Shown: positions 1 through 64,000 of the stretch, piece after piece
Layout: every line of letters begins with the position of its first letter
Numbering within the stretch: the stretch's first letter is position 1
Position numbers and translations under genes: made by a program
Notes under the pieces: model-generated
Told to the model about the DNA's origin: nothing
Databases searched by the model: none
The model's input: only the letters and a program-made list of their open reading frames with translations
Assembly: GCA_017463105.1 (NCBI GenBank)
Contig: JAFTPU010000002.1
Coordinates: 62,001 to 126,000 of the forward strand
DNA length: 64,000 nt
Direction: 5' to 3'
From: Clostridia bacterium
GTDB lineage: Bacteria; Bacillota; Clostridia; Christensenellales; Borkfalkiaceae

Positions 1-49
1 GCTTACCAAATTTAGCAAATTTATAAAAGATAAAAACGATTGCAAAGGC

Positions 50-78
50 TTGACAAATCGGCGCGCGTTTGTTATAAT
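50..78 (+). promoter_or_regulatory. sigma-A promoter of the pfl operon
   Basis: TTGACA at 50-55 and TATAAT at 73-78 are separated by exactly 17 bp, a consensus housekeeping promoter. Transcription should start near 85, leaving about 120 nt of leader before the pflA start. That leader contains a terminator-like hairpin. Confidence 0.85.
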
Positions 79-96
79 AATAATCGTGAGACAAAC

Positions 97-130
97 GGGG
101 CGTCGCGCGGACTTGCGTGTCGCCTTTTTT
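97..130 (+). terminator. terminator-like hairpin in the pfl leader (possible attenuator)
   Basis: GGCG (99-102) pairs with CGCC (121-124), and the inner arms 104-109 and 114-119 pair with two wobble pairs and one mismatch. The stem is followed directly by six T (125-130). It lies about 12 nt after the predicted transcription start and 75 nt before pflA, so it would stop transcripts before the operon unless overridden. An alternative reading is a short independent RNA of about 45 nt. Confidence 0.5.
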
Positions 131-206
131 AAGAAAGTGCTGTCTTATACTCGCTTGATTTTTTACGGAAAAATCCCGCGAAATTCTGCGTATGGAAGGA
201 GGAAAA

Positions 207-941
207 ATGGTCGGACGTATTCATTCATTCGAATCCTTCGGTACGGTGGACGGACCGGGTATCCGTTTCGTCGTGTTTTTGCAGGGGTGTCCTCTGCGTT
301 GTAAATACTGTCACAACCCCGATACGTGGGGCGCGGGCGGAAAGGAATACACGGCGGAAGCGGTCGCGGCGCAGGCGATGCGTTATAAAAATTATTTCGG
401 CGACAAGGGCGGCGTAACGGTGACGGGCGGCGAACCGCTGTTGCAGATCGATTTCGTTACCGAGCTGTTCACGATCCTCAAAGAGAAAGGGATCCACACG
501 TGCGTGGATACGTCGGGGATCACGTTCGATCCCGATAATCCCGCAAGCGTCGAAAAGCACGAAAAGCTGTTGGAGGTCGCCGATCTGTTCCTGCTCGACG
601 TCAAGCATATCGACGAGGAAAAATGCAAAAAGCTGACGGGGCACGGAAACGCGCACACGCTGGCTTTCGCAAGATTTTTAAGCGAACGCAAGAAACCGCT
701 TTGGATAAGACAGGTGCTCGTGCCGGGGGTGACCGACGACGAAGACGATCTTAAAAAGACCCGCGCGTTCATCGATACGCTCGAAACGGTGGAGAAGGTC
801 GAGGTGTTGCCCTATCACACGATGGGCGTCGTGAAATACGAAAAGCTCGGTATCGACTATCCGTTAAAGGACGTGGAAGCGCCTTCGAAAGAACGGGTAC
901 AAAACGCTCGGCGGATATTATACGGTGAGAAACATGAGTAA
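207..941 (+). CDS. pflA: pyruvate formate-lyase activating enzyme
   Basis: Radical SAM activase that cleaves S-adenosylmethionine and installs the glycyl radical on pyruvate formate-lyase in the cytoplasm. The protein has 244 residues from this start. The [4Fe-4S] motif is C28-x3-C32-x2-C35 inside GCPLRCKYCHNP, and the SAM-contact segment VTGGEPL follows. The N-terminal HSFESFGTVDGPGIR block is typical of PflA. An in-frame ATG at 192 is less likely because the Shine-Dalgarno GGAGG (198-202) lies inside it and is well spaced for 207. The gene overlaps the next one by 8 bp and precedes the PFL core, so enzyme and activase are co-transcribed. Confidence 0.95.
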   Translation: MVGRIHSFESFGTVDGPGIRFVVFLQGCPLRCKYCHNPDTWGAGGKEYTAEAVAAQAMRYKNYFGDKGGVTVTGGEPLLQIDFVTELFTILKEKGIHTCVDTSGITFDPDNPASVEKHEKLLEVADLFLLDVKHIDEEKCKKLTGHGNAHTLAFARFLSERKKPLWIRQVLVPGVTDDEDDLKKTRAFIDTLETVEKVEVLPYHTMGVVKYEKLGIDYPLKDVEAPSKERVQNARRILYGEKHE

Positions 942-1251
942 AGATTACAAAGTACAATTGAAAGGACTTTGCTGTGTGGAGATCAGCGGAGAATCGTGCG
1001 CGAACTGTTTAACGCTGATGCCGATTCTGGAGCGGCTGTGCGCGGAGCGGAACGATATCAAGCTCGTGCACGTGGAAGCGGACTATACGACGACGGCGCT
1101 GATGGAGGAATGGGACGTGACCCGCGTGCCGACGATCCTGCTCACCGACGGCGAGGAGATATTCGCGAGGTGCTCGGGTTTTCAGCCCGAAGAGATCCTC
1201 GAGCTTTGGCTGGACGCGAAGCTCGAAGAACGCAAGGCGCTTAAAAAATGA
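934..1251 (+). CDS. thioredoxin-like protein
   Basis: A 105-residue thioredoxin-fold protein with a CANC redox motif near the N-terminus (GESCANCLTL) and the cis-proline segment RVPTILL, both typical of the fold. It lacks the WCGPC of true thioredoxins, so the reductant and partner are unknown. The start at ATG 934 is preferred over GTG 925 because GGTGAG sits just upstream at 924-929, and it overlaps the pflA stop in the arrangement ATGAGTAA. Its place between pflA and the PFL core suggests, by inference only, a role in keeping PFL cysteines or the activase Fe-S cluster reduced. Confidence 0.8.
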   Translation: MSKDYKVQLKGLCCVEISGESCANCLTLMPILERLCAERNDIKLVHVEADYTTTALMEEWDVTRVPTILLTDGEEIFARCSGFQPEEILELWLDAKLEERKALKK

Positions 1252-1316
1252 AAACAATGCCCGATCGCGGGCTTGTAGATAGAAGAAAAAAATATTATTT
1301 TTAGGAGTATACTGAT

Positions 1317-3350
1317 ATGATGCAATACAAAGGTTGGGAAGGATTCGTTCCCGGTAAGTGGTGCGATGACGAAGTAAACGTGCGCGATTTCATTCAGCGC
1401 AACTACACGCCTTACGAGGGGGACGCAAGCTTCCTTGCGCCCGCGACGGAAGAAACGAAGAAGCTGTGGGATATCGTTTGCGATCTGTCCAAAAAAGAAC
1501 GTGAAGCGGGCGGCGTTTTGAACGCGGATACGAAGATCGTTTCCACGCTCACCTCGCACGGCGCGGGCTATCTTGACAAGGATCTCGAGAAGATCGTCGG
1601 CTTGCAGACGGACGAGCCGTTCAAACGTGCTTTGCAACCCTTCGGCGGTATCCGTATGTCGGAAGGCGCGTTGGAAATGTACGGATATAAGCTCGATCCC
1701 GACGTAAAAGAAATCTTCACGAAATACAGAAAGACGCATAACGAAGGCGTATTCGACGTATACACGCCCGAAATGAGAGCCGCTCGTTCGGCGCATATCC
1801 TCACCGGTTTGCCCGACGCTTACGGTCGCGGCAGAATCATCGGCGACTACCGCCGCGTAGCGCTGTACGGCGTTGATTACCTCATTCAAAAGAAAGAAGA
1901 GGACAAACTTTCGATGAACGGCGACATGACGCCCGATAAAGTAAGAAATCGCGAAGAAGTGGCGGATCAGATCAAAGCGCTCAAGGCTTTGAAGGAAATG
2001 GCGGCTATTTACGGTTGCGATATCTCCAAACCCGCGGAAACGGCGCAACAGGCGATTCAGGCTCTGTACTTTGGCTACCTTGCGGCGGTCAAGGATCAGA
2101 ACGGCGCGGCAATGTCCATCGGCAGAAACACGACCTTCCTCGATATCTATATCGAACGCGACCTCAAGAAAGGTCTCATCACGGAAGAACAGGCGCAGGA
2201 ATTTATCGATCACTTCGTAATGAAGCTGCGTATCGTGAAATTCATGAGAACGAAGGAATACAACGAATTGTTCTCGGGCGACCCTACGTGGGTTACCGAA
2301 TCGATCGGCGGTATGGGCGTAGACGGCAGATCGCTCGTCACCAAGACCTCCTTCCGTATCCTGCACACGCTTGACAACCTCGGTCCCGCTCCCGAACCCA
2401 ACCTTACGGTTCTGTGGTCGAAAAAATTGCCCGTGGCGTTCAAGAGATACTGCGCGGACATTTCGATCCGTACCTCCTCCATTCAGTACGAAAGCGACGA
2501 TCTGATGCGTCCCGAAATGGGCGACGACTACGCGATCGCTTGTTGCGTAAGCTGTATGAAAGTAGGTAAAGACATGCAGTTCTTCGGCGCGAGAGCAAAC
2601 CTTGCGAAGTGCTTGCTGTACGCGATCAACGGCGGTAAAGACGAGCTTATGAAGGACAAAAAGACGGGCAAACCCATGCAGGTATCCCCCGAATTCATGC
2701 CCATCTTCGGCGACGACGCGCTCGATTACGATGAAGTCGTTGCGAAATTCGAAAACATGATGACGTGGCTCGCGGATCTGTACGTGAACACGCTCAACCT
2801 TATCCACTATATGCACGATAAGTACAGCTACGAAGCGTTGGAAATGGCGTTGCACGATACGAAAGTACGCCGCTTCTTCGCAACGGGTATCGCAGGTCTT
2901 TCCTGCGCGGCTGACTCCTTGTCCGCGATCAAGTATGCGAAAGTATACCCGATCCGTAACGAGGACGGCATCGTGGTGGACTACCGTATCGAGGGTGATT
3001 ATCCCAAGTACGGTAACAACGACGACAGAGCGGACGAGATCGCGGTTTGGATCCTCAAGACGTTCATGAAGAAGGTCAAGAGCCACTACACCTACCGTGA
3101 CAGCGTTCCTACGACCTCGATCCTTACGATCACCTCCAACGTCGTATACGGTAAAAAGACGGGTAACACGCCCGACGGCAGAAGAGGAGGTACGCCTCTT
3201 GCGCCCGGCGCGAACCCCATGCACGGCAGAGATTCGAACGGCGCGCTCGCTTCGCTCGAATCGGTTGCGAAACTTCCCTACGAATATTCGAGAGACGGTA
3301 TTTCGAATACCTTCTCGATCACGCCCAGCTCCCTCGGTAAAGAGGACTAA
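1317..3350 (+). CDS. pflB: pyruvate formate-lyase catalytic core lacking the glycyl-radical domain
   Basis: Formate C-acetyltransferase core of 677 residues that converts pyruvate and CoA to acetyl-CoA and formate. The catalytic cysteine pair is C409-C410 in ACCVSCM. The motif [23 protein letters not shown] and the [13 protein letters not shown] block are diagnostic for PFL. A normal PflB has about 740-760 residues and ends in the radical loop RVSGYAVNF. This protein ends at [10 protein letters not shown], just before that domain, and the missing piece is the next gene. AGGAG at 1303-1307 serves the ATG at 1317. The stop is a clean TAA followed by a 100-bp spacer with its own ribosome site for the next gene, so this is not a simple frameshift. 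Confidence 0.95.
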
Positions 3351-3372
3351 GGCGGACGAATAGAGTATTGAC

Positions 3373-3408
3373 GGCTTGCGCTCGGGCGGAGAAGCTCGGA
3401 GCGCAGCC
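3373..3408 (+). promoter_or_regulatory. intercistronic stem-loop between PFL core and radical domain
   Basis: The arms 3373-3383 and 3399-3408 (GGCT.TGCGCTC with GAGCGCAGCC, one bulged T) form a 10-bp stem with a 15-nt loop. No T-run follows, so it is not an intrinsic terminator. Such hairpins often protect or process mRNA and could set the ratio of the two PFL parts. Confidence 0.6.
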
Positions 3409-3450
3409 GAATAAAAACGAGCATACAATAATAAAAAAGGAGATAATATT

Positions 3451-3684
3451 ATGTCGAACAGAGTTGATAATTTGGTAAATATGTTGGACGGTTACGTCGG
3501 CGACGGCGGCTACCACCTCAACGTGAACGTTTTCAATCGTGAAACGCTTTTGGACGCACAGGCACACCCTGAAAAGTATCCTCAGCTCACCATTCGCGTA
3601 TCCGGTTACGCTGTAAACTTCATTAAATTGACGAAGGAACAGCAGGACGACGTTATTTCCAGAACCATTCACGAATCCATGTGA
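3451..3684 (+). CDS. stand-alone glycyl-radical domain of pyruvate formate-lyase (GrcA/YfiD-like)
   Basis: A 77-residue protein that matches only the C-terminus of PflB: an NLVNMLDGY start, [15 protein letters not shown], then RVSGYAVNF with the radical glycine at G52, and the HESM end. In ordinary PFL this segment is fused to the core. Here it is separate, with its own AGGAG (3438-3442) 8 nt before the ATG. E. coli GrcA is known to repair oxygen-cleaved PFL in the same way, but there it supplements a full-length enzyme. The neighbouring core has no radical domain, so this protein is probably an obligatory second subunit. A hairpin terminator follows. Confidence 0.92.
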
Positions 3685-3721
3685 TCGGGTTTGCGGTTGA
3701 TTCGGAATAAAAGACTAACGG

Positions 3722-3751
3722 AAAACCGCCGCGTTTCGTGGCGGTTTTTTT
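3722..3751 (+). terminator. intrinsic terminator of the pfl operon
   Basis: AAACCGCC (3723-3730) pairs with GGCGGTTT (3740-3747) around a 9-nt loop, followed by a T-run to 3751. Confidence 0.88.
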
Positions 3752-3770
3752 CTCAATCGGGAGTGAACGT

Positions 3771-5033
3771 ATGAAAAAGCTTAAAAAACTTCTTTGCTGT
3801 ATCGTTGCGGCGTTGTCGTGCGTGACTTTTTCGGCGTGCGATCTCGGCGGAATGATGGACGATATCGGTTTCCCCTCGGACGGTATTTTCGGGGACGGCG
3901 GCGATACGGATAGCGGCGACGGCAGTTCGGACAGCGGTTCCGATAGTAGCGGCGATACGGGCGGCAGTGACGAAACTTCTTCCGACGATACGGCTTCGGG
4001 CAGCGGCGATCCGTCCGACGGATCGTCAAGCGGAGAAGAGCCCTCCGACAGCGGGGACGAGCCCGATACGCCTGTCGATATCGTCACCCACGAATTGAGT
4101 ATACATTTTCCGTTTTTGGGAAATGTAACTTCCGGAGATTGTGCGCTGATCAAAGTGGGCGACACGGAGGTGCTGATCGACGCGGGCTCCACGACGGGTT
4201 CACCGGCAACGACCGTACCGTACATACGGCAGTATTGCACGGACGGAATACTCGAATACGTGATCGCCACGCACGGGGATTCCGATCATATTTCGGGATT
4301 TGTAGGCGGTAGTGCAGCAGGAATTTTCGCGAGTTTCGAATGCGGAACGATCATAGATTTTCCCCAAACCACAAAAACGAAGACTTCGGAAAACACACAA
4401 GTGTACAATAATTACGTTGCTTTGCGGGACGCGGAGGTGGAAGCGGGTGCCGTGCATTATACGGCGCTTGAATGTTGGAACAATGCAAACGGTGCAAAAC
4501 GCTCGTACGAGTTGGGTGAGGATATCACCTTGAATATTTTGTATCAGAAATACTACGAAACGAGCAGTTCAATCGAAAACAATTATTCCGTTTGTCTTAT
4601 GATCACACAGGGCGAAAATAATTATCTGTTTACGGGTGATCTGGAGGAAAGCGGAGAGGAATCGTTGGTGAAAAGCAACGATTTACCGAAATGCACGTTG
4701 TATAAAGCGGGACATCACGGCAGTAATACGGCAAGTTCGAAAACGTTGATCGACGTGATACAACCCGAAATCGTAGTGGCGTGCTGTTGTTGCGGAGATA
4801 AATACGATTTCCCGCATCAGGAATTTATCGATAATATTGCTCCGTATACCGATAAACTGTATATTCCCTCGATGAAGAAGGCTGATAAAACATCTGCACT
4901 TTTGAACGGCAATATCGTCGTTTGGAGCGACGGCAAAGAGGTTACGGTGAATTGCTCGAACAATAATACCTTGTTTAAAGACACCGAGTGGTTTAAAGAG
5001 AATAGACAAACTCCTGAAAAATGGTTGAATTAA
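3771..5033 (+). CDS. lipoprotein with ComEC-like metallo-beta-lactamase domain
   Basis: A 420-residue surface lipoprotein. It has a Lys-rich signal peptide and the lipobox FSAC (lipidated C23), then about 70 residues of Ser/Asp/Gly-rich low-complexity tether. The metallo-beta-lactamase domain carries ATHGDSDHISG for metal binding, FTGDLEESG, and KAGHHGSNTASS. That last motif is characteristic of the ComEC/Rec2-type hydrolase branch, which includes DNA-processing nucleases. The substrate is unknown; extracellular DNA or phosphodiesters is an inference. The start at 3771 is set by GGGAG 7 nt upstream. An upstream in-frame start at 3738 lies inside the pfl terminator hairpin and is rejected. Confidence 0.82.
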   Translation: MKKLKKLLCCIVAALSCVTFSACDLGGMMDDIGFPSDGIFGDGGDTDSGDGSSDSGSDSSGDTGGSDETSSDDTASGSGDPSDGSSSGEEPSDSGDEPDTPVDIVTHELSIHFPFLGNVTSGDCALIKVGDTEVLIDAGSTTGSPATTVPYIRQYCTDGILEYVIATHGDSDHISGFVGGSAAGIFASFECGTIIDFPQTTKTKTSENTQVYNNYVALRDAEVEAGAVHYTALECWNNANGAKRSYELGEDITLNILYQKYYETSSSIENNYSVCLMITQGENNYLFTGDLEESGEESLVKSNDLPKCTLYKAGHHGSNTASSKTLIDVIQPEIVVACCCCGDKYDFPHQEFIDNIAPYTDKLYIPSMKKADKTSALLNGNIVVWSDGKEVTVNCSNNNTLFKDTEWFKENRQTPEKWLN

Positions 5034-5034
5034 A

Positions 5035-5727
5035 ATGTTTTCAAGAACGGTATCGCTGATCGGCGAAGAAAAATTGCATAAGCTTTCCGCTTCGCGCGTG
5101 GCGGTGTTCGGGCTCGGCGGCGTAGGCGGTTACGCCGTGGAGGCGTTGGCGCGCGCAGGCGTCGGCGCGCTCGATCTTATCGATAACGATACGGTCGCTT
5201 TTTCCAACCGTAATCGACAAATACTCGCCCTCGAATCGACGACGGGGAAACGTAAAACGGAGGTCGCGGCGGCGCGCGTAACGGATATCAATCCTAAGAT
5301 AAAGGTGCAAACGCACGACGTGTTTTTCCTGCCCGAAACGGCGGATTCGTTCGATTTCAGCGTATACGACTACGTGGTGGACGCGATCGACACCGTAAGC
5401 GGAAAGATCGCGATCATCGAAAAGGCGAAGCAAAGCGGCGTACCCGTGATCTCGTGTATGGGTACGGGAAATAAGCTCGACCCCGCCGCGTTCGAGGTTT
5501 CGGACGTTGCGAAAACGAGCGTTTGCCCGCTTGCCCGCGTCATGCGCCGAGAACTGAAAAAACGGGGGATAGAGCACGTAAAGGTGGTGTATTCCAAGGA
5601 GGAGCCGCTTCCCCCGACGGGGCAGATCGGGGAGAACGGAAAGCCGATCCCCGCAAGCATATCTTTCGTCCCGCCCGTCGCGGGCTTGCTGCTTGCGAGC
5701 GAAGTGATAAAAGATTTAATCAAATAA
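5035..5727 (+). CDS. tcdA: tRNA threonylcarbamoyladenosine dehydratase
   Basis: A 230-residue E1-like (ThiF/MoeB fold) ATP-dependent enzyme that cyclises t6A37 of tRNA to ct6A. The nucleotide-binding loop FGLGGVGGYAVEALARAG, the IDNDTVAFSNRNRQ block and the family-typical VCPLARVMRRELKKRG with PPTGQIGENGKPIPAS support TcdA (YgdL/CsdL) over ThiF or MoeB. It starts 1 nt after the preceding lipoprotein stop, so the two are probably co-transcribed although unrelated in function. No strong ribosome site is seen, which is compatible with translational coupling. Confidence 0.9.
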   Translation: MFSRTVSLIGEEKLHKLSASRVAVFGLGGVGGYAVEALARAGVGALDLIDNDTVAFSNRNRQILALESTTGKRKTEVAAARVTDINPKIKVQTHDVFFLPETADSFDFSVYDYVVDAIDTVSGKIAIIEKAKQSGVPVISCMGTGNKLDPAAFEVSDVAKTSVCPLARVMRRELKKRGIEHVKVVYSKEEPLPPTGQIGENGKPIPASISFVPPVAGLLLASEVIKDLIK

Positions 5728-5732
5728 AACGA

Positions 5733-5762
5733 AAACACCGTTGCGATAGCGACGGTGTTTTT
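5733..5762. terminator. bidirectional terminator between tcdA and metA
   Basis: AAACACCG (5733-5740) pairs with CGGTGTTT (5753-5760), extended inward around a GATA loop. T-rich sequence flanks both sides, which suits the convergent genes. Confidence 0.8.
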
Positions 5763-5797
5763 CTACGGTAGGGTATGGGCAGGTATGCGTTGAAAGG

Positions 5798-6724
5798 TCA
5801 TTCGTCCGCTTTTACTTGCTTGATATCGTACGGGGTACTCTGGTAAACGAAATAGTTCAACCAATTGCAGAAAAGCAGGTGCGCGTGCCCGCGCCAAGTA
5901 ACCAAAGGCGGCTGCGTGGGATCGTCGTTCGGGAAATAATTTTCGGGAATTTTGATCGGTTTGCCCTGCGAAAGATCGCGCACGTATTCGTTGTTCAAGG
6001 TTTCGGGGTCGTATTCCGAATGACCCGTGATAAAGATCTGTCTGCCGTTTTTCGTGGCGACGGCATAAACGCCCGCGCGCTTGGAGGACGCCAAAATCTT
6101 CAGCGCGGGCTGTTTCTCGATATCCTCGCGGAGCACCGTCGTGTGGCGGGATTGCGGCACGTAAAACACGTCGTCGAAGCCGCGGAAAAGGATAGAGGTC
6201 TTGTGCTCGACCTCGTGCGGGAACACGCCGAACAGCTTTTCGTCCAAGCCGTGCTTTTGGATACCGTAATGATAGTAAAGCCCCGCCTGCGAAGCCCAAC
6301 AGATGTGGAGGGTGCTGTGCACGTGCGTTTTGCTCCATTCCATGATCTCGCAAAGCTCCTCCCAATATTCGACCTCTTCGAATTCCATATGCTCCACGGG
6401 CGCACCCGTGATGATCATGCCGTCGAATTTTTCCTCTTTCACGTCGTCAAAGGTCTTGTAAAAGGCGAGCAAATGCTCCTCCGTAACGTTTTTCGATTGG
6501 TGGGAGGTGGTGTGGATAAGAGTGGGCTCGACCTGCAAGGGGGAATTGCCCAAAAGCCGTGCGAGTTGCGTTTCCGTTTCGATCTTTTTGGGCATCAGAT
6601 TGAGGATAAGGATACGCAAAGGGCGGATGTCCTGCGTCATCGCGCGGGTCTCCGTCATTACGAAAATATTTTCCTCCGTTAGCGTTTTTACCGCAGGAAG
6701 ATTGTTCGGGATTTTAATAGGCAT
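5798..6724 (-). CDS. metA: homoserine O-acetyltransferase (MetA family)
   Basis: A 308-residue MetA-fold acyltransferase activating homoserine for methionine synthesis. The catalytic cysteine C142 (HICWASQAG) and the H235/E237 pair (GHSEYD) are present at the standard numbering. Residue 111 in [10 protein letters not shown] is glutamate. In this family Glu111 marks acetyl-CoA use, while Gly marks succinyl-CoA use in E. coli, so the enzyme is probably an acetyltransferase despite the usual succinyltransferase label. That agrees with the upstream co-transcribed O-acetylhomoserine sulfhydrylase. A GGGGGC-rich purine ribosome site lies in the 23-nt gap to metY. Confidence 0.93.
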
Positions 6725-6747
6725 AAATTTGCCCCCTTTTCTTTAAG

Positions 6748-8034
6748 TTAAATGGTGTTTAAAGCTTGCTCGATATCGTCGATGAGGTCTTGATAATTCT
6801 CGATACCGCAGGAAAGGCGGACGAGGTCGGAGGGCACGCCCGCGGCGATCAGCTCCTGTTCGTTCATCTGACGGTGAGTCGCGCTCGCGGGGTGCAGACA
6901 GCAGCTCCGCGCGTCCGCAACGTGCGTTTCGATCGCGATCATTTTGAGTGCCCTCATGAATTTTTCCGCCGCTTTTCTGCCGCCCTTTACGCCGAACGAG
7001 ACTACGCCGCACGTGCCGTTCGGCATATATTTTTGCGCAAGATCGTAGTATTTGTTCGATTTCAGCGCGGGATAGTTCACCCACGAAATTTTGTCGCTCG
7101 CTTCAAGATATTCCGCGACCTTCGTCGCGTTTAAGCAATGCCGCTCCATTCTCACGTGCAGACTTTCCAATCCGAGGTTGAGATAGAACGCGCTCTGCGG
7201 CGATTGCGTGCATCCGAAGTCGCGCATCAGCTGTGCGGTCGCTTTGGTGATATACGCGCCGCCCTGCCCGAATTTTTTCGCGTACGTAATGCCGTGATAG
7301 CTGTCGTCGGGAGTGCAAAGCCCGGGGAATTTATCCGCATGCGCGAGCCAATCGAACTTTCCCGAATCGACGATACAGCCGCCGATCGCCGCGCCGTGCC
7401 CGTCCATATATTTGGTGGTGGAGTGGGTCACGATATCCGCGCCGTGCTCGAAGGGACGGCAATTGATCGGGGTCGCGAAGGTATTGTCGACGATGAGGGG
7501 CACGCCGTGCGCGTGCGCCGCTTTGGCGAATTTTTCGATATCCAGCACGGTGAGCGCGGGGTTGGCGATCGTTTCGCCGAACACCGCTTTGGTGTTGGGC
7601 TTGAACGCCGCGTTCAACTCTTCTTCCGTGCAATCGGGATCGACGAACGTGAACTCGATCCCCATTTTTTTCATCGTGACGGCGAAAAGGTTATACGTAC
7701 CGCCGTAAATGCTTGCGGACGAAACCACGTGGTCGCCGCAGGACGCGATATTGAATACGGCGAAAAAGGACGCTGCCTGCCCCGAGGAAAGGAGCATTGC
7801 CGACGAGCCGCCCTCCATCTCGCAGATCTTCGCCGCAACGGTGTCGCAGGTCGGATTTTGCAGACGGGAATAAAAATATCCGCTCGCCTCCAGATCGAAC
7901 AGTTTGCCCATGTCCTCGCTCGTGGCGTATTTAAAAGTCGTACTTTGTACGATAGGTATCTGACGGGGCTCGCCGTTCCCGGGCGTATAGCCGCCCTGTA
8001 CGCATTTGGTTTCCATACGAAGTTTTTTATCCAT
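6748..8034 (-). CDS. metY: O-acetylhomoserine aminocarboxypropyltransferase (sulfhydrylase)
   Basis: A 428-residue PLP enzyme of the Cys/Met metabolism family that makes homocysteine from O-acetylhomoserine and sulfide. The Schiff-base lysine is K208 in THSTTKYMDGHG. The aspartate for the pyridine nitrogen is in IVDNTFATP, and YSRLQNPT and SSGQAA are the usual phosphate-binding segments. The start is placed at 8034 (MDKKLRMETKC) because GGAGG lies about 10 nt upstream. A start at 8064 would put low-complexity Arg codons before the family N-terminus. It forms an operon with metA. The leader is only about 40 nt, so no SAM riboswitch or T-box fits. Confidence 0.93.
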   Translation of the reverse strand: MDKKLRMETKCVQGGYTPGNGEPRQIPIVQSTTFKYATSEDMGKLFDLEASGYFYSRLQNPTCDTVAAKICEMEGGSSAMLLSSGQAASFFAVFNIASCGDHVVSSASIYGGTYNLFAVTMKKMGIEFTFVDPDCTEEELNAAFKPNTKAVFGETIANPALTVLDIEKFAKAAHAHGVPLIVDNTFATPINCRPFEHGADIVTHSTTKYMDGHGAAIGGCIVDSGKFDWLAHADKFPGLCTPDDSYHGITYAKKFGQGGAYITKATAQLMRDFGCTQSPQSAFYLNLGLESLHVRMERHCLNATKVAEYLEASDKISWVNYPALKSNKYYDLAQKYMPNGTCGVVSFGVKGGRKAAEKFMRALKMIAIETHVADARSCCLHPASATHRQMNEQELIAAGVPSDLVRLSCGIENYQDLIDDIEQALNTI

Positions 8035-8079
8035 AGTCGGTCGCCTCCTCGCGCGCGTGCGCACGCATGAATTGCATAA

Positions 8080-8108
8080 AGTATATCACAAACGCCGTTT
8101 TTCGTCAA
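8080..8108 (-). promoter_or_regulatory. promoter of metY-metA
   Basis: On the minus strand TTGACG (8103-8108) and TATACT (8080-8085) are 17 bp apart. It is divergent from the oppA promoter region, with the two -35 regions only a few bases apart. Confidence 0.7.
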
Positions 8109-8113
8109 GTCTT

Positions 8114-8144
8114 TTGCGGTATAAAAACCGCGCGGTCGTACAAA
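8114..8144 (+). promoter_or_regulatory. possible oppA promoter giving a near-leaderless mRNA
   Basis: A weak TTGCGG (8114-8119) and TACAAA (8139-8144) are spaced 19 bp apart and would start transcription around 8151, about 3 nt before the oppA ATG. No Shine-Dalgarno precedes that ATG. The hexamers are poor, so this is tentative. Confidence 0.35.
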
Positions 8145-8153
8145 ATAGTAGAT

Positions 8154-10304
8154 ATGAACAAGAAAAAAACTACGACCTTAATAGCAGCGCTCGCGCTTGC
8201 CCTCGCGGGCTGTACGGGCAATAGCGGCGACGCGTTTATCAACGATGTCGTGACGAGGGAGGATTACGCCTCCGTTTACGGCGCGATCGGGAAAAACGTC
8301 ACGATCGACATGGTGACGGAAAAAGAGGACGGCAGGGCGTTCGTGACGGTGGACGGCAGGGAATACGAGCTGGGCATGGATTTCCTGTCGATGGCGATGG
8401 TCTACAACACCGCCCCCGCAGGAGGATTCTCCACGCCCACCGACGTGTATAACGAATGGTGGCGGTTGTTTATCCAACGCTGGAATTTCCTCGTGCCCGA
8501 GGTGCCGCTCTACTCGAATCAATATTACGACGTGTACAACGCCAAGATCGAAAGCTTGCAGACCAATCCCTATTGGAGCGTTACGGACGCGATCGTGGGC
8601 GCAAAGGTAACGACGGCGGATAATTCCGTCGTGCTCGGCAGCAATACCGAGCTGTCGGGGGCGTTCCGCAATTCCTCTTTCGGCAAATCCTCGCCCGGGG
8701 CGGCGGACCTCGCCGTGCAGACGCTCACGAGCGGTTATTCGACGGTCGTTACGGACATGGGTGGCACGTTCGAGTGGGCGGGGAGCGATATTTTGCGTTG
8801 GCACACGGAGACGGAGAACGCCGACGGCACGAAAACGTTTACGATGCACGTTGCCGACGATCTCGCTTTTTCCAACGGCGATAAGATCACTGCGGAAAAC
8901 TATCTCGTCGCATATCTGGCGGGCAGTACGCCCGTTATGAAAGAGGCGGGCGGCGGCGACGCGGCGGGGCTGACGGCGGTCGGTTACGAGGACTTTAAAG
9001 GGTATACGGGCGACGGCGAGCCCGTGCCCTTCTCGGGCGTGCGGTTGCTCGACGAGTACACCTTTTCCGTTACGGTCAAGGAAGAATACGCGAATTATTA
9101 TTACGCACTCCGTTACGGGGAATTTACGCCCGCGCCGACGGCGTTGTATTTGGGAAATAACAGGATCAGAGACGACGGGCGGGGCGCGTATATCGAAAAG
9201 GGCTTTTACGACCGCACGGAAAAGAACGGCGTGACGGCGTATGCGCAAGCGTCGGAGATCACGAAAAACATGAGCGAGACGAATGCGGACAAGTTCCCGT
9301 ATTCGGGTCCGTATTACGTCGATAACTACGACGCGGGCACGAAAACGGCGACGTTGAAACGCAACGAGGGATATAAGGGCGACGTGCGCGGCAAGGCGAC
9401 GATCGACAAGATCACGTACGTGAAGATCGTTTCCGAGACCCAGCTCGACCAGCTGAAACAGGGGCGAGTGGACGTGCTCGCCTCGGTGACGGGCGGGGAG
9501 GAAACGAAAGCCGCGTTGGCGATCGTGGATAACGTAAAATTCAAGGAAACGCATTACGATCGGGCGGGCTACGGCAAGCTCGCGTTCCGTTGCGATTTCG
9601 GTCCCACGCAGTTTGCGGAGGTCCGCCGCGCGGTGATGCACACGATCGACAGAAACGAGTTTGCACAGACCTTTACGGGCGGTTACGGAAGCGTAGTGGA
9701 CGCGCCCTATTACGTGGGGTCGGAGGCGTATCTTGCCGTAAAGGACAGGCTGAAGCTGAACAAATACGAGTACAGCGTCGAAAAGGCGAAGGAGTCGCTC
9801 CGTGCGGGCGGCTGGACGTATAACGCCGACGGGAGCGCGTATGACGAGACGAAAGGCGGCGTGCGTTATAAAAAGCTGACGGGATACGAGCTGACCTACA
9901 ACAATCTTGCGTTCGCTTCGACGGACAACAAATATAAAACGGTGAAAGCGGACGGGGAATATTATATGCCGCTTGTGATCAATTGGATGGGAACGCAACC
10001 CAATCCCGTCACCGATCAATTGATCACGGCATGGCAGAACAACCCCTCGGCAGGGGAGAAGATCGGCGCGTATATCACGTACGCCACGGGGGATATGACC
10101 TCGGCTTTGTACGGCGAATATTGCCAGATGCCCGCATACGGTTTCACGAAAGCGCGTTACGGTGCGGTGAACTTTGCCACGGGCTTCACGAGCGCGGTAT
10201 ACGACCAGTCCTTTTATTGGACGATCGATCGGGATATGTATCATAATTACAGCAGTAACTATCTGATGGACGAAGCGGACTTTTTGTCTGTTTATAACAG
10301 CTAA
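8154..10304 (+). CDS. oppA: oligopeptide ABC transporter substrate-binding lipoprotein
   Basis: A 716-residue solute-binding protein of the OppA/DppA (SBP_bac_5) class. Signal peptide with lipobox ALAGC (lipidated C20). Family features include a central segment with IDKITYVKIVSETQLDQLKQGRVDVLA and VRRAVMHTIDRNEFA. It is somewhat longer than typical OppA (about 550 residues), with a roughly 150-residue N-terminal extension before the usual domain. The start at 8154 (MNKKKTTT) gives a proper signal peptide; an in-frame start at 8067 would not. It is first in a complete oppABCDF order. A dispersed AAAATGC repeat separates it from oppB. Confidence 0.88.
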   Translation: MNKKKTTTLIAALALALAGCTGNSGDAFINDVVTREDYASVYGAIGKNVTIDMVTEKEDGRAFVTVDGREYELGMDFLSMAMVYNTAPAGGFSTPTDVYNEWWRLFIQRWNFLVPEVPLYSNQYYDVYNAKIESLQTNPYWSVTDAIVGAKVTTADNSVVLGSNTELSGAFRNSSFGKSSPGAADLAVQTLTSGYSTVVTDMGGTFEWAGSDILRWHTETENADGTKTFTMHVADDLAFSNGDKITAENYLVAYLAGSTPVMKEAGGGDAAGLTAVGYEDFKGYTGDGEPVPFSGVRLLDEYTFSVTVKEEYANYYYALRYGEFTPAPTALYLGNNRIRDDGRGAYIEKGFYDRTEKNGVTAYAQASEITKNMSETNADKFPYSGPYYVDNYDAGTKTATLKRNEGYKGDVRGKATIDKITYVKIVSETQLDQLKQGRVDVLASVTGGEETKAALAIVDNVKFKETHYDRAGYGKLAFRCDFGPTQFAEVRRAVMHTIDRNEFAQTFTGGYGSVVDAPYYVGSEAYLAVKDRLKLNKYEYSVEKAKESLRAGGWTYNADGSAYDETKGGVRYKKLTGYELTYNNLAFASTDNKYKTVKADGEYYMPLVINWMGTQPNPVTDQLITAWQNNPSAGEKIGAYITYATGDMTSALYGEYCQMPAYGFTKARYGAVNFATGFTSAVYDQSFYWTIDRDMYHNYSSNYLMDEADFLSVYNS

Positions 10305-10318
10305 ACGCATATATACTT

Positions 10319-10392
10319 CGCAAATGTAAAATGCAAAGTGCAAAATGCAAAATGGCGTAAATTTATAAATGATTCGGTCATTTTGCATTTCC
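10319..10392. repeat. AAAATGC dispersed repeat, copy 1 (oppA/oppB spacer)
   Basis: Tandem TGCAAAA-type heptads on the left, an A/T core containing TTTATAAAT, and a right arm TTTTGCATTT complementary to the heptads. The arms can fold into a long imperfect hairpin between oppA and oppB. Confidence 0.8.
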
Positions 10393-10416
10393 GATTGCTT
10401 GTAAAGGAGGGAATTT

Positions 10417-11433
10417 ATGTCGAGATATATTTTAAAACGCATACTCTACCTTTTCATGTTGCTTTTGTTGCTCTCCTTTCTCATTTTCGTCGTGTACAAC
10501 CTGATCCCCGTGGATAAGGCGGCGGATATGGCGATGCAGGAGATCGCCGCGAATAAAAATCTCAATTACGCCGAACGCTATCTCTATTGGCAACGACGGT
10601 ACGGCTTGGACGGGAATCTCATCGTGCGCTACTTCCGCTGGCTGGGGCTCGCTTCCTTCTACGACGGTTCGTATAACGGACTTTTACAGGGCAATCTGGG
10701 CACCTCCGTCGCATACGGAAAACCCGTTGCGGAGATCATCAAAGAACCCCTCTTAAACACCGTGTTCCTCAATCTGTTCGCCACCCTTTTGGCGTTCGTG
10801 ATCACGATTCCGCTCGGCGTGTTCTGCGCCACGAAACGGGGGAGCAAGCGGGACACCGCCGTGCAGATCGGCACGATCGTGGGGTACAGCATGCCCGCGT
10901 TCATCATCGCCATTCTGTTCATTTGGCTATTTTCGATCAAGCTCGGCTGGTTCCCCGTTTCGGGAATGGCGTCGGTCGGCAAGGATTATACGGGCTTCCG
11001 CGCCTTTTTGGACCGATTGTACCATTTCGCGTTGCCCTTGATCGTGATGACCTTCTGTTCGCTCGGCGGAATGACGCGTTACGTGCGCGCTTCGATGATC
11101 GACGCCTTGCATATGGATTGTATCCGCACGGCGCGCGCAAAGGGGTTACGGGAACGGCTGGTCGTGCGTACGCACGCGTGGCGGAACGCCCTGATCCCTA
11201 TCGTTTCGATCGTCGTCGGCTGGTTGATCGGGATATTCTCGGGCTCGATCATGATCGAAAATATCTTCGGGATCAACGGTATCGGCAAGGTCTATTTCGA
11301 CGCGCTTACCGCAAACGACAACGAGATCGCCCTCGCCATGCAGATGTTCTATATCTTTTTGGCACTTATCGGCAATCTTCTGACGGATATTGCGTACGGG
11401 TTGATCGACCCGCGTATACGGGTAAATAGGTAA
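10417..11433 (+). CDS. oppB: oligopeptide ABC transporter permease (OppB type)
   Basis: A 338-residue inner-membrane permease. The first helix (about residues 8-28) leads to the family N-terminal domain with LNYAERYLYWQRRYGLDG. Five further helices and the EAA loop (TARAKGLRERLVVRTHAWRNALIPI, from about residue 236) follow; the loop docks the ATPases. The ATG at 10417 is preceded by AAAGGAGGG. It ends 3 nt before the next permease gene, and the two should form a heterodimeric channel. Confidence 0.92.
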   Translation: MSRYILKRILYLFMLLLLLSFLIFVVYNLIPVDKAADMAMQEIAANKNLNYAERYLYWQRRYGLDGNLIVRYFRWLGLASFYDGSYNGLLQGNLGTSVAYGKPVAEIIKEPLLNTVFLNLFATLLAFVITIPLGVFCATKRGSKRDTAVQIGTIVGYSMPAFIIAILFIWLFSIKLGWFPVSGMASVGKDYTGFRAFLDRLYHFALPLIVMTFCSLGGMTRYVRASMIDALHMDCIRTARAKGLRERLVVRTHAWRNALIPIVSIVVGWLIGIFSGSIMIENIFGINGIGKVYFDALTANDNEIALAMQMFYIFLALIGNLLTDIAYGLIDPRIRVNR

Positions 11434-11436
11434 AGT

Positions 11437-13341
11437 ATGAGAAACTTCTTTAAAAAGACATTCGAACGAGGCAGGTATGCGTTGAAACGCGTCGGCGGGT
11501 GGTTTAAGCGCGCGTTTTTCAAACGGGAAGAGACGGGTGCGGAAACGATCGAGACCCCTTCGAAAATGCTCAGAGAAGCGTTTTTCGGAAAAAAGACGGC
11601 GGTCGTCGCACTCGTGCTTTTGGTCGCCCTGTTTCTGTTTGTGTTCCTTGCGCCTCTGTTCGTACCGATGGACGTGAATTATACAGACCCGTTGCAACAG
11701 AACGCCGCGCCCGTAACTTCCTTGCGTTCCGTGCCGAAAAAAATGAAAAACGCCGTGCGGGAGATCGACGGCTTCGCGGGGTTCACGGCGGGGCTTTCGT
11801 CGGACGGAAAGGCGTACGTGTGGGGGAATACGAAGAACAAATTGCAAAAGATAAACCTGAAAGACTTCCCCTCCGAGGTGGCGGAGGGCGAAACGGCGTT
11901 CCTTGCCGCGGGCAAGGATCATATGCTCGCCGTAACGAAAGCGGGCGAGCTGGTCGGCTGGGGGGATAAAAGCTGCGGGCAGTACGGCTTCGAACCCGTA
12001 CTCAACGCCGTCGCCACGCCCGAGGAACTGAAAAACGGCGTCGATCCCGCTACGGTAAAGCAGCTCGTTTGCGGATATCAGACCTCCGCGCTCGTAAAAA
12101 CGGACGGAAAAGCGTACGCGTGGGGGAATACGAATATCGTCAAAAATCTTGCCTCCATGAACGGTGCGGAGGGGATCGAGAAGCTCGTATTTACCAATTC
12201 GGCGGCGGTGGCGATCACGAAAGACGGAAAGGTGTTCACGGGAAACGAAACGCCGTTCACCTCGCTCGTGAGCTCGAAAACGGGCGCGCAAAGCTCGTTT
12301 TTTGAGTACCTTGCGGATAAAAAAGCGATCGAGATCGCCGCGACGAATAAATGCGTCGCGCTCGTGCTGGAAAGCGGCGAGCTGGTCGTTTCGGGCGTTT
12401 TCGAGAACGGCGAGGAGGTTTTGCCCAAACTCCAAGAGGGGGAATATTTCGTGTCGCTCGACGGCGGCACCCGTCATTTCGTGGGCGTGACCGATCGGGG
12501 CAACGCCTATGCGTGGGGGCATAACGCCTACGGACAATGCAACGTGAAAGCGGACGGCGGCGCCGCGCGGGCGTTTGCGGGCTCGGCGCAGTCGTATATC
12601 GTGGATAAGAGCGGCGCGCTTACGCAGAGCGTGGGCTTGAAAGGGTATATCATGGGCACGGACGGACGGGGCAGGGACGTGTTCACGCGTATCGTGCACG
12701 GCGGAAAAATGACCATGACCATCGGCGCGGTGGCGGTGCTGATATCGTCTGCGATCGCGATCGTCGTGGGCTGTGTGTCGGGCTATTTCGGCGGCGCGGT
12801 GGATACGTTTTTAATGCGCGTGACGGAGATATTTTCCTCGATACCCTTCCTGCCGTTCGCGATGCTTCTGTCGCAGATCATCAAACACTACAACGTTTCG
12901 GAAACGATGCGGATATTCATTATCATGCTGATCCTCGGCGCACTGTCGTGGACGGGGCTCGCGCGCATGATACGGGGGCAGGTGCTTGCCGAACGGGAAA
13001 AGGAATTCGTCGTGGCGGCGAAAGCGATCGGCGTAAAGGAGCGGACGATCGCCTTTAAGCACATTTTACCGAACATCGTGTCGGTGATCCTCGTCAGCAT
13101 GACGCTCGATTTTGCGGGCTGTCTTTTAACGGAGTCCTCGCTGTCGTATCTCGGCTTCGGGGTGCAACAGCCGCAACCGACGTGGGGAAATATGCTCAAC
13201 GGATGTAACAACAGCGTCGTGATACAAAATTATTGGTGGCAATGGCTGTTTCCGTCGTTGTTTTTGTCGCTTGCGACGATCTGTATCAACGTGATCGGCG
13301 ACGCGTTGCGCGACGCCCTCGACCCCAAAGGGAGAAAATAG
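11437..13341 (+). CDS. oppC: OppC-type ABC permease with inserted RCC1-like beta-propeller
   Basis: A 634-residue protein, about twice the length of a normal OppC. Residues 1-50 are a basic cytoplasmic leader and 54-75 the first transmembrane helix. Residues about 100-400 form an insertion with RCC1-type repeats recurring every 40-60 residues, such as DGKAYVWGN (123), AGELVGWGD (169), DGKAYAWGN (223) and RGNAYAWGH (354). Six or seven blades can be counted. Residues 405-634 are the permease core, beginning with MGTDGRGRDVFTRI and containing the EAA loop near 523-546. The propeller sits in the first extracytoplasmic loop, where it would meet the substrate-binding protein. The reading frame is intact and spacing to oppB is 3 nt, so it is part of the working operon. 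Confidence 0.92.
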   Translation: MRNFFKKTFERGRYALKRVGGWFKRAFFKREETGAETIETPSKMLREAFFGKKTAVVALVLLVALFLFVFLAPLFVPMDVNYTDPLQQNAAPVTSLRSVPKKMKNAVREIDGFAGFTAGLSSDGKAYVWGNTKNKLQKINLKDFPSEVAEGETAFLAAGKDHMLAVTKAGELVGWGDKSCGQYGFEPVLNAVATPEELKNGVDPATVKQLVCGYQTSALVKTDGKAYAWGNTNIVKNLASMNGAEGIEKLVFTNSAAVAITKDGKVFTGNETPFTSLVSSKTGAQSSFFEYLADKKAIEIAATNKCVALVLESGELVVSGVFENGEEVLPKLQEGEYFVSLDGGTRHFVGVTDRGNAYAWGHNAYGQCNVKADGGAARAFAGSAQSYIVDKSGALTQSVGLKGYIMGTDGRGRDVFTRIVHGGKMTMTIGAVAVLISSAIAIVVGCVSGYFGGAVDTFLMRVTEIFSSIPFLPFAMLLSQIIKHYNVSETMRIFIIMLILGALSWTGLARMIRGQVLAEREKEFVVAAKAIGVKERTIAFKHILPNIVSVILVSMTLDFAGCLLTESSLSYLGFGVQQPQPTWGNMLNGCNNSVVIQNYWWQWLFPSLFLSLATICINVIGDALRDALDPKGRK

Positions 13342-13344
13342 AAA

Positions 13345-13437
13345 TAAATGTAAAATGCAAAGTGCAAAATTACGGTAAATATTTTAATTATTCAATCATT
13401 TTGCATTCTGCATTCCGCATTTTGCATTTTCGGAGAA
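13345..13437. repeat. AAAATGC dispersed repeat, copy 2 (oppC/oppD spacer)
   Basis: The left arm has AAAATGCAAAGTGCAAAAT, the core is A/T-rich, and the right arm is a long TTTTGCATTCTGCATTCCGC-like run. The longer arm is on the opposite side from copies 3 and 4, so this copy is inverted relative to them. Confidence 0.8.
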
Positions 13438-13441
13438 TCTT

Positions 13442-14479
13442 ATGTCCTTACTCGAAGTTAAAAATCTGCATACCTGCTTCAAGACTCGCAAGGGCACGGT
13501 GCGGGCGGTAAACGACGTTACCTTCTCCCTCGACGCGGGCAAAACTCTTGCGATCGTGGGCGAGTCCGGCTCGGGAAAAAGCGTGTCCGCCATGAGCGTT
13601 TTAAAGCTTCTCGACGAAAACGGCTATATTGAAAGCGGCGAGATACTCTTCGACGAAAACGCCGACGGCAACGCGGTCGACCTCGCGCAATTGCCCAAGG
13701 AAAAAATGTACGGCATACGCGGCAATAAAATTTCTGTTATTTTTCAGGAACCCATGACCGCGCTCAATCCCGTTTTGACGATCAGGCGGCAGATGTGCGA
13801 GCCTTTCCTAATTCATCGTAACATGACGAAAAAACAGGCGACGGAGGAGGCGCGGAAAATGCTGGAGGCGGTGCGTATCGTCGGTCCCGAACGGGTGCTC
13901 AAGGGTTACGCGCACCAGCTTTCGGGCGGTATGCGCCAACGGGTCATGATCGCCATGGCGCTCGCCTGCAAACCCAAAATATTGATCGCCGACGAGCCGA
14001 CGACCGCCCTCGACGTTACCATTCAGGCGCAGATACTCCGCCTCATGCGCGAGCTGCAAAAGGAGAACGGTACGGCGATATTGTTCATCACGCACGATCT
14101 GGGTGTGGTGCGGGAAATGGCGGACGACGTCGCCGTCACCTATTGCGGGCAGATCGTCGAACACGCGTCGAACGAGCTTCTTTTCGGGGGGAAATATTCC
14201 CACCCGTACACGGAAGGTCTGCTCGCCTCGATCCCCGCCCGAAACAAAAAGGGGGAGCGGCTCAAACAGATACACGGCAACGTGCCGTCGCCCTTTCGCT
14301 TGCCGAAGGGCTGCAAATTTTCCCCGCGCTGTCCCTACCGTACGCAGAAATGTATCGACGACGAGCCCGCGCTTCTGCCCGTGGGAAAGGGCAGATACGA
14401 ACGCCTGATCCGTTGCCATTATCCGAACAAGGAGGAGAGAAACAGCGATGCCCACCGACAGCTTATTATCCGTCGTTGA
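13442..14479 (+). CDS. oppD: oligopeptide ABC transporter ATP-binding protein (OppD type)
   Basis: A 345-residue ATPase with Walker A GESGSGKS, signature LSGGMRQR, Walker [13 protein letters not shown] and the H-loop ITHDLGV. The C-terminal oligopeptide-transporter extension contains the cysteine cluster [14 protein letters not shown], which binds Fe-S in some family members. Its 3' end overlaps the start of oppF by 32 bp in another frame, so the last dozen residues are encoded through the oppF ribosome site. It powers import together with OppF. Confidence 0.92.
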
Positions 14480-15482
14480 ACTCAAAAAATATTTTCCTTT
14501 ACCCAAGACCTCGTTGTTCTCCGTGAAAAAACGGTATCTCAAAGCCAACGAAAACGTCTCTTTCGAGGTGAAAAAGGGGGAGACCTTCGGGCTCGTCGGC
14601 GAAAGCGGGTGTGGAAAGTCCACTTTGGGAAGGGCGATCCTACAACTTTACCGCCCGACGTCGGGACGGGTGCTTTACTATGGCGGCGGTGCGCCCGTCG
14701 ACCTTACGAAACAGAGCGACAAACAGATGCGCGCCCTGCGTAAAGATCTTCAGATCGTGTTTCAGGACCCCTACTCCTCCCTCGATCCCCGCATGACGGT
14801 GGGACAGATCATCGGCGAGGGACCGATCACGCACGGTTTCTTCAAACGCGGCTCGAAAGCGCTTAAAGATTACGTGCTCGACGTCATGAAAAAATGCGGT
14901 CTGCAACCGCATATGGCGGGGAGGTACCCGCACGAATTTTCGGGCGGACAACGCCAACGCGTGTGTATCGCCCGCGCGCTTGCCTTGCGCCCCAAATTCG
15001 TCGTTTGCGACGAGTGCGTTTCCGCGCTCGACGTGTCCATTCAGTCGCAGATACTCAACCTTTTGAGCGATCTGAAAGAACAGGAGGGGCTGACGTATCT
15101 TTTCATCTCGCACGATCTTTCCGTCGTGCGGCACGTTTCCGATCGCTTGGGCGTGATGTATTTGGGCGAGATCGTGGAGACGGGGGACGCGGAACGGGTG
15201 TTTGCCGACCCCCGTCATCCGTATACGATCGCGCTGATGAGCGCCGTGCCCTCCACGGAAAAAAAGGGCGTCGGCGAAGAACCCATTCTGCTCGAAGGAA
15301 GCATGCCGAGCGCGGTAGAGCCCCCGACGGGCTGTAAATTCCACACCCGCTGTTTTATGGCGCAGGAGGTGTGTAAGCGCGAGGCGCCGCCGCCGATGGA
15401 GGTGGAGCAAGGGCGCTTCGTGCGCTGTCATTTCGCCGATATTCCCGCCGAAGAAAAACGGAAGATTGCAAAAAAGAAGTAA
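14448..15482 (+). CDS. oppF: oligopeptide ABC transporter ATP-binding protein (OppF type)
   Basis: A 344-residue ATPase with Walker A GESGCGKST, signature FSGGQRQR and the C-terminal cysteine cluster CKFHTRCFMAQEVC. Walker B reads FVVCDECVSALD, so the usual proline of ADEP is cysteine. The catalytic Asp-Glu pair is kept and activity is expected. AAGGAGGAGAG inside oppD provides the ribosome site. It is the last gene of the importer operon and is followed by an intrinsic terminator. Confidence 0.92.
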   Translation: MPTDSLLSVVELKKYFPLPKTSLFSVKKRYLKANENVSFEVKKGETFGLVGESGCGKSTLGRAILQLYRPTSGRVLYYGGGAPVDLTKQSDKQMRALRKDLQIVFQDPYSSLDPRMTVGQIIGEGPITHGFFKRGSKALKDYVLDVMKKCGLQPHMAGRYPHEFSGGQRQRVCIARALALRPKFVVCDECVSALDVSIQSQILNLLSDLKEQEGLTYLFISHDLSVVRHVSDRLGVMYLGEIVETGDAERVFADPRHPYTIALMSAVPSTEKKGVGEEPILLEGSMPSAVEPPTGCKFHTRCFMAQEVCKREAPPPMEVEQGRFVRCHFADIPAEEKRKIAKKK

Positions 15483-15486
15483 AACG

Positions 15487-15513
15487 ACGCCGTGCGGAAA
15501 GCGCGGCGTTTTT
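15487..15513 (+). terminator. intrinsic terminator of the opp operon
   Basis: A 9-bp stem (15487-15495 with 15501-15509, ACGCCGTGC with GCGCGGCGT) around a GGAAA loop, followed by T residues. Confidence 0.88.
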
Positions 15514-15575
15514 CGTAAAAGGGAGAGGAAAAAGGCGAAAAAGCGTAAAAATATGAAAATAATAATTCTTTCGTG

Positions 15576-15628
15576 TTGACAAATTACGGAGAAATGTATT
15601 ATAATATTGCATACAGGATATTATCCTG
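15576..15628 (+). promoter_or_regulatory. promoter with palindromic operator candidate
   Basis: TTGACA (15576-15581) and TATAAT (15600-15605) are spaced 18 bp. Immediately downstream, CAGGATA-T-TATCCTG (15614-15628) is a perfect 7-bp inverted repeat over the expected transcription start, a typical repressor position. The regulator is not identified. Confidence 0.7.
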
Positions 15629-15666
15629 AATAATTTATTTTATCGGAGGATATTTAAAATATCACT

Positions 15667-16947
15667 ATGGACACAATCCCTCTCCTATCTGTCGTTATCG
15701 TAATTTTGATAATTATGTCGGGGCTTTTTTCCGCCACCGAAACGGCGTACTCCTGCGCGAACAAGGTCAAGCTTAAAAGCATGGTCGTGCTCGGTAAGAA
15801 AAACGCGAAAGCAGTGAGTAGATTCGCCGACGAAAAATACGACAAACTCGTAACGGTCATTCTTATCGGCAACAACATCGTCAACCTGACGGCTTCCGCG
15901 CTCGGTACGATCCTGTTCGCAAAGCTGCTCGTGGGCACGGGCGTCGATCATACGACCGTTTCGACTGCGGTACTCACCGTAGTCGTGCTCCTTTTCGGCG
16001 AGATCACGCCCAAATATTTCGCAAGCGTGTATCCCGAAAAATTCTGTTTTATTCTCTATCCCTTTATACAGCTGTTCTTTTGGATCCTGTTCCCGCTCGG
16101 AAAGGTTTTCGATTGGTATAAAACGGGGCTGGCAAAACTGTTCAAGCTGAAAAGAGACGAAACGGTCACGGACGAGGAATTGATGTCCCTCGTCGACGAA
16201 GCGGAGGAGAGCGGTACGCTTAAAGAGGACGAATCGGAACTCGTCCGTTCCGCGCTCGAATTCGACGATCTGAAGGTGGAGGACATTCTCGTGCCCCGCG
16301 TCGACGTGTACGCGGTCAGCGAGGATTCGTCTATGGACGAGGTCCGCGAGGTATTCGAAAAGACGGGGTATTCCCGTTTGCCCGTGTATAAGGACACGAT
16401 CGATAACGTGATCGGACTTATCCACGAACGCGACTTTTTCAGCGGCTATTTAAAGGGCGAAAAGGAGATCGGGCATTTGGTGCAGGACATCGTTTTCACC
16501 TCCGAATACACCCGCATTTCGACCTTGCTTCGTCTGCTTCAAAAGCGTAAGGTGCACATGGCGGCGGTCTCGGACGAGTACGGCGGCTTGGTCGGTATCG
16601 TCACGCTCGAGGATATCCTCGAAGAGCTCGTCGGCGAGATCTGGGACGAACACGACGAGGAAGAGGTGCTGTTCGGCAAGATCAACGACGACGAATATTG
16701 GGTGGACGGCAAATACCCCCTCAACGAGTTTTTCTCCCTCTACGACATGGAGGACGAGGACGAAAATTACGAGTCGAACACCGTCGGCGGCTGGGCGACC
16801 GAGCAATACGGCGGGATACCGCCCATCGGCGAGACGTTGCGCTGTAAGGGCGTCGAGATAAAAATCGTCAAAGCGACGAAACAGAAGGTCCTCAAGGTCC
16901 GCTCGAGATGCGTGGAAGACGACGAAAGCGACGCGAAGGAAGCGTAA
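15667..16947 (+). CDS. hemolysin-family CNNM/CBS transporter-like protein
   Basis: A 426-residue protein of the HlyC/CorC (CNNM) family linked to Mg2+/Co2+ homeostasis or efflux. The N-terminal DUF21 membrane domain covers about residues 1-140 (GLFSATETAYS and GNNIVNLTASA are conserved there). A CBS pair follows at about 205-325 (VEDILVPRVDVYAV, GGLVGIVTLEDILEELVGEIWDE) and then the C-terminal CorC domain to about 415. The only usable ATG is 17 nt after GGAGG, which is unusually far; an in-frame TAA at 15655 excludes earlier starts. The upstream palindrome suggests regulation. Confidence 0.9.
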   Translation: MDTIPLLSVVIVILIIMSGLFSATETAYSCANKVKLKSMVVLGKKNAKAVSRFADEKYDKLVTVILIGNNIVNLTASALGTILFAKLLVGTGVDHTTVSTAVLTVVVLLFGEITPKYFASVYPEKFCFILYPFIQLFFWILFPLGKVFDWYKTGLAKLFKLKRDETVTDEELMSLVDEAEESGTLKEDESELVRSALEFDDLKVEDILVPRVDVYAVSEDSSMDEVREVFEKTGYSRLPVYKDTIDNVIGLIHERDFFSGYLKGEKEIGHLVQDIVFTSEYTRISTLLRLLQKRKVHMAAVSDEYGGLVGIVTLEDILEELVGEIWDEHDEEEVLFGKINDDEYWVDGKYPLNEFFSLYDMEDEDENYESNTVGGWATEQYGGIPPIGETLRCKGVEIKIVKATKQKVLKVRSRCVEDDESDAKEA

Positions 16948-17001
16948 AAGCAATAGGAAAAAAGTGTGAAAGAATCCCAAATTCCCGCGAAAAAATAGCA
17001 C

Positions 17002-17030
17002 TTGCTTTTTTGCGCGGCGGCGGGTATAAT
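17002..17030 (+). promoter_or_regulatory. promoter of galE
   Basis: TTGCTT (17002-17007), 17-bp spacer, TATAAT (17025-17030). GAGAGG is the ribosome site before the ATG at 17060. Confidence 0.75.
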
Positions 17031-17059
17031 GTAAGAAAAATCAAGAGAGGTACGAACAA

Positions 17060-18073
17060 ATGGCAACGATTCTCGTAACGGGCGGCAGCGGCTATATCGG
17101 CTCGCATACCGTTTTGGAACTTTTGAACAAAAATTACGACGTAGTCGTCGTGGACAATTTCAGCAATTCCAGCTTCGAAAGTCTGCGTCGCGTACAGAAG
17201 ATCACGGGCAAGACCGTTACTTTTTACGAAGCGGATATCCGCGACGCGGCGGCGATGGAGAAGATCTTCGACGCGCATAAATTCGACGCGGTCATTCATT
17301 TCGCGGCATTCAAAGCGGTGGGCGAAAGCTGTAAATTGCCCTTGAAATATTACGAAAACAACATCAGCGGCACCGTTTCGCTTTTGCAGATCATGGAAAA
17401 ACACGGCGTGAAGAAGATCATCTTCTCCTCGTCTGCGACCGTTTACGGCGATCCCGAGCGCTTGCCGCTCGACGAGACTTGCCGCCTTTCCACCACGAAC
17501 CCTTACGGGAGCACCAAGCTCATGATGGAAATGATCATGCAGGATCTGTATAAAGCGGATAAGGAATGGAATATCATTCTGCTCCGCTACTTCAACCCCG
17601 TCGGCGCGCACGAAAGCGGACTGATCGGCGAGGACCCGAAAGGGATCCCCAACAACCTCATGCCTTTCGTGGCGCAGGTGGCAAGCGGGAAGCTTTCCTG
17701 TATCAACGTGTTCGGCAACGACTACGACACTCCCGACGGCACGGGCGTGCGCGATTATATCCACGTGGTCGACCTTGCGCTCGGACACATCGCGGCGATT
17801 GAGCATTGCAACGAGAGCGGCGTACATATTTATAACCTCGGCACGGGTCACGGCTACAGCGTGCTCGATATGATCCACGCGTTCGAAAAGGCTTGCGGCA
17901 AAACGCTGCCTTATAAGATCTGCGAACGCCGTCCCGGGGATATCGCGGCGTGCTACGCTTGCCCCGATAAGGCGAAAAACGAGCTCAAATGGGAAGCGAA
18001 ATTCGGTATCGAAGAAATGTGCGCTTCGCAGTGGAAATGGCAGAGCGGTAATCCCCGCGGGTACGAAGCCTGA
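17060..18073 (+). CDS. galE: UDP-glucose 4-epimerase
   Basis: A 337-residue extended short-chain dehydrogenase that interconverts UDP-glucose and UDP-galactose with bound NAD+. The NAD loop GGSGYIG lies at 8-14, serines at 123-125 lie in the active-site strand, and the catalytic Y149/K153 are in [26 protein letters not shown] and [14 protein letters not shown] are typical GalE blocks. Length and motifs match the family throughout. It supplies UDP-galactose for envelope or exopolysaccharide. The next gene begins 14 nt downstream. Confidence 0.95.
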
Positions 18074-18087
18074 GCAAGGTTTTCGAA

Positions 18088-18750
18088 GTGATACGAGCCG
18101 ATCGGATAATCCGTTCCAAACGCAAGACGCTGTCCGTCGCCATCGACCATTTCGGTCGGGTGACGGTGCGCGCGCCTATCCGTTGCGATGAGAAACGGAT
18201 TTTTGCTTTTTTGGCGGAAAAAGAAAATTGGATATTGCGGAAAAAGGAGCAAATCGAGGGGGCAGGTATGCGTTTACCGCCCGAAAATCTCGACGGCTAC
18301 CGTTTGCTGTTGCTCGGCGAATTTTATACGCTGAGGTACGTAAACGACCGTTCCGTGCGCCTCGACTCCGTAGAGAATATTCTTTATCTGCCCGATAAAA
18401 ATCCCCGCGAACGGCTTGTGAAATGGTTGAAAGAGAACGCGAAACGTATCTTTACGGAAGCGACGGCGGAAAAGGCGCGGGAAATGGACGTGGAAGCGAG
18501 AAGCGTTTCCGTGACGAGCGCGCGGACCCGTTGGGGGAGCTGTTCGCAGGATAATTCGATCCGCTACTCCTTTCGCCTTTTGTATATGAAAAAGGAGCTT
18601 GTCGAATACGTGATCACGCACGAGCTCGCGCATATCAAGCATAAAAACCATTCGCCCGCGTTTTGGCGGGAGGTGGAAAAATACGTGCCCGATTGGCGGG
18701 AGAAACGTAAGCGTCTGAAAAGCATGGGCGCGTATATGGAGGTGTTCTGA
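18088..18750 (+). CDS. YgjP-type (DUF45/M48-like) metallopeptidase domain protein
   Basis: A 220-residue putative zinc metalloprotein. The zinc motif HELAH has H178, E179 and H182, followed by HKNHSPAFWREVEKYVPDW, the signature of the YgjP/DUF45 group. RTRWGSCSQDNSIRYSFRL is also characteristic. The start is GTG at 18088 with AAGG about 10 nt upstream, just after galE. The physiological substrate is unknown. The stop overlaps the next start (TGATG), so translation is coupled. Confidence 0.87.
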   Translation: MIRADRIIRSKRKTLSVAIDHFGRVTVRAPIRCDEKRIFAFLAEKENWILRKKEQIEGAGMRLPPENLDGYRLLLLGEFYTLRYVNDRSVRLDSVENILYLPDKNPRERLVKWLKENAKRIFTEATAEKAREMDVEARSVSVTSARTRWGSCSQDNSIRYSFRLLYMKKELVEYVITHELAHIKHKNHSPAFWREVEKYVPDWREKRKRLKSMGAYMEVF

Positions 18751-20333
18751 TGAAGAAAAACGACGGAAAGAAAAAGGGACTGCGCTTTCTTTGCGCGCTC
18801 CTCGCGCTTTGCTCGGCGTTCGCTTTCTCCGCATGCGACGTAGCGGATATTCTCGGCGGCATCTCTTTGGGCGGCGACAGCTCGTCCGCCCCGCCTTCGA
18901 CGGAAGAGGACACCGATTCGAGCGACCGTCATTCGGATAAAAATACCGATAAGGACAGCGGTTCGGACGGCGAAAGCGCGAACGAAAATACGGGCGACGA
19001 AACGTCGTCGGGCGCAGAAGATACGGGAGACGGCGGCGCGGAGAAGGAAGCGCCGACGGGAAACGTGCCCGACCCGCAGAAGCCCGATCTCGAGCCGCAG
19101 GCGATCGGAGAAAAATATGGCTATCGGCAGCTTGCGACGTACGAAAACGGCGACGGGCTCCGCGCTTTTTACGCCGATCTGTACGAGGCGGCGCGCGCGT
19201 TTGCGGGTTCGGGGAAAACGGTGCAGAGCGACTCTGTAAACGGCGAAATGCGTTACCGTATCGGTACGATGGATTACGCGCAATATGAGATCTCGCTTGA
19301 ACAGGCGGTGTCCGTGTGGCGGACGGTGCGCGCGGAATATCCCGAATTTTACTTCCTTTCCAACGGGCTTTCTTTTTCGAAAGACGAAGGGATCCTGTAT
19401 TTTGAAATATATCCCGAATACGCGAAAGCTTCCACGCGCGCGGCGATCGACAAAGAGATCGAAAGCTTGGCGGAGGAGTGTTCGACGTATATCGACGAAT
19501 CGATGACGGAGGAAGAAAAAATACTCGTCCTGCACGATTTCGTGGCGGCGAAGATCACGTACGCGTTCGAATCGGACGGCGTTACGCCGTTGGAAACGAA
19601 TTGGGCGCACAACCTCGTCGGCGCGGCGCGATACGGCGCGGGCGTTTGCGAAACGTATGCGGAAACCTTCGATTATCTTTGCGGCGCGTTCGGGATAGAA
19701 TGTCTCACCGTGGTGGGAGAAGCCGACAACGGCGAGGGTCGCGGCGGACACGAATGGAATCTTTTCCGTATCGGCGAGGGTGAAACGGCGAGCTGGCACG
19801 CGGCGGACGTCACGTGGGACGACGGCGCGGACGCGCAAAGCTTTTTGCTTCGTAAATGGCTGGGCGGAAACGAGACGGAGTATTGCGAAACGCACTTTGT
19901 CGAAACGGACGAGGTGTGGGGCGAAACTTGGCAGGTCAGGCTTCCCGCGCTTTCCTCCAAACCGCTTTCGCCCGTGCTTTTAAGGGAAAACAGCGGGGAA
20001 AACCAGCTTTGCTTATCGATCGACGACGCGTTCGAAAAAATGACGAACGAGGGGAGCATGTACGAGATCACGCTCTATCCCGAAACGTCGGTAACGGAAA
20101 ATTACGGGTTGACCGTCTATTCCGTGTGCGCGGAATTTGCCACGGCGGAATTGCCCGAGGTCGCGCAGATAAAAATTGTGGGCACGGGCTTTTACCCCTG
20201 CGAAGTGACGGCGCTGAACGAGCTTACGCTCACGTGCGAAACGGTGCTGACGGATTGCACGCTGTATGCGGATATACCGTTGACCGATGAATGGCTCGAA
20301 TACGAAAACGGCGAATGGATAGAAAAACCGTAA
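18750..20333 (+). CDS. lipoprotein with transglutaminase-like domain
   Basis: A 527-residue surface lipoprotein. Signal peptide with lipobox FSAC (C29), then a roughly 80-residue Ser/Asp/Glu/Gly-rich tether like that of the lipoprotein at 3771. The transglutaminase/protease-like core keeps the triad C300 (GVCETYAETFDYLC), H334 (GHEWNLF) and D353 (ADVTWDDG). This fold acts as protease, amidase or cross-linker, and the substrate is unknown; cell-wall peptide is a reasonable inference. The C-terminal 150 residues look like beta-rich modules without a recognised name. TGATG overlap couples it to the preceding peptidase. Confidence 0.85.
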   Translation: MKKNDGKKKGLRFLCALLALCSAFAFSACDVADILGGISLGGDSSSAPPSTEEDTDSSDRHSDKNTDKDSGSDGESANENTGDETSSGAEDTGDGGAEKEAPTGNVPDPQKPDLEPQAIGEKYGYRQLATYENGDGLRAFYADLYEAARAFAGSGKTVQSDSVNGEMRYRIGTMDYAQYEISLEQAVSVWRTVRAEYPEFYFLSNGLSFSKDEGILYFEIYPEYAKASTRAAIDKEIESLAEECSTYIDESMTEEEKILVLHDFVAAKITYAFESDGVTPLETNWAHNLVGAARYGAGVCETYAETFDYLCGAFGIECLTVVGEADNGEGRGGHEWNLFRIGEGETASWHAADVTWDDGADAQSFLLRKWLGGNETEYCETHFVETDEVWGETWQVRLPALSSKPLSPVLLRENSGENQLCLSIDDAFEKMTNEGSMYEITLYPETSVTENYGLTVYSVCAEFATAELPEVAQIKIVGTGFYPCEVTALNELTLTCETVLTDCTLYADIPLTDEWLEYENGEWIEKP

Positions 20334-20335
20334 AA

Positions 20336-20347
20336 GCGTTTAAACGC
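20336..20347. promoter_or_regulatory. 12-bp palindrome upstream of sufC
   Basis: GCGTTTAAACGC is a perfect palindrome 3 nt after the preceding gene, overlapping a possible -35 (TTTAAA 20339-20344) with TATAAA at 20361-20366. It could be an operator for the Fe-S genes; no regulator is assigned. Confidence 0.4.
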
Positions 20348-20402
20348 GCGGGTTTTGCGGTATAAATTTAACGAGAGAAAAAATTTCCGAAAGAGGAAAG
20401 AG

Positions 20403-21122
20403 ATGTTAGAGCTGAAAAACGTGTCCTACCGAGTGAAAGAGGACGGCAGGGAAAAGGAAATACTGAAAAACGTAAGCCTTGCGTTGGACGAAAGGTTCGT
20501 GGCGTTTACGGGACCCAACGGCGGCGGAAAATCGACGCTCGCCAAGGTGATCGCGGGGATCGTCGCGCCGACGGAGGGAAAAATTTACTTGGACGGCGAG
20601 GATATCACCGCGCTTTCCGTCACCGAGCGCGCGCAGAAAGGGATATCTTATGCGTTTCAGCAACCCGTGCGTTTCAAGGGCTTGACGGTGCGCGATCTTA
20701 TCAATATCGCCGCGGGGAAAAATCTCAAGGTGTCCGACGCGTGCGCCTATCTTTCGGAGGTGGGCATGTGCGCGCGGGATTATATCGACCGCGAGGTGAA
20801 CGCTTCCCTTTCGGGCGGAGAGCTGAAACGTATCGAGATCGCCACCATTCTGGCGCGGTCCACAAAGCTTTCCGTGTTCGACGAGCCGGAGGCGGGGATC
20901 GATCTGTGGAGCTTCGGCAATCTCATCAAGGTATTTGAAAACATGCACGAAAAAACGCAGGGGAATATCCTCATCATTTCCCATCAGGAGCGTATTTTGA
21001 ACATTGCGGACAAGATCGTGGTGATCGCGGACGGACAGGTGCAAAACGTAGGCGCAAAGGACGAGATCCTGCCCAAGCTTTTGGGCGCGAAGGATTGCCG
21101 AGTTTTGACGGCGAAGCTGTAA
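20403..21122 (+). CDS. sufC: Fe-S cluster assembly ATPase SufC (SmsC-like)
   Basis: A 240-residue ABC-type ATPase without membrane domain. Walker A GPNGGGKST, signature LSGGELKR and Walker B LSVFDEPEAGID. The KRIEIA stretch after the signature and the lack of any permease nearby identify SufC, which drives cluster assembly on the SufB scaffold. The start at 20403 has AGGAAAG just upstream; a longer in-frame start at 20355 adds a Lys/Arg-rich tail foreign to the family. A 10-nt gap leads to the SufB-like gene. No sufD, sufS, sufU or sufE follows, so the locus is the minimal CB form. Confidence 0.9.
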   Translation: MLELKNVSYRVKEDGREKEILKNVSLALDERFVAFTGPNGGGKSTLAKVIAGIVAPTEGKIYLDGEDITALSVTERAQKGISYAFQQPVRFKGLTVRDLINIAAGKNLKVSDACAYLSEVGMCARDYIDREVNASLSGGELKRIEIATILARSTKLSVFDEPEAGIDLWSFGNLIKVFENMHEKTQGNILIISHQERILNIADKIVVIADGQVQNVGAKDEILPKLLGAKDCRVLTAKL

Positions 21123-21132
21123 GGAGAGGAAC

Positions 21133-22059
21133 ATGGACGCGATAGAAAAGGATTTATTGCTGAAAATAGCCGATCTGCACGGCGTGCCCGAAGGGGCGTA
21201 CAATATCCGCGGGAACAGCGAATTGCAGGGCAGAAACACGACGGCGAATATCGATATCGTCACGAAAACGGACGGGAAATCGGGCATCGATATTTATATC
21301 AAACCGAACACGAAAAACGAAAGCTTGCACATTCCCGTGATCATCTCGAAGGCGGGCTTGCAGGAGGTCGTGTATAACGATTTCCATATCGGCGAAAACG
21401 CGGACGTCGTGATCGTCGCGGGTTGCGGTATTCATAATTGCGGCGGGGTGGATATGACCTCCCGTCACGACGGCGTGCATACCTTTTACGTGGGAAAAAA
21501 CGCCAAGGTCAAATACGTAGAAAAGCACTACGGCGAGGGGGACGGTAACGGCAAAAACGTGATGAATCCCGAAACGGTGGTGCACCTCGAAGCAGGCGCG
21601 GAAATGACGATGGAGACGACGCAGATCAAGGGGATCGATTCCACGAAACGCATTACCCGCGCGGACATGAAGGCGGGTGCGAATTTCGTCGTGAAAGAAA
21701 AGCTGTACACGCACGGCAAGCAGCAGGCGGACACCGATTTCGTGATCGACATGAACGGCGAAAATTGCAGCGCGGACGTAATGAGCCGTTCGGTGGCGGC
21801 GGGAAATTCGGTACAGAGATTCGTTTCGACGATGAACGGCAACGCGCCCTGTCACGGGCACACGGAATGCGACGCGATCATCATGGACGACGCGTCGGTG
21901 ACGGCGGCGCCCTGTTTGTCGGCGAATAACGTCGACGCGGAGCTTATCCACGAAGCGGCGATCGGCAAGATCGCAGGCGAACAGCTGATCAAGCTGATGA
22001 CCTTGGGCTTGACGGAAAAGGAAGCGGAAGAGCAGATCATCAAAGGCTTTTTACATTAA
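21133..22059 (+). CDS. short SufB/SufD-like Fe-S scaffold (SmsB-like)
   Basis: A 308-residue SufBD-fold protein with the beta-helix core (GCGIHNCGG, HLEAGAEMTMETTQIKG, RADMKAGANFVVKEKL) and the C-terminal SufC-binding region ALTEKEAEEQIIKGFLH-like (GLTEKEAEEQIIKGFLH). True SufB is about 465 residues. The shorter form coupled only to SufC matches the SUF-like minimal system (SMS) described from archaea and anaerobic bacteria. It should receive sulfide and iron for [4Fe-4S] enzymes such as PflA in this cell; that link is inference. GGAGAGG precedes the ATG. Confidence 0.87.
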   Translation: MDAIEKDLLLKIADLHGVPEGAYNIRGNSELQGRNTTANIDIVTKTDGKSGIDIYIKPNTKNESLHIPVIISKAGLQEVVYNDFHIGENADVVIVAGCGIHNCGGVDMTSRHDGVHTFYVGKNAKVKYVEKHYGEGDGNGKNVMNPETVVHLEAGAEMTMETTQIKGIDSTKRITRADMKAGANFVVKEKLYTHGKQQADTDFVIDMNGENCSADVMSRSVAAGNSVQRFVSTMNGNAPCHGHTECDAIIMDDASVTAAPCLSANNVDAELIHEAAIGKIAGEQLIKLMTLGLTEKEAEEQIIKGFLH

Positions 22060-22118
22060 ACTTCACTTTCACACGGTGAAAACATCACAAAAATAAAAAT
22101 ACAGGAGAATAAACAATT

Positions 22119-23495
22119 ATGAGCGAGCTGGCTTACAAAAGAACGAACGTTTACGAAATCGCGGACGAAAAACTCATGAAAGAGATATTCGATTACGCGG
22201 AGGGTTATAAGGTTTTCCTCGACGAGGGCAAGACCGAACGCGAGGCGTGCGCGTGGGCGAAAGCACAGGCGGTGAAAAACGGCTACAAGCCTTATAAATT
22301 CGGGCAGAAACTGAATAAGGGCGACAAGGTCTATTACGACAATCGCGGAAAAAATCTCTACCTCATCAAGGTGGGTAACGCGGACGTGGCGGAGGACGGC
22401 GTGCGCATCATCGCTTCCCATATCGACAGCCCCCGCATCGATCTCAAACAGGTGCCTTTATACGAGAGCGACGGGATCGCGTTTGCCAAAACCCACTATT
22501 ACGGCGGTCTGCGCAAATATCAGTGGACGACCGTACCCCTTGCGCTCCACGGCGCGGTCGCGCTGAAAAACGGCACGGTTTTGAACGTGAAGATCGGCGA
22601 GGACGAGAACGACCCCGTATTCTACATCAGCGACCTGCTTCCCCACCTCGCGCAAAAACAGAACGCGAAAACGCTCGGTGAAGCGATCGAGGGCGAGGGC
22701 TTGAATATTTGGCTCGGCAACATTCCCTACACGGCGGCGGAAAACGAAAAGGACAAGACCGTTAAGGAAAATCTTCTTAAAATTTTGCACGAAAAATACG
22801 GTATGGAGGAGGCGGACTTCCTCAGCGCGGAGCTTTCTCTCGTGCCCGCATTCAAGGCGAAAGATATCGGCTTCGACCGCGCTTTGATCGGCGCGTACGG
22901 TCACGATGACCGCGTTTGCTCCTATCCCGCGTTCACCGCGCTTTTCGATACGCCCACCGACGAGCACACCGTGATGGTGGTGCTTGCGGATAAAGAGGAG
23001 ATCGGCAGCGAGGGCACGACGGGTATGCAGTGCGCGATCTTCACCGATCTCATCGACGCGATCGCGACCTCGTTCAACGTGACGAGCGCGGCGGTGCGCG
23101 CAAACTCGAAATGCCTTTCCGCGGACGTCAACGCGGCGTACGACCCCAATTATGCGGAAGTGCTTGAAAAACTCAACGCAACCTATCTTTCCCACGGCGC
23201 GGGCGTGACGAAATTCACGGGCGCAAGAGGCAAGAGCGGTTCTTCCGACGCGGACGCGGAGTACGTAGGCTTCCTCCGCAAGCTTTTCGACGATAACGGC
23301 GTGATCTGGCAGACGGGCGAGCTGGGCAAGGTCGACGTCGGCGGCGGCGGTACGGTCGCGAAGTATATCGCGAAAATGAATATCGACACGATCGATATCG
23401 GCGTGGGCGTCGTCTCTATGCACGCGCCCTACGAGGTGATCTCGAAAGCCGATCTCTACGAGGAATACCTCGCTTTCCGCGCTTTCTTGAAATAA
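22119..23495 (+). CDS. M18 family aminopeptidase (1)
   Basis: A 458-residue cytoplasmic metallo-aminopeptidase of family M18 (aspartyl/lysyl type). Zinc ligand blocks are ASHIDSPR, GAYGHDDRV, the catalytic DKEEIGSEG, and the C-terminal SMHAPYEV. SHGAGVTKFTGARGKSGSSDADAEY is another conserved stretch. AGGAGA lies 11 nt before the ATG. Length and motif order are normal. It converges on a second M18 gene on the other strand, with a shared terminator between them. Confidence 0.92.
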   Translation: MSELAYKRTNVYEIADEKLMKEIFDYAEGYKVFLDEGKTEREACAWAKAQAVKNGYKPYKFGQKLNKGDKVYYDNRGKNLYLIKVGNADVAEDGVRIIASHIDSPRIDLKQVPLYESDGIAFAKTHYYGGLRKYQWTTVPLALHGAVALKNGTVLNVKIGEDENDPVFYISDLLPHLAQKQNAKTLGEAIEGEGLNIWLGNIPYTAAENEKDKTVKENLLKILHEKYGMEEADFLSAELSLVPAFKAKDIGFDRALIGAYGHDDRVCSYPAFTALFDTPTDEHTVMVVLADKEEIGSEGTTGMQCAIFTDLIDAIATSFNVTSAAVRANSKCLSADVNAAYDPNYAEVLEKLNATYLSHGAGVTKFTGARGKSGSSDADAEYVGFLRKLFDDNGVIWQTGELGKVDVGGGGTVAKYIAKMNIDTIDIGVGVVSMHAPYEVISKADLYEEYLAFRAFLK

Positions 23496-23517
23496 GCAAG
23501 ATAGAATGAATACGAAA

Positions 23518-23548
23518 AAACGGCTTACCTTCGCGGTAAGCCGTTTAA
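23518..23548. terminator. bidirectional terminator between the two M18 genes
   Basis: AAACGGCTTACC (23518-23529) pairs perfectly with GGTAAGCCGTTT (23535-23546) around a 5-nt loop, with A-run on one side and T-run on the other. Confidence 0.88.
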
Positions 23549-23560
23549 AATTGCTTTCGT

Positions 23561-24835
23561 TTATCTGATCACAAACCCGTCGTCCTCGGACAAAAGGTCG
23601 GACGAATAGAAAGCTGTGATCCCGTTCACCAGCTCCGTATAGTCGTCCTTGGCGAAACATTCGCATGCGGAGTGCATCGCAAGCTGCGCCAGCCCGATAT
23701 CCGCGCCGCGCATACCCAGCCTCGTCGTCGCATACCTGCCCAGCGTGCTCCCGCTCCGCATGTCCGAACGGTTGAAAAAATTTTGGTGCTTCACGCCCGC
23801 CTTTTCGAACACCGCTTTCACAACGGCGGAGGAAAGCGCGTCGGTCACGTACGCGCCGTTTGCATGCGACTTGATCACGACGCCCGCGCCCGCCTTCGTC
23901 TTGTTGGTGATATCGCTCTTTTCGGGATGTGCGGGGTGCACCGCGTGCGCGTTGTCCACCGATAAAAGAAAGGACGACGCCAACCCCTTATAATATTCGT
24001 TGTCGTCGAAACGGAGCGCGTACGCGATACGCTTCAACGTGCTTTCCAAAAAATCTCCGCCCGCGCCCGCGATCGTCGAGCTCCCGATCTCTTCGTGGTT
24101 GAAAAACGCCGCCACGCAGATCCCGTCGCTTTCGCCCTTGTCCGATATCCCTTCGAGCGTAGCGTATACGCTTGACAGATTGTCGATACGCGGCGAGGCG
24201 AGAAACTCGCCGTTCACGCCGAACGAATAGGGCGTTTCCGCACTGACGACGAACAGATCGTAAGAGAGGACGTTTCCCTCGCCCGCCACCGCTTCCACGC
24301 AGGAGGGAGCGTCCTTGCCGTCGAGCGCGAACAACGGCAGAAGATCGGTTTGCGCGTTCACGGAAAATTTATCGTTCACCTCGCGGTTGATATGCACCGC
24401 TTGCGAGGGGATCGTGACGAGGAAAGGCGCTTCGACGTTTTCCGTAAACAGCCGCCCGTTCTCGCTTTTCACCACCTGTCCCGCGATCTTCAACGGACGG
24501 TCGAAGAAGGAGTACCATATCCCCCCGCCGTACGTCTCCGCGTTCAGCGTCACGTACCCGTTCGCCTTCACCTCGGGCTTTTCCTTAAGCTTCAGCATAG
24601 GCGAATCGAGATGAGACGCCACGATCTTGTAAGAAAAATTATTCAGTTCCCCTACGGTGAAAGCGATCAACGCGCCGTTTCGTTCGACGAAATATTTCCC
24701 GCCTTCGCTTATCGCCCATTCTTCCGTTTCTTTCAAAGCCGCGAACCCGTTTTCGAGCAGACGCGCCTTCGCGTTTTCCTGCGCGTGATATGCCGTCAAC
24801 GACGCGTTTAAAAATCGGATCAACCTCTGTATCAT
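23561..24835 (-). CDS. M18 family aminopeptidase (2)
   Basis: A 424-residue M18 aminopeptidase of a different subgroup from its convergent neighbour. ASHLDSPMLKL, SPRIDNLSSVYA, FNHEEIGSSTIAGAGGDF and MRSGSTLGRY with AMHSACE are the metal and active-site blocks. The plus-strand paralogue reads GHDDRV and DKEEIGSEG at equivalent places. Both probably recycle peptides delivered by importers such as the Opp system in this window, which is inference. AGGAA precedes the ATG and a good minus-strand promoter lies 30 nt further up. Confidence 0.92.
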   Translation of the reverse strand: MIQRLIRFLNASLTAYHAQENAKARLLENGFAALKETEEWAISEGGKYFVERNGALIAFTVGELNNFSYKIVASHLDSPMLKLKEKPEVKANGYVTLNAETYGGGIWYSFFDRPLKIAGQVVKSENGRLFTENVEAPFLVTIPSQAVHINREVNDKFSVNAQTDLLPLFALDGKDAPSCVEAVAGEGNVLSYDLFVVSAETPYSFGVNGEFLASPRIDNLSSVYATLEGISDKGESDGICVAAFFNHEEIGSSTIAGAGGDFLESTLKRIAYALRFDDNEYYKGLASSFLLSVDNAHAVHPAHPEKSDITNKTKAGAGVVIKSHANGAYVTDALSSAVVKAVFEKAGVKHQNFFNRSDMRSGSTLGRYATTRLGMRGADIGLAQLAMHSACECFAKDDYTELVNGITAFYSSDLLSEDDGFVIR

Positions 24836-24867
24836 ACACTTGATTCCTTTTGTTTTTTACTACCTAT

Positions 24868-24896
24868 ATTGTAACACTTTCCCGCGCTTTTGACAA
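24868..24896 (-). promoter_or_regulatory. promoter of the minus-strand M18 gene
   Basis: TTGTCA (24891-24896) and TACAAT (24868-24873) on the minus strand, 17-bp spacer. Confidence 0.75.
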
Positions 24897-24943
24897 GCTT
24901 TTGCGTGCAAAAATAACGCACCGCGTTTTCTTTTTGCTCCTTG

Positions 24944-24970
24944 TCATAAAAAAAGATGACTTTTTTATGA
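24944..24970. repeat. A/T-rich inverted repeat between divergent genes
   Basis: TCATAAAAAA (24944-24953) and TTTTTTATGA (24961-24970) are perfect 10-bp arms around AGATGAC. It lies between the divergent M18 and MarR promoters, so it could be an operator, or a weak A/T hairpin without function. Confidence 0.45.
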
Positions 24971-25009
24971 AAATATGATGAAAAGACCAATAAAAACGTT
25001 GTTATGTGC

Positions 25010-25038
25010 TTGACAAACCCCGTTGGCGGGTATATAAT
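25010..25038 (+). promoter_or_regulatory. promoter of the MarR-ABC operon
   Basis: TTGACA (25010-25015), 17 bp, TATAAT (25033-25038). GAGGAG precedes the ATG at 25078. Confidence 0.85.
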
Positions 25039-25077
25039 AATGACGATAAAAAACGATTGTCGAGGAGAGCAAATTTT

Positions 25078-25542
25078 ATGGTTGCAAATGACAAGAGACA
25101 AGATTACCTTATAAAGATATTCGCGCTTATGAGAGACCGCGAAAGCATTACGATCAACGACAAAAACACCAATTTCAAAAGCACCGAAATGCGCCTTCTC
25201 ACGCAAGTGATCCTTGCGAAATACGAGGGAAAACGCCTGATCTCGGCACAGCTTGCGAAGCTTTTGGGCGTTACCCGTTCGGCGATCTCGCAGATCGTCA
25301 ACGTGCTGGAAGCGCGCGGCGTGGTGGTGCGCGTTCCCGATTCGATCGACAAAAAGATCGCGTACATAGAGCTTGCCGACGGCGTGTTCGACGCGTATAG
25401 CGAGGATCTCGAAAAGGGATGCGCGTTCGCGGACGAGCTCGTGAAGGAATTCGGCGAAGAAAAATTCGATACGATGTGCGAGCTGTACACGAACTTTGCG
25501 GCGTTGGTACAGAAAAAAATCGGAATGTACGAAGAAAAATAA
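25078..25542 (+). CDS. MarR-family transcriptional regulator
   Basis: A 154-residue winged-helix protein. The helix-turn-helix is in LISAQLAKLLGVTRSAISQIVNVLEARGVVVRVPDSIDKKIAYIEL, the typical MarR recognition helix and wing. The start at 25078 (MVANDKRQ) has GAGGAG about 10 nt upstream; the in-frame extension to 25006 would overlap the promoter. It lies 27 nt before a fused ABC exporter gene, the usual layout for a MarR repressor controlling an efflux pump. The inducer is unknown. Confidence 0.85.
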   Translation: MVANDKRQDYLIKIFALMRDRESITINDKNTNFKSTEMRLLTQVILAKYEGKRLISAQLAKLLGVTRSAISQIVNVLEARGVVVRVPDSIDKKIAYIELADGVFDAYSEDLEKGCAFADELVKEFGEEKFDTMCELYTNFAALVQKKIGMYEEK

Positions 25543-25569
25543 AAAAGAATTCTTAACGGGAAAAGGATA

Positions 25570-28254
25570 ATGCTGCAATTAAAAGACATCAAAAAGGATT
25601 ACGAAACGGCGGGGAACGTCGTGCACGCGTTGAAAGGCGTCACCCTCCGTTTCCGTAAAAACGAATTCGTATCCGTGCTCGGCGCTTCGGGTTGCGGAAA
25701 AACGACCCTTCTCAATATCATCGGCGGGCTCGACCATTACACGTCGGGCGATCTCGTTATTTGCGGAAGATCCACAAAGGATTATAACGACCGCGATTGG
25801 GACGTTTACAGAAATCACCGTATCGGCTTCGTTTTCCAATCGTACAACCTTATTCCCCATCAAACGGTGCTGGGGAACGTAGAGCTTGCGCTTACCATCG
25901 CGGGCGTTTCCAAGACGGAACGCCGCAGAAGAGCGGAAGAAGCGCTTATTAAAGTAGGACTTAAAGACGAGCTTTATAAACGCCCCAATCAGCTTTCGGG
26001 CGGACAGATGCAACGCGTGGCGATCGCCCGCGCGCTCGTCAATAACCCCGAGATTTTGCTCGCGGACGAACCGACGGGCGCGCTCGACACGCAGACGAGT
26101 ATTCAAATTATGGAGCTTATCCGCGAGATCGCGGGCGAGCGGCTCGTGATCATGGTCACGCACAACCCTGAGATCGCGGAGCAGTATTCGACCCGTATCG
26201 TACGCTTGCAGGACGGACTCGTGGTTTCCGACTCCGATCCCTACGAACCCGTAGAGGAGGAAACGGAGCAAACAGAGGAGATACAAGAGGATAAGAAGGC
26301 GCAAAGGCTCCGTGTGAAAGAGGAAAAGAAAGCGCGCGAGCGTTCGTCGATGTCTTTCAGAACCGCGCTGGGACTTTCCGCCCGCAATCTGCTTACCAAA
26401 AAGGGCAGGACGGCGCTCACGTCCGTGGCGGGCAGTATCGGTATTATCAGCGTATGCTTGGTGCTCGCCCTGTCCAACGGCTTCAATAATTATATTTTGC
26501 AGACGGAGGAGCAAATGCTTTCCTCCAACCCCGTGCAGATCACCCGCTCGAGCATGGATATCACGTCCATTATGGAAAATATGAACTCGGTGGACGAAAT
26601 GCCCGATCTCGACAGACTGGGCGACGAGGTTTACGTCAATTCATTGCTTACCAATATGGCGAACGATATGACGGTGACGAACGATCTTTCCCGCGGTGAG
26701 GGCGGATATATCGAATATCTCGAAAAGCTGGACAAAACGCAGTACGCCGCCATTCAATATAATTACGGCATGAGCGTTACCGATCTTTTATATACGGACG
26801 TGATAACGGGCGAAGGGGCGGAAAAGACCACGCAGTATATGTCCCTTGCGGAACTCAAAGCCTTCTATAAGGCGGAGATCGAAACGCTCGATCCGCAGTA
26901 TGCGTCCATCAGCTATCTCGTCGATTATATGAAAGCGATCGTAAATAAGATACCCAATACGGCGGATATGACGGACGCGACCAATCTCGATTACGTAAAG
27001 GATCAATACGAAAAGGTGGCGGGCGAATGGCCGACAAACCCGAACGAGGCGATCTTCGTTGTCGGCAGTCATAACGACGTGTTCGACCTTTCTTTGGCGC
27101 AACTCGGTTATATCGCCGAGGAGGATTTCGTCGATCTGTTCGAACAGACGGGCGAAGTTGATACGCAGGGGTACATGAGTATCCCGTATGCGGATATCCT
27201 CGCCAAGGAATACTTGCTGATGGATAACGACGCGATCTATACGCCGACTACCGACCCTGCGGCAAAGTACGAATTCGACAGTCGGAAACGGTTGAGTAAA
27301 AGCGAATACGAAAGCTATCAAAGCGGCGCTACGGCGGGCGCGACGAAGATCGAAGTTACGGCGGTCGTGCGGCTGAAAGCGGATAAAACGTACGGCTGTC
27401 TGAAAAACGGTTTAAACGTTACGGAACAGGTGATCGAAGAATATATAGCGCGGAACAAGACCTCCGCAATTGCGAAAGCGGTAACGGAAAAGGCGGTGCC
27501 GCCGCCCAATCTGCCCGGTATGGAGGCTTTGCAGGGCATGAAACTGTTCACCCGTCCCTTGGCGGAGAGTATGGAAACGTATTTCCGCGATCTGAAAACG
27601 CTGACGGAGAGCACGGCGTTGCCCACGACGGGGTACGTGCTCATCAACGAAACGGCGGCGTTGCAGCTTATCGGCGCAAGCGAAGAGATCTCGGCGATCT
27701 CCATTTATGCGTATAATTTCGAGAATAAGGAAAACATTCTTTCGTATCTCGACGGTTGGAACGAAATGCACGAGGACAATCGGGCGAAGCAGGTACAGTA
27801 CACCGATTCGATCGGTTTGATGATGACTATGGTCGGCACGATCCTCGACGCGGTGACGTACGTGCTCGTGGCGTTCACGGCGATATCGCTCGTGGTCTCC
27901 TCGGTTATGATCGGTATCATCACGTACGTATCGGTGGTAGAGCGTACGAAAGAGATCGGCGTTCTGCGCTCGCTCGGCGCGCGGAAGAAGGATATCAAGA
28001 ATCTGTTCAACGCCGAAACCTTTATCATCGGCTTAACGTCGGGTCTGTTCGGCGTGGCGGTCACGTACTTGCTTGCGTTGGGCGTAAACTCGATATTGGG
28101 GATCTTTACGGGTATCCCGAACCTTGCCTCGCTCCCTATCCTGTCCGCAGCGATCATGGTATGCGTAAGCGTAGCGCTCACCCTTATCAGCGGTCTTATT
28201 CCCGCGCGTGCGGCGGCTAAAAAGGATCCTGTGGTTGCTCTCCGCACGGAGTAA
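25570..28254 (+). CDS. fused ABC exporter, MacB/FtsX-type (ATPase plus permease)
   Basis: An 894-residue protein. The N-terminal 225 residues are a LolD/MacB-class ATPase (Walker A GASGCGKTT, signature LSGGQMQR, Walker B ILLADEPTGALD). A charged linker about 225-265 follows, then a first transmembrane helix near 285-305. A large extracytoplasmic domain covers about 310-750. Three C-terminal FtsX-type helices end at ARAAAKKDPVVALRTE, the hallmark of the MacB permease family. Such proteins move lipids, peptides or antibiotics, or transmit mechanical signals, rather than import. Its partner MarR gene suggests inducible resistance. The ribosome site AAAGG is close to the ATG. Confidence 0.9.
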   Translation: MLQLKDIKKDYETAGNVVHALKGVTLRFRKNEFVSVLGASGCGKTTLLNIIGGLDHYTSGDLVICGRSTKDYNDRDWDVYRNHRIGFVFQSYNLIPHQTVLGNVELALTIAGVSKTERRRRAEEALIKVGLKDELYKRPNQLSGGQMQRVAIARALVNNPEILLADEPTGALDTQTSIQIMELIREIAGERLVIMVTHNPEIAEQYSTRIVRLQDGLVVSDSDPYEPVEEETEQTEEIQEDKKAQRLRVKEEKKARERSSMSFRTALGLSARNLLTKKGRTALTSVAGSIGIISVCLVLALSNGFNNYILQTEEQMLSSNPVQITRSSMDITSIMENMNSVDEMPDLDRLGDEVYVNSLLTNMANDMTVTNDLSRGEGGYIEYLEKLDKTQYAAIQYNYGMSVTDLLYTDVITGEGAEKTTQYMSLAELKAFYKAEIETLDPQYASISYLVDYMKAIVNKIPNTADMTDATNLDYVKDQYEKVAGEWPTNPNEAIFVVGSHNDVFDLSLAQLGYIAEEDFVDLFEQTGEVDTQGYMSIPYADILAKEYLLMDNDAIYTPTTDPAAKYEFDSRKRLSKSEYESYQSGATAGATKIEVTAVVRLKADKTYGCLKNGLNVTEQVIEEYIARNKTSAIAKAVTEKAVPPPNLPGMEALQGMKLFTRPLAESMETYFRDLKTLTESTALPTTGYVLINETAALQLIGASEEISAISIYAYNFENKENILSYLDGWNEMHEDNRAKQVQYTDSIGLMMTMVGTILDAVTYVLVAFTAISLVVSSVMIGIITYVSVVERTKEIGVLRSLGARKKDIKNLFNAETFIIGLTSGLFGVAVTYLLALGVNSILGIFTGIPNLASLPILSAAIMVCVSVALTLISGLIPARAAAKKDPVVALRTE

Positions 28255-28264
28255 AACGAAGAAT

Positions 28265-28355
28265 ACGACTTCGCAATACGTCGTCAAGCTTTGCGTTTTC
28301 CCTTGCTCGTTTACGCTGAGTAAACTCCCGTCGGGAAAGCCGCGCTTTCCTTGTC
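28265..28355 (+). repeat. 91-bp direct repeat, copy 1
   Basis: Identical by eye to 28417-28507 (offset 152). Each copy can fold three hairpins: ACGAC..GTCGT, GTTTAC-GCTGA-GTAAAC, and GGAAAG-CCGCG-CTTTCC. Confidence 0.85.
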
Positions 28356-28416
28356 TTGCTCGCGTCTGGCTTCGTTTTACGACGCTCGGCTCGAACGGAG
28401 GGGAAAAACCGACGGC

Positions 28417-28507
28417 ACGACTTCGCAATACGTCGTCAAGCTTTGCGTTTTCCCTTGCTCGTTTACGCTGAGTAAACTCCCGTCGGGAAAGCCGCGCTTT
28501 CCTTGTC
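28417..28507 (+). repeat. 91-bp direct repeat, copy 2
   Basis: Second identical copy of the three-hairpin unit, ending 74 bp before the DUF378 gene. Confidence 0.85.
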
Positions 28508-28581
28508 GTGATAACAGCTTGTGTTTTTTAACGCATAAACCTTTTTAAACGGTACATACTGTTTGCAGGAGGAAAAAGACT

Positions 28582-28812
28582 ATGCGTATTGCAAACATTA
28601 TCGCTTATATTTTGGTGATCCTCGGCGCAGTGAATTGGGGGCTGTTCGGCTTCTTCGATTTCAATCTCGTGTCCTCGATTTTCGACGGCGCAAGATCGAT
28701 GGGGGCGGTCATTACGTACGCGCTCATCACGCTCGCGGCGCTTTGGCTTATCCTTTCGCCCATTATCACGGGCGGCGTTTTGTGGCTGAAAAACAGACGC
28801 GCGGAAAGATAA
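28582..28812 (+). CDS. DUF378 small membrane protein
   Basis: A 76-residue protein with two transmembrane segments (about 5-27 and 40-68). The N-terminal IAYILVILGAVNWGLFGFFDFNLV is the DUF378 (YuzA-like) signature. The function of the family is unknown. A strong GGAGG site lies about 10 nt before the ATG. It is a single-gene unit bounded by the repeats upstream and a terminator downstream. Confidence 0.88.
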   Translation: MRIANIIAYILVILGAVNWGLFGFFDFNLVSSIFDGARSMGAVITYALITLAALWLILSPIITGGVLWLKNRRAER

Positions 28813-28844
28813 TTTCCCCGCTCGGATTTCCGAAAAACGAAAAA

Positions 28845-28892
28845 AACGGACTTTTTCTTCGGCTTTGCCGTCGAAAAGGTTCGTTTTTTTTT
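28845..28892 (+). terminator. intrinsic terminator after the DUF378 gene
   Basis: A 13-bp stem (28845-28857 with 28873-28885, two wobbles) is capped by a 4-bp hairpin CGGC-TTT-GCCG, and a T-run follows. Confidence 0.8.
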
Positions 28893-28902
28893 CTTTAAAG
28901 TA

Positions 28903-28932
28903 TTGACAATTTTCACATTTTCGTAGTATAAT
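28903..28932 (+). promoter_or_regulatory. promoter of the LemA operon
   Basis: TTGACA (28903-28908), 18 bp, TATAAT (28927-28932). Confidence 0.82.
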
Positions 28933-28985
28933 AAGCGTACGATAATACGAGGCGGGCAACGGTTTCCCGCCGAAAGGAGAGAACT

Positions 28986-29591
28986 ATGTTAAACGGATTG
29001 TTATTAACGGGCGGTCAGATCGCCGGCATTGTTATCGCAATCGTCGTCGTGATCCTCGTGATCGCGCTGGTCGCGTGGTGGATATCCACCCGCAACGAGT
29101 TCGTTCGTTTAAAGAACAAGGTCGAAGAGGCGTGGGCGACGATCGACGTATACTTAAAGAAAAGATACGATCTTATCCCCAACCTTGTGGAGACGGTGAA
29201 GGGCTACGCCAAGCACGAAAGCGAGACCCTGAAAAACGTGGTGGCGGCGAGAAACGTGGCGATGAACGCGAGAACGCCCGACGAAAAGGTACAGGCGGAA
29301 AAGAATCTGAATTCCTCCCTCCGCACCCTGTTCACGGCGGTTTCGGAAAGCTATCCCGAGCTGCACGCAAACACCAATTTCCTCGATCTTCAGAATCAAT
29401 TGAAAACTCTTGAAGGCGAGCTGGAGGGCTCCCGCCGCTATTATAACGGCGTTGTGAAGAGCTTCAACACCAAGTTGGAACTTTTCCCCTCGAATATCGT
29501 GGGTAACCGTATGGGCGAGGATTATAAAAAGCGTCCTTATTTCGAGCTGGACAGCGCGGAAGAAAGACAGAACGTAAAGGTACAATTCTGA
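28986..29591 (+). CDS. LemA family protein
   Basis: A 201-residue protein. One N-terminal transmembrane helix (about 11-32) is followed by the LemA helical domain with RLKNKVEEAWATIDVYLKKRYDLIPNLVETVKGYAKHE and the C-terminal VVKSFNTKLELFPSNIVG. The molecular role of LemA is unsettled, although in many bacteria it is paired with a DUF2207 or TPM-domain protein at the envelope, as here. AAGGAGAG precedes the ATG. Confidence 0.93.
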   Translation: MLNGLLLTGGQIAGIVIAIVVVILVIALVAWWISTRNEFVRLKNKVEEAWATIDVYLKKRYDLIPNLVETVKGYAKHESETLKNVVAARNVAMNARTPDEKVQAEKNLNSSLRTLFTAVSESYPELHANTNFLDLQNQLKTLEGELEGSRRYYNGVVKSFNTKLELFPSNIVGNRMGEDYKKRPYFELDSAEERQNVKVQF

Positions 29592-29598
29592 AAAAATT

Positions 29599-31551
29599 AT
29601 GAAACATAAAACGAAAACAAGAGGGCGGCGCGGCTTTTTCAAAGCCGTCCTCCTTGCGCTTCTCGCCGCGTGCCTGTTTATTCTGCCGTTTTCGTGGAAA
29701 GACGGCGGGGTCACCGCTACGGCTCAGGTACGCTCGAACGACAGTATAAAGATTGAAAAATACCACGTGGAAATGGATATCCGCGAGGACAGAAAGGTGG
29801 AGGTCACCGAATGGATCACCGTCACCTTTTTGAAAAGCGGACTTTCGATGTTTTATCGGAGCTTGCCCATTGAAACGGCACGCTACGAAAACATTTCCGC
29901 CAAATGCGAGGGGAACGATAAATTTTCCTATTACGTGGAAGACAATCCCGATATGAGCGGATTTTTCGATATCAACTGCGTAGGCAACGCGGGCAAGGGC
30001 AAAACGTGGACGTACGAGATTTCCTATACGATGGAAAACGGACTCGGCGCGGGCAGCTCGAGGGACGGCATGAACATCGACGTGATCCCGTTCGGCTTCA
30101 CCGTCGATTTGCATAACGTGTCCGCGGAGGTGCGTTTCCCGTACGCGGTGGCGGCGGAAAATTGTATTCTTCGAAGAGGCTACGGCTCGACGAAAGAGGA
30201 TACCGCGCTGAATAAGAAAATTTCCGACGACGGCAAAACGCTTACGTTCTCGAAAGACGTGCTTTCCGTCAATTACAACGAAACGTTCGACGAGGAGGTT
30301 GCGGACGGCGTAAGCGTAGAATTTACGTTCACCGACGGCAAATTCAAAAGCTATACGGCGACCCGACTTTTTACGGACGGAATATGGAAGGTGCTCCTGA
30401 TCGGGCTGGGCTTTGCGGCTTTTTCCGTGGGCGTACTCGTGTTCACCCGCAAAAAACGTGATATCGTTACGACGGTGAATATCACGGCGCCCGATAATAT
30501 GTCGCCCGTAGAGATGGGAAAATTACTCGACGGAACGGTGGATAACGAGGATATCACCTCGATGATCTACTATTTCGCGCATAAAGGATATCTTACGATC
30601 GACTTATCCGATGAGGACGATCCCAAGTTGAACAGACAGATCTCCGAGCTCCCCGACGATGCGGAGGCGTATGAAGTAACGCTGTTCGAGGGACTGTTCC
30701 GAAACGACAATATCGTTGCCGTATCCGAGCTTCAATACAAATTTTACGAGGACGTAGAAAAGGCGAAAATGCAGCTTCCGCACGTAAAAATGTATGAAAA
30801 GAAATCGGTTTTCGGGTATCTCCTCGGCGGTATCTTCGCCGTGCTTTCCGCCTTTGTTTCCATGTGGATCTTAGCGTCCGCAAGGCTCGGAAACGGCTAT
30901 TCGTACGGGGTAAGCCTTGCCTTTGCCATTCCCGTGGCGGCGATCCTTTTGATCGGCTATATCAGCGAAAATTACCGCTATAAATGGAAAAAAGGCGCGC
31001 TTTTCGGCATTCGTTTGGTGCAGCTCGCGGTCGCCGTGTTGTTCACGTTGATCTTCACGTTCGCTTTCGCCAACCATTTCTCGACGGAATACGAAAAGCT
31101 CGCGGTCTCGCTTCTTGCCTTTGCGTGCACGTTCATCACGCAACGCGCGATCTCGAGACGGGAGGATTATCTCGAAACGCTCGGACAGATCCTCGGCTTC
31201 AAGGACTTTATCGTGTATACGGAAGAGGATAAGATCAAAGCGATGCTGGAGGAAAATCCCGAGCTGTATTATAAGGTGTTGCCTTACGCGCAGGTGCTGG
31301 GCGTTACGAACGAGTGGGAGAAGAAATTCGAAAATATCCTCATCGAACCGCCGCAGTGGTGCAGAGGCTCGCATATGACGGTGTTCGATTATATGATACT
31401 CAACCGTTGCATGACCCGTGCAATGATCTTGGCGATGGCGCGCCCGCAACCCAAAGGCGGCGGCTCGTTCATCGGCAGAAGCGGCGGTGGCGGAAGCTTC
31501 GGCGGCTTCGGCGGCGGCGGTTTCGGCGGCGGTGGCGGCGGCGCCAGATAA
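29599..31551 (+). CDS. DUF2207 membrane protein with Gly-rich C-terminus
   Basis: A 650-residue envelope protein. It has a signal peptide (residues about 12-35), then an extracellular DUF2207 beta domain with IEKYHVEMDIREDRKVEVTEWITV near 45-70. A helix at about 255-275, a cytoplasmic stretch and a cluster of helices at about 410-505 follow. The end is almost pure glycine/phenylalanine (GGGGFGGGGGG), a known trait of the family. It starts 7 nt after lemA, forming the common LemA-DUF2207 pair. Function unknown. A strong terminator follows. Confidence 0.88.
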   Translation: MKHKTKTRGRRGFFKAVLLALLAACLFILPFSWKDGGVTATAQVRSNDSIKIEKYHVEMDIREDRKVEVTEWITVTFLKSGLSMFYRSLPIETARYENISAKCEGNDKFSYYVEDNPDMSGFFDINCVGNAGKGKTWTYEISYTMENGLGAGSSRDGMNIDVIPFGFTVDLHNVSAEVRFPYAVAAENCILRRGYGSTKEDTALNKKISDDGKTLTFSKDVLSVNYNETFDEEVADGVSVEFTFTDGKFKSYTATRLFTDGIWKVLLIGLGFAAFSVGVLVFTRKKRDIVTTVNITAPDNMSPVEMGKLLDGTVDNEDITSMIYYFAHKGYLTIDLSDEDDPKLNRQISELPDDAEAYEVTLFEGLFRNDNIVAVSELQYKFYEDVEKAKMQLPHVKMYEKKSVFGYLLGGIFAVLSAFVSMWILASARLGNGYSYGVSLAFAIPVAAILLIGYISENYRYKWKKGALFGIRLVQLAVAVLFTLIFTFAFANHFSTEYEKLAVSLLAFACTFITQRAISRREDYLETLGQILGFKDFIVYTEEDKIKAMLEENPELYYKVLPYAQVLGVTNEWEKKFENILIEPPQWCRGSHMTVFDYMILNRCMTRAMILAMARPQPKGGGSFIGRSGGGGSFGGFGGGGFGGGGGGAR

Positions 31552-31568
31552 CGCCGTAAATAAACGAA

Positions 31569-31597
31569 AAAAATCCCTGCGTCAGCAGGGATTTTTC
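31569..31597. terminator. bidirectional terminator after the LemA operon
   Basis: AAAAATCCCTGC and GCAGGGATTTTT form a perfect 12-bp stem around GTCA, serving this operon and the convergent DUF1508 gene. Confidence 0.9.
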
Positions 31598-31608
31598 TTG
31601 TACGTTGT

Positions 31609-33135
31609 TTATTTCGTCAGTTCGGGATCCGCCAAAACGGGGGAGTTCGCCGCGAAACGTTTCACCGATTCTACGGCGTTCAGACAGCGGCGTTTCGTTT
31701 TGTAATGCTCGCCGAGGCACAGGAGCTGTCCGTTGCCGTTGAGGATCTTGTAGATATAATCGCCGCGTTTGGTAAGGGAGATACGGAAATTGCCCTTTTC
31801 GATATTCGTCTTATGCGTTTGGATACCGTTCACTGCACCGATGTAAGAAGCGTATTCCTCGCTGGAAAGGAGCTTTTCGCCGTTGTTCGCGTACAGCTCG
31901 AAATAGAACACCTTTTCACCGTCCGCACCCACGCCCGAGCTGATCAGCCATTTGCCGTTGTAGCCGTCGGGAACGGGGATTACCTCCGAATCGTCCTCCG
32001 CAGGTACCTTGATAATGTGGTCCTGTACGTTTTCGTCGATAACGGCGGTCTTGGCAAAACGCTTCGTCGACTCGATCGCGCTTTCGCAACGCGCTTTCGT
32101 GGGATAGTTTTCGCCCATGCAAAGGAGCATGTTTTTGCCGCTGAGCAGCTTGAAGATATAGTCGCCTTTCTTGGAAAGCGTCACCTTGAAATTGCCTTTT
32201 TCGATATTCGCCTTATGCGTTTCGATGCCGCGGAGCGCGCCGTTATAGGAGGTGTATTCTTCGCTGGAGAGGAGCTTCTCGCCGTTGGAGGCGTGCAACT
32301 CGAAGAAATACATTTCCTCGCCCTCGTTTACGTCGTCGGTGAGTACGCGGAAGATCGTCCATTTGCCCTTGTATCTCGCCGCCTTTTCCGTTTCGCTCTC
32401 GTCGTACCAGATATCGTCCTCGACCTCGGCGTCCTTCATTTCATCGTAAAGCACCGCTTTCGTCGTTTTCGCCTTTGCCGGCGCAACTTCCTTTTTCACC
32501 GTCGATTTGCTTGCGGTCGATTTCTTGGCAGCGGGTTTTACCTCCGTCGCTTTTACCGCGGTCGCCTTCTTGGCGGCTTTCTTTGCCGCTTCCGCCTTTT
32601 TCACGGCTTCTTCCGCTTTCTTGGTCGCTTCCTCGGCTTTTCTCGTCGCCTCTTCCAGCTTTCTCGCGGCTTCCTCGTCGGCGAGCCGTTTCGCTTCTTC
32701 GGCGGCGGCTTTTTCCTCGGCTACGCGCCGTTTTTCGGCTTCCTCGGCGAGCCGTTTCTCTTCCGCTTCCTTGGCAAGCCGCTCGTGCTCCGCTTCCGCT
32801 TCCGCACGGCGTTTCGCCTCCGCTTCCGCCGCGACCCTCTTCTGTTCGGCGAGCTTCGCTTCGACCGCTTTCTTCTGTGCGAGCTTCTCCGCTTCTAATT
32901 TTTCACGCTTCGCGTGTTCCTCGGCGGTCTTTTCTTCCGCGCGTGCTCTTGCTTCCGCTTCTTTCGCTTCGATCGCCAAACGCTTTTTCGTTTTGGAACG
33001 CTTCACGCACAGCGCGATGATCACGATCAGCACCACGACGATAAACGCCGCAAGCCCGATCAGGATATACGCCAACGTGGGATTGGCTTTCAGCTTGTCG
33101 ATGCAGGAGCTTACAAAATTTTTAATAGCCTCCAT
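31609..33135 (-). CDS. membrane-anchored coiled-coil protein with DUF1508 repeats
   Basis: A 508-residue protein. It has one N-terminal transmembrane helix (about 21-45, N-out or N-in unresolved), then about 150 residues of Ala/Glu/Lys/Arg-rich continuous helix, and a Lys/Ala/Thr-rich linker (about 200-225). Two tandem DUF1508 (YegP-like) pairs follow, recognised by YFFELHASNGEKLLSSEEY and YFFELYANNGEKLLSSEEY, each with a trailing KGDYIFKLLSG-type half. DUF1508 is usually a small stand-alone protein of unknown role, so this tethered architecture is unusual. AAGGAGAAAGG is the ribosome site. Confidence 0.82.
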   Translation of the reverse strand: MEAIKNFVSSCIDKLKANPTLAYILIGLAAFIVVVLIVIIALCVKRSKTKKRLAIEAKEAEARARAEEKTAEEHAKREKLEAEKLAQKKAVEAKLAEQKRVAAEAEAKRRAEAEAEHERLAKEAEEKRLAEEAEKRRVAEEKAAAEEAKRLADEEAARKLEEATRKAEEATKKAEEAVKKAEAAKKAAKKATAVKATEVKPAAKKSTASKSTVKKEVAPAKAKTTKAVLYDEMKDAEVEDDIWYDESETEKAARYKGKWTIFRVLTDDVNEGEEMYFFELHASNGEKLLSSEEYTSYNGALRGIETHKANIEKGNFKVTLSKKGDYIFKLLSGKNMLLCMGENYPTKARCESAIESTKRFAKTAVIDENVQDHIIKVPAEDDSEVIPVPDGYNGKWLISSGVGADGEKVFYFELYANNGEKLLSSEEYASYIGAVNGIQTHKTNIEKGNFRISLTKRGDYIYKILNGNGQLLCLGEHYKTKRRCLNAVESVKRFAANSPVLADPELTK

Positions 33136-33237
33136 AACGCCTTTCTCCTTTCGTGCGTCGTTTTTTTAAAGGACGCGCCCATTGAAAATATACGCCGCTT
33201 TCCCGTAAAAAATTCCGCAATTTATTTTAACACTTCT

Positions 33238-33266
33238 ATTTTAATATAAAACGCCGAAAAAGTCAA
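33238..33266 (-). promoter_or_regulatory. promoter of the DUF1508 gene
   Basis: Minus strand TTGACT (33261-33266), 17 bp, TAAAAT (33238-33243). Confidence 0.65.
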
Positions 33267-33305
33267 CGGCGAAAGGAAATTTTTTTGCTTCTTTTTTCAA
33301 AAAAA

Positions 33306-33334
33306 TTGACTTTTTTCGGCAAATGGTTTACAAT
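33306..33334 (+). promoter_or_regulatory. promoter giving a leaderless flavoprotein mRNA
   Basis: TTGACT (33306-33311), 17 bp, TACAAT (33329-33334). Transcription is expected to begin 6-8 nt later, at 33340-33342, which coincides with the ATG at 33341. No Shine-Dalgarno is present. Confidence 0.7.
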
Positions 33335-33340
33335 GGAAAT

Positions 33341-34579
33341 ATGAACGGAACGAAAATCAAAACGGCGATCGTCGGCGGCGGCGCTTCGGGGCTTATGCTC
33401 GCGGCTTTGCTTGCGGAAAACGGCGATAATATCCTTGTCCTCGAACGGGGCGAACGGGTGGGCAGAAAGCTGTCCGCCACGGGCAACGGACAGGGGAATA
33501 TCACCAATCTCGCCGTAACGGAAACGGAATATTTTTCCTCTGTGCCCACGGGTGCGGAGAGGGCGCGCGCGCTTCTTTCGGCGTTTGACCATCGCGCGTT
33601 GACGGCGTTTTTCGAAAGGCTGGGCGTATTGCTTCTCCCCGACGAACGGGGCAGAGTCTATCCTGCGGGACGACAGGCGTCCGCGCTCACCGACGCGCTT
33701 CGTTTTTATCTTGCGGACGCGGGCGTACGGACGGCTGCGAACGCTTGCGTCGTCGCGATCGAAAAGCGGGACCGCGGCTTTTATCTCACGGCGAAAACGG
33801 AGCGCGGAACGCAGGGCTACGAGGCGGAAAACGTCGTGCTTTGTACGGGCGGCAAAGCCGCGAAAAATTTCGGCACCGACGGCTCCGCTTACGTGCTGGC
33901 GACGAAACTCGGGCATACCGTTACGCCGCTTACGCCCTCCCTCGTGCAGTTGAAAACGGACACGGCGCACACGAAAACGCTGAAGGGTATCCGCGCGGCG
34001 GACGCGGAGCTCACGGCGCATTGGACGGAGAAGGGCGAAAAAAAAGCGACCTCCCTGCAAGGGGACGTCATCTTCACCGATTACGGAGTCTCGGGCGACG
34101 CGGTGTTCCGCATTTCGGCGTTCGTGACGGACAAAACGGAAAAGGGCGTGACGCTGACGATCGACTTTTTGCCCGCGTTCACGGAAGAAAAAATTTACGC
34201 GACGCTCACGGAAAAACGGCGGACGTTTCCGTCGCTTGCGCAAACGGAGCTGCTCGGCGGGATCGTGAACAATCAGATCGGCAGGGCGGTGATGAAACGC
34301 GCGGGCGGGGATATCCGCGAGGCGGCGCTGCTTGTCAAGGCGTTCCCGCTCCGCGTTACGGGCACGTTGGGCTTCGATTACGCGCAGGTGACGAAAGGGG
34401 GCGTGCCGCTTGCCGAGGTGGATGAAAACCTGCAAAGCAAGCTCGTAAAAGGACTGTATTTCGCAGGGGAGATTTTGGATATCGACGGACAGTGCGGCGG
34501 CTTCAATCTGCAATGGGCGTATTCGTCCGCGTGCGCGGTCGCACGGGCGATCGGGACGAAAACAAGGGGGCAGGTATGA
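33341..34579 (+). CDS. YhiN/BaiN-like flavoprotein oxidoreductase
   Basis: A 412-residue HI0933-family FAD protein. The N-terminal dinucleotide fold is IVGGGASGLMLAALLAE; GRKLSATGNGQGNITN and the C-terminal LYFAGEILDIDGQCGGFNLQWAYSSA are diagnostic. Family members include the bile-acid enzyme BaiN, but most have unknown substrates. The start at 33341 is preferred because the longer in-frame start at 33323 lies within the promoter; the mRNA would be leaderless. It overlaps the next flavoprotein gene by 4 bp (ATGA). Confidence 0.87.
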   Translation: MNGTKIKTAIVGGGASGLMLAALLAENGDNILVLERGERVGRKLSATGNGQGNITNLAVTETEYFSSVPTGAERARALLSAFDHRALTAFFERLGVLLLPDERGRVYPAGRQASALTDALRFYLADAGVRTAANACVVAIEKRDRGFYLTAKTERGTQGYEAENVVLCTGGKAAKNFGTDGSAYVLATKLGHTVTPLTPSLVQLKTDTAHTKTLKGIRAADAELTAHWTEKGEKKATSLQGDVIFTDYGVSGDAVFRISAFVTDKTEKGVTLTIDFLPAFTEEKIYATLTEKRRTFPSLAQTELLGGIVNNQIGRAVMKRAGGDIREAALLVKAFPLRVTGTLGFDYAQVTKGGVPLAEVDENLQSKLVKGLYFAGEILDIDGQCGGFNLQWAYSSACAVARAIGTKTRGQV

Positions 34580-36129
34580 GTTTACACACCCTTTCGGACG
34601 TAAAATTACCCTTAGATAAGGACGAAAGCGAGCTGATAAAGCTCGCCGCGAAAAAGCTGGGCAGACAGCCCGCATATTTCGCCATAAAGAAAAAATCGCT
34701 GGACGCGCGGAACAAACGGGACGTACGGTTCGTGTATACGATCGAGTTCTCGGCGGACAAATACGAGGAAAAAGAGGAAACGCCCGAACGGCTTCCGCAA
34801 GGGAAAACGCCCGAAAAAACCGTGCTCGTCGTGGGGAGCGGACCCGCGGGGCTGTTCTGTGCGTTGCGGCTTTTAAAACGCGGGATCACGCCGCTCGTGA
34901 TCGAACGTGGCGCGGCGGTAGAGGAACGCGAGCGGAAAATACATTCGTTTTTCGATACGCGGAAATTGGACTGCGAAACGAACGTGCAATTCGGCGAAGG
35001 GGGCGCGGGTACGTTTTCGGACGGGAAGCTGAACACGCAAACGCACAGCCCGCTCAACGGAGAAGTGCTGAAAACGTTCGTACGATTCGGCGCGCCCGAG
35101 GAAATTTTGTGGTTGAACAAGCCGCATATCGGCAGCGACAATCTGAAAAAGATCGTAAAGAATATGCGCGAATATATCCTCGCGCAAGGGGGACAGGTAC
35201 GCTTTCACACCCGCTTGGAGGATATCTGCGTGAAAAACGGCAGAGCGGTTTCGGCAACGCTGACCGATACGAAAAACGGCGGGCGGGAAACGCTTGATAT
35301 TTCCGCTTTGGTGCTTGCCGTGGGGCATAGCGCAAGAGATACGTTCGAAAAATTGCTCGCCCGCGGCGTGGCGATGCGCCAAAAGGATTTCGCCGTCGGC
35401 GTACGTATCGAGCATTCGCAGGAAAAGATCGGCTTCGCGCAGTACGGCGAGGCGTACAAACGCTTACCCGCGGCGGATTACAAACTCGTTTCCCATGCAA
35501 GCGAACGGGCGGCGTTCACCTTCTGTATGTGCCCCGGCGGGCTGGTGATGCCCGCGACGAGCGAGGACGGCGGCGTGGTGACGAACGGCATGAGCAACTA
35601 TGCCCGTAACGAACGCAACGCGAATTCCGCCTTGATCGCGCAAGTGACGCGTGCGGATTTCAAGAGCGATTCCCCGCTTGCGGGCGTGGAATTTCAGCGC
35701 ATGATCGAGCGTGCGGCGTATAAAGCGGGCGGAGGAAATTACGGCGCGCCCGTGCAGCTCGTCGGCGATTTTCTGCGGGATAGAGTAAGCGATAAATTCG
35801 GCGAGGTCACGCCTTCTTACGCGGCGGGTACGGCGTTTGCGGATATGCGCGCGGTATTGCCCGACGGCGTGGCGAGCGCGCTTAAATGCGCGATCGCGGA
35901 TATGGATAGGCGCTTGCGCGGCTTTGCCGACCCGAACGCGGTGCTGACCGCGGCGGAAACGCGCACCAGCTCGCCCGTGAGAATGGAGCGGGACGAAACC
36001 TTGCAATCGGTGAGCGTGAAGGGCTTGTATCCTTGCGGAGAAGGCGCGGGGTACGCGGGCGGTATTACTTCGTCGGCGGCGGACGGGATTCGTATCGCGG
36101 ACGCGGTATTTGCCGAATTTTTGCGATAA
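34576..36129 (+). CDS. FAD-dependent dehydrogenase (COG2509-like)
   Basis: A 517-residue flavoprotein. Residues 1-80 are a small alpha/beta domain common to the group; the FAD loop VLVVGSGPAGLFCALRLLKRG lies at about 84-104. NVQFGEGGAGTFSDGKLNT, TFCMCPGGLVMPATSEDGGVVTNGMS and PCGEGAGYAGGITSSAADGI are characteristic. The substrate is unknown. The start at 34576 overlaps the preceding stop (ATGA) after a GGGGGCAGG purine run, which indicates coupling. The two adjacent FAD enzymes probably act in related redox chemistry. Confidence 0.87.
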   Translation: MSLHTLSDVKLPLDKDESELIKLAAKKLGRQPAYFAIKKKSLDARNKRDVRFVYTIEFSADKYEEKEETPERLPQGKTPEKTVLVVGSGPAGLFCALRLLKRGITPLVIERGAAVEERERKIHSFFDTRKLDCETNVQFGEGGAGTFSDGKLNTQTHSPLNGEVLKTFVRFGAPEEILWLNKPHIGSDNLKKIVKNMREYILAQGGQVRFHTRLEDICVKNGRAVSATLTDTKNGGRETLDISALVLAVGHSARDTFEKLLARGVAMRQKDFAVGVRIEHSQEKIGFAQYGEAYKRLPAADYKLVSHASERAAFTFCMCPGGLVMPATSEDGGVVTNGMSNYARNERNANSALIAQVTRADFKSDSPLAGVEFQRMIERAAYKAGGGNYGAPVQLVGDFLRDRVSDKFGEVTPSYAAGTAFADMRAVLPDGVASALKCAIADMDRRLRGFADPNAVLTAAETRTSSPVRMERDETLQSVSVKGLYPCGEGAGYAGGITSSAADGIRIADAVFAEFLR

Positions 36130-36435
36130 AAAGAACAAAAAACATTCGTTTTCATTATTCTATCACCTAATTTTCATTTATTTTTCACAAAATGGGAATA
36201 AAATAAAAAGAAGAAAACACAGGAGAAAGAAAAAAACGGACTATTCTAAACTTTTTTCATATTCTCTCACTATGGTATGCGGCGCGCTCTCGGGCACGCC
36301 GTATATCTTTATAAAGAAAAGCACGGATACGCTCCGTGCTTTCGTCGTTTAATCCAATTCCAATATAGAGGGGGAGAAAAATTCACTGTGTAAAAATTCT
36401 TCAACCGAAACGTTCGGAATTCATAGAATATTCTC
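36130..36435. other. non-coding A/T-rich spacer
   Basis: A 306-bp gap between convergent genes. Apart from a terminator hairpin at 36318-36342 and a 5-bp inverted repeat CCGAA-ACG-TTCGG near 36405, nothing is recognisable. Short reading frames here lack ribosome sites. Confidence 0.6.
36318..36345. terminator. terminator hairpin near the end of pepV
   Basis: AAAGCACGGA (36318-36327) pairs with TCCGTGCTTT (36333-36342) around TACGC, with T-rich flanks on both strands. Confidence 0.7.
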
Positions 36436-37815
36436 TTATTTCTCGTATTTCGTCTTGATCCACGCTATGCGCGTGTAATTCGGTTTCGTCAGCTCCTTGA
36501 TCGCGTCGTAATAGATTTCGCTCAAAAGCCGCAATCTGTCGAACGTTATATATTCGTTCGGTTGGTGAATGGTGTCCTCCTCGCCGTTTATCTCGGGACC
36601 GAACGCGCACCCGCATTTGAGCGCCCGCGCGTACGTGCCCCCGCCGATCGCGATCGGCTGTTCGTCCTTGCCCGTTGCGCGGTTATACACCGCCGAAAGC
36701 GTCTTGATCAGCTCGCCCTCCCGATCGTTGTAAAGAGGAGCTTGGTAATTCGCGATCTCATACGAAACGCCCGCTTGCTCCAGCCGTTCCGTCACCGTTT
36801 CTTTTGCGTAGGTCGCGGGGAAACGCACGTCCGTCGTGATCTTCAAAACGCCGTCCTTGAACGTAGCCACGTCGGGCGACATCGTCAGCGCGCCCGTCTC
36901 GTCCTGCAATTCTTGCAAGTTCGCGCTGTCGTTAAACAAAATATCGTACGCAAACGCGCAGTCCTCGTTCAAGCCCGCAAGGAAACACAGCAACGCCTGC
37001 AATGCGTTTGCGCCCCGTTGCGGGGTGGAGCCGTGCGCCGATCTTCCGCGCGCTTGTAAAATATTCGTCGTATTATCGTAGGAAAGCGTCGTGCCCTCGA
37101 TCGGGTTTTCGTAACCGACCAGCTTCTCCGCCGCCTTTCTCGTAAGTATCGCGGAAGCGTGATCGCATACCATGTTCGCCCGCTCGCCCGCTTTGAGCGC
37201 GGTGAACGGCGCGTTCTTGATCTCGAATGCGGAGGTAAAATGCAAAATACCCTTTTCCGCATAGATCACGGGAAAATTCGCGTCAGGCGTGAAGCCCTCG
37301 TCGGGCATATGCGCCGCTTTTTTATAATGTTCGATACATTTCCAGCCCGTTTCCTCGTTGCAGCCGACGATCAGCTTGATCGTGCGACGGGGCTTGAAGC
37401 CCTCGTCCTTGAGCGCTTTAAGCGCATAAAGGCATACCATGGCGGGACCTTTGTCGTCCATAGCGCCCCGTCCCCAAAGTTTTTTGCCCGTCACGCCGCC
37501 CGCCGAAACGTCGTCGTTGATCACGCCGCCGAAGGGGGGATACGTCCACCCGTTCCCCGCGGGCACCACGTCGAGGTGCGCCAAAACGGCGAATTCTTCG
37601 CCCTTGCCGAAGATCACTTCGCCCACGTAATTGTCGTAATTATGCACTTCGAACCCCATGTTTTCGGCAAGCGAGAGGAAATACGCAAGGCAGTCCGCCG
37701 TTTCCTTACCGAACGGATATTCGCCCTCGGCGGGTTTTAACGAAGAGTCGAATTTGAGGAGTTCGGCGGTCGAATTTACGAGCTCGTCGAAGTATTTTTT
37801 CATTGCGTGTTCCAT
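36436..37815 (-). CDS. pepV: dipeptidase PepV (M20 family)
   Basis: A 459-residue cytoplasmic zinc dipeptidase of the PepV/Sapep group. Metal and catalytic blocks are LAHLDVVPAGNGW, GRGAMDDKGPAM and VGCNEETGWKC; the lid-domain RSAHGSTPQRGANAL and the late IGGGTYARAL follow. The start at 37815 has GGAGGAAG about 9 nt upstream; an in-frame extension to 38055 would overrun the divergent radC promoter and adds non-family sequence. It releases amino acids from imported dipeptides and complements the M18 enzymes and Opp importer in the window. Confidence 0.92.
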   Translation of the reverse strand: MEHAMKKYFDELVNSTAELLKFDSSLKPAEGEYPFGKETADCLAYFLSLAENMGFEVHNYDNYVGEVIFGKGEEFAVLAHLDVVPAGNGWTYPPFGGVINDDVSAGGVTGKKLWGRGAMDDKGPAMVCLYALKALKDEGFKPRRTIKLIVGCNEETGWKCIEHYKKAAHMPDEGFTPDANFPVIYAEKGILHFTSAFEIKNAPFTALKAGERANMVCDHASAILTRKAAEKLVGYENPIEGTTLSYDNTTNILQARGRSAHGSTPQRGANALQALLCFLAGLNEDCAFAYDILFNDSANLQELQDETGALTMSPDVATFKDGVLKITTDVRFPATYAKETVTERLEQAGVSYEIANYQAPLYNDREGELIKTLSAVYNRATGKDEQPIAIGGGTYARALKCGCAFGPEINGEEDTIHQPNEYITFDRLRLLSEIYYDAIKELTKPNYTRIAWIKTKYEK

Positions 37816-37849
37816 GGACCATTCTTCCTCCACGATTATTCTATTATAT

Positions 37850-37878
37850 ATTATACACTTTTTTTGCGGCTTGGTAAA
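37850..37878 (-). promoter_or_regulatory. promoter of pepV
   Basis: Minus strand TTTACC (37873-37878), 17 bp, TATAAT (37850-37855). Confidence 0.7.
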
Positions 37879-37948
37879 GGGAATAAGCGAAAAAGTTTGA
37901 AAAAAATAATTTTTTCCTCCGCAACAGAGGGAGTTTTCGCGTAAAACT

Positions 37949-37977
37949 TTGACATTTTTATAAAAGTATGTTACAAT
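37949..37977 (+). promoter_or_regulatory. promoter of radC operon
   Basis: TTGACA (37949-37954), 17 bp, TACAAT (37972-37977); divergent from pepV. Confidence 0.8.
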
Positions 37978-38011
37978 ATTCGGGTAAGAAAGACGACGGA
38001 GAACGGTTGGC

Positions 38012-38797
38012 ATGGCAGACGAGAGCTCGCGCAAGGGCAAAAACGATAAGATCAAGTCGAAAAAGGGACTTCACGACGGGCACCGTATGCGTCTGCTTGC
38101 GAAGCTCGATACGGACGGACTTTGCGATCACGAGTATCTCGAAGCGTTGCTTTTCAACGCCGTGCCCCGTAAAAATACCAACGATCTGGCGCACCGTCTG
38201 CTTTTCGAATTCGGCTCCCCGTTGGGAATATTTCGCGCTTCCTACGAAAGGTTGACGCAGGTGGAGGGCGTCGGTCCCGCCGTCGCCTCCTATATCCGCT
38301 GTATCGGAGCGTTCGTGCCCCGACTTATCGCTTCGGGAACGACGACCTTTCCCGCCGATTTCACGCCCCGCAAGTTCGGCGCGTATGCGAAACGGGAGTA
38401 TGGGACTTTGGGAGAGGAGGTACTCGACGTATATCTGCTCGACGAACGAGGTAAGGCGTTTGAAAGAAGGCGTATCGATTCGCCCGAGGAGGGCATGGTC
38501 GAGGTGGACGCAAAATGGTTGCAGAGCGTGATCGCGGCGGGCGGGCCGTCGGGGATCGTGGTCGTGCATAACCACCCGCAGGGCGACCCGTTCCCTTCCC
38601 GTGCGGACGAGCTGACGACGGAAAAATGTCAGTATCTTTGCAATAACGCGGGCATCGTGCTGTGCGATCATCTTATTTATGCGCCTACGGGCATATACAG
38701 TTATTACGAAAGCGGACGGCTTCTAAAGATTGCGGAAAATTGCGCGTTGCAAAACGCGGGACCTTTGCGGGAACTCGAGCGGGAGGAAACCAAATGA
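38012..38797 (+). CDS. radC: RadC/JAB-domain DNA repair family protein
   Basis: A 261-residue RadC-like protein. A helix-hairpin-helix (VEGVGPAVASYI) lies near residue 90 and the C-terminal JAB domain has the JAMM metal motif HNHPQGDPFPSRAD (H-x-H-x7-S-x2-D). RadC's real role is uncertain; the original repair claim has been questioned. The N-terminus is Lys/Arg/Ser-rich. It overlaps the histidine kinase gene by 4 bp, an odd functional pairing that suggests simple operon packing. Confidence 0.9.
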   Translation: MADESSRKGKNDKIKSKKGLHDGHRMRLLAKLDTDGLCDHEYLEALLFNAVPRKNTNDLAHRLLFEFGSPLGIFRASYERLTQVEGVGPAVASYIRCIGAFVPRLIASGTTTFPADFTPRKFGAYAKREYGTLGEEVLDVYLLDERGKAFERRRIDSPEEGMVEVDAKWLQSVIAAGGPSGIVVVHNHPQGDPFPSRADELTTEKCQYLCNNAGIVLCDHLIYAPTGIYSYYESGRLLKIAENCALQNAGPLRELEREETK

Positions 38798-40116
38798 AAA
38801 AGTCCGCTCCGAAAACAACGTCACCGACGGAAAAAAAGAGAGAAGAGCGGGGCTTGCGCACCTACTTTATCCGTCTGTTCGGAAAATACGATATCCGCAA
38901 CGAGCGGAAATTCGTCACGTTCGGCAAATGGCTGATCTTTATCATTCTCGTTTGCGTGGAGGCGTTGCTGCTCCTCGGTCATATCAACGATTTCCCCAAA
39001 AGCGGGGGCTGGAAAACGCTCGGCGCGATCCTTATCCTGAGCGGCGCGCTCACCCTTTCGCAGACGCTCAAGCTGTTCGTCTTTAAGGGCAACGCCATCA
39101 AAATGGGGTTTTACGTGCTCGATACGTTGGCGGCGTGTGGGTTCACTTTCCTGACAGACGGTACGTATCCACTCGTCCTTTTTATGCTTATCCTGACGGA
39201 ATTTTATATCACGGCGGAAAAATCCAAGCCCTCGTTTATCCTGCTTTGTGCGAGCACGCCGTTATACGTGGCGGCGCAGGTCGTGCAATCGTATATTCTC
39301 TTGGGCGGCGGCGATATCCTTATGCTCGTCGCACAGTCGTTCGGTTCGGTGTTCGCGCTCGTCGTGCACTTTCTCGTGGTACAGGTCGCGCTCGCGTTTT
39401 ATCGACAATTCTTACGGCTGGACAGAGCGCTCGGCGAATTGAAAGAAAGTAAAAAAGAGCTGGAAAAGGCGTATGCGGTAGTGGCGGAAGTGACCGCGCT
39501 CGAAGAACGTCAGCGTATCGCCAAGGAGATACACGATACCGCGGGACATTCCATTACGACGGTCATTATGCAGACGGAGGCGGCAAAGCTCATCATCGAT
39601 AAAAATCCGTCGGAAGCGAAAAGCAAATTGATCGCGGCGAATCTGCAAGCCAAGCACGCGCTCGAGGAATTGCGCGACAGCGTGCACCTGCTTTCGGGCA
39701 GTAACGCGGGCGATACCCTGAAGGCGGCGTTGGAGGATATTATTCACGAATCGACGGACGGCACGGGGATTACGATTCGTTCGGAGATCGAGGATACGCA
39801 GGTATCCTCGGCGAAATACCGCTTCCTTTGCAATACGCTCAAAGAGGGGATATCGAACGGCTTGCGCCACGGCGGCGCAACGGCGTTTTGGTTCGAGCTC
39901 AAACGTGAGGGCAACGAGATTCGGTTTTTCCTTTCCGATAATGGGAAAGGCGTAAAGACGGACGAGCTTGCGCTCGGCTTCGGATTGACCTCCATGAAGG
40001 AAAGGGCGAGGTCGTTCGGCGGCGAGGTGCGCGTTTCGTCCGAGGCGGGCGAGGGTTTCGAATTGCGGCTGAGCTTACCCGCAGACCATAGCCGTTTCGA
40101 AACGGCTGACGATTGA
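38794..40116 (+). CDS. sensor histidine kinase, NarL/DegS-type (HisKA_3)
   Basis: A 440-residue kinase. Five or six transmembrane helices lie between about residues 45 and 205, then a short coiled coil (ELKESKKELEKAYAVVAEV), the HisKA_3 phosphoacceptor ERQRIAKEIHDTAGHSIT, and an HATPase domain with NTLKEGISNGLRHG, DNGKGVK and GFGLTSMKERARSFGG. The start is the ATG overlapping the radC stop (ATGA) with GGGAGGA just upstream; a longer frame from 38662 runs inside radC. The stimulus is unknown. It is followed by its response regulator gene after 12 nt. Confidence 0.9.
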   Translation: MKKSAPKTTSPTEKKREERGLRTYFIRLFGKYDIRNERKFVTFGKWLIFIILVCVEALLLLGHINDFPKSGGWKTLGAILILSGALTLSQTLKLFVFKGNAIKMGFYVLDTLAACGFTFLTDGTYPLVLFMLILTEFYITAEKSKPSFILLCASTPLYVAAQVVQSYILLGGGDILMLVAQSFGSVFALVVHFLVVQVALAFYRQFLRLDRALGELKESKKELEKAYAVVAEVTALEERQRIAKEIHDTAGHSITTVIMQTEAAKLIIDKNPSEAKSKLIAANLQAKHALEELRDSVHLLSGSNAGDTLKAALEDIIHESTDGTGITIRSEIEDTQVSSAKYRFLCNTLKEGISNGLRHGGATAFWFELKREGNEIRFFLSDNGKGVKTDELALGFGLTSMKERARSFGGEVRVSSEAGEGFELRLSLPADHSRFETADD

Positions 40117-40128
40117 GGAGGAGACAGG

Positions 40129-40776
40129 ATGGAAAAGAAGATCAAGGTACTCGTCACCGACGACCAAAGAGAGCTTGCCGAGGAATTGAAGAACGTGCTG
40201 GAAACGGACGAACGTTTGGAGGTAACGGGGATCGCGACGGACGGCTTCGAGGCGCTCGAAAAGATGAAAGAAAACACGCCGGACGTGGTGCTTTTGGATA
40301 TTCGCATGCCGAACATGAACGGCGTGGTGGCGACGCGTCATATCAAGACGGAATATCCCGACGTGAAAGTGGTTATTCTGACGACTTTCGACGACAGCGA
40401 TTATATATTGAACGCGATCAACAACGGCGCGAGCGGTTATCTTCTTAAGGATATCGGCGGGAGTACGCTCATCGACGCGGTGAAAAACGCGTATGCGGGG
40501 GACACCATTTTACCCGCGAAGATCGCACGGCGTATCGCGGACGCGGCGAAAAACGTCTCCGCCGATCGGGAGATCAAGCTGACCCGTGCGTTCGCCCTGT
40601 CCGATCGGGAAGTCGAGATCGCGCTGATGATGTACGAGGGATTTACCAACCGTCAGATATCTTCCGCGCTCAAGCTCACCGAGGGCACGACGAGAAATTA
40701 CGTTTCGTCCATTTATATCAAAACGAACAGCGAAAACCGCGCGGAAGCCGTACAGGCGATCAAGGCGGTGTTATAA
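40129..40776 (+). CDS. NarL/FixJ-family response regulator
   Basis: A 215-residue regulator. The receiver domain carries acidic DD at 10-11, phosphoacceptor D in VVLLDIRMPNMNG, and KD in LLKDIGG. The C-terminal LuxR-type helix-turn-helix is LSDREVEIALMMYEGFTNRQISSALKLTEGTTRNYVSSIYIKT. GAGGAGGAG precedes the ATG. It pairs with the upstream HisKA_3 kinase; targets are unknown. Confidence 0.92.
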   Translation: MEKKIKVLVTDDQRELAEELKNVLETDERLEVTGIATDGFEALEKMKENTPDVVLLDIRMPNMNGVVATRHIKTEYPDVKVVILTTFDDSDYILNAINNGASGYLLKDIGGSTLIDAVKNAYAGDTILPAKIARRIADAAKNVSADREIKLTRAFALSDREVEIALMMYEGFTNRQISSALKLTEGTTRNYVSSIYIKTNSENRAEAVQAIKAVL

Positions 40777-40788
40777 AGGAGTATTTTT

Positions 40789-41430
40789 ATGTATAAAACG
40801 GTTGTTTTCGATCTCGACGGAACACTTCTCGATACGCTCGACGATCTTGCGGACGCGGTAAATTTTGCGCTTGCGCAACACGCCTTGCCTACGCGCTCCG
40901 TAAAAGAAATACGCGCGTTTCTCGGCAACGGTATGGCGAATCTGATCCAAAACGCGGCGGGCGGCGCCGAGGATACGCAAGAGATTCTTGCGACCTTCAA
41001 GGCGCGTTACGCGGCGCATTCCATGGACAAAACGAAGCCGTACGAGGGCGTCATGGAGTTGCTTGCCGAGCTGAAAAAGCAAGGGATAAAAACGGCGATC
41101 CTCTCCAATAAGGCGGATTTTGCCGTGCAGCCCTTAACGAAAAAGTATTTCGGCGCGCTGATCGACGCGGCGCAGGGAGAAAACGAGGCGGAGGGCGTAT
41201 TGCGCAAGCCCGACGCGGGCGGCGTGTACGAGATCATGAAAAAACTGAACGCAACGGCGGCGGAAACGGTATTCGTCGGGGATTCGGAGGTGGATATCCG
41301 CACGGCGGAAAACGCGGGCGTGGATTGCATTTCCGTAACGTGGGGCTTCCGCGACGAGGAAGAGTTAAGGAAAAACGGCGCGAAAACTTTGGTTTCCGAG
41401 CCGTTGAAAATCCTCGATCTTTGTAAGTAA
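40789..41430 (+). CDS. HAD-family phosphatase (phosphoglycolate phosphatase-like)
   Basis: A 213-residue HAD hydrolase of subfamily IA. Motif I is VFDLDGTLLDT (nucleophile and acid/base Asp), motif II ILSNK, and motif III/IV VFVGDSEVDIRTAENAG. A helical cap at about 15-85 suits small phosphorylated metabolites such as 2-phosphoglycolate. The substrate cannot be fixed from sequence. AAAGGAG lies before the ATG, and it is the last gene of the radC-kinase-regulator unit. Confidence 0.87.
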   Translation: MYKTVVFDLDGTLLDTLDDLADAVNFALAQHALPTRSVKEIRAFLGNGMANLIQNAAGGAEDTQEILATFKARYAAHSMDKTKPYEGVMELLAELKKQGIKTAILSNKADFAVQPLTKKYFGALIDAAQGENEAEGVLRKPDAGGVYEIMKKLNATAAETVFVGDSEVDIRTAENAGVDCISVTWGFRDEEELRKNGAKTLVSEPLKILDLCK

Positions 41431-41455
41431 AAAAGTAATTCGGTAATTAAAAAAA

Positions 41456-41490
41456 ACGGCTTCGGTTTTATTCCGAAGCCGTGAATTTTT
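41456..41490. terminator. bidirectional terminator between phosphatase and mgtE
   Basis: ACGGCTTCGG (41456-41465) pairs with CCGAAGCCGT (41473-41482), with an A-run before and T-run after. Confidence 0.88.
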
Positions 41491-43169
41491 TATACCGTGC
41501 CCAAGATCCAAATGGCGAACGCGCAGTAGAGCGTGAGGGACAAAACGTCGATGATCGTCGTGATGAAAGGGGAGGCGACGACGGCGGGATCGAGTCGACA
41601 TTTCTTTGCGAGAAGCGGGAGCATTGCGCCGATCAGTTTCGCGACGATGATCGTCGCAAGCATCGAAAGGCAGATGACCGCCGCGACCAGCGTGCCGTTC
41701 TGTATGGCGTACAGCCCGTCGATCAACATTACTTTCGCGAAGCACGCGACGGACAAGATCGCGCCGAGGATCACGGAAACGCGGATCTCTTTCCATACGA
41801 CTCGCCAAAGATCGGAAAATCGCACTTCGCCCAAGGCGATCCCGCGAATGATCATGGCGGACGCCTGCGAGCCCGCATTACCGCCCGTACCCATGAGCAT
41901 GGGCATACACGCCGTCAGAACGATGCCGTAGATCGGCATGTTCAGCGTTTCCTCGTTTGCGGAAATGATCAGTCCCGAGAAGGTAGAGGACAAAAGCAAT
42001 AAAAGCAGCCACGGTAAACGGTTGAGACATATCCTCCAAACGCTCGTTTTCAAATACGGCTTGTCGGTGGGCGTGACCGCCGCCATTTTCGCGATATCTT
42101 CCGTGTTTTCCTCTTGCAGGACGTCCATTGCGTCGTCGACGGTGACGATACCGACGAGCCGCGTTTCTCTGTCTACGATCGGAAGCGCGAGGAAACCGTA
42201 GTCGGAGATCGTCCTCGCAACGTCCTCCTTATCGTCCTCCGTATGGGCGTAGATCACGTTTTCGTGCATAATCTCGCCGACCGTCGCCGTTTTTTCGGCG
42301 AGCATAAGGTCTTTCGCGGAAACCAGACCCAAAAGCTTGTTCGTCGGGTCGGTGACGTAGCAGGTGTAGATCGTTTCCTTATCGATCGCGGTGAGACGGA
42401 TTCGCTCGAACGCCGCCTCGACGGTCATGGCGGGGCGAAGCGCGACGAACTCGATCGTCATGATGCTTCCCGCGCTGTCTTTGGGATATTTTAAAATTTC
42501 ATTGATATACGCGCGCGTTTCGTTGTCGCTTTGCGCAAGCACGCGCTTGACGACGCTGGCGGGCATTTCCTCGATAATGTCGACGGTATCGTCGAGGAAA
42601 AGTTCGTCCATGACGGCGCGGAGCTCGCGGTCGTTCAGTCTGTGGATAAGCGTTTCCTTTACGTCGCTGTCCATTTCGACGAACGTCTCCGCCGCAAGGT
42701 CCTTCGGCAGAATACGGAAGAGTACGGGCAGATCGGCGTCCTCGCGGATCTCGTTGAACACCTCGGCAAGGTCGATCGCGTTCATGGACGAGATGAGGGG
42801 CTTGAGCACGGCGAAATTACGTTCGACGAGGAGCTGTACGATCTCTTCCTTTTCGGCGATACGGCGCACGATGTCCTGCGGCATATCCTCGATGATGTCG
42901 ACGGTGTCGTCGACGGAGATCTCGTCGAGCACCTTTTCCAGCTCGTCGTCGCGCAGACCGTTGATAACGTTTTCCTGCAAGTCCTTATCCAAAAGTAAAA
43001 GCGTCTCGGCGAGCAGATCGCTGTCGAGCGCACGGCAAAAGGCGGGAATATCCGCCGAAGAGAGTTCTTTGATAACGTTTGCCAATTCCTCGCAGGGAAG
43101 TTTATTTGCGAGGGCGGCGGCGTTTTCGTAGTCCTGCGTTTGCAGGAGATCGAATATTTCTTTTTTCAT
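41490..43169 (-). CDS. mgtE: magnesium transporter MgtE with duplicated N-domain
   Basis: A 559-residue Mg2+ channel. Typical MgtE has about 450 residues. The excess is an internal duplication of the acidic superhelical N-domain: DEISVDDTVDIIEDMP at about 82-97 recurs as DELFLDDTVDIIEEMP at about 188-203, offset 106 residues. YPKDSAGSIMTIEFVAL then leads into the CBS pair (about 250-370), followed by five transmembrane helices with the pore motif MPMLMGTGGNAGSQASAM. The N and CBS domains sense cytosolic Mg2+ and close the pore. GGAGG is 8 nt upstream of the ATG, in a hairpin linked to a short leader ORF. Confidence 0.93.
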   Translation of the reverse strand: MKKEIFDLLQTQDYENAAALANKLPCEELANVIKELSSADIPAFCRALDSDLLAETLLLLDKDLQENVINGLRDDELEKVLDEISVDDTVDIIEDMPQDIVRRIAEKEEIVQLLVERNFAVLKPLISSMNAIDLAEVFNEIREDADLPVLFRILPKDLAAETFVEMDSDVKETLIHRLNDRELRAVMDELFLDDTVDIIEEMPASVVKRVLAQSDNETRAYINEILKYPKDSAGSIMTIEFVALRPAMTVEAAFERIRLTAIDKETIYTCYVTDPTNKLLGLVSAKDLMLAEKTATVGEIMHENVIYAHTEDDKEDVARTISDYGFLALPIVDRETRLVGIVTVDDAMDVLQEENTEDIAKMAAVTPTDKPYLKTSVWRICLNRLPWLLLLLLSSTFSGLIISANEETLNMPIYGIVLTACMPMLMGTGGNAGSQASAMIIRGIALGEVRFSDLWRVVWKEIRVSVILGAILSVACFAKVMLIDGLYAIQNGTLVAAVICLSMLATIIVAKLIGAMLPLLAKKCRLDPAVVASPFITTIIDVLSLTLYCAFAIWILGTV

Positions 43170-43175
43170 ATAAAT

Positions 43176-43212
43176 CTACCTCCGAAAAAAATCAAGAATA
43201 ATCAAAAGGTAG
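43176..43212 (-). promoter_or_regulatory. hairpin sequestering the mgtE ribosome site
   Basis: On the minus strand CTACCT (43212-43207) is complementary to AGGTAG (43181-43176), which overlaps the 3' half of the mgtE Shine-Dalgarno. A second competing stem pairs 43260-43267 with 43212-43219 and involves codons of the upstream short ORF. Confidence 0.5.
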
Positions 43213-43223
43213 CGTATACGGGC

Positions 43224-43292
43224 TTAAGGGCGAGCGGAATCAACCGCCGTCCATAGCGGGTATGCGCTGTTGGTACTGTGATAATCAGACAT
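43224..43292 (-). CDS. 22-codon leader ORF upstream of mgtE
   Basis: A 22-residue ORF that begins MSDYHSTNSAY and ends AVDSARP before TAA. It has the best ribosome site in the area (AAGGAGGAA, 43309-43301) with 8-nt spacing to the ATG. It ends 54 nt before mgtE. Part of its coding sequence can pair with the region between its stop and the mgtE ribosome site. It contains two prolines, one immediately before the stop, and two aspartates. By analogy with mgtL of enterobacteria it may couple translation to Mg2+ status, but the sequence is unrelated. It could instead be an independent small protein. Confidence 0.6.
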   Translation of the reverse strand: MSDYHSTNSAYPLWTAVDSARP

Positions 43293-43322
43293 AACGGTTG
43301 TTCCTCCTTGTGTTTTTTTGGG

Positions 43323-43361
43323 GTAAAGTTTTCACTTTTGGCAAAGCTGAAAACTTCACTG
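43323..43361. repeat. single GTGAAG-type hairpin unit
   Basis: On the minus strand GTGAAGTTTTC .. GAAAACTT forms an 8-bp stem directly after the stop codon of the gene at 43363. The flanking GTGAAG/CTTCAC words match the array at 56354-56513. Confidence 0.55.
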
Positions 43362-43362
43362 T

Positions 43363-45747
43363 TCAGTCGTCTTTTTTCTTGCGTAAGATAAGGTAATCGA
43401 CGAGGATACCGATCGCGGCGAAGCCGAGAAGCAGATATGCCATTCTCCATACGGAGTCCTTATCGCTTTCCGCGGCGCCATACGTGCTTTCTTCCGTCTG
43501 CGCGGGCGACGCGTCGAACGGCACTCCGTACGATTGCGGAATATATCCCGTTTTCGTTTCGCCGTTTTCGTCCGTGTACGAGATCAGATAATACTCGTGA
43601 TCCAGCTCCCCGATCTCGCCGAGCAGCTTCACTTCCGCACCGCGCGGCAAACGCGCCGCCGTTAAAAGCTCGCAAAGATAGGGGAATTTGTAAAGCGATA
43701 CTTCGTTCGTCAGATACGCCGTTTTGCCCGTCTCGTAGGTCGTGCGATAAACGCTCGGGTCGAGATCTTCGCACGCGCTCTTCAATACGAGGTAGGTGAA
43801 GTATTTGTTTTCGGCTTCGTCGAATACGGCGATCAGATTATATTTTTCCGTTTCGTCCAATTTGAGCGCCGTCTTTTCCGTTTCGCTTCTGTTATAGGAA
43901 AGATAGGGGAACGTCGTCGCGCCCTGCAACGAGCTTAGATCGAACTCGACGAACAGCGCGTTTTTCTGCGTTTTGACGATCTCGATCTCCGTCGATTGCG
44001 TGCTGAAAATACGTTGGTCGACGTATTCCGTCGCGATATTTTTCACCGTCGGGAGCTTCAAACGGGAGGAACGTACGAGGTAATTGCCGTCGAAAAGCAG
44101 ATACGTATCGTTGTTTTCGATACCGAACGCAAACGCCGTCATTTTCGTGTCCGCTGTGTATACGAGCGGGGCGGAAAAGTCCGTCTGCGTTACTCCGTCG
44201 CCGAATCTCCGTATCACGTTACCCGATAAGATATAAACGTTTTGCTCGTAGTCGATCGCGATTTTTTCCACGTTCGGCAGAGAAAGAGTACATTTTTTCG
44301 TTCCGCTTCCGTCGGGGTCTAAAAGCTGTTCCTCCGTGAAACGGAAAACGGTGTTGTTTTGCACGGTGTACAAATTCCCGTATACGTCCGCGGTGAAAAG
44401 GTCGGGGAAGAAGGAGGTCTTTTCCGTTTCGGAAATAACCCATTCGCCCGTTTCCGCGTTTTTGAAAAGCAGATAGACGTAGCCTTCCGTCGCGACGTAA
44501 TATTTTCCGTAAACGATAGCCACGCCCTTGACCTTACCCGTAAAGCGTTCGAAGGAAAACAGCTCCGCGCCGTAAGCGTCGGCGGAAAGACTATAAAGTA
44601 CCGCTTTTTGTTCGTTTGCCGTAAGCAGAGTTTTCTCGTCTGCGCTCATAAACGAGGGGGACAGGGTCGAGTTCAACGGCGTTTTAAATGAATTTTCTTT
44701 CGTATCGTATACGGAAATTCTCGCATTGCCGTTGTCTGCGATAAACAGCTTGTCGCCTACGAGAAAACTCTCGCTTGCGCCGTTTAAACGGTTGACTGCG
44801 GAAGAGTCTGCGCAGATCTCGTAAGCGGTGAACGCTTTATTTTCTTGGGAAAACTGTTTGACAACGTTGCCGTTCACGGCGTAGATATATTCGCCGAAAG
44901 CCGTGAGCGCGGTATACGCGCCCTCCTCGTAAAAGAGCAAGGTGTCCTCCTCCGCGCGGGGCAGAGCGTAGGCGTAAAATTCCTTGGCGTTGGTGGAGAA
45001 AGCGAGAATACCGTTTGAAACGGTCATCGAATGGATATCCCAATCGAAGGAAGCGATCTGCATCTCCGTGAAATTCAGTTCTCCATTCTGCGAAGGGTCG
45101 AATTTATATAAATCCGTTGTAAGGCTTTTGTTCGTAAAATACAGCTCGTCGTTCCAATAGGCGAGCGTTGCGTTTTTTAATTGTTCGTTGACGATCGTCT
45201 GAATGTTTTGCTTGTCGGGAAGCAAGGTATCGCTTAAGGTGGTTTTGTACAAAGGGGACGTTTGCGATTTTACGTCGGTAAAATACAAAATACCGTCTTG
45301 GAGCAAAAAGGTGGAGCAGGAAAATTCGGTCGCGGTCGCCGTTTCGGTTTCCGCCTCGTCTAATTTTTCGTTTTCCAAAACGAAGAGCGTACGTTGATCC
45401 AAGAAATATAAATTTTCCGCCTTGTCGAATTGCAATTTCGAAACGTTGTTCAGGGAAAAATCGTTGTTGTAGGCGTGCGTATAAGCGCAATATTTTTCCG
45501 TCAGTCTATCGTAGATATAGATTTGGTTGCCGTCGGAAACGGCGAAAAAATTCTCGCTTACCGCGACGTCGGAGGGTTTGTCCAGTTTCAGATATTCTTC
45601 GTATGATTGCGGAACGACAAGCGAATCCGTTTGTACTTCCGCGTTTGCGGCAACCGTCGGAACAGCCGAAAACAGCCCCGCCGCCGTCGTGAAAGCGAGG
45701 GCGGATAAAAGGCTTGCGGTTAAAATTTTGACGGTCTTTTTCTTCAT
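43363..45747 (-). CDS. secreted membrane-anchored propeller-like protein with SH3-like module
   Basis: A 794-residue protein of unknown function. It has an N-terminal signal peptide (about 5-37), then some 600 residues of repeating beta segments with DKAENLYFLDQ, TVSNGILAF, DVYGNLYTVQN and DYEQNVYIL patterns like beta-propeller (NHL or TolB-like) blades. An SH3b-like stretch (LPRGAEVKLLGEIGEL with TKTGYIPQSYG) lies near 700-750. A C-terminal helix (about 768-788) is followed by RKKKDD, so it is anchored in the membrane by its C-terminus. The promoter places the transcription start within 3 nt of the ATG and there is no ribosome site, so the mRNA is probably leaderless. Confidence 0.72.
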   Translation of the reverse strand: MKKKTVKILTASLLSALAFTTAAGLFSAVPTVAANAEVQTDSLVVPQSYEEYLKLDKPSDVAVSENFFAVSDGNQIYIYDRLTEKYCAYTHAYNNDFSLNNVSKLQFDKAENLYFLDQRTLFVLENEKLDEAETETATATEFSCSTFLLQDGILYFTDVKSQTSPLYKTTLSDTLLPDKQNIQTIVNEQLKNATLAYWNDELYFTNKSLTTDLYKFDPSQNGELNFTEMQIASFDWDIHSMTVSNGILAFSTNAKEFYAYALPRAEEDTLLFYEEGAYTALTAFGEYIYAVNGNVVKQFSQENKAFTAYEICADSSAVNRLNGASESFLVGDKLFIADNGNARISVYDTKENSFKTPLNSTLSPSFMSADEKTLLTANEQKAVLYSLSADAYGAELFSFERFTGKVKGVAIVYGKYYVATEGYVYLLFKNAETGEWVISETEKTSFFPDLFTADVYGNLYTVQNNTVFRFTEEQLLDPDGSGTKKCTLSLPNVEKIAIDYEQNVYILSGNVIRRFGDGVTQTDFSAPLVYTADTKMTAFAFGIENNDTYLLFDGNYLVRSSRLKLPTVKNIATEYVDQRIFSTQSTEIEIVKTQKNALFVEFDLSSLQGATTFPYLSYNRSETEKTALKLDETEKYNLIAVFDEAENKYFTYLVLKSACEDLDPSVYRTTYETGKTAYLTNEVSLYKFPYLCELLTAARLPRGAEVKLLGEIGELDHEYYLISYTDENGETKTGYIPQSYGVPFDASPAQTEESTYGAAESDKDSVWRMAYLLLGFAAIGILVDYLILRKKKDD

Positions 45748-45755
45748 ACGTAATT

Positions 45756-45784
45756 ATTATACCACGAACGAGAAAAAAAAGCAA
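45756..45784 (-). promoter_or_regulatory. promoter giving a leaderless mRNA for the propeller protein
   Basis: Minus strand TTGCTT (45779-45784), 17 bp, TATAAT (45756-45761). The expected start, 7 nt after the -10, falls at about 45749, next to the ATG at 45747. Confidence 0.7.
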
Positions 45785-45786
45785 TA

Positions 45787-45814
45787 AAACCGCGCAAATT
45801 TTTCAGCGCGGTTT
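45787..45814 (-). terminator. terminator of the small membrane protein gene
   Basis: AAACCGCGC (45787-45795) pairs with GCGCGGTTT (45806-45814). On the minus strand T-rich sequence follows. It abuts the next promoter's -35. Confidence 0.8.
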
Positions 45815-45819
45815 CAAAA

Positions 45820-46179
45820 TCAAGCGTTTAAAATTTTGTTGCTCAGTGCGAGGATCTCTTTTCCGTATTTCTTTTTACGTTTTTCGAGGAGCTTCTTATA
45901 AATAAAATAATTCCCCGCTACCGTCGCTATACCCGCCGCACCGATCACGATACCGAGCGGCATCGCAAAGGTCAACCCCGTGCCGATGATCTTCATAGCC
46001 AAACACATGCCCGTGCCCAACACCAGCGAGCCGAGCGAACCGAATACGTAAGCGAAAACGTTCGCGGGGCGTTTCACCTGCGCGTCCAGCTCGCGCAATT
46101 TGTCCAGCTCCGTGCTTTGCGGCTCCGTATACTGCGTGCGAATTTTTTGTGCGATAAAGTTTTGATCGTTTGCGTTCAT
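45820..46179 (-). CDS. small two-helix membrane protein, paralogue of 49964-50356
   Basis: A 119-residue protein with a charged N-terminus (ELDKLRELDAQVKRP), two transmembrane helices (about 40-62 and 70-92) and a basic tail LEKRKKKYGKEILALSNKILN. The tail and the LDAQVKRP box match the second copy in the two-component operon at 49964. Such proteins are sometimes labelled dihydropteridine reductase in databases, for which I see no catalytic support. GGGAG precedes the ATG. It is divergent from the ABC transporter pair. Confidence 0.75.
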   Translation of the reverse strand: MNANDQNFIAQKIRTQYTEPQSTELDKLRELDAQVKRPANVFAYVFGSLGSLVLGTGMCLAMKIIGTGLTFAMPLGIVIGAAGIATVAGNYFIYKKLLEKRKKKYGKEILALSNKILNA

Positions 46180-46214
46180 GATAATATTCTCCCTGCGATT
46201 TATTTTGTATTTGT

Positions 46215-46256
46215 ATTATACGTGCGGCTTATTGCCGAAAGGCTAAAATTCGGCAA
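46215..46256 (-). promoter_or_regulatory. promoter and inverted repeat of the small membrane gene
   Basis: A minus-strand TATAAT lies at 46215-46220 with no good -35, as for an activated promoter. TTGCCGAA (46232-46239) and TTCGGCAA (46249-46256) form an 8-bp inverted repeat over the -35 region. Confidence 0.5.
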
Positions 46257-46263
46257 ATAATTT

Positions 46264-46291
46264 GTAAAAGAAACGTTAAACTTTTGTTAAA
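46264..46291 (+). promoter_or_regulatory. triple 11-bp direct repeat, site A (candidate OmpR-type binding site)
   Basis: GTAAAA (46264), GTTAAA (46275) and GTTAAA (46286) recur every 11 bp, the spacing used by OmpR/PhoB-family regulators. It lies between the divergent small membrane protein gene and the ABC operon. A matching array (site B) lies upstream of the two-component genes at 53044. Confidence 0.6.
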
Positions 46292-46345
46292 ACGAGGCGC
46301 GTTTTTTGTCGAGCGGGATAATTTTAACATAATAAAAACATTTTT

Positions 46346-46377
46346 TTGACAAAAAATAAACAACGGCGCGGTAAAAT
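46346..46377 (+). promoter_or_regulatory. possible promoter of the ABC-2 operon
   Basis: TTGACA (46346-46351) and TAAAAT (46372-46377) have a long 20-bp spacer, so the promoter is weak or assisted. AAGGAG precedes the ATG at 46418. Confidence 0.4.
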
Positions 46378-46417
46378 ATTTATAAAATAGGAAATAAAAC
46401 GAAAAAAGGAGAACAAA

Positions 46418-47323
46418 ATGAACGCTATCGAAATCAGAAATCTGTCGAAAAGCTTTCGCGGCATGTATGCGGTCGATAATCTGAATATGACCGTGCCCGT
46501 CGGCGCGATATACGGCTTTATCGGCGAAAACGGAAGCGGAAAGTCCACGACGGAAAAGCTTATCTGCGGACACCTCGTCCCCGACGGCGGCGAGATCAAG
46601 CTGTTCGGCAAGGACTATAAGGACGCGGGCGTAAGGGTAAGAGTGGGCGCGCTGATCGAAAACGCAGGCTGCTTCCCCGGCTCGAGCGTGCGGACGAACC
46701 TGATGATGCAAGCCATCAATCTGGGACTTGAAAATCCCGACGAGGAGATCGCGCGGGTGCTCAAGATCGTGCGAATGGAGGATTCCGCGCATATCAAGTT
46801 CAAGAGCTGTTCGCTTGGAATGAAGCAACGTATCGGCATCGCCATGGCGTTGCTCGGCGAGCCCGCCCTGCTCATTCTCGACGAGCCGATCAACGGACTC
46901 GATACGGACGGCATGCGGATCATGCGGGAGATCCTTGTGGATATCACGCAGACGTACGGCTGTACGGTGCTTATCTCCTCGCATATCCTCGGCGAGTTGG
47001 AAAAGATCGCCACCCATTACGGCATTATCCGTCAGGGAAAAATGATAAGGGAGATATCCGCGAAGGAAATGGAGAGCCGCGCGCGTGTGTTCGTATCGCT
47101 TAAAACGAAAGACGCGTCGGGCGCGAAGAGCGTTTTGGCGAAAAAGTACGGCGACGTTCGGGAGGAGGACGGATATCTTCGGGTGTACGACGTGGACGAG
47201 ACGGAAGAGATCGTCGACTACCTGTATAAAAACGGACACGTCGTAAGCGAGATCGAAAAGAACAAGATCGGTCTGGAAGAATATTATATCGAAGTAATGA
47301 GCAGTAAAAAGGAGGAAAGATAA
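46418..47323 (+). CDS. ABC-2 transporter ATP-binding protein, copy 1
   Basis: A 301-residue ATPase of the BcrA/EcsA-like drug or lantibiotic-immunity class. Walker A GENGSGKST, a degenerate signature CSLGMKQR, Walker B LLILDEPINGLD, and the switch SSHILGELEKIATHYG. The C-terminal 80 residues form the subunit-specific extension. It is strongly similar along its whole length to the ATPase at 48174, and each is followed by its own permease gene, so the pair arose by tandem duplication. Confidence 0.92.
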   Translation: MNAIEIRNLSKSFRGMYAVDNLNMTVPVGAIYGFIGENGSGKSTTEKLICGHLVPDGGEIKLFGKDYKDAGVRVRVGALIENAGCFPGSSVRTNLMMQAINLGLENPDEEIARVLKIVRMEDSAHIKFKSCSLGMKQRIGIAMALLGEPALLILDEPINGLDTDGMRIMREILVDITQTYGCTVLISSHILGELEKIATHYGIIRQGKMIREISAKEMESRARVFVSLKTKDASGAKSVLAKKYGDVREEDGYLRVYDVDETEEIVDYLYKNGHVVSEIEKNKIGLEEYYIEVMSSKKEER

Positions 47324-47324
47324 T

Positions 47325-48155
47325 ATGGAAGCCTCGCGTGAATTGAAATTCGAAACGCCTACCTTTTTCAAACGGATAAAAGGTATGCTCGGCGTGGATT
47401 TTTACCGTCTTTTCCATACGCCGCTTTTCTATATTTTCCTCGGCATAGCCGCCATCATTCCCGCAATGCTGATCGCCATGACGGGTATGGCGGGTCCCGA
47501 CGGAACGCCCTCCCAGCCCTTGTTTACCAACGTTTGGCATGCGATCGCGGCGGAAGCTCCCGTTTACGGCTTCGAGGGGATCGATAAATACGCCAATATG
47601 AACATGGTGTTTATCTTCGGCGGGATCATGGTGTCGATCTTCATCGGTCACGATTATAAGAGCGGATACGTGAAGCAACTGTTCACGACGCATGCGAAAA
47701 AGCAGGATTACATGACGTCGAAATCTTTGACCTGCGCGTTCGCCATGGCGTGTATGTGCGTCGCGTATTTATTCGGGGCGATCGTCGCGGGCGCGCTTAC
47801 CCAGACCTCTTTTTCGGTAAACGCGGGCAATCTCGTTTGCGCCGTTTTGGGCAAGCTGGTGATGAGTCTCGGTTGGGCGAGTCTGTATACCTTCCTCAAT
47901 ATCGTATTCAGAAGATATTTCGGGATATCGATCGCGTCGTCCTTTTTCTTCGGAACGGGCATTTTGGTGATCGGTATCGGCGCGATTGCGGGAAATTCCC
48001 CCGTGCTCAACCTGTTTTTGTACGGCTCGTCGGTGTACGCGTGTCTTTCGAGCACGATCGTAAACGTGCTCGTATGCCTTGCGGTTTCGGCGGCGTGGGC
48101 GGTTATTTACAACGTACTCGGCACGCTCGTGCTGTCCAAGTGCGACGTGTATTGA
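47325..48155 (+). CDS. ABC-2 transporter permease, copy 1
   Basis: A 276-residue integral membrane protein with six predicted helices (first at about 34-52, last near 245-268). The N-terminal amphipathic GMLGVDFYRLFHTPLFYIFLG stretch is shared with copy 2 (MLKVDFRRMFTTPLFYIMVG). FIGHDYKSGYVKQLFTTHAKKQDY in loop 2 is likewise shared. It starts 1 nt after the ATPase stop. The substrate is probably a peptide or lipid exported for self-protection, which is inference from the family. Confidence 0.88.
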   Translation: MEASRELKFETPTFFKRIKGMLGVDFYRLFHTPLFYIFLGIAAIIPAMLIAMTGMAGPDGTPSQPLFTNVWHAIAAEAPVYGFEGIDKYANMNMVFIFGGIMVSIFIGHDYKSGYVKQLFTTHAKKQDYMTSKSLTCAFAMACMCVAYLFGAIVAGALTQTSFSVNAGNLVCAVLGKLVMSLGWASLYTFLNIVFRRYFGISIASSFFFGTGILVIGIGAIAGNSPVLNLFLYGSSVYACLSSTIVNVLVCLAVSAAWAVIYNVLGTLVLSKCDVY

Positions 48156-48173
48156 GATAGGAGGACGATCGGA

Positions 48174-49079
48174 ATGAATGCAATAGAGATCAGAAATTTA
48201 ACGAAAAGCTTCGGGGAAAAGCAAGCCCTTCGCGGCTTGGATATGACCGTACCCGTCGGGGCGATATACGGCTTCATCGGCGAGAACGGAAGCGGAAAAT
48301 CCACGACGGAAAAGATCGTTTGCGGACTTATCCATCCGAGCGGCGGCACGGTGAAGCTGTTCGGCAGAGATTATACGGACGCAGACGTGCGGGCGAAGGT
48401 GGGCGTTTTGATCGAGGCGCCCGGGTGCTTTCCCAACATGAGCGTATGGAACAATCTTATGCTGCAAGCGGCGAATTTGGATATTTCCGACGCGGAGGAG
48501 GAAGTGCGCAAGGTCCTTAAATTGGTGCGCATGGAGGGCGCGGCTTCCAACAAATTCAAAAATTGCTCTTTGGGTATGAAGCAACGTATCGGTATTGCGA
48601 TGGCGTTGCTCGGGAACCCGACCTTGCTCGTGCTGGACGAGCCGATCAACGGGCTGGACGCGGACGGCATGCGGATCATGCGCGAGGTGCTCGTGGACGT
48701 TACCCGAAATTACGGGTGCACGGTCGTGGTCTCGTCGCATATTTTAGGCGAGCTGGAAAAGGTCGCGACCCATTACGGAATCGTTCGGGGCGGGAAAATG
48801 ATCAAGGAGATGACCGCCGCCGAGTTGGAGGCGGGGTGCCGCACGTACGTTGCGCTTTCGACGAAGGATATCGGCAAAACGAAAGCGGCGCTCGGCTGTA
48901 AATATTCTCGCGTGGAAGAGGACGAGAAAGGATATCTCCGCGTTTACGACGCCGAAAGCCCCGAGGAGATCGTTACGTATCTGTACGAAAAGGGTATACT
49001 CGTGCGCGAGATAAAAACGGACAAGATCGGTCTCGAGGAATATTATATCGATCTTATGAACGAAAAGGAGGGCAAGTAA
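48174..49079 (+). CDS. ABC-2 transporter ATP-binding protein, copy 2
   Basis: A 301-residue paralogue of the ATPase at 46418 with the same motifs: GENGSGKST, CSLGMKQR, LLVLDEPINGLD and SSHILGELEKVATHYG. Most differences lie in the C-terminal 90 residues, which could set partner specificity. It lies 18 nt after permease 1, and GGAGGACG provides the ribosome site. The copy keeps all catalytic residues, so both are probably active. Confidence 0.92.
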   Translation: MNAIEIRNLTKSFGEKQALRGLDMTVPVGAIYGFIGENGSGKSTTEKIVCGLIHPSGGTVKLFGRDYTDADVRAKVGVLIEAPGCFPNMSVWNNLMLQAANLDISDAEEEVRKVLKLVRMEGAASNKFKNCSLGMKQRIGIAMALLGNPTLLVLDEPINGLDADGMRIMREVLVDVTRNYGCTVVVSSHILGELEKVATHYGIVRGGKMIKEMTAAELEAGCRTYVALSTKDIGKTKAALGCKYSRVEEDEKGYLRVYDAESPEEIVTYLYEKGILVREIKTDKIGLEEYYIDLMNEKEGK

Positions 49080-49080
49080 C

Positions 49081-49911
49081 GTGGAAGCGGTAAAGGAAGT
49101 GCAATTCGAAACCAACGGCTTTAAAAAGCGACTGAAAAGTATGTTAAAGGTGGATTTTCGGAGAATGTTCACCACTCCGTTGTTTTATATCATGGTGGGG
49201 ATATCGCTCGTCGTTCCTATCCTGATCTTGGTGATGACGACGATGATGTCGGGCACTACGACGGTAAACCCGCAAGCGGGCGTGGAAACGCCGATGACGG
49301 GGTTCGATAACGTATGGCAGATCGTCAGCTCGGTCAGCGGCGGCGACGGCGCAAGCGCAGGGGCGGGCATGGATATGATGGCGATGTGTAATATGAATCT
49401 GATCTATTTCGCTACGGCGGTGCTCGTGTGCCTTTTCGTGGCGGACGATTTCAGAAGCGGATACGCGAAAAATCTGTTCACCGTCCGTGCGAAGAAAACC
49501 GACTACGTGATCTCCAAAACGCTCGTATGTTTCGTGGGCGGCGCGGGTATGATCCTTGCGTTTTTTATCGGCTCGATGATAGGCGGCGGCGTTGCGGGTA
49601 TTTCCTTCGATTTGGAAGCGGTCGGAACGACTGCGGGCGGGATCGTTGCGTGTCTCGTATCGAAAATACTTTTGGTCTCCGTGTTCGTTTCGATCTTTTT
49701 GATCATGAGCGTCGTGGCGAAACAAAAGTTATGGCTGTCCATTCTGCTTTCGCTCGGCGTGGGTATGTTCCTGTTTATGATGATCCCGATGATGACGCCG
49801 TTGAACGCCAACGCAATGCACGTTATCCTGTGCGCGGCGGGCGGGGCGTTGTTCGCCGTAGGTCTGGGCGCGGTCAGCAATCAAATATTGAAGAAAACGA
49901 GCTTGGTGTAA
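49081..49911 (+). CDS. ABC-2 transporter permease, copy 2
   Basis: A 276-residue six-helix permease starting at GTG 49081, 1 nt after the ATPase stop, as in copy 1. It shares VDFRRMF-TPLFYI and DDFRSGYAKNLFTVRAKKTDYV with copy 1 but is more diverged than the ATPases. Its first external loop is rich in Gly/Met/Asp (about 75-105). A 42-bp perfect palindrome ends the transcript. Confidence 0.88.
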   Translation: MEAVKEVQFETNGFKKRLKSMLKVDFRRMFTTPLFYIMVGISLVVPILILVMTTMMSGTTTVNPQAGVETPMTGFDNVWQIVSSVSGGDGASAGAGMDMMAMCNMNLIYFATAVLVCLFVADDFRSGYAKNLFTVRAKKTDYVISKTLVCFVGGAGMILAFFIGSMIGGGVAGISFDLEAVGTTAGGIVACLVSKILLVSVFVSIFLIMSVVAKQKLWLSILLSLGVGMFLFMMIPMMTPLNANAMHVILCAAGGALFAVGLGAVSNQILKKTSLV

Positions 49912-49920
49912 AAATCAATA

Positions 49921-49965
49921 AAAAGCGCTCGGCGCGGACGATCGTCCGCGCCGAGCGCTTTTATT
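49921..49965. terminator. 42-bp perfect palindrome acting as bidirectional terminator
   Basis: Positions 49921-49962 are a perfect palindrome (AAAAGCGCTCGG .. CCGAGCGCTTTT with GATC in the centre), between the convergent permease and small membrane protein genes. Confidence 0.92.
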
Positions 49966-50356
49966 AAGCGTTTTCCGTTTCGTTTAAGAGCTTTTCGCTT
50001 AAGGCGAGAATCTCCGCGCCGTATTTTTTCTTGCGGTTTTCCGTAGTGGCACGGTAGGCGGGATAGGCAAGAGCTAAGGGGATCAGCCCCCCGACGGCGA
50101 GACACGAGCCGACGATCAGCATGTCCATTTCCAATATCATAGAAAGCCCCAAACCGAAGATCAGCGTGCCCGCGACGCCCAGCGTAAGGGCGAGGATCAT
50201 CGGGAAGCGGTGCACCTTTGCGTCGAGCTTTTTCAGTTTTTCCATATCGCTTTTATTTTGTTCTTTGGGGGCGTAAGCTTCACGTATGCGCTCGATCTCC
50301 CTGCGTTCTTTTTCCGTCGGCGCGGTATAGGTGTAGTTAAATTGCTTGTTGTCCAT
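49964..50356 (-). CDS. small two-helix membrane protein, paralogue of 45820-46179
   Basis: A 130-residue protein with a charged start (ERREIERIREAY, DMEKLKKLDAKVHRFP), two transmembrane helices (about 52-72 and 78-98), and the tail ENRKKKYGAEILALSEKLLN that mirrors the copy at 45820. It is the last gene of the response regulator-kinase-membrane protein operon; its start overlaps the preceding gene by 20 bp. Duplication of this gene on both sides of the ABC block suggests a role in the same envelope response. Confidence 0.77.
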   Translation of the reverse strand: MDNKQFNYTYTAPTEKERREIERIREAYAPKEQNKSDMEKLKKLDAKVHRFPMILALTLGVAGTLIFGLGLSMILEMDMLIVGSCLAVGGLIPLALAYPAYRATTENRKKKYGAEILALSEKLLNETENA

Positions 50357-51275
50357 CGTTTTTCTCCGTTTGTAAGGTTTTCATTCGTTTATTGCCTTTG
50401 ACGACCATCAATATTCCGAGAGCGAGCGTGCCGAGACTGACGACCGAGCCCGTGAGGGTGTTGAACAGCGAAACGTTCGTTATGCCGTCGTTGAAGGTCG
50501 AAAGCAACGCCGTTTGCAGGGCGAGGATAGACACCGCCGCGTCGGTGAGGTTGACGTTTCGTATCGCCTGTACGGTGAGGTCGTCCTGCTTTTTGGCGCG
50601 GAAAATGTTGATGATCGACATGGTGATCTTATAGAAAGCATACGCCGCGGTGGCGTAGATCATCAGTCCGTCGTATTGAAACGACCGATCGTCGAAGATC
50701 ATCTGCGCGATCGCGGAGGACAGCGCGGTGTTGACGATCACGAGCCAAATGCCGCAGCCGCGATAGGTCTTGGCTTGGCGGTATTCCCTGCTCGCCGTAT
50801 CCGCGCCGCGTTTGTTTTTATGGTATAGGAGCACGCCGCCTCGGATAAAGGCAAGAATGATGTAGTAGACCGCCAGCGCGCCGTACCAAACGGATCGTTC
50901 GAGGATACCCAATACGCCGTTGAACGCGCCGAACAGGATGCTCATGGCAAACGAGCCGATGGCAACGACGATCGTACGGAAGCCGAAGTTGCGCAACAGA
51001 TTGCGGGTAAATTCCCGACGCTCCGCCCACGCGATAATACTTTTCCGCCATTTCGGTATAAAAAGGACAATCGTGTACACGCTGTAGGCGAGCGTGAGCG
51101 CCGCAAGCGCGAAAAGGGCGTATGCCACGATCTCCAAGGGGGTGCCCGTGTAATCGACGAACAGGATAACCATTGCGCCCGCGATGGAGAGGAGGGTGAC
51201 GGCATATACGAGCGCGAGCACCCAGCCGCGCGGATTTTTTAGCTTTTGTAAAAACAAACGCCATTTGTCATTCAT
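50337..51275 (-). CDS. multi-pass membrane protein of the two-component operon
   Basis: A 312-residue protein with about eight hydrophobic helices and no recognised family. Charged short loops (AERREFTRNLLRNFG, RAKKQDDLTVQAIRNVN) lie between helices. The start at 51275 has AAGGTG 6 nt upstream and overlaps the kinase stop by 8 bp. Genetic coupling with kinase and regulator suggests an accessory sensor or membrane effector. An earlier GTG at 51284 is possible but has worse spacing. Confidence 0.72.
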   Translation of the reverse strand: MNDKWRLFLQKLKNPRGWVLALVYAVTLLSIAGAMVILFVDYTGTPLEIVAYALFALAALTLAYSVYTIVLFIPKWRKSIIAWAERREFTRNLLRNFGFRTIVVAIGSFAMSILFGAFNGVLGILERSVWYGALAVYYIILAFIRGGVLLYHKNKRGADTASREYRQAKTYRGCGIWLVIVNTALSSAIAQMIFDDRSFQYDGLMIYATAAYAFYKITMSIINIFRAKKQDDLTVQAIRNVNLTDAAVSILALQTALLSTFNDGITNVSLFNTLTGSVVSLGTLALGILMVVKGNKRMKTLQTEKNDGQQAI

Positions 51276-52317
51276 AATGTACACCTTTTAATTGGATTGT
51301 GAACGTACTGCCTTTGTTTTTTTCGCTGGTGACGGAAATTTCGCCGCCGAGGATATCGATCACTTTTTTGACGAGGGCAAGCCCCAGCCCGTTGCCCTCG
51401 GAGGCGTGGGAGGTGTCGCCCTGATAGAATTTGTCGAAGATACGTTTACCCGTTTCGGGGGAAATGCCGCAGCCCGTGTCGCTTACCGTGACGATCGCCT
51501 TGTCGTTTTCCTTCTTCAGCGAGACGCCGATCTTTCCGCCCGCTTCGGTGAATTTGATCGCGTTGGAAAGCAGATTGTTCCATACGATCTCGAGCAGACT
51601 CGGCGCGGAATAAAGCGTTACGTCGTCGAGGTCGCAGTCGAGCTCGAGCGATTTGCTTTCGATGAGTTCTTCAAAGGTAAGCACCGTTTCGGCGAGCGAT
51701 TCGGTGAGGTTGAAGCTCTTGTACTCGGGTTTGATCTTTTGGTTTTCCAGCTTGTTGAGCTTTAAAATATTGGTGACAAGTCCCGTTAAGCGGCGGGAAG
51801 CGTTGAGCAGGGTCTGCGCGTATTTTTTACGCGTTTCGTCGTCGAGCGAGTCCGATTGCAACGCCGCCGCGTAGTTTTGGATAACGGCGAGCGGGGTCTT
51901 GAGCTCGTGGGAAACGTTGGCGATGAAGTCCGTTTTGAGGACCTCGGATTTGCCGAGCTCGGCGGCGAGGACGTTGACGTTTTCCATGATGCAATCGTAA
52001 TAATCGTATTCGGTGTAGGAATGTTTTACGCGCAGACGGACGGAGAAGTCGCCGGCGGCGATCTTTTCCGTAGCTTCGAGAATCTGCTCGACGGGTCTGT
52101 CGATCATGACGCGGCGACGGATAAGGTCGATCAGCGTCCAAACGAGGGACAAAAACAAGGTCACGAGCAAAAGCACGATCGCGACCGTCGGGAGATCGTT
52201 TTCCGTTTTTTCGGCTACCCAGCCGTAAACGAGCATGACGACCGTGACGGTGACTGCGTTCGACAGAAAGAAGATAAGCGCGCCCGAAAAGGAAAATTTT
52301 GCGCCTCTGCGATTCAT
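51268..52317 (-). CDS. sensor histidine kinase (HAMP, HisKA)
   Basis: A 349-residue kinase with two close N-terminal helices (about 9-31 and 44-64) separated by only about a dozen residues, like intramembrane-sensing kinases that watch a transporter or membrane stress. A HAMP linker (about 68-118) follows, then the H-box FIANVSHELKTPLAVIQNYAA and an ATPase domain with N box WNNLLSNAIKFTEAGG, SDTGCGISPE and GNGLGLALVKKV. It overlaps the regulator gene by 4 bp. Nearby duplicated ABC-2 transporters are plausible targets or sensors. Confidence 0.92.
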   Translation of the reverse strand: MNRRGAKFSFSGALIFFLSNAVTVTVVMLVYGWVAEKTENDLPTVAIVLLLVTLFLSLVWTLIDLIRRRVMIDRPVEQILEATEKIAAGDFSVRLRVKHSYTEYDYYDCIMENVNVLAAELGKSEVLKTDFIANVSHELKTPLAVIQNYAAALQSDSLDDETRKKYAQTLLNASRRLTGLVTNILKLNKLENQKIKPEYKSFNLTESLAETVLTFEELIESKSLELDCDLDDVTLYSAPSLLEIVWNNLLSNAIKFTEAGGKIGVSLKKENDKAIVTVSDTGCGISPETGKRIFDKFYQGDTSHASEGNGLGLALVKKVIDILGGEISVTSEKNKGSTFTIQLKGVHYE

Positions 52318-52985
52318 TTGAGCACCGCCTTATAGCCGAGTCCGTGCACGGTGGCGATCTCGAAGCCGTCGCAAACGGAGGTCTTTTCTCTGATCTTCGC
52401 CATATATACGTCTACCGTACGGGAGGTGGCGGAGGAGTCGTAGTCCCAAAATTCGGACATGAGCGCAGAGCGCGTAAAGGTCTTTTTGGGATAGGACAGG
52501 AGTTTGAAAAGCAAGTCGAACTCGCGCGCGGTGAGGGGGAGTTCTTCCCCGTCGACGTAAGCGGCGCGTTCTTCGGCGTTCATGGTGAAATTGCCGATCT
52601 GAATTTTTTGCTCGGCGCGAATTTTGGCTCTGCGAAGGAGCGCGCCGATCTTGAGGATAAGCTCGTCGGGGTCGAAGGGCTTGACCACGTAGTCGTCGAT
52701 ACCGAGCTTATAGCCGAGCATTTTGGCGGGCTTGTCGTCGCGGGCGCTCATGAAGAGAATGGGGATCTGCTCGTTGGAGGAGCGGACCGCCTTGGCGAGC
52801 GCGAAACCGTCCGTTTTCGGCATCATGACGTCGGTGATGAGCATAGAGAAGTTATTGTTTTCGAATGCCTCGAGCGCTTCTTCGCCGTCGAAGCAAGCGG
52901 TCGTTTCGTAGCCGCCCGCGCGGAGATAGGCGCACACGAGATCGTTAAGCGCCTTGTCGTCTTCTACCACCAAAATTTTGATCAT
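52314..52985 (-). CDS. OmpR-family response regulator
   Basis: A 223-residue regulator. The receiver has EDD at 8-10, phosphoacceptor D in MLITDVMMPKTDG, and K in DDYVVKPFDPDEL. The winged-helix output domain ends with TSRTVDVYMAKIREKTS and IATVHGLGYKAVL. It is first in a four-gene operon with kinase, membrane protein and small membrane protein. OmpR-type regulators bind direct repeats with about 11-bp spacing, and such repeats are found upstream of this operon and of the ABC block. Confidence 0.93.
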   Translation of the reverse strand: MIKILVVEDDKALNDLVCAYLRAGGYETTACFDGEEALEAFENNNFSMLITDVMMPKTDGFALAKAVRSSNEQIPILFMSARDDKPAKMLGYKLGIDDYVVKPFDPDELILKIGALLRRAKIRAEQKIQIGNFTMNAEERAAYVDGEELPLTAREFDLLFKLLSYPKKTFTRSALMSEFWDYDSSATSRTVDVYMAKIREKTSVCDGFEIATVHGLGYKAVLK

Positions 52986-53016
52986 ATGCGTATACCTGTC
53001 CTATTTTTCGTTTTTA

Positions 53017-53118
53017 ATTATAAGACCCGTGCGTTTCAAAAAAGTTTGAATATCGTTAAAGTTTTGTAAAAATTTTTATCTGCGACACTATTATAGCATA
53101 TTTTTTATTTTTTGGCAA
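53017..53118 (-). promoter_or_regulatory. promoter region of the two-component operon
   Basis: A distal promoter reads TTGCCA (53113-53118), 17 bp, TATAAT (53090-53095) on the minus strand. A second TATAAT (53017-53022) has a poor -35 but sits just downstream of repeat site B (53044-53071), as expected for an activated, autoregulated promoter. Confidence 0.6.
53044..53071 (+). promoter_or_regulatory. triple 11-bp direct repeat, site B (candidate OmpR-type binding site)
   Basis: GTTTGA (53044), GTTAAA (53055) and GTAAAA (53066) recur every 11 bp. GTTAAAGTTTTGTAAAA here closely matches GTTAAACTTTTGTTAAA in site A. Confidence 0.6.
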
Positions 53119-53227
53119 GGCGTAACGGGTGAAGAGAAAAAAAACGGTAAAATTAGAAAATGCACTAAAAAATCACAAAAAACAAGCATACATATGTCAT
53201 GTTTAACCCGCAAAACACACTAAAAAG

Positions 53228-53241
53228 CGAACAAATGTTCG
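53228..53241. promoter_or_regulatory. SOS (LexA) box
   Basis: CGAACAAATGTTCG is a perfect 14-bp palindrome-type match to the Gram-positive LexA box core CGAAC-N4-GTTCG. It is the only such site I noticed in the window and lies upstream of the phage head genes. Confidence 0.75.
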
Positions 53242-53272
53242 GATTTTGAAACAAAAAAACGGGAGGGAGGGG

Positions 53273-53300
53273 TTGCAAAATTGGAAATTTATGGCATAAT
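53273..53300 (+). promoter_or_regulatory. candidate promoter of the phage cassette
   Basis: TTGCAA (53273-53278), 16 bp, CATAAT (53295-53300), 32 bp downstream of the SOS box and pointing into the cassette. Confidence 0.5.
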
Positions 53301-53328
53301 GTGTTTGCTTTTCGCGACGGGCAACGGG

Positions 53329-53406
53329 AAAATGCAAAATGCAGAATGCAGAATGCAAAATGATTGAATGATTTATAAATTTTACCATAATTTTGCATTT
53401 TACACT
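53329..53406. repeat. AAAATGC dispersed repeat, copy 3
   Basis: Four AAAATGC/AGAATGC heptads, the core TGATTTATAAATTTTACC, and the right arm ATAATTTTGCATTTTA. The core is nearly identical to copy 4. Confidence 0.85.
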
Positions 53407-53410
53407 TGTC

Positions 53411-53510
53411 ACAATCCCTCAGTCCGCTTTGCGGACAGCTCCCTACTCCTTCCGTCACTTCGTGACACCTTCCTCTCGGAGGAAGGCAGGACGGGAGCCA
53501 AGATAGAGAG
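53411..53510. repeat. multi-hairpin array
   Basis: Short stems TCCGC-TTT-GCGGA, GTCAC-TTC-GTGAC and CCTTCCTC-TCG-GAGGAAGG are nested within AGCTCCC .. GGGAGCC. It resembles dispersed multi-stem elements seen in clostridial genomes. Confidence 0.7.
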
Positions 53511-53616
53511 AGTGAGATACGCTCGACTGCGGCTGGCGCCTCCGCTCGGTATGACAGAGGGAGGGAGAGCGGTGTGAAGAAGAATAAGGAAGAATCAAAA
53601 AGCGAGGTGATAGAGT

Positions 53617-54126
53617 TTGAAAAATTACGTAAAGGCGGTGCTGTACGCATATCCGTGGCTGGAAAAAACGGGCGAGGCGTACGGGGTACATATCCGCAAC
53701 AGGGCGATCTTGTCCTATCGGGACGGCGCGCCCGCCGTGGCGCAAGCCGAATATATCGTGGCGGAGATAGTCGAAAAACGTAAGCTCGAGTGGTTGAAAG
53801 CGACGCTCGATCGGGTGTTCGCCCGATTGACCGACGCGCAGAGAACGCTCATCTCACTTCGATATTTCGGGACGGGAAGCAAAATAAAAAGCCTTTCGCG
53901 AAAGGCGAAAAGCGTGCGGGGCGCTTTCAGCGAAAGCAAATATTTTCGTTTGCAGGAACGGCTTACGGAAACCGTGCGGGCGATGTTGTACGGCGAAGGC
54001 TTGACGGAAGAAAGCTTTGAAAAGGATTTTTCGCAAATGGAGCTGTTTCGGCGCATTGGGGCGAGAATGAGGAGTGGCGGGGGCTACCCGCTAAATGCAA
54101 AATGCAAAATGCAGAATGCAGAATGA
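53617..54126 (+). CDS. phage ArpU/sigma-like late regulator (putative)
   Basis: A 169-residue protein starting at TTG 53617 with GAGGTGA 6 nt upstream. The central segment LTDAQRTLISLRYFGTGSKIKSLSRKAK resembles the sigma-70 region 4 fold used by ArpU/RinA-type phage regulators, which usually sit just before the terminase genes as here. The match is by pattern only. The last ten residues (LNAKCKMQNAE) and the stop codon are supplied by an AAAATGC repeat, so the original C-terminus has probably been replaced. Confidence 0.6.
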   Translation: MKNYVKAVLYAYPWLEKTGEAYGVHIRNRAILSYRDGAPAVAQAEYIVAEIVEKRKLEWLKATLDRVFARLTDAQRTLISLRYFGTGSKIKSLSRKAKSVRGAFSESKYFRLQERLTETVRAMLYGEGLTEESFEKDFSQMELFRRIGARMRSGGGYPLNAKCKMQNAE

Positions 54127-54164
54127 TCGAAAGATTTATAAATTTTACCATAATTTTGCATTTA
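54090..54164. repeat. AAAATGC dispersed repeat, copy 4 (between convergent genes)
   Basis: Heptads, the TTTATAAATTTTACC core and a TTTTGCATTTA right arm. The left arm contains the stop of the regulator gene (54126) and the right end forms the stop of the minus-strand gene (54164-54162). Confidence 0.87.
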
Positions 54165-54872
54165 CTCTGCGTCGGCGTCGTAGGGCGGGCGTTTGGGCGG
54201 ACGAAGGATCAGCGCCGCGAGTACGGGGACAAGCAGACACAGCGCCACGAGAATGGCGATCTGTGCGGGCGGCATTCCGTCCTCTTCGCTCGGTTCGTCG
54301 GTCTCGGCAGGGGGCGTTTCGACGACGAGGTTGTCCTCGTATTCCGTGCTCCGTTCGATCGTCAGGTCGTCGGGCTTCGGGATATAGCCGAAGCTGTCGC
54401 CGCGCAGAACGTAGCAGTACGTTTCCGAGCCGATCTTATAGTCGCCGTAATAGGCGCAGGTGACGGTGATCTGACTTAAAAAATCGTCGTTGTCCGAAAA
54501 GGCGTCGTCGATCGTGTAGCGGACCTCGAACAGGTGGTAAAGATACGGGTGCTCGGGGGTGTAATCTACGAACGTGAGGTCGCTCGTTTTGGCGTAGCCC
54601 GTCAGTTTTTTGGCGTAGGCGTCGTCGTAGAGGTATTCGACGCGGCAATAATCGCCGTCGACGGAGAGGACTTTGACGAAGTAGGTTTCGGGGAGGAGGA
54701 AAAGACCGCGTTTTTCGTTGCGGGCGGTGTAGAAATAGGCGGTATCGGTGAGCACGCAGGCGTAGCTGCCCGCGGTGGCGGAGGTCGCCTGAACGGCGAG
54801 GCTCGGGATAAGAAACACGGTGTATAGAAAATATAAAAGGGGCAACAGCGCCGCAAGAATAAACTTTTTCAT
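54162..54872 (-). CDS. secreted, C-terminally anchored SH3-like protein
   Basis: A 236-residue protein with a signal peptide (about 5-30), an SH3b-like beta domain (YACVLTDTAYFYTARNEKRGLFLLPETYFVKVLSVDGDYCRVEY), a second beta region, a Glu/Pro/Thr linker, a transmembrane helix (about 203-223) and a basic-acidic tail. The architecture resembles the end of the protein at 43363. It is transcribed against the phage genes and divergently from the terminase, so it may be a cargo (moron) gene or host gene. TATAAT at 54880-54885 lies 7 nt before the ATG and no ribosome site is seen, suggesting a leaderless mRNA. Confidence 0.68.
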   Translation of the reverse strand: MKKFILAALLPLLYFLYTVFLIPSLAVQATSATAGSYACVLTDTAYFYTARNEKRGLFLLPETYFVKVLSVDGDYCRVEYLYDDAYAKKLTGYAKTSDLTFVDYTPEHPYLYHLFEVRYTIDDAFSDNDDFLSQITVTCAYYGDYKIGSETYCYVLRGDSFGYIPKPDDLTIERSTEYEDNLVVETPPAETDEPSEEDGMPPAQIAILVALCLLVPVLAALILRPPKRPPYDADAE

Positions 54873-54879
54873 AGATTTT

Positions 54880-54885
54880 ATTATA
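54880..54885 (-). promoter_or_regulatory. -10 element placing transcription start at the ATG
   Basis: Minus-strand TATAAT is 7 nt upstream of the ATG at 54872. The -35 region has no good hexamer, so the promoter call rests on the -10 alone. Confidence 0.45.
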
Positions 54886-54926
54886 GCGGCTGTAAGCGGG
54901 ACGATTTTGAGAGTTTGGCGAGGATT

Positions 54927-56357
54927 ATGGGAGATATTGTAGAAAAATTACGTCGGATAAAGGCGATCGAGCTGGAGTTGGAGCGGCGGCGCGGGGAAGA
55001 TTTTCTTGCTTTATACAATACGGGCGAGGTGGTGCACGGGAAGCAGGTGGCGTTCCACAAATGCAAAAAGCGGAACCGTTGGGTGTTCGGGGGGAACCGA
55101 TCGGGCAAGACGGAATGCGGGGCGGCGGAGTGCGTGTACATGGCGAGGGGGATACACCCGTACCGTGAAAACAGGAAAAACGTTTGCGGTTGGGTGGTGT
55201 CGTTGTCGCAGCAGGTACAGCGGGACGTGGCGCAGAAGAAGATATTGCATTATCTGCGGCGGGATTGGATAGAGGAGATCGTGATGTCCAGCGGGCGGAA
55301 GGATTCGCCCGAGAGCGGGGTGATCGATTTTATCAAAGTGAAAAACGTATTCGGCGGCGTTTCGGTGATCGGGTTCAAAAGCTGCGATCAGGGCAGGGAG
55401 AAGTTTCAGGGGACGTCGCTCGATTTCGTGTGGTTTGACGAGGAGCCGCCCGAGGATATTTACGTGGAATGTCGTATGCGCGTCATGGACAGGAAAGGGG
55501 ATATATTCGGGACGATGACGCCGCTGAAGGGCTTGACTTTCGTATACAGGGAGATCTATCTCAATCGGGCGAACGATCCCGAGATATGGTATGAGTTTAT
55601 GGAGTGGAGCGACAATCCGTATCTGGACGGGGAGGAGATAAGCTTGCTCGAGGGGTGCATGGACGAGCGGGCGTTGCAATCGCGAAGATTCGGGCGGTTC
55701 GGGGCGAGCGAGGGGCTGGTGTATCCCGAGTTCGAGGAGGCGGTGCACGTGATCGAGCCGTTCCCCGTGCCGAAGGAGTGGCAGGACAACATTTCGATCG
55801 ACCCCGGGCTGAACAATCCGTTATCAGCGCATTGGTATGCGGTGGATTTCGACGACAACGTGTACGTGGTGTACGAGCATTACGAGGCGGGGCGGGACGT
55901 CGACTATCATGCGCAAGAGATCAAGCGGATATGCGATCTGCTCCATTGGAAGCGGGACGCGCGGGGGCGGGTATGCGCCCTGATCGACAGTGCGGCGAAG
56001 CAACGCACTCTATCGGGGGTGCAGAGCGTGGCGGAGCTGTTTTACGAGCGGGGGATACTCGTCAATCCCGACGTGGAGAAGGACTTGTTTTCGGGGATCG
56101 CGCGGGTGAAGAGTTATCTGAACGTGAAAAACGGGCTGCCGAATATTTATATTTTCAAGACGTGCGTGCATTTGATCGAGGAGATCAAGGGGTATTTCTG
56201 GGGCAGCGGGGATACGCCGAGGAAAGCGAACGACCATTCGTTGGACGAGATGCGGTATTATCTGATGAGCCGACCGAAGAAAACGCCGCCGAAAGCGGAG
56301 AAGTCGGTGATACAAAAAGACAAGGAGAGAATGTTGAGGAGAATGAGAAATAAGTGA
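54927..56357 (+). CDS. terL: phage terminase large subunit
   Basis: A 476-residue packaging motor. Walker A is GGNRSGKTE (near residue 50), Walker B with catalytic Glu is LDFVWFDEEPPE, and the motor-coupling motif follows in FGTMTPLKG. The C-terminal RNase H-type nuclease begins with SIDPGLNNP and includes ALIDSAAKQR. The start could be ATG 54927 (GCGAGG, close spacing) or TTG 54915. It is the first gene of the head module. A GTGAAG hairpin array starts at its stop codon. Confidence 0.92.
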   Translation: MGDIVEKLRRIKAIELELERRRGEDFLALYNTGEVVHGKQVAFHKCKKRNRWVFGGNRSGKTECGAAECVYMARGIHPYRENRKNVCGWVVSLSQQVQRDVAQKKILHYLRRDWIEEIVMSSGRKDSPESGVIDFIKVKNVFGGVSVIGFKSCDQGREKFQGTSLDFVWFDEEPPEDIYVECRMRVMDRKGDIFGTMTPLKGLTFVYREIYLNRANDPEIWYEFMEWSDNPYLDGEEISLLEGCMDERALQSRRFGRFGASEGLVYPEFEEAVHVIEPFPVPKEWQDNISIDPGLNNPLSAHWYAVDFDDNVYVVYEHYEAGRDVDYHAQEIKRICDLLHWKRDARGRVCALIDSAAKQRTLSGVQSVAELFYERGILVNPDVEKDLFSGIARVKSYLNVKNGLPNIYIFKTCVHLIEEIKGYFWGSGDTPRKANDHSLDEMRYYLMSRPKKTPPKAEKSVIQKDKERMLRRMRNK

Positions 56358-56513
56358 AGTTTGCCTTATAGGCAAGAGAAGTTCGCAAGGCGAGTGAAAT
56401 ATGCGCCTACGGCGCAAGTGAAGTTGCAAGCAAAGCTTGCAGTTGCAGAAGGCAAAAAACTTCACTTTTGCGTGAGTCGAAAACTTCACTTAATTAAAAT
56501 TAAATTTCACTTT
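56354..56513 (+). repeat. GTGAAG hairpin array
   Basis: Short hairpins separated by GTGAAG or GTGAAA words: TTTGCC-TTATA-GGCAA, TTCGC-AAG-GCGA, TGCGCC-TAC-GGCGCA, TGCAAGC-AAA-GCTTGCA, then CTTCAC words in the opposite sense. The first word overlaps the terL stop codon. Confidence 0.75.
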
Positions 56514-56528
56514 GTTAAGGTGGTGTAT

Positions 56529-56882
56529 ATGGAAGAAAAGGATCAGGAAAAGCTGGGGGAGGCGCTTTTGAAAGTCGCGCTCGGGTTTCAGGTCGCGGAG
56601 GTGACGGAGGAGTATGCCGAAGTGGACGGAGAGCTTAAGCTTACGAAACGCAAGAGGACGAAAAAGGACGTGCCGCCCGATCTCAAAGCCGTACAGCTTT
56701 TGCTTACGGAAAATTCTTCGGCGGTATCTTCGATGAGCGACGAGGAGCTGGAGACGGAAAAGAAACGGTTGCTTGCGGAGCTTGCAAGTGCGAAAGGGGC
56801 GGGGCAGGTATGCGACGAAAAGGAAAAAACAGTAAAAAAGCCGCGACCCAAGCCGAGAAAAAGAGTGGTTAGGAAGAAATAA
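56529..56882 (+). CDS. phage small protein, possible small-terminase tail
   Basis: A 117-residue acidic then basic protein. The segment DGELKLTKRKRTKKDVPPDLKAVQLLLTEN resembles the C-terminal part of small terminase subunits (charged beta strand, VPPDxxAxxxxL), but the DNA-binding helix-turn-helix that normally precedes it is absent. The end is Lys/Arg-rich (KKPRPKPRKRVVRKK). AAGGTGG is 6 nt before the ATG at 56529; a longer frame reads through the hairpin array. It may be a truncated small terminase displaced behind the large subunit, but this is uncertain. Confidence 0.55.
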   Translation: MEEKDQEKLGEALLKVALGFQVAEVTEEYAEVDGELKLTKRKRTKKDVPPDLKAVQLLLTENSSAVSSMSDEELETEKKRLLAELASAKGAGQVCDEKEKTVKKPRPKPRKRVVRKK

Positions 56883-56900
56883 AAAACGGAGGTTTTTCAA

Positions 56901-58808
56901 ATGGATTTTGACGAATTGGGACTTTCCGAGGAGGAGAAAAGAGTCTCTTTGGAAAAAGCGAAAGCAAAGCTTGCCGCCGAGATCGAAGCGGATTTCGAAC
57001 GCAGGCGGGAGGCGCGCAGGAGCATCGAAAGCGGCTGGATCCTGAATATGAATTTTTTCAGCGGGAATCAGTATTGCGACGTTTCGCCTTTCGGCGGGGT
57101 GGTGGACGAGGACAAGCGGTTTTATTGGCAATCGCGCAGGGTGTTCAATCACATCGCGCCGACGGTGGAATCGCGTATAGCGAAGTTGGAAAGGCTGCGG
57201 CCCGTGCTCAGCGTGCACGCGTTTTCGGACGAGGACGGCGATCTCAAAGCCGCGAAGCTTGCGACGGGCGTTTTGAAATACGTGCACGACCGTATCGCTT
57301 TGGACGAAACGATGGCGAAAGCGACGGCGTGGTCGGAAACGTGCGGGAGTGTGTTTTACAAGATCACGTGGGACGAGAAAGGCGGCAGACAGGTGGCGGT
57401 CGACGAAGCGGGCGGCGCCGTATTCGAGGGGGAAGTGAGCGTGACGGCGGTGTCGCCGTTCGAGATATTCCCCGACGATCTGAGCGTGGAGGGGCTGGAA
57501 AATTGCCGCAGCGTGATACACGCACAGAACGTTTCGCCCGATTATATCTTCGAGCGGTTCGGCGTGGAGGTGAAGGCGGGGGCGAGCGTGCAGACGGTTT
57601 CACCTTACAGCGAGCCCGCGGGCGGAAGGCTGCCTTTGGCGCAGACGGGTAGAACGCTTGCGCCCGAGACGGAGAACGTCGTTTTGATCGAGCGGTACAC
57701 CCGACCGACGGCGGAGTTTCCCGAAGGGAAATTGGAGATCGCGGCGTGCGGGAAGCTGTTATACGAGGGAACGCTTCCGTACACGAACGGCGAGCGCGGA
57801 GAGCGGGAGTTTCCGTTTGTGAAGCAGGATTCGCTCAGGTTGCCGGGAGCGTTTTTCGCCGCGAGCGTGATCGACAGGTTGATACCCGTGCAACGGGCGT
57901 ATAACGCCGTGCGGAACAGAAAGCACGAGTTTTTAAACAGACTTTCGATGGGCGTACTGACGGTCGAGGACGGGTCGGTGGATACGGACGAGTTGGCGGA
58001 GGAAGGGTTATTGCCCGGGAAGGTGCTTGTGTACCGTCAAGGCGGGAAGCCGCCCGAAATGCTCGATTGCGGGAACGTGCCGACGGAGTTTGCGGCGGAA
58101 GAGGAATGGTTGGAGCGGGAATTTTCGATGATCAGCGGCGTGAGCGAGCTTTCGGAGAATTCCACGCCCGCGAGGGTGACGAGCGCGACGGGGTTGCAGC
58201 TTTTGCTTTCGCAGGACGAATCGAGGTTATCGGCGACGCTGGGGAGCATAGAGCGGGCGATGAAGGAGATCGGGCGGCAGATACTGCGTTTATACCGACA
58301 GTTTGCGGGAACGGCGCGGTTGATGACGTTGACGGGGGAGAACAAGAAAACGCAGGTGTATTATTTCAACGCCGCCGATCTCACCTCCAGCGACGTGCAG
58401 TTCGACGTACGGGAGGCGGTGACGCCCGAGGAGAAGAAGGAGACCTTATTGAAGCTTTACGAGGCGGGCGTATTGACGGACGAGGACGGCAAGCTGACGG
58501 CGGAGAACAAGCAGAGGATATTGGACGCGTTCGGGTTCGGAAATTACGAGAATGCGCGGGATATTTCCGCACTCCATATCGCCAAGGCGGGCGAGGAGAA
58601 TCTCGAAATGACGGGAAACGACGTGACCGTGGACGAGTACGACGACCATGCGATACATATCGTCGAGCATACGCGGTATCTTTTGTCCGCGGAGTTTAAA
58701 AAGCGTCGCGACGGCGACGGGTTGAAAAAGCGTTATGCGGGGCATATTGCCGCGCACAGGCAGGCGAAACGGGAAGAGGACGGTCTGCAAAAGGAAACGA
58801 ACAAATAA
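56901..58808 (+). CDS. phage portal protein (P22 type)
   Basis: A 635-residue portal that forms the dodecameric vertex for DNA packaging. The N-terminal FERRREARRSIESGWILNMNFFSGNQYCD and WQSRRVFNHIAPTVESRIAKLERLRP are typical of podoviral portals, as is the later PVQRAYNAVRNRKHEFLNRLSMGVL. Near 410-440 SMISGVSELSENSTPARVTSATGLQLLLSQ matches the clip/stem region. GGAGG precedes the ATG. The gene order portal-scaffold-coat-connector follows P22. Confidence 0.87.
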   Translation: MDFDELGLSEEEKRVSLEKAKAKLAAEIEADFERRREARRSIESGWILNMNFFSGNQYCDVSPFGGVVDEDKRFYWQSRRVFNHIAPTVESRIAKLERLRPVLSVHAFSDEDGDLKAAKLATGVLKYVHDRIALDETMAKATAWSETCGSVFYKITWDEKGGRQVAVDEAGGAVFEGEVSVTAVSPFEIFPDDLSVEGLENCRSVIHAQNVSPDYIFERFGVEVKAGASVQTVSPYSEPAGGRLPLAQTGRTLAPETENVVLIERYTRPTAEFPEGKLEIAACGKLLYEGTLPYTNGERGEREFPFVKQDSLRLPGAFFAASVIDRLIPVQRAYNAVRNRKHEFLNRLSMGVLTVEDGSVDTDELAEEGLLPGKVLVYRQGGKPPEMLDCGNVPTEFAAEEEWLEREFSMISGVSELSENSTPARVTSATGLQLLLSQDESRLSATLGSIERAMKEIGRQILRLYRQFAGTARLMTLTGENKKTQVYYFNAADLTSSDVQFDVREAVTPEEKKETLLKLYEAGVLTDEDGKLTAENKQRILDAFGFGNYENARDISALHIAKAGEENLEMTGNDVTVDEYDDHAIHIVEHTRYLLSAEFKKRRDGDGLKKRYAGHIAAHRQAKREEDGLQKETNK

Positions 58809-58823
58809 AATCGGAGGTAGTTT

Positions 58824-59594
58824 ATGGAGAAAGAAGAGGAGAACGTTTACGGGGGATTCGGCGGCACGGAGCAAGGTAAGAAAGAGGTCGGGGACGGCGC
58901 GAAAGCGTACGGGGCGTCCGACGGAGAAAAGGGCTCGGCTGTGCCGAGGAAATTCAAGGACGTAGACGCCCTTGCACGGGCGTACAGTTCTTTGCAGGCG
59001 GAGTTTACGAGACGTAGTCAACGCCTGAGGGAGCTGGAGAAGCAAATGGAGAATCCCGAGACGGGGAAGGAGAAAAAGAAGGACGAAGCGACGGCGTCGG
59101 CGGCGGAAAAGCTGCGTAAGACGGCGGAAGCGGCGAGAGCGGAAGGACGGGAGTTCGACCGTTTCGTGTCCGAGCTGGAACAGGCGAACGTACGCGCCGA
59201 AACGGCGGAAGAAACCTTGCCCGAGGAAGGACCCGAGAGCGGAAAGCCCGACGGTATCGTCGCCGCGGAAGCGGAGGAAAAGAACGGAATGCACTTTGAA
59301 GAACAAACCGAGGGCGGGAACGGAGAAAAGCCGTTTTCGGCGGGGGACAGTACGTCCGTCGCAACAAGCCGTGAAAGGGAAACGATCCCGACGGAGGAAC
59401 TCTATCAAAGGGCAAGCCGCGACGAAAGCGTGCGCTTGAGGATCATCGGGGAATATCTTGCCTCGGTTGGAAAGGCGGGCGCGCCGCTGACGAAGGGCGG
59501 CGGAAATACGCCGCTTACGCCGCCGATCAAAGCCAAGACCATCGAGGACGCGGGAAATATGGCGCTGAGATGGTTTAAAAAGAGGGCGGAGTGA
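58824..59594 (+). CDS. phage scaffolding protein (putative)
   Basis: A 256-residue, highly charged, Glu/Lys/Ala/Gly-rich protein located between portal and coat, the standard scaffold position. PRKFKDVDALARAYSSLQAEFTRRSQRLRELE near 40-72 is a helical segment common in phage scaffolds. The long low-complexity middle and C-terminal helix (TIEDAGNMALRWFKKRAE) also fit. No enzymatic motif is seen. The ribosome site is CGGAGG. Confidence 0.75.
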   Translation: MEKEEENVYGGFGGTEQGKKEVGDGAKAYGASDGEKGSAVPRKFKDVDALARAYSSLQAEFTRRSQRLRELEKQMENPETGKEKKKDEATASAAEKLRKTAEAARAEGREFDRFVSELEQANVRAETAEETLPEEGPESGKPDGIVAAEAEEKNGMHFEEQTEGGNGEKPFSAGDSTSVATSRERETIPTEELYQRASRDESVRLRIIGEYLASVGKAGAPLTKGGGNTPLTPPIKAKTIEDAGNMALRWFKKRAE

Positions 59595-59605
59595 GGAGGC
59601 GAAAA

Positions 59606-59645
59606 AATGCAAAATGCAAAATAAAAAATGCAGAATGCAAAATAA
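59606..59645. repeat. AAAATGC dispersed repeat, copy 5 (degenerate)
   Basis: Heptads AAAATGC and AGAATGC follow the scaffold stop without a clear right arm; an A/T-rich stretch continues to the coat gene ribosome site AGGAG. Confidence 0.65.
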
Positions 59646-59703
59646 ATGAAATGTTAAATCAATAAATCAAATTATTAAATTAAAAAATTAGGAGAAAAAC
59701 AAT

Positions 59704-60873
59704 ATGATTACAATTGAAACGGCTGATAACGCTTTGAAATCTTTTTATCTCGACGCAGTGACGGAGGCGCTCGATCTTAAAGCGAATCCTCTGCTTGCGC
59801 AGTTTGCGCGTTCGACGGCGGACGTCGTGGGCAAGGACGTGAGAAAACTCGTCAAATACGGCATGAACGGCGGTATTTCCGCCGGTAGCGAAACGGGGGA
59901 TCTTCCCGCCGCTTCGCAAAGAGACAGGGTACAGTTCGTAGCCACGCTTAAAAATCTTTACGGCACGATCGAGATATCCGATAAGGCGCTTCGCGCTTCG
60001 GCAAATAACGAGGGCGCGTTCGTCAATCTGCTCAACGACGAGATGCAATCGCTCGTTAAGAGCGCGTCCTTCAACTTCGGCAGAATGTTGTACGGCGACG
60101 GTACGGGATATCTGACGACCGTGAACATGGTGTCGACGGGCAGTAAACTCACGCTGGCGGACGTGCGCGGCGTGGTGGAGGGTATGATCGTCGATTTCGG
60201 CGATTCCTCGGGCAATCTCATTGACTATGCCTGCGGCTACAAAGTGGTGAGCGTGGACCGCGCGACGAAAGTCGCGTATCTTTCGGGGGCGGTTGACCTT
60301 GCGGATTGTATTCCCGTCGGTGCAAAGATGTATCTGCACGGCTCAAAGGGATATGAGTTGACGGGTTTGAAGGCGATCTTCGGCGACGGAGAATTGTACG
60401 GCGTAGACAGAAGCACCCCGATCATGAAGCCGTATAAAAAGACGTCGGTGGGCGAAATTTCCGAAAGCGTCATTCAGACGGCGATGGATATGATCGAGGA
60501 AAATTCGGGCAGTAAGGTGAATTTCATCGTCTGCTCCTGGGGCGTGAAACGTGCGTTGGCGGAGTATCTGAGACAAAATTCGGTCGTGATGCCGACTATC
60601 GAATTCGAGGGCGGTTTCAAAGCAGTATCGTTTAACGGTATTCCCGTGGTTGCGGACAGATTCTGTCCTGAGGGGACGATGTATCTTCTGAACACGGACG
60701 ATTTCAAGATCCATCAGCTTTGCGATTGGAAGTGGTTGGAGGGCGAGGACGGGAAGATCCTGAAACAGATCCCCGGCAAGCCCGTTTACACCGCGACACT
60801 CGTCAAGTATGCAGAGCTCATGTGCGACCGTCCCAACGGTCAGGGTATGCTTTCGGGAATCACGGAAGCGTGA
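59704..60873 (+). CDS. phage major capsid protein
   Basis: A 389-residue coat protein, probably of the HK97 fold in a P22-like branch. ETADNALKSFYLDAVTEALDLKANPLLAQFARS at the N-terminus and the central FVATLKNLYGTIEISDKALRAS support a coat protein, as do FNFGRMLYGDGTGYL and the late GIPVVADRFCPEGTMYLLNTDDFKIHQLCDWKWLE. The N-terminus lacks a large cleavable delta domain, consistent with the separate scaffold gene. A strong AGGAG site precedes the ATG and a leaky terminator follows, suiting high expression. Confidence 0.88.
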   Translation: MITIETADNALKSFYLDAVTEALDLKANPLLAQFARSTADVVGKDVRKLVKYGMNGGISAGSETGDLPAASQRDRVQFVATLKNLYGTIEISDKALRASANNEGAFVNLLNDEMQSLVKSASFNFGRMLYGDGTGYLTTVNMVSTGSKLTLADVRGVVEGMIVDFGDSSGNLIDYACGYKVVSVDRATKVAYLSGAVDLADCIPVGAKMYLHGSKGYELTGLKAIFGDGELYGVDRSTPIMKPYKKTSVGEISESVIQTAMDMIEENSGSKVNFIVCSWGVKRALAEYLRQNSVVMPTIEFEGGFKAVSFNGIPVVADRFCPEGTMYLLNTDDFKIHQLCDWKWLEGEDGKILKQIPGKPVYTATLVKYAELMCDRPNGQGMLSGITEA

Positions 60874-60902
60874 GTTCGCGGATAGCCTGAGTGCATGAAC
60901 GG

Positions 60903-60942
60903 GGTACCCGTGTACGCGTTGAACGGTACACGGGTACCTTTT
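60903..60942 (+). terminator. hairpin after the coat gene (partial terminator)
   Basis: GGTACCCGTGTAC (60903-60915) pairs perfectly with GTACACGGGTACC (60926-60938), followed by four T. The short T-run suggests partial read-through into the connector genes. Confidence 0.75.
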
Positions 60943-60974
60943 GATAAAAAAGAAAAAGAGGAGGAAGGATCACG

Positions 60975-61526
60975 ATGACGGTGAAAGAAATTATCATTGC
61001 CGCCGCGGCGGAGCTGGGGATCGCGGACGAGGTGCGGGCGTACGTGGACGGTACGGCGGACGACGGCAAAGGCAAAACGGAAGATCTGCTTCGGTGTTTT
61101 AATTTAGTGGAGAACGAGCTGGCGCTCGATTATTTGCCGCTTTATGCGGAGGACGAGTTCGAGAGCACGACGGGCGCGATCTATTATACGCAATTCGAGC
61201 GAGGCGTAGTGCGAGTGCTCGGCGTGGAGGACGAGTGGGGGAACGCGGCGGCGTTCAAGCTGTTCCCCGAGTATCTGAAAACACAGAGCGGGAAGGTACG
61301 GGTGCGTTATACGTACACGCCCGAAGCGAAGGGACTCGACGGGGAGAGCGACTTCGTTCTGAACGCTTCCGTACGGTTGTTCGCGTACGGGATCGCGGCG
61401 GAATATGCGTTGGCAAACGGGCTGTTCGAGGACGCCGCGGTTTGGGATAAAAAATACAAGGACGCGATCGGGGCGGCGTACCGTCTGCGTTCGGGAAAGA
61501 AAATACGGTCGAGGCGGTGGGCGTGA
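60975..61526 (+). CDS. phage head-tail connector (gp4-like, putative)
   Basis: A 183-residue protein. The position after the coat gene and the pattern VKEIIIAAAAELGIADEV .. LLRCFNLVENELALDYLPL .. ALANGLFEDAAVWDKKYKDAI resemble small head-completion or gp4-like connectors that close the portal. The basic tail is RSGKKIRSRRWA. Assignment is from position and general pattern rather than a specific motif. AGGAGGAAGG precedes the ATG. It is coupled to the next gene by TGATG. Confidence 0.68.
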   Translation: MTVKEIIIAAAAELGIADEVRAYVDGTADDGKGKTEDLLRCFNLVENELALDYLPLYAEDEFESTTGAIYYTQFERGVVRVLGVEDEWGNAAAFKLFPEYLKTQSGKVRVRYTYTPEAKGLDGESDFVLNASVRLFAYGIAAEYALANGLFEDAAVWDKKYKDAIGAAYRLRSGKKIRSRRWA

Positions 61527-62911
61527 TGTTGGGATTCAAAAAGAAAGCGTTAAATACCGTCGTCGGGACGGTACGGGCGAGCTTTAACGGGTTCGCTGTG
61601 GGCGGTAAAAAGACGAAAGGCGTTCTGACGGCGGGCGCGTGTAAAAATTGCGACTGTTCCGACGGATACCTGCGCGCGGGGGCGGGGGCGAGAGAGTACA
61701 TTCCGTCCTCGTTGGAAAGCGTGATACTTGCGGCGAACATGCCCGAGCCCGACCGTTTTTTCTTTCTTGCCAAAAAGGAAAGCGGCGGCGGGTATGCGGA
61801 GAAGTTGGGGTATATCTCGACGGCGGGGACGGTGTACGTATACGACGAAAGCGCGGCGAGCTGGGCGAACGTATATTCCTTCGGTAAGCGCATGCGACCG
61901 CTTACGGCGATCGATACGGACGGAAACGCGTCCAATCTGTTTATCGGCGAGAAGGGGCTGTATACCTGTTCGTACGAGGGGGACATGGCTTCGACGGGCG
62001 TGACGGCGGCGAGCCGTGCGGCGTGTTTTTTCAAGGGCAGACTGTATTACGTGAAGGAACCGTTCACGCTCGTATATTCGGCTCCTTATTCGGCGACGGA
62101 ATTTACGGCGGACATCGACGACGGCGGAAACGTGCGATTTCCGTCGGAGGACGGGAAGATCGTCGCGTTGTTGCCGTTTAAAGAAAAGCTGTATCTGTTT
62201 TACGAATACGGGATCGCGGAGCTGACGCCTGCGGGTACGGCGCGGGAGTTCGTTTTTCGCAAGGTCGGCTACGGCGGCGGGAGAATATTCGGCGATTCGG
62301 TGGGCGCGTGCGAGGCGGGCGGTGAAAAAGCGTTTTTTCTTGCCGAGGACGGCGTTTACGCGTTCGACGGAACAAGTACGAAAAAGGCGTGTAAAAATTT
62401 GCGCATAACCCCCGTTCGGGGTGGGCAGGTATGCAATCACGCCGTTTTCGAGGGGAAATATTTCGTCGTGTATCCGTCGACGGACGGGGAGAAAAAAGGG
62501 CTGATCGTAGACGCGGAAAGCGGGGAAGGATATTTTGCTTTCGCGCCCGAAGGCGTTTCCGATCATCGCGGTTTGGCGTTTTGCTCGTTCGGGCTGCGGG
62601 TGCGCGTTTTGTCGAAGGACGGCGCGTTGCCGAGCGGAGAGGAACGGGTCTTTTCCGCGGGCGGGATCGATTTCGATACGCGGGGCGTGAAAACGTTGAA
62701 GCGGTTGCTTCTGACGGGCGGCGGGAGCGTACGCGTCGCGGTGAGCGACGGGAAGAATACGCAGTCGTTCGAGAGTGCGTTCGAAAACGGGAGTATGGAA
62801 TTGAAAGCTTCGCTTAAGGGCGAAAGTTTTTCGATAAAGCTTGCGCTCGAAAAAGACGCGGAGGTGCGGAGCGTGACGGCGGAGGCGCAGACGCTCGGCG
62901 GGATAAAATAA
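61526..62911 (+). CDS. phage gp10-like tail-hub/DNA-stabilisation protein (putative)
   Basis: A 461-residue beta-rich protein following the gp4-like gene, where P22 has gp10. It contains repeated propeller-like strands such as NLFIGEKGLYTCSYE, AACFFKGRLYYVKEP, KLYLFYEYGIAEL, AFFLAEDGVYAFDG and HAVFEGKYFVVYPS. The N-terminus has a CKNCDCSDG cysteine cluster. The start is ATG 61526 in the TGATG overlap; GTG 61517 is an alternative. It would seal packaged DNA if the analogy holds. Confidence 0.65.
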   Translation: MLGFKKKALNTVVGTVRASFNGFAVGGKKTKGVLTAGACKNCDCSDGYLRAGAGAREYIPSSLESVILAANMPEPDRFFFLAKKESGGGYAEKLGYISTAGTVYVYDESAASWANVYSFGKRMRPLTAIDTDGNASNLFIGEKGLYTCSYEGDMASTGVTAASRAACFFKGRLYYVKEPFTLVYSAPYSATEFTADIDDGGNVRFPSEDGKIVALLPFKEKLYLFYEYGIAELTPAGTAREFVFRKVGYGGGRIFGDSVGACEAGGEKAFFLAEDGVYAFDGTSTKKACKNLRITPVRGGQVCNHAVFEGKYFVVYPSTDGEKKGLIVDAESGEGYFAFAPEGVSDHRGLAFCSFGLRVRVLSKDGALPSGEERVFSAGGIDFDTRGVKTLKRLLLTGGGSVRVAVSDGKNTQSFESAFENGSMELKASLKGESFSIKLALEKDAEVRSVTAEAQTLGGIK

Positions 62912-62926
62912 AGGAGGAGAGAGACG

Positions 62927-63418
62927 GTGACGATCGATATCATATCGTATACAGCCGAACAGTTTGCGGCGTTGACGGCGGAACAGTTACTCGAGGTGAA
63001 AACGGCGCAGTTACAAAAGAACAGGTTGCTGTTAAAGCTGGAGGAGGAGAAGGAAAAAGAGAAGCAGCGATTGCTGGACAACGGCACGTTTCTTTCCCCG
63101 ATTTGGGCGCTTTATTGCGAAAAATTGACGGCGGAATACGAACAGGAAATCACGCAGGTGCGAGAAGCGTTGCTTTTCTATCTGCAATATTCTTCAAAAG
63201 TGGACGAAGGGGACGGCTTCCCCTACCTCGTGGATTATTCCCTTTCGCTCGACGAGCGTGTAACGATCGTGAAGGAATATTACGAAACGACGTACAACAA
63301 GGATTGGGCGGCGATTCTCGAGGCTTACAAGCTCGACAGAGTCGCGGTGGCGTATCTCGGCGAATATTACGGGGCGCTATACGACCATTTCAATGCGGGC
63401 GTTATGGCGGGAACGTAA
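62927..63418 (+). CDS. phage protein of unknown function with N-terminal coiled coil
   Basis: A 163-residue protein starting at GTG 62927 with AAGGAGGAGAG upstream. Residues 10-60 (AEQFAALTAEQLLEVKTAQLQKNRLLLKLEEEKEKEKQ pattern) are predicted long helix; the rest is mixed with many Tyr (KEYYETTYNKDWAAILEAYKLDRV). In P22 the needle gene gp26 occupies this place, but no sequence match is evident. It is the last gene of the cassette; an AAAATGC repeat follows. Confidence 0.6.
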   Translation: MTIDIISYTAEQFAALTAEQLLEVKTAQLQKNRLLLKLEEEKEKEKQRLLDNGTFLSPIWALYCEKLTAEYEQEITQVREALLFYLQYSSKVDEGDGFPYLVDYSLSLDERVTIVKEYYETTYNKDWAAILEAYKLDRVAVAYLGEYYGALYDHFNAGVMAGT

Positions 63419-63454
63419 GCGGAATGCGGAGTGGCGGGTGGCGGGTGCTACCCG

Positions 63455-63500
63455 CCAAATGCAAAATGCAAAATGCAAAAATATTGAATGATATATAATA
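63455..63500. repeat. AAAATGC dispersed repeat, copy 6 (partial)
   Basis: Three AAATGCAAA heptads then ATTGAATGATATATAAT; the right arm is lost. It marks the end of the phage cassette. Confidence 0.7.
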
Positions 63501-63540
63501 CCACAATTTCGACCTTGTATTTATTGTTGTTCGCCATAGC

Positions 63541-63700
63541 GATTGACCGCTACGCGGTGTTTAGCGCAACCTATGGTTGCTTTAGGTAAGGCTGCAACGC
63601 CCTACGGGCGCGACTGCCGTCGAGGCGTAAAGGCTCTGCCTTTACAATCCGCAAGGAACTAAGTTCCTTGACCTCTAATCAGAAACGACGGCGTTTTTTT
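63541..63700 (+). ncRNA. branched multi-hairpin element ending in a terminator
   Basis: An outer stem GCCGTCG (63616-63622) with CGACGGC (63686-63692) encloses two perfect hairpins, GTAAAGG..CCTTTAC (63627-63645) and AAGGAAC-TAA-GTTCCTT (63653-63669). T7 follows at 63694-63700. Further small stems (CCGC-TA-GCGG, GCAACC-TAT-GGTTGC) lie upstream. It could be a structured RNA or a mobile hairpin element serving as terminator. Confidence 0.5.
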
Positions 63701-63717
63701 GTTTCGTTGTGAAACGG

Positions 63718-63746
63718 TTGCTTTTTTCGGCGGGGTTTGATATAAT
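63718..63746 (+). promoter_or_regulatory. promoter of dut
   Basis: TTGCTT (63718-63723), 17 bp, TATAAT (63741-63746). Confidence 0.78.
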
Positions 63747-63787
63747 AGAGACGAAAAAAAGCGGGTGACCGCAAAACGAGGTGCTTT

Positions 63788-64000
63788 ATGTCGAAAATCA
63801 ACGTGAAAAAATTAGACCCCAATGCCGTTCTGCCGACTTACGGTTCGGAATTTGCCGCGGGCGCGGACCTTTACGCGCTGTCCGACGGCGAGATCGTTTT
63901 TGCGCCGCACGAGACCAAGCTTGTCCGTACGGGGCTCGCGATGGAGATTCCCGAAGGCTACGCAGGGCTGATCTATGCCAGAAGCGGGCTTGCGTCCAAG
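63788..64000 (+). CDS. dut: dUTP diphosphatase, N-terminal part (cut by window end)
   Basis: The first 71 residues of a trimeric dUTPase that hydrolyses dUTP to dUMP and pyrophosphate, keeping uracil out of DNA. Motif 1 is AGADLYA (about 25-31), and motif 2 YARSGLASK sits at the cut end. LVRTGLAMEIPEGYAGLI is also typical. GAGGTG lies 3-4 nt before the ATG. The gene continues beyond 64000. It may be a normal host gene or belong to the adjacent phage region; its own promoter and the terminator upstream favour the host. Confidence 0.9.
   Translation, partial: MSKINVKKLDPNAVLPTYGSEFAAGADLYALSDGEIVFAPHETKLVRTGLAMEIPEGYAGLIYARSGLASK

Follow-up and report, generated by a model that had tools for sequence, protein, structure and literature searches.

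A naturally split pyruvate formate-lyase in a Clostridia bacterium, with the radical glycine encoded by a separate 77-codon gene

The window analyzed here, a stretch of 64,000 nucleotides from contig JAFTPU010000002.1 of a Clostridia bacterium (GCA_017463105.1), encodes a naturally split pyruvate formate-lyase (PFL), consisting of a core gene and a separate gene for the radical domain. PFL is an oxygen-fragile fermentation enzyme and one of the main routes by which many fermenting anaerobes convert pyruvate to acetyl-CoA, with the radical domain as its weak point in air. The forward strand of the window carries, in order, pflA, a thioredoxin-like gene, the PFL core, and the radical-domain gene. 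The cognate activase therefore lies near the core, as pflA (192..941, 249 aa) encodes a PFL-activating radical SAM enzyme that matched TIGR02493 with 314.2 bits at a cut-off of 231.75. The thioredoxin-like protein (925..1251, 108 aa, with a CANC motif) matched PF00085 with 36 bits at a cut-off of 23.5. The core (1317..3350, 677 aa), which matched TIGR01255, is preceded by the ribosome site AGGAG (1303..1307), and an intercistronic hairpin without a following T run (3372..3409; spacer dG -26.8, z -3.1) lies between the core and the small gene (3451..3684, 77 aa). As the original prediction stated, the small gene has a ribosome site of its own, AAGGAG at 3437..3442, located 8 nt 5' of the ATG; both ribosome sites were read off the sequence.

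Core and small protein represent complementary halves of one PFL. The core ends in SSLGKED and spans positions 2-662 of the 744 positions of TIGR01255 (1094.7 bits, cut-off 994.2), while positions 665-744 were matched by the small protein and not by the core, the chain of which lacks the radical glycine. E. coli PFL aligned with the core as far as residue 678 and with the small protein over residues 681-759, which places the natural break 5' of the point, after residue 695, at which E. coli PFL was cut for the tests in PMC8683613. The adjacent catalytic pair Cys409-Cys410 is invariant in the core alignment and the SGY of RVSGY in the small-protein alignment (A2), each of 26 rows. Residue 52 of the small protein (codon 3604..3606, within SGY of the RVSGY motif) is the radical glycine, the role of which is known from the family. 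It had been claimed from the letters that the core stops at LGKED after 677 residues with Cys409-410 and without a radical loop, and that the next 77-codon ORF is the missing C-terminus with the radical motif, and both claims were borne out. The further claim that the glycyl-radical domain is a separate gene held for the gene but not for the whole domain, since the Pfam Gly_radical profile is divided, with positions 2-49 in the core and 52-106 in the small protein; the break thus lies within the C-terminal domain, 5' of the radical loop, and part of the domain stays in the core. The NCBIfam GrcA3 model (NF038360) covered the small protein end to end with a borderline score of 158.3 at a cut-off of 158, and with 157.5, just below that cut-off, in the frame search. 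With TIGR04365, the model of the GrcA spare part, the small protein scored 95.2 and remained below the cut-off of 170.

The favored reading, to which a probability of about 0.7 is given, is that the 677-residue core and the 77-residue radical subunit form one enzyme, in which the radical part is replaced once oxygen has cut it. As deduced from the sequence, the small protein would fill the barrel of the core, PflA would abstract a hydrogen from Gly52 of the small protein, and the resulting radical would start catalysis at Cys409-Cys410 of the core. Cleavage by oxygen at Gly52 would affect the small chain and spare the core, so that a fresh small chain together with PflA would restore activity. 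With a ribosome site of its own and the intercistronic hairpin, the small gene may be expressed at a level set independently of the core.

The break is kept across the genus. Among 25 genomes of the genus, counting that of the window, 20 provided a locus that extends to the core C-terminus (L006-L024 and L026); the remaining five yielded just fragments, a core piece for which no locus was fetched, or nothing matching PFL. Searching these relatives for the same break point, as had been proposed, showed the break in all 20 loci, its position agreeing to within a few residues, with the small ORF adjacent and spacers of 38-111 nt. The core ORF is open in the 19 relatives, where it is 83-94% identical to the window core. 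Run through the same pipeline, E. coli PFL was recovered as fused, with a chain of 760 residues. Six more distant relatives belonging to the same order as the window genome have a fused PFL (59-63% identical), and a split PFL (82% identical) occurs in a genome of another family of that order (G033). Among the matches listed for four other-genus members of the window's family, a stand-alone domain was seen in one (G206), and the other three are without a match.

Full-length PFL was not found in the window's own genome, which is 80% complete, nor in four same-genus genomes of at least 92% completeness (G001, G010, G012, and G020). The one other glycyl-radical enzyme found in the own genome has 843 residues, and above cut-off it matched a single NCBIfam model, TIGR01774 of the PFL2/glycerol dehydratase subfamily. 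This PFL2/glycerol-dehydratase-type enzyme is located at L004:1084-3615, beside genes that we take to encode microcompartment proteins. Searches with TIGR01255 revealed no full-length PFL in 57 of 59 split-PFL genomes, while both forms were present in the other two (G259 and G902). The 59 genomes were derived from sets of 18, 18, and 25, with two genomes shared between the last two sets; G215, which has just a piece of the core, and the genomes with a fused PFL (G324 and seven more) are outside this count. Radical-domain searches (E 1e-30) gave matches in 86 of 247 genomes, 33 of them stand-alone (open frame of at most 111 aa) and 53 in another frame, and in 109 of 244 genomes, 36 stand-alone and 73 in another frame; none held both, although this is a weaker test for both forms than the TIGR01255 search because the matches listed did not include the full-length PFL of G259. 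With 57 of 59 split genomes showing no full-length PFL, an obligate subunit is the best reading of the small protein, and this reading is well supported. Of the original interpretation, the obligatory nature of the small protein therefore stands, while its exchangeability is what we infer, with circumstantial support from the extra copies in relatives.

These data bear on three other explanations. An assembly error in the 100-bp spacer, or a recent pseudogene joining two frames, might be suspected from a single draft assembly; it deserves practically no credence, as it is refuted by the relatives: all 20 same-genus loci share the break but differ in their spacers. Each of the two ORFs also has its own ribosome site, and the core in PDB 38LA is identical to a natural 666-residue protein. 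It is hardly more believable that a full-length chain is produced as well, by readthrough or bypass of the stop. Three relatives (G333, G704, and G532) do encode both parts in the same frame, separated by one stop, but the window spacer (3351-3450) has a length of 100 nt and is out of frame, and the spacers of the relatives vary in sequence and length, for which reason this explanation was rejected. According to the third, the core gene is decaying, and the small protein serves as a GrcA spare part for an ordinary full-length PFL encoded elsewhere. The NCBIfam name “autonomous glycyl radical cofactor GrcA3”, the two genomes with both forms, and the missing 20% of the own genome would fit this, yet it is very improbable given the conserved open core in 19 same-genus relatives, and a hidden full-length PFL was rejected because none was found in the own genome, 80% complete, or in 57 of the 59 split genomes.

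Within the window's class, at least 16 of 293 genomes have a stand-alone radical domain among the matches listed. In the Catonella-family sample of 299 searched genomes, the stand-alone domain was the best match in at least 114 of 155 genomes with a match, with 15 fused rows listed and the matches of 26 genomes outside the list. On core trees, the rows of which were partly chosen for likeness to the window core, nearly all split cores fall into two clades (A and B) within one supported larger clade. Clade A, comprising the window genus, Traorella, and other Erysipelotrichaceae, holds tail-less cores with pflA and usually also the thioredoxin-like gene upstream. Clade B, with Lachnospiraceae, two spirochaetes, and others, holds cores with a tail of 11-43 residues past LGK and pflA mostly downstream. 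Fused rows sit beside clade A and inside clade B, and split and fused forms alternate with at least four changes, four of which are forced by supported branches; the wider core set gave seven changes, again with four forced. The wider tree also has split rows outside A and B, including G395 and G413 beside a relative with a fused radical domain but a broken frame. A single clade for all split cores (p 4e-8), clades A and B as one clade (p 6e-4), and clade B without the fused L090 and L116 (p 8e-6) were each rejected, while clade A alone as one clade was not (p 0.07).

The radical-domain tree (73 rows, 82 columns, rooted on E. coli GrcA) differs from the core trees in placing the stand-alone domains of A and B together, with a support of 93 that is not starred and with one fused row inside. 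Stand-alone domains are grouped with fused PFL domains from their own larger clade, at a long distance from E. coli GrcA, which disfavors an origin of the small gene by capture of a GrcA-type spare part. Judged by this tree, the small gene likely arose by fission, and the grade is kept at likely because few of the forks are supported. Since the stand-alone domains of A and B are grouped here, one early split with several re-fusions is possible, and on these trees it would be indistinguishable from several splits.

The locus L090:4989-7286 encodes a 766-residue fused PFL inside a split clade, with a cysteine-rich linker where its split relatives have the tail, and looks like a re-fusion. As some lineages appear re-fused (L090 and L116), the split would not be indispensable. 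Cysteine-containing tails past the break, e.g., GACS-PTL, were observed in eight tailed cores (L118, L120, L121, L123, L127, L128, L185, and L189), and such a tail could possibly act in docking or as a redox switch. Core and small gene are separated by pflA in L103 and nearly touch in L073-L075, with spacers of 1-4 nt. For the fused relative L076 the predicted structure was poor (pLDDT 55.5). Phage records matching the small radical domain numbered 1538; among the best 40 of 1538, many are contigs without annotation, and the others presumably represent known phage cofactors.

Spacers between core and small gene vary in sequence, but many of them can fold into a hairpin, with z below -2 in 22 of 37 distinct spacers of 40-170 nt from loci at least 80% identical. 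The spacer hairpin was stronger than in 9 other spacers of the window (median z of -2.9 vs -0.7; p 0.015 from rounded values and a small control), and the spacers between thioredoxin-like gene and core lean likewise with a median z of -1.5. The thioredoxin-like protein falls below the NCBIfam thioredoxin cut-off (36.2 vs 96.8), and CxxC occurred in all 59 of its hits, with some genomes counted twice. Besides the CANC motif, it has a conserved G-[FY]-Q-P-E-E-I stretch. In the neighborhood comparison its gene accompanied split cores of clade A exclusively, never a fused PFL, and it is missing in L024 and L062. The protein may reduce an oxidized active-site cysteine pair. In Fannyhessea vaginae, grcA, pflB, and trxA were all strongly down together, according to the available part of PMC11979175.

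No extra copy of the small gene was found in the window's own genome, in which, at 80% completeness, one small gene was seen. Five unlinked extra small genes, without core or pflA in the fetched stretch, were identified in G333, G532, G683 (two), and G704 from the Traorella-class and G333-family samples, with G673 left out as a contig-end duplicate. Among the matches listed for the Catonella-family sample, at least 21 genomes have two stand-alone copies, for which 42 loci were fetched. Dropping G913 as a contig-end duplicate left 20 extra-copy loci, not counting G902, which holds a full-length PFL, and G981, the second match of both being outside the list. RVSGY is kept in all 25 extra copies. 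On a tree of 22 extra and 21 core-linked copies (80 columns), the two kinds were intermixed and little resolved.

Several extra copies have oxygen- or redox-linked neighbors. In G333, the small gene is followed by a Fur-family gene and rubrerythrin, and both genes also occur within 2.6 kb after the small gene in G704 and one copy of G683, i.e., near three of the five extra copies, while the other G683 copy and that of G532 are without such neighbors. The Fur-family genes scored best against PerR models; PerR is a guess, because these scores were far below cut-off. Among the 20 Catonella-family copies, a Crp-family regulator was present at five (directly upstream in four), rubrerythrin at two, and thioredoxin at four. 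Within the fetched windows of this sample, a Crp-family regulator or rubrerythrin occurred at 6 of 20 extra copies vs 0 of 21 core-linked loci (Fisher p 0.009), and the core-linked loci of the other set had Fur, Crp, or rubrerythrin at 0 of 18 and thioredoxin at 3 of 18. Pooled, a Fur, Crp, or rubrerythrin neighbor accompanied 9 of 25 extra copies vs 0 of 39 core-linked loci (p 7e-5), or 11 vs 3 with thioredoxin counted (p 0.001); these counts are not independent tests, because the categories were picked after the loci had been seen and G683 and G704 belong to the same genus. Thioredoxin, found at both kinds of loci, was dropped as a marker of extra copies. No Fur, Crp, or rubrerythrin neighbor was present at 16 of the 25. 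Seven extra copies (L216, L220, L223, L227, L230, L234, and L249) adjoin a divergent sporulation operon, spoIIIA. The extra copies near oxygen- or redox-linked genes support, without proving, replacement after oxygen damage.

It is unlikely, though by no means negligible, that the two chains form an obligate PFL without exchange, the gene having broken by neutral or stoichiometric fission and the chains assembling once with no benefit for repair. The single small gene of the own genome, the adjacency of small and core genes in the window genus, the spacers of 1-4 nt in L073-L075, and the apparent re-fusions L090 and L116 agree with this. The unlinked extra copies argue against it, as they all keep the radical motif and some lie near oxygen- or redox-linked genes, and so do the four or more split/fused changes on core trees, though splits and re-fusions are not told apart there. 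Two-chain exchange is favored because of the family matches and motifs, the split in 20 of 20 same-genus loci, and the 57 of 59 split genomes without full-length PFL. It is also favored because of the motif and neighbors of the extra copies, the precedent of truncated E. coli PFL (tPFL) with YfiD, and the available part of PMC12208373, in which Amygdalobacter nucleatus, the apparent source of 38LA, is counted as formate-producing. It is weakened because the own genome shows no spare copy, two genomes hold both forms, and most extra copies are without a Fur, Crp, or rubrerythrin neighbor. More tentative is its extension to a cartridge system, in which a disposable radical domain would be swapped after oxygen exposure and several lineages would keep spare cartridge genes beside Fur-family/rubrerythrin and Crp-family genes.

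If two-chain exchange is true, the vulnerable part is a separate 77-residue chain, and repair is routine subunit exchange instead of the rescue of a broken enzyme. The stand-alone radical domain is common, as the Catonella-family sample indicates, although its curated family is named as if for a spare part. Exchange, if shown, could help to explain differences in oxygen tolerance among fermenters and could give a simple radical-enzyme module for engineering.

Among known systems, E. coli PflB is one 760-residue chain, whereas the PFL of the window consists of two. E. coli GrcA (YfiD) supplies the same radical domain in trans to a PFL without its own, but it coexists with full-length PFL, which was not found in the window's genome. 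Its disordered N-terminus of 60 residues, which aids binding, is absent from the small protein of the window. According to the available part of PMC8683613, which also describes that N-terminus, truncated E. coli PFL with YfiD equals wild-type activity once activated; the binding is weak, with no ITC signal and 32-fold less radical, so that such a split is not automatically functional. The extra reach of the natural small chain, corresponding to E. coli residues 681-695, may secure binding in the window pair. The name of NCBIfam GrcA3 (NF038360) implies a spare part for an intact PFL; since none was found in the window genome, its GrcA3-type protein is better read as a subunit.

The closest structural counterpart by its end point is PDB 38LA, a formate acetyltransferase core that comes from another organism and, like the window core, stops at LGKED. 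Over 664 aligned residues it shows no difference from a natural protein of 666 residues, and it shares 99% identity with a protein named Amygdalobacter nucleatus, the apparent source of 38LA. Judged by the core, from which the split in A. nucleatus is known here, 38LA would be a naturally split core with a structure already solved by others. PDB 38LB is a tailed core with about 50 residues past the break and no radical-domain match, like clade B and unlike the tail-less clade A of the window. In the available part of PMC12208373, A. nucleatus is among the formate-producing organisms with growth reduced by hypophosphite, and samples of women with bacterial vaginosis yielded 63 PFL spectra that are unique to its genus. 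Within the open-licence PMC literature, including the available parts of PMC8683613, PMC12288474, PMC12338860, PMC11528403, PMC12208373, and PMC11979175, no description of a split PFL was found, nor a paper on 38LA or 38LB, nor the exchange idea for a split PFL, spare copies, or repeated split/fused changes. A split PFL as such is already known from NCBIfam GrcA3 and PDB 38LA, to which the present analysis adds the alternation of split and fused forms on core trees and the unlinked extra copies of the radical subunit in relatives.
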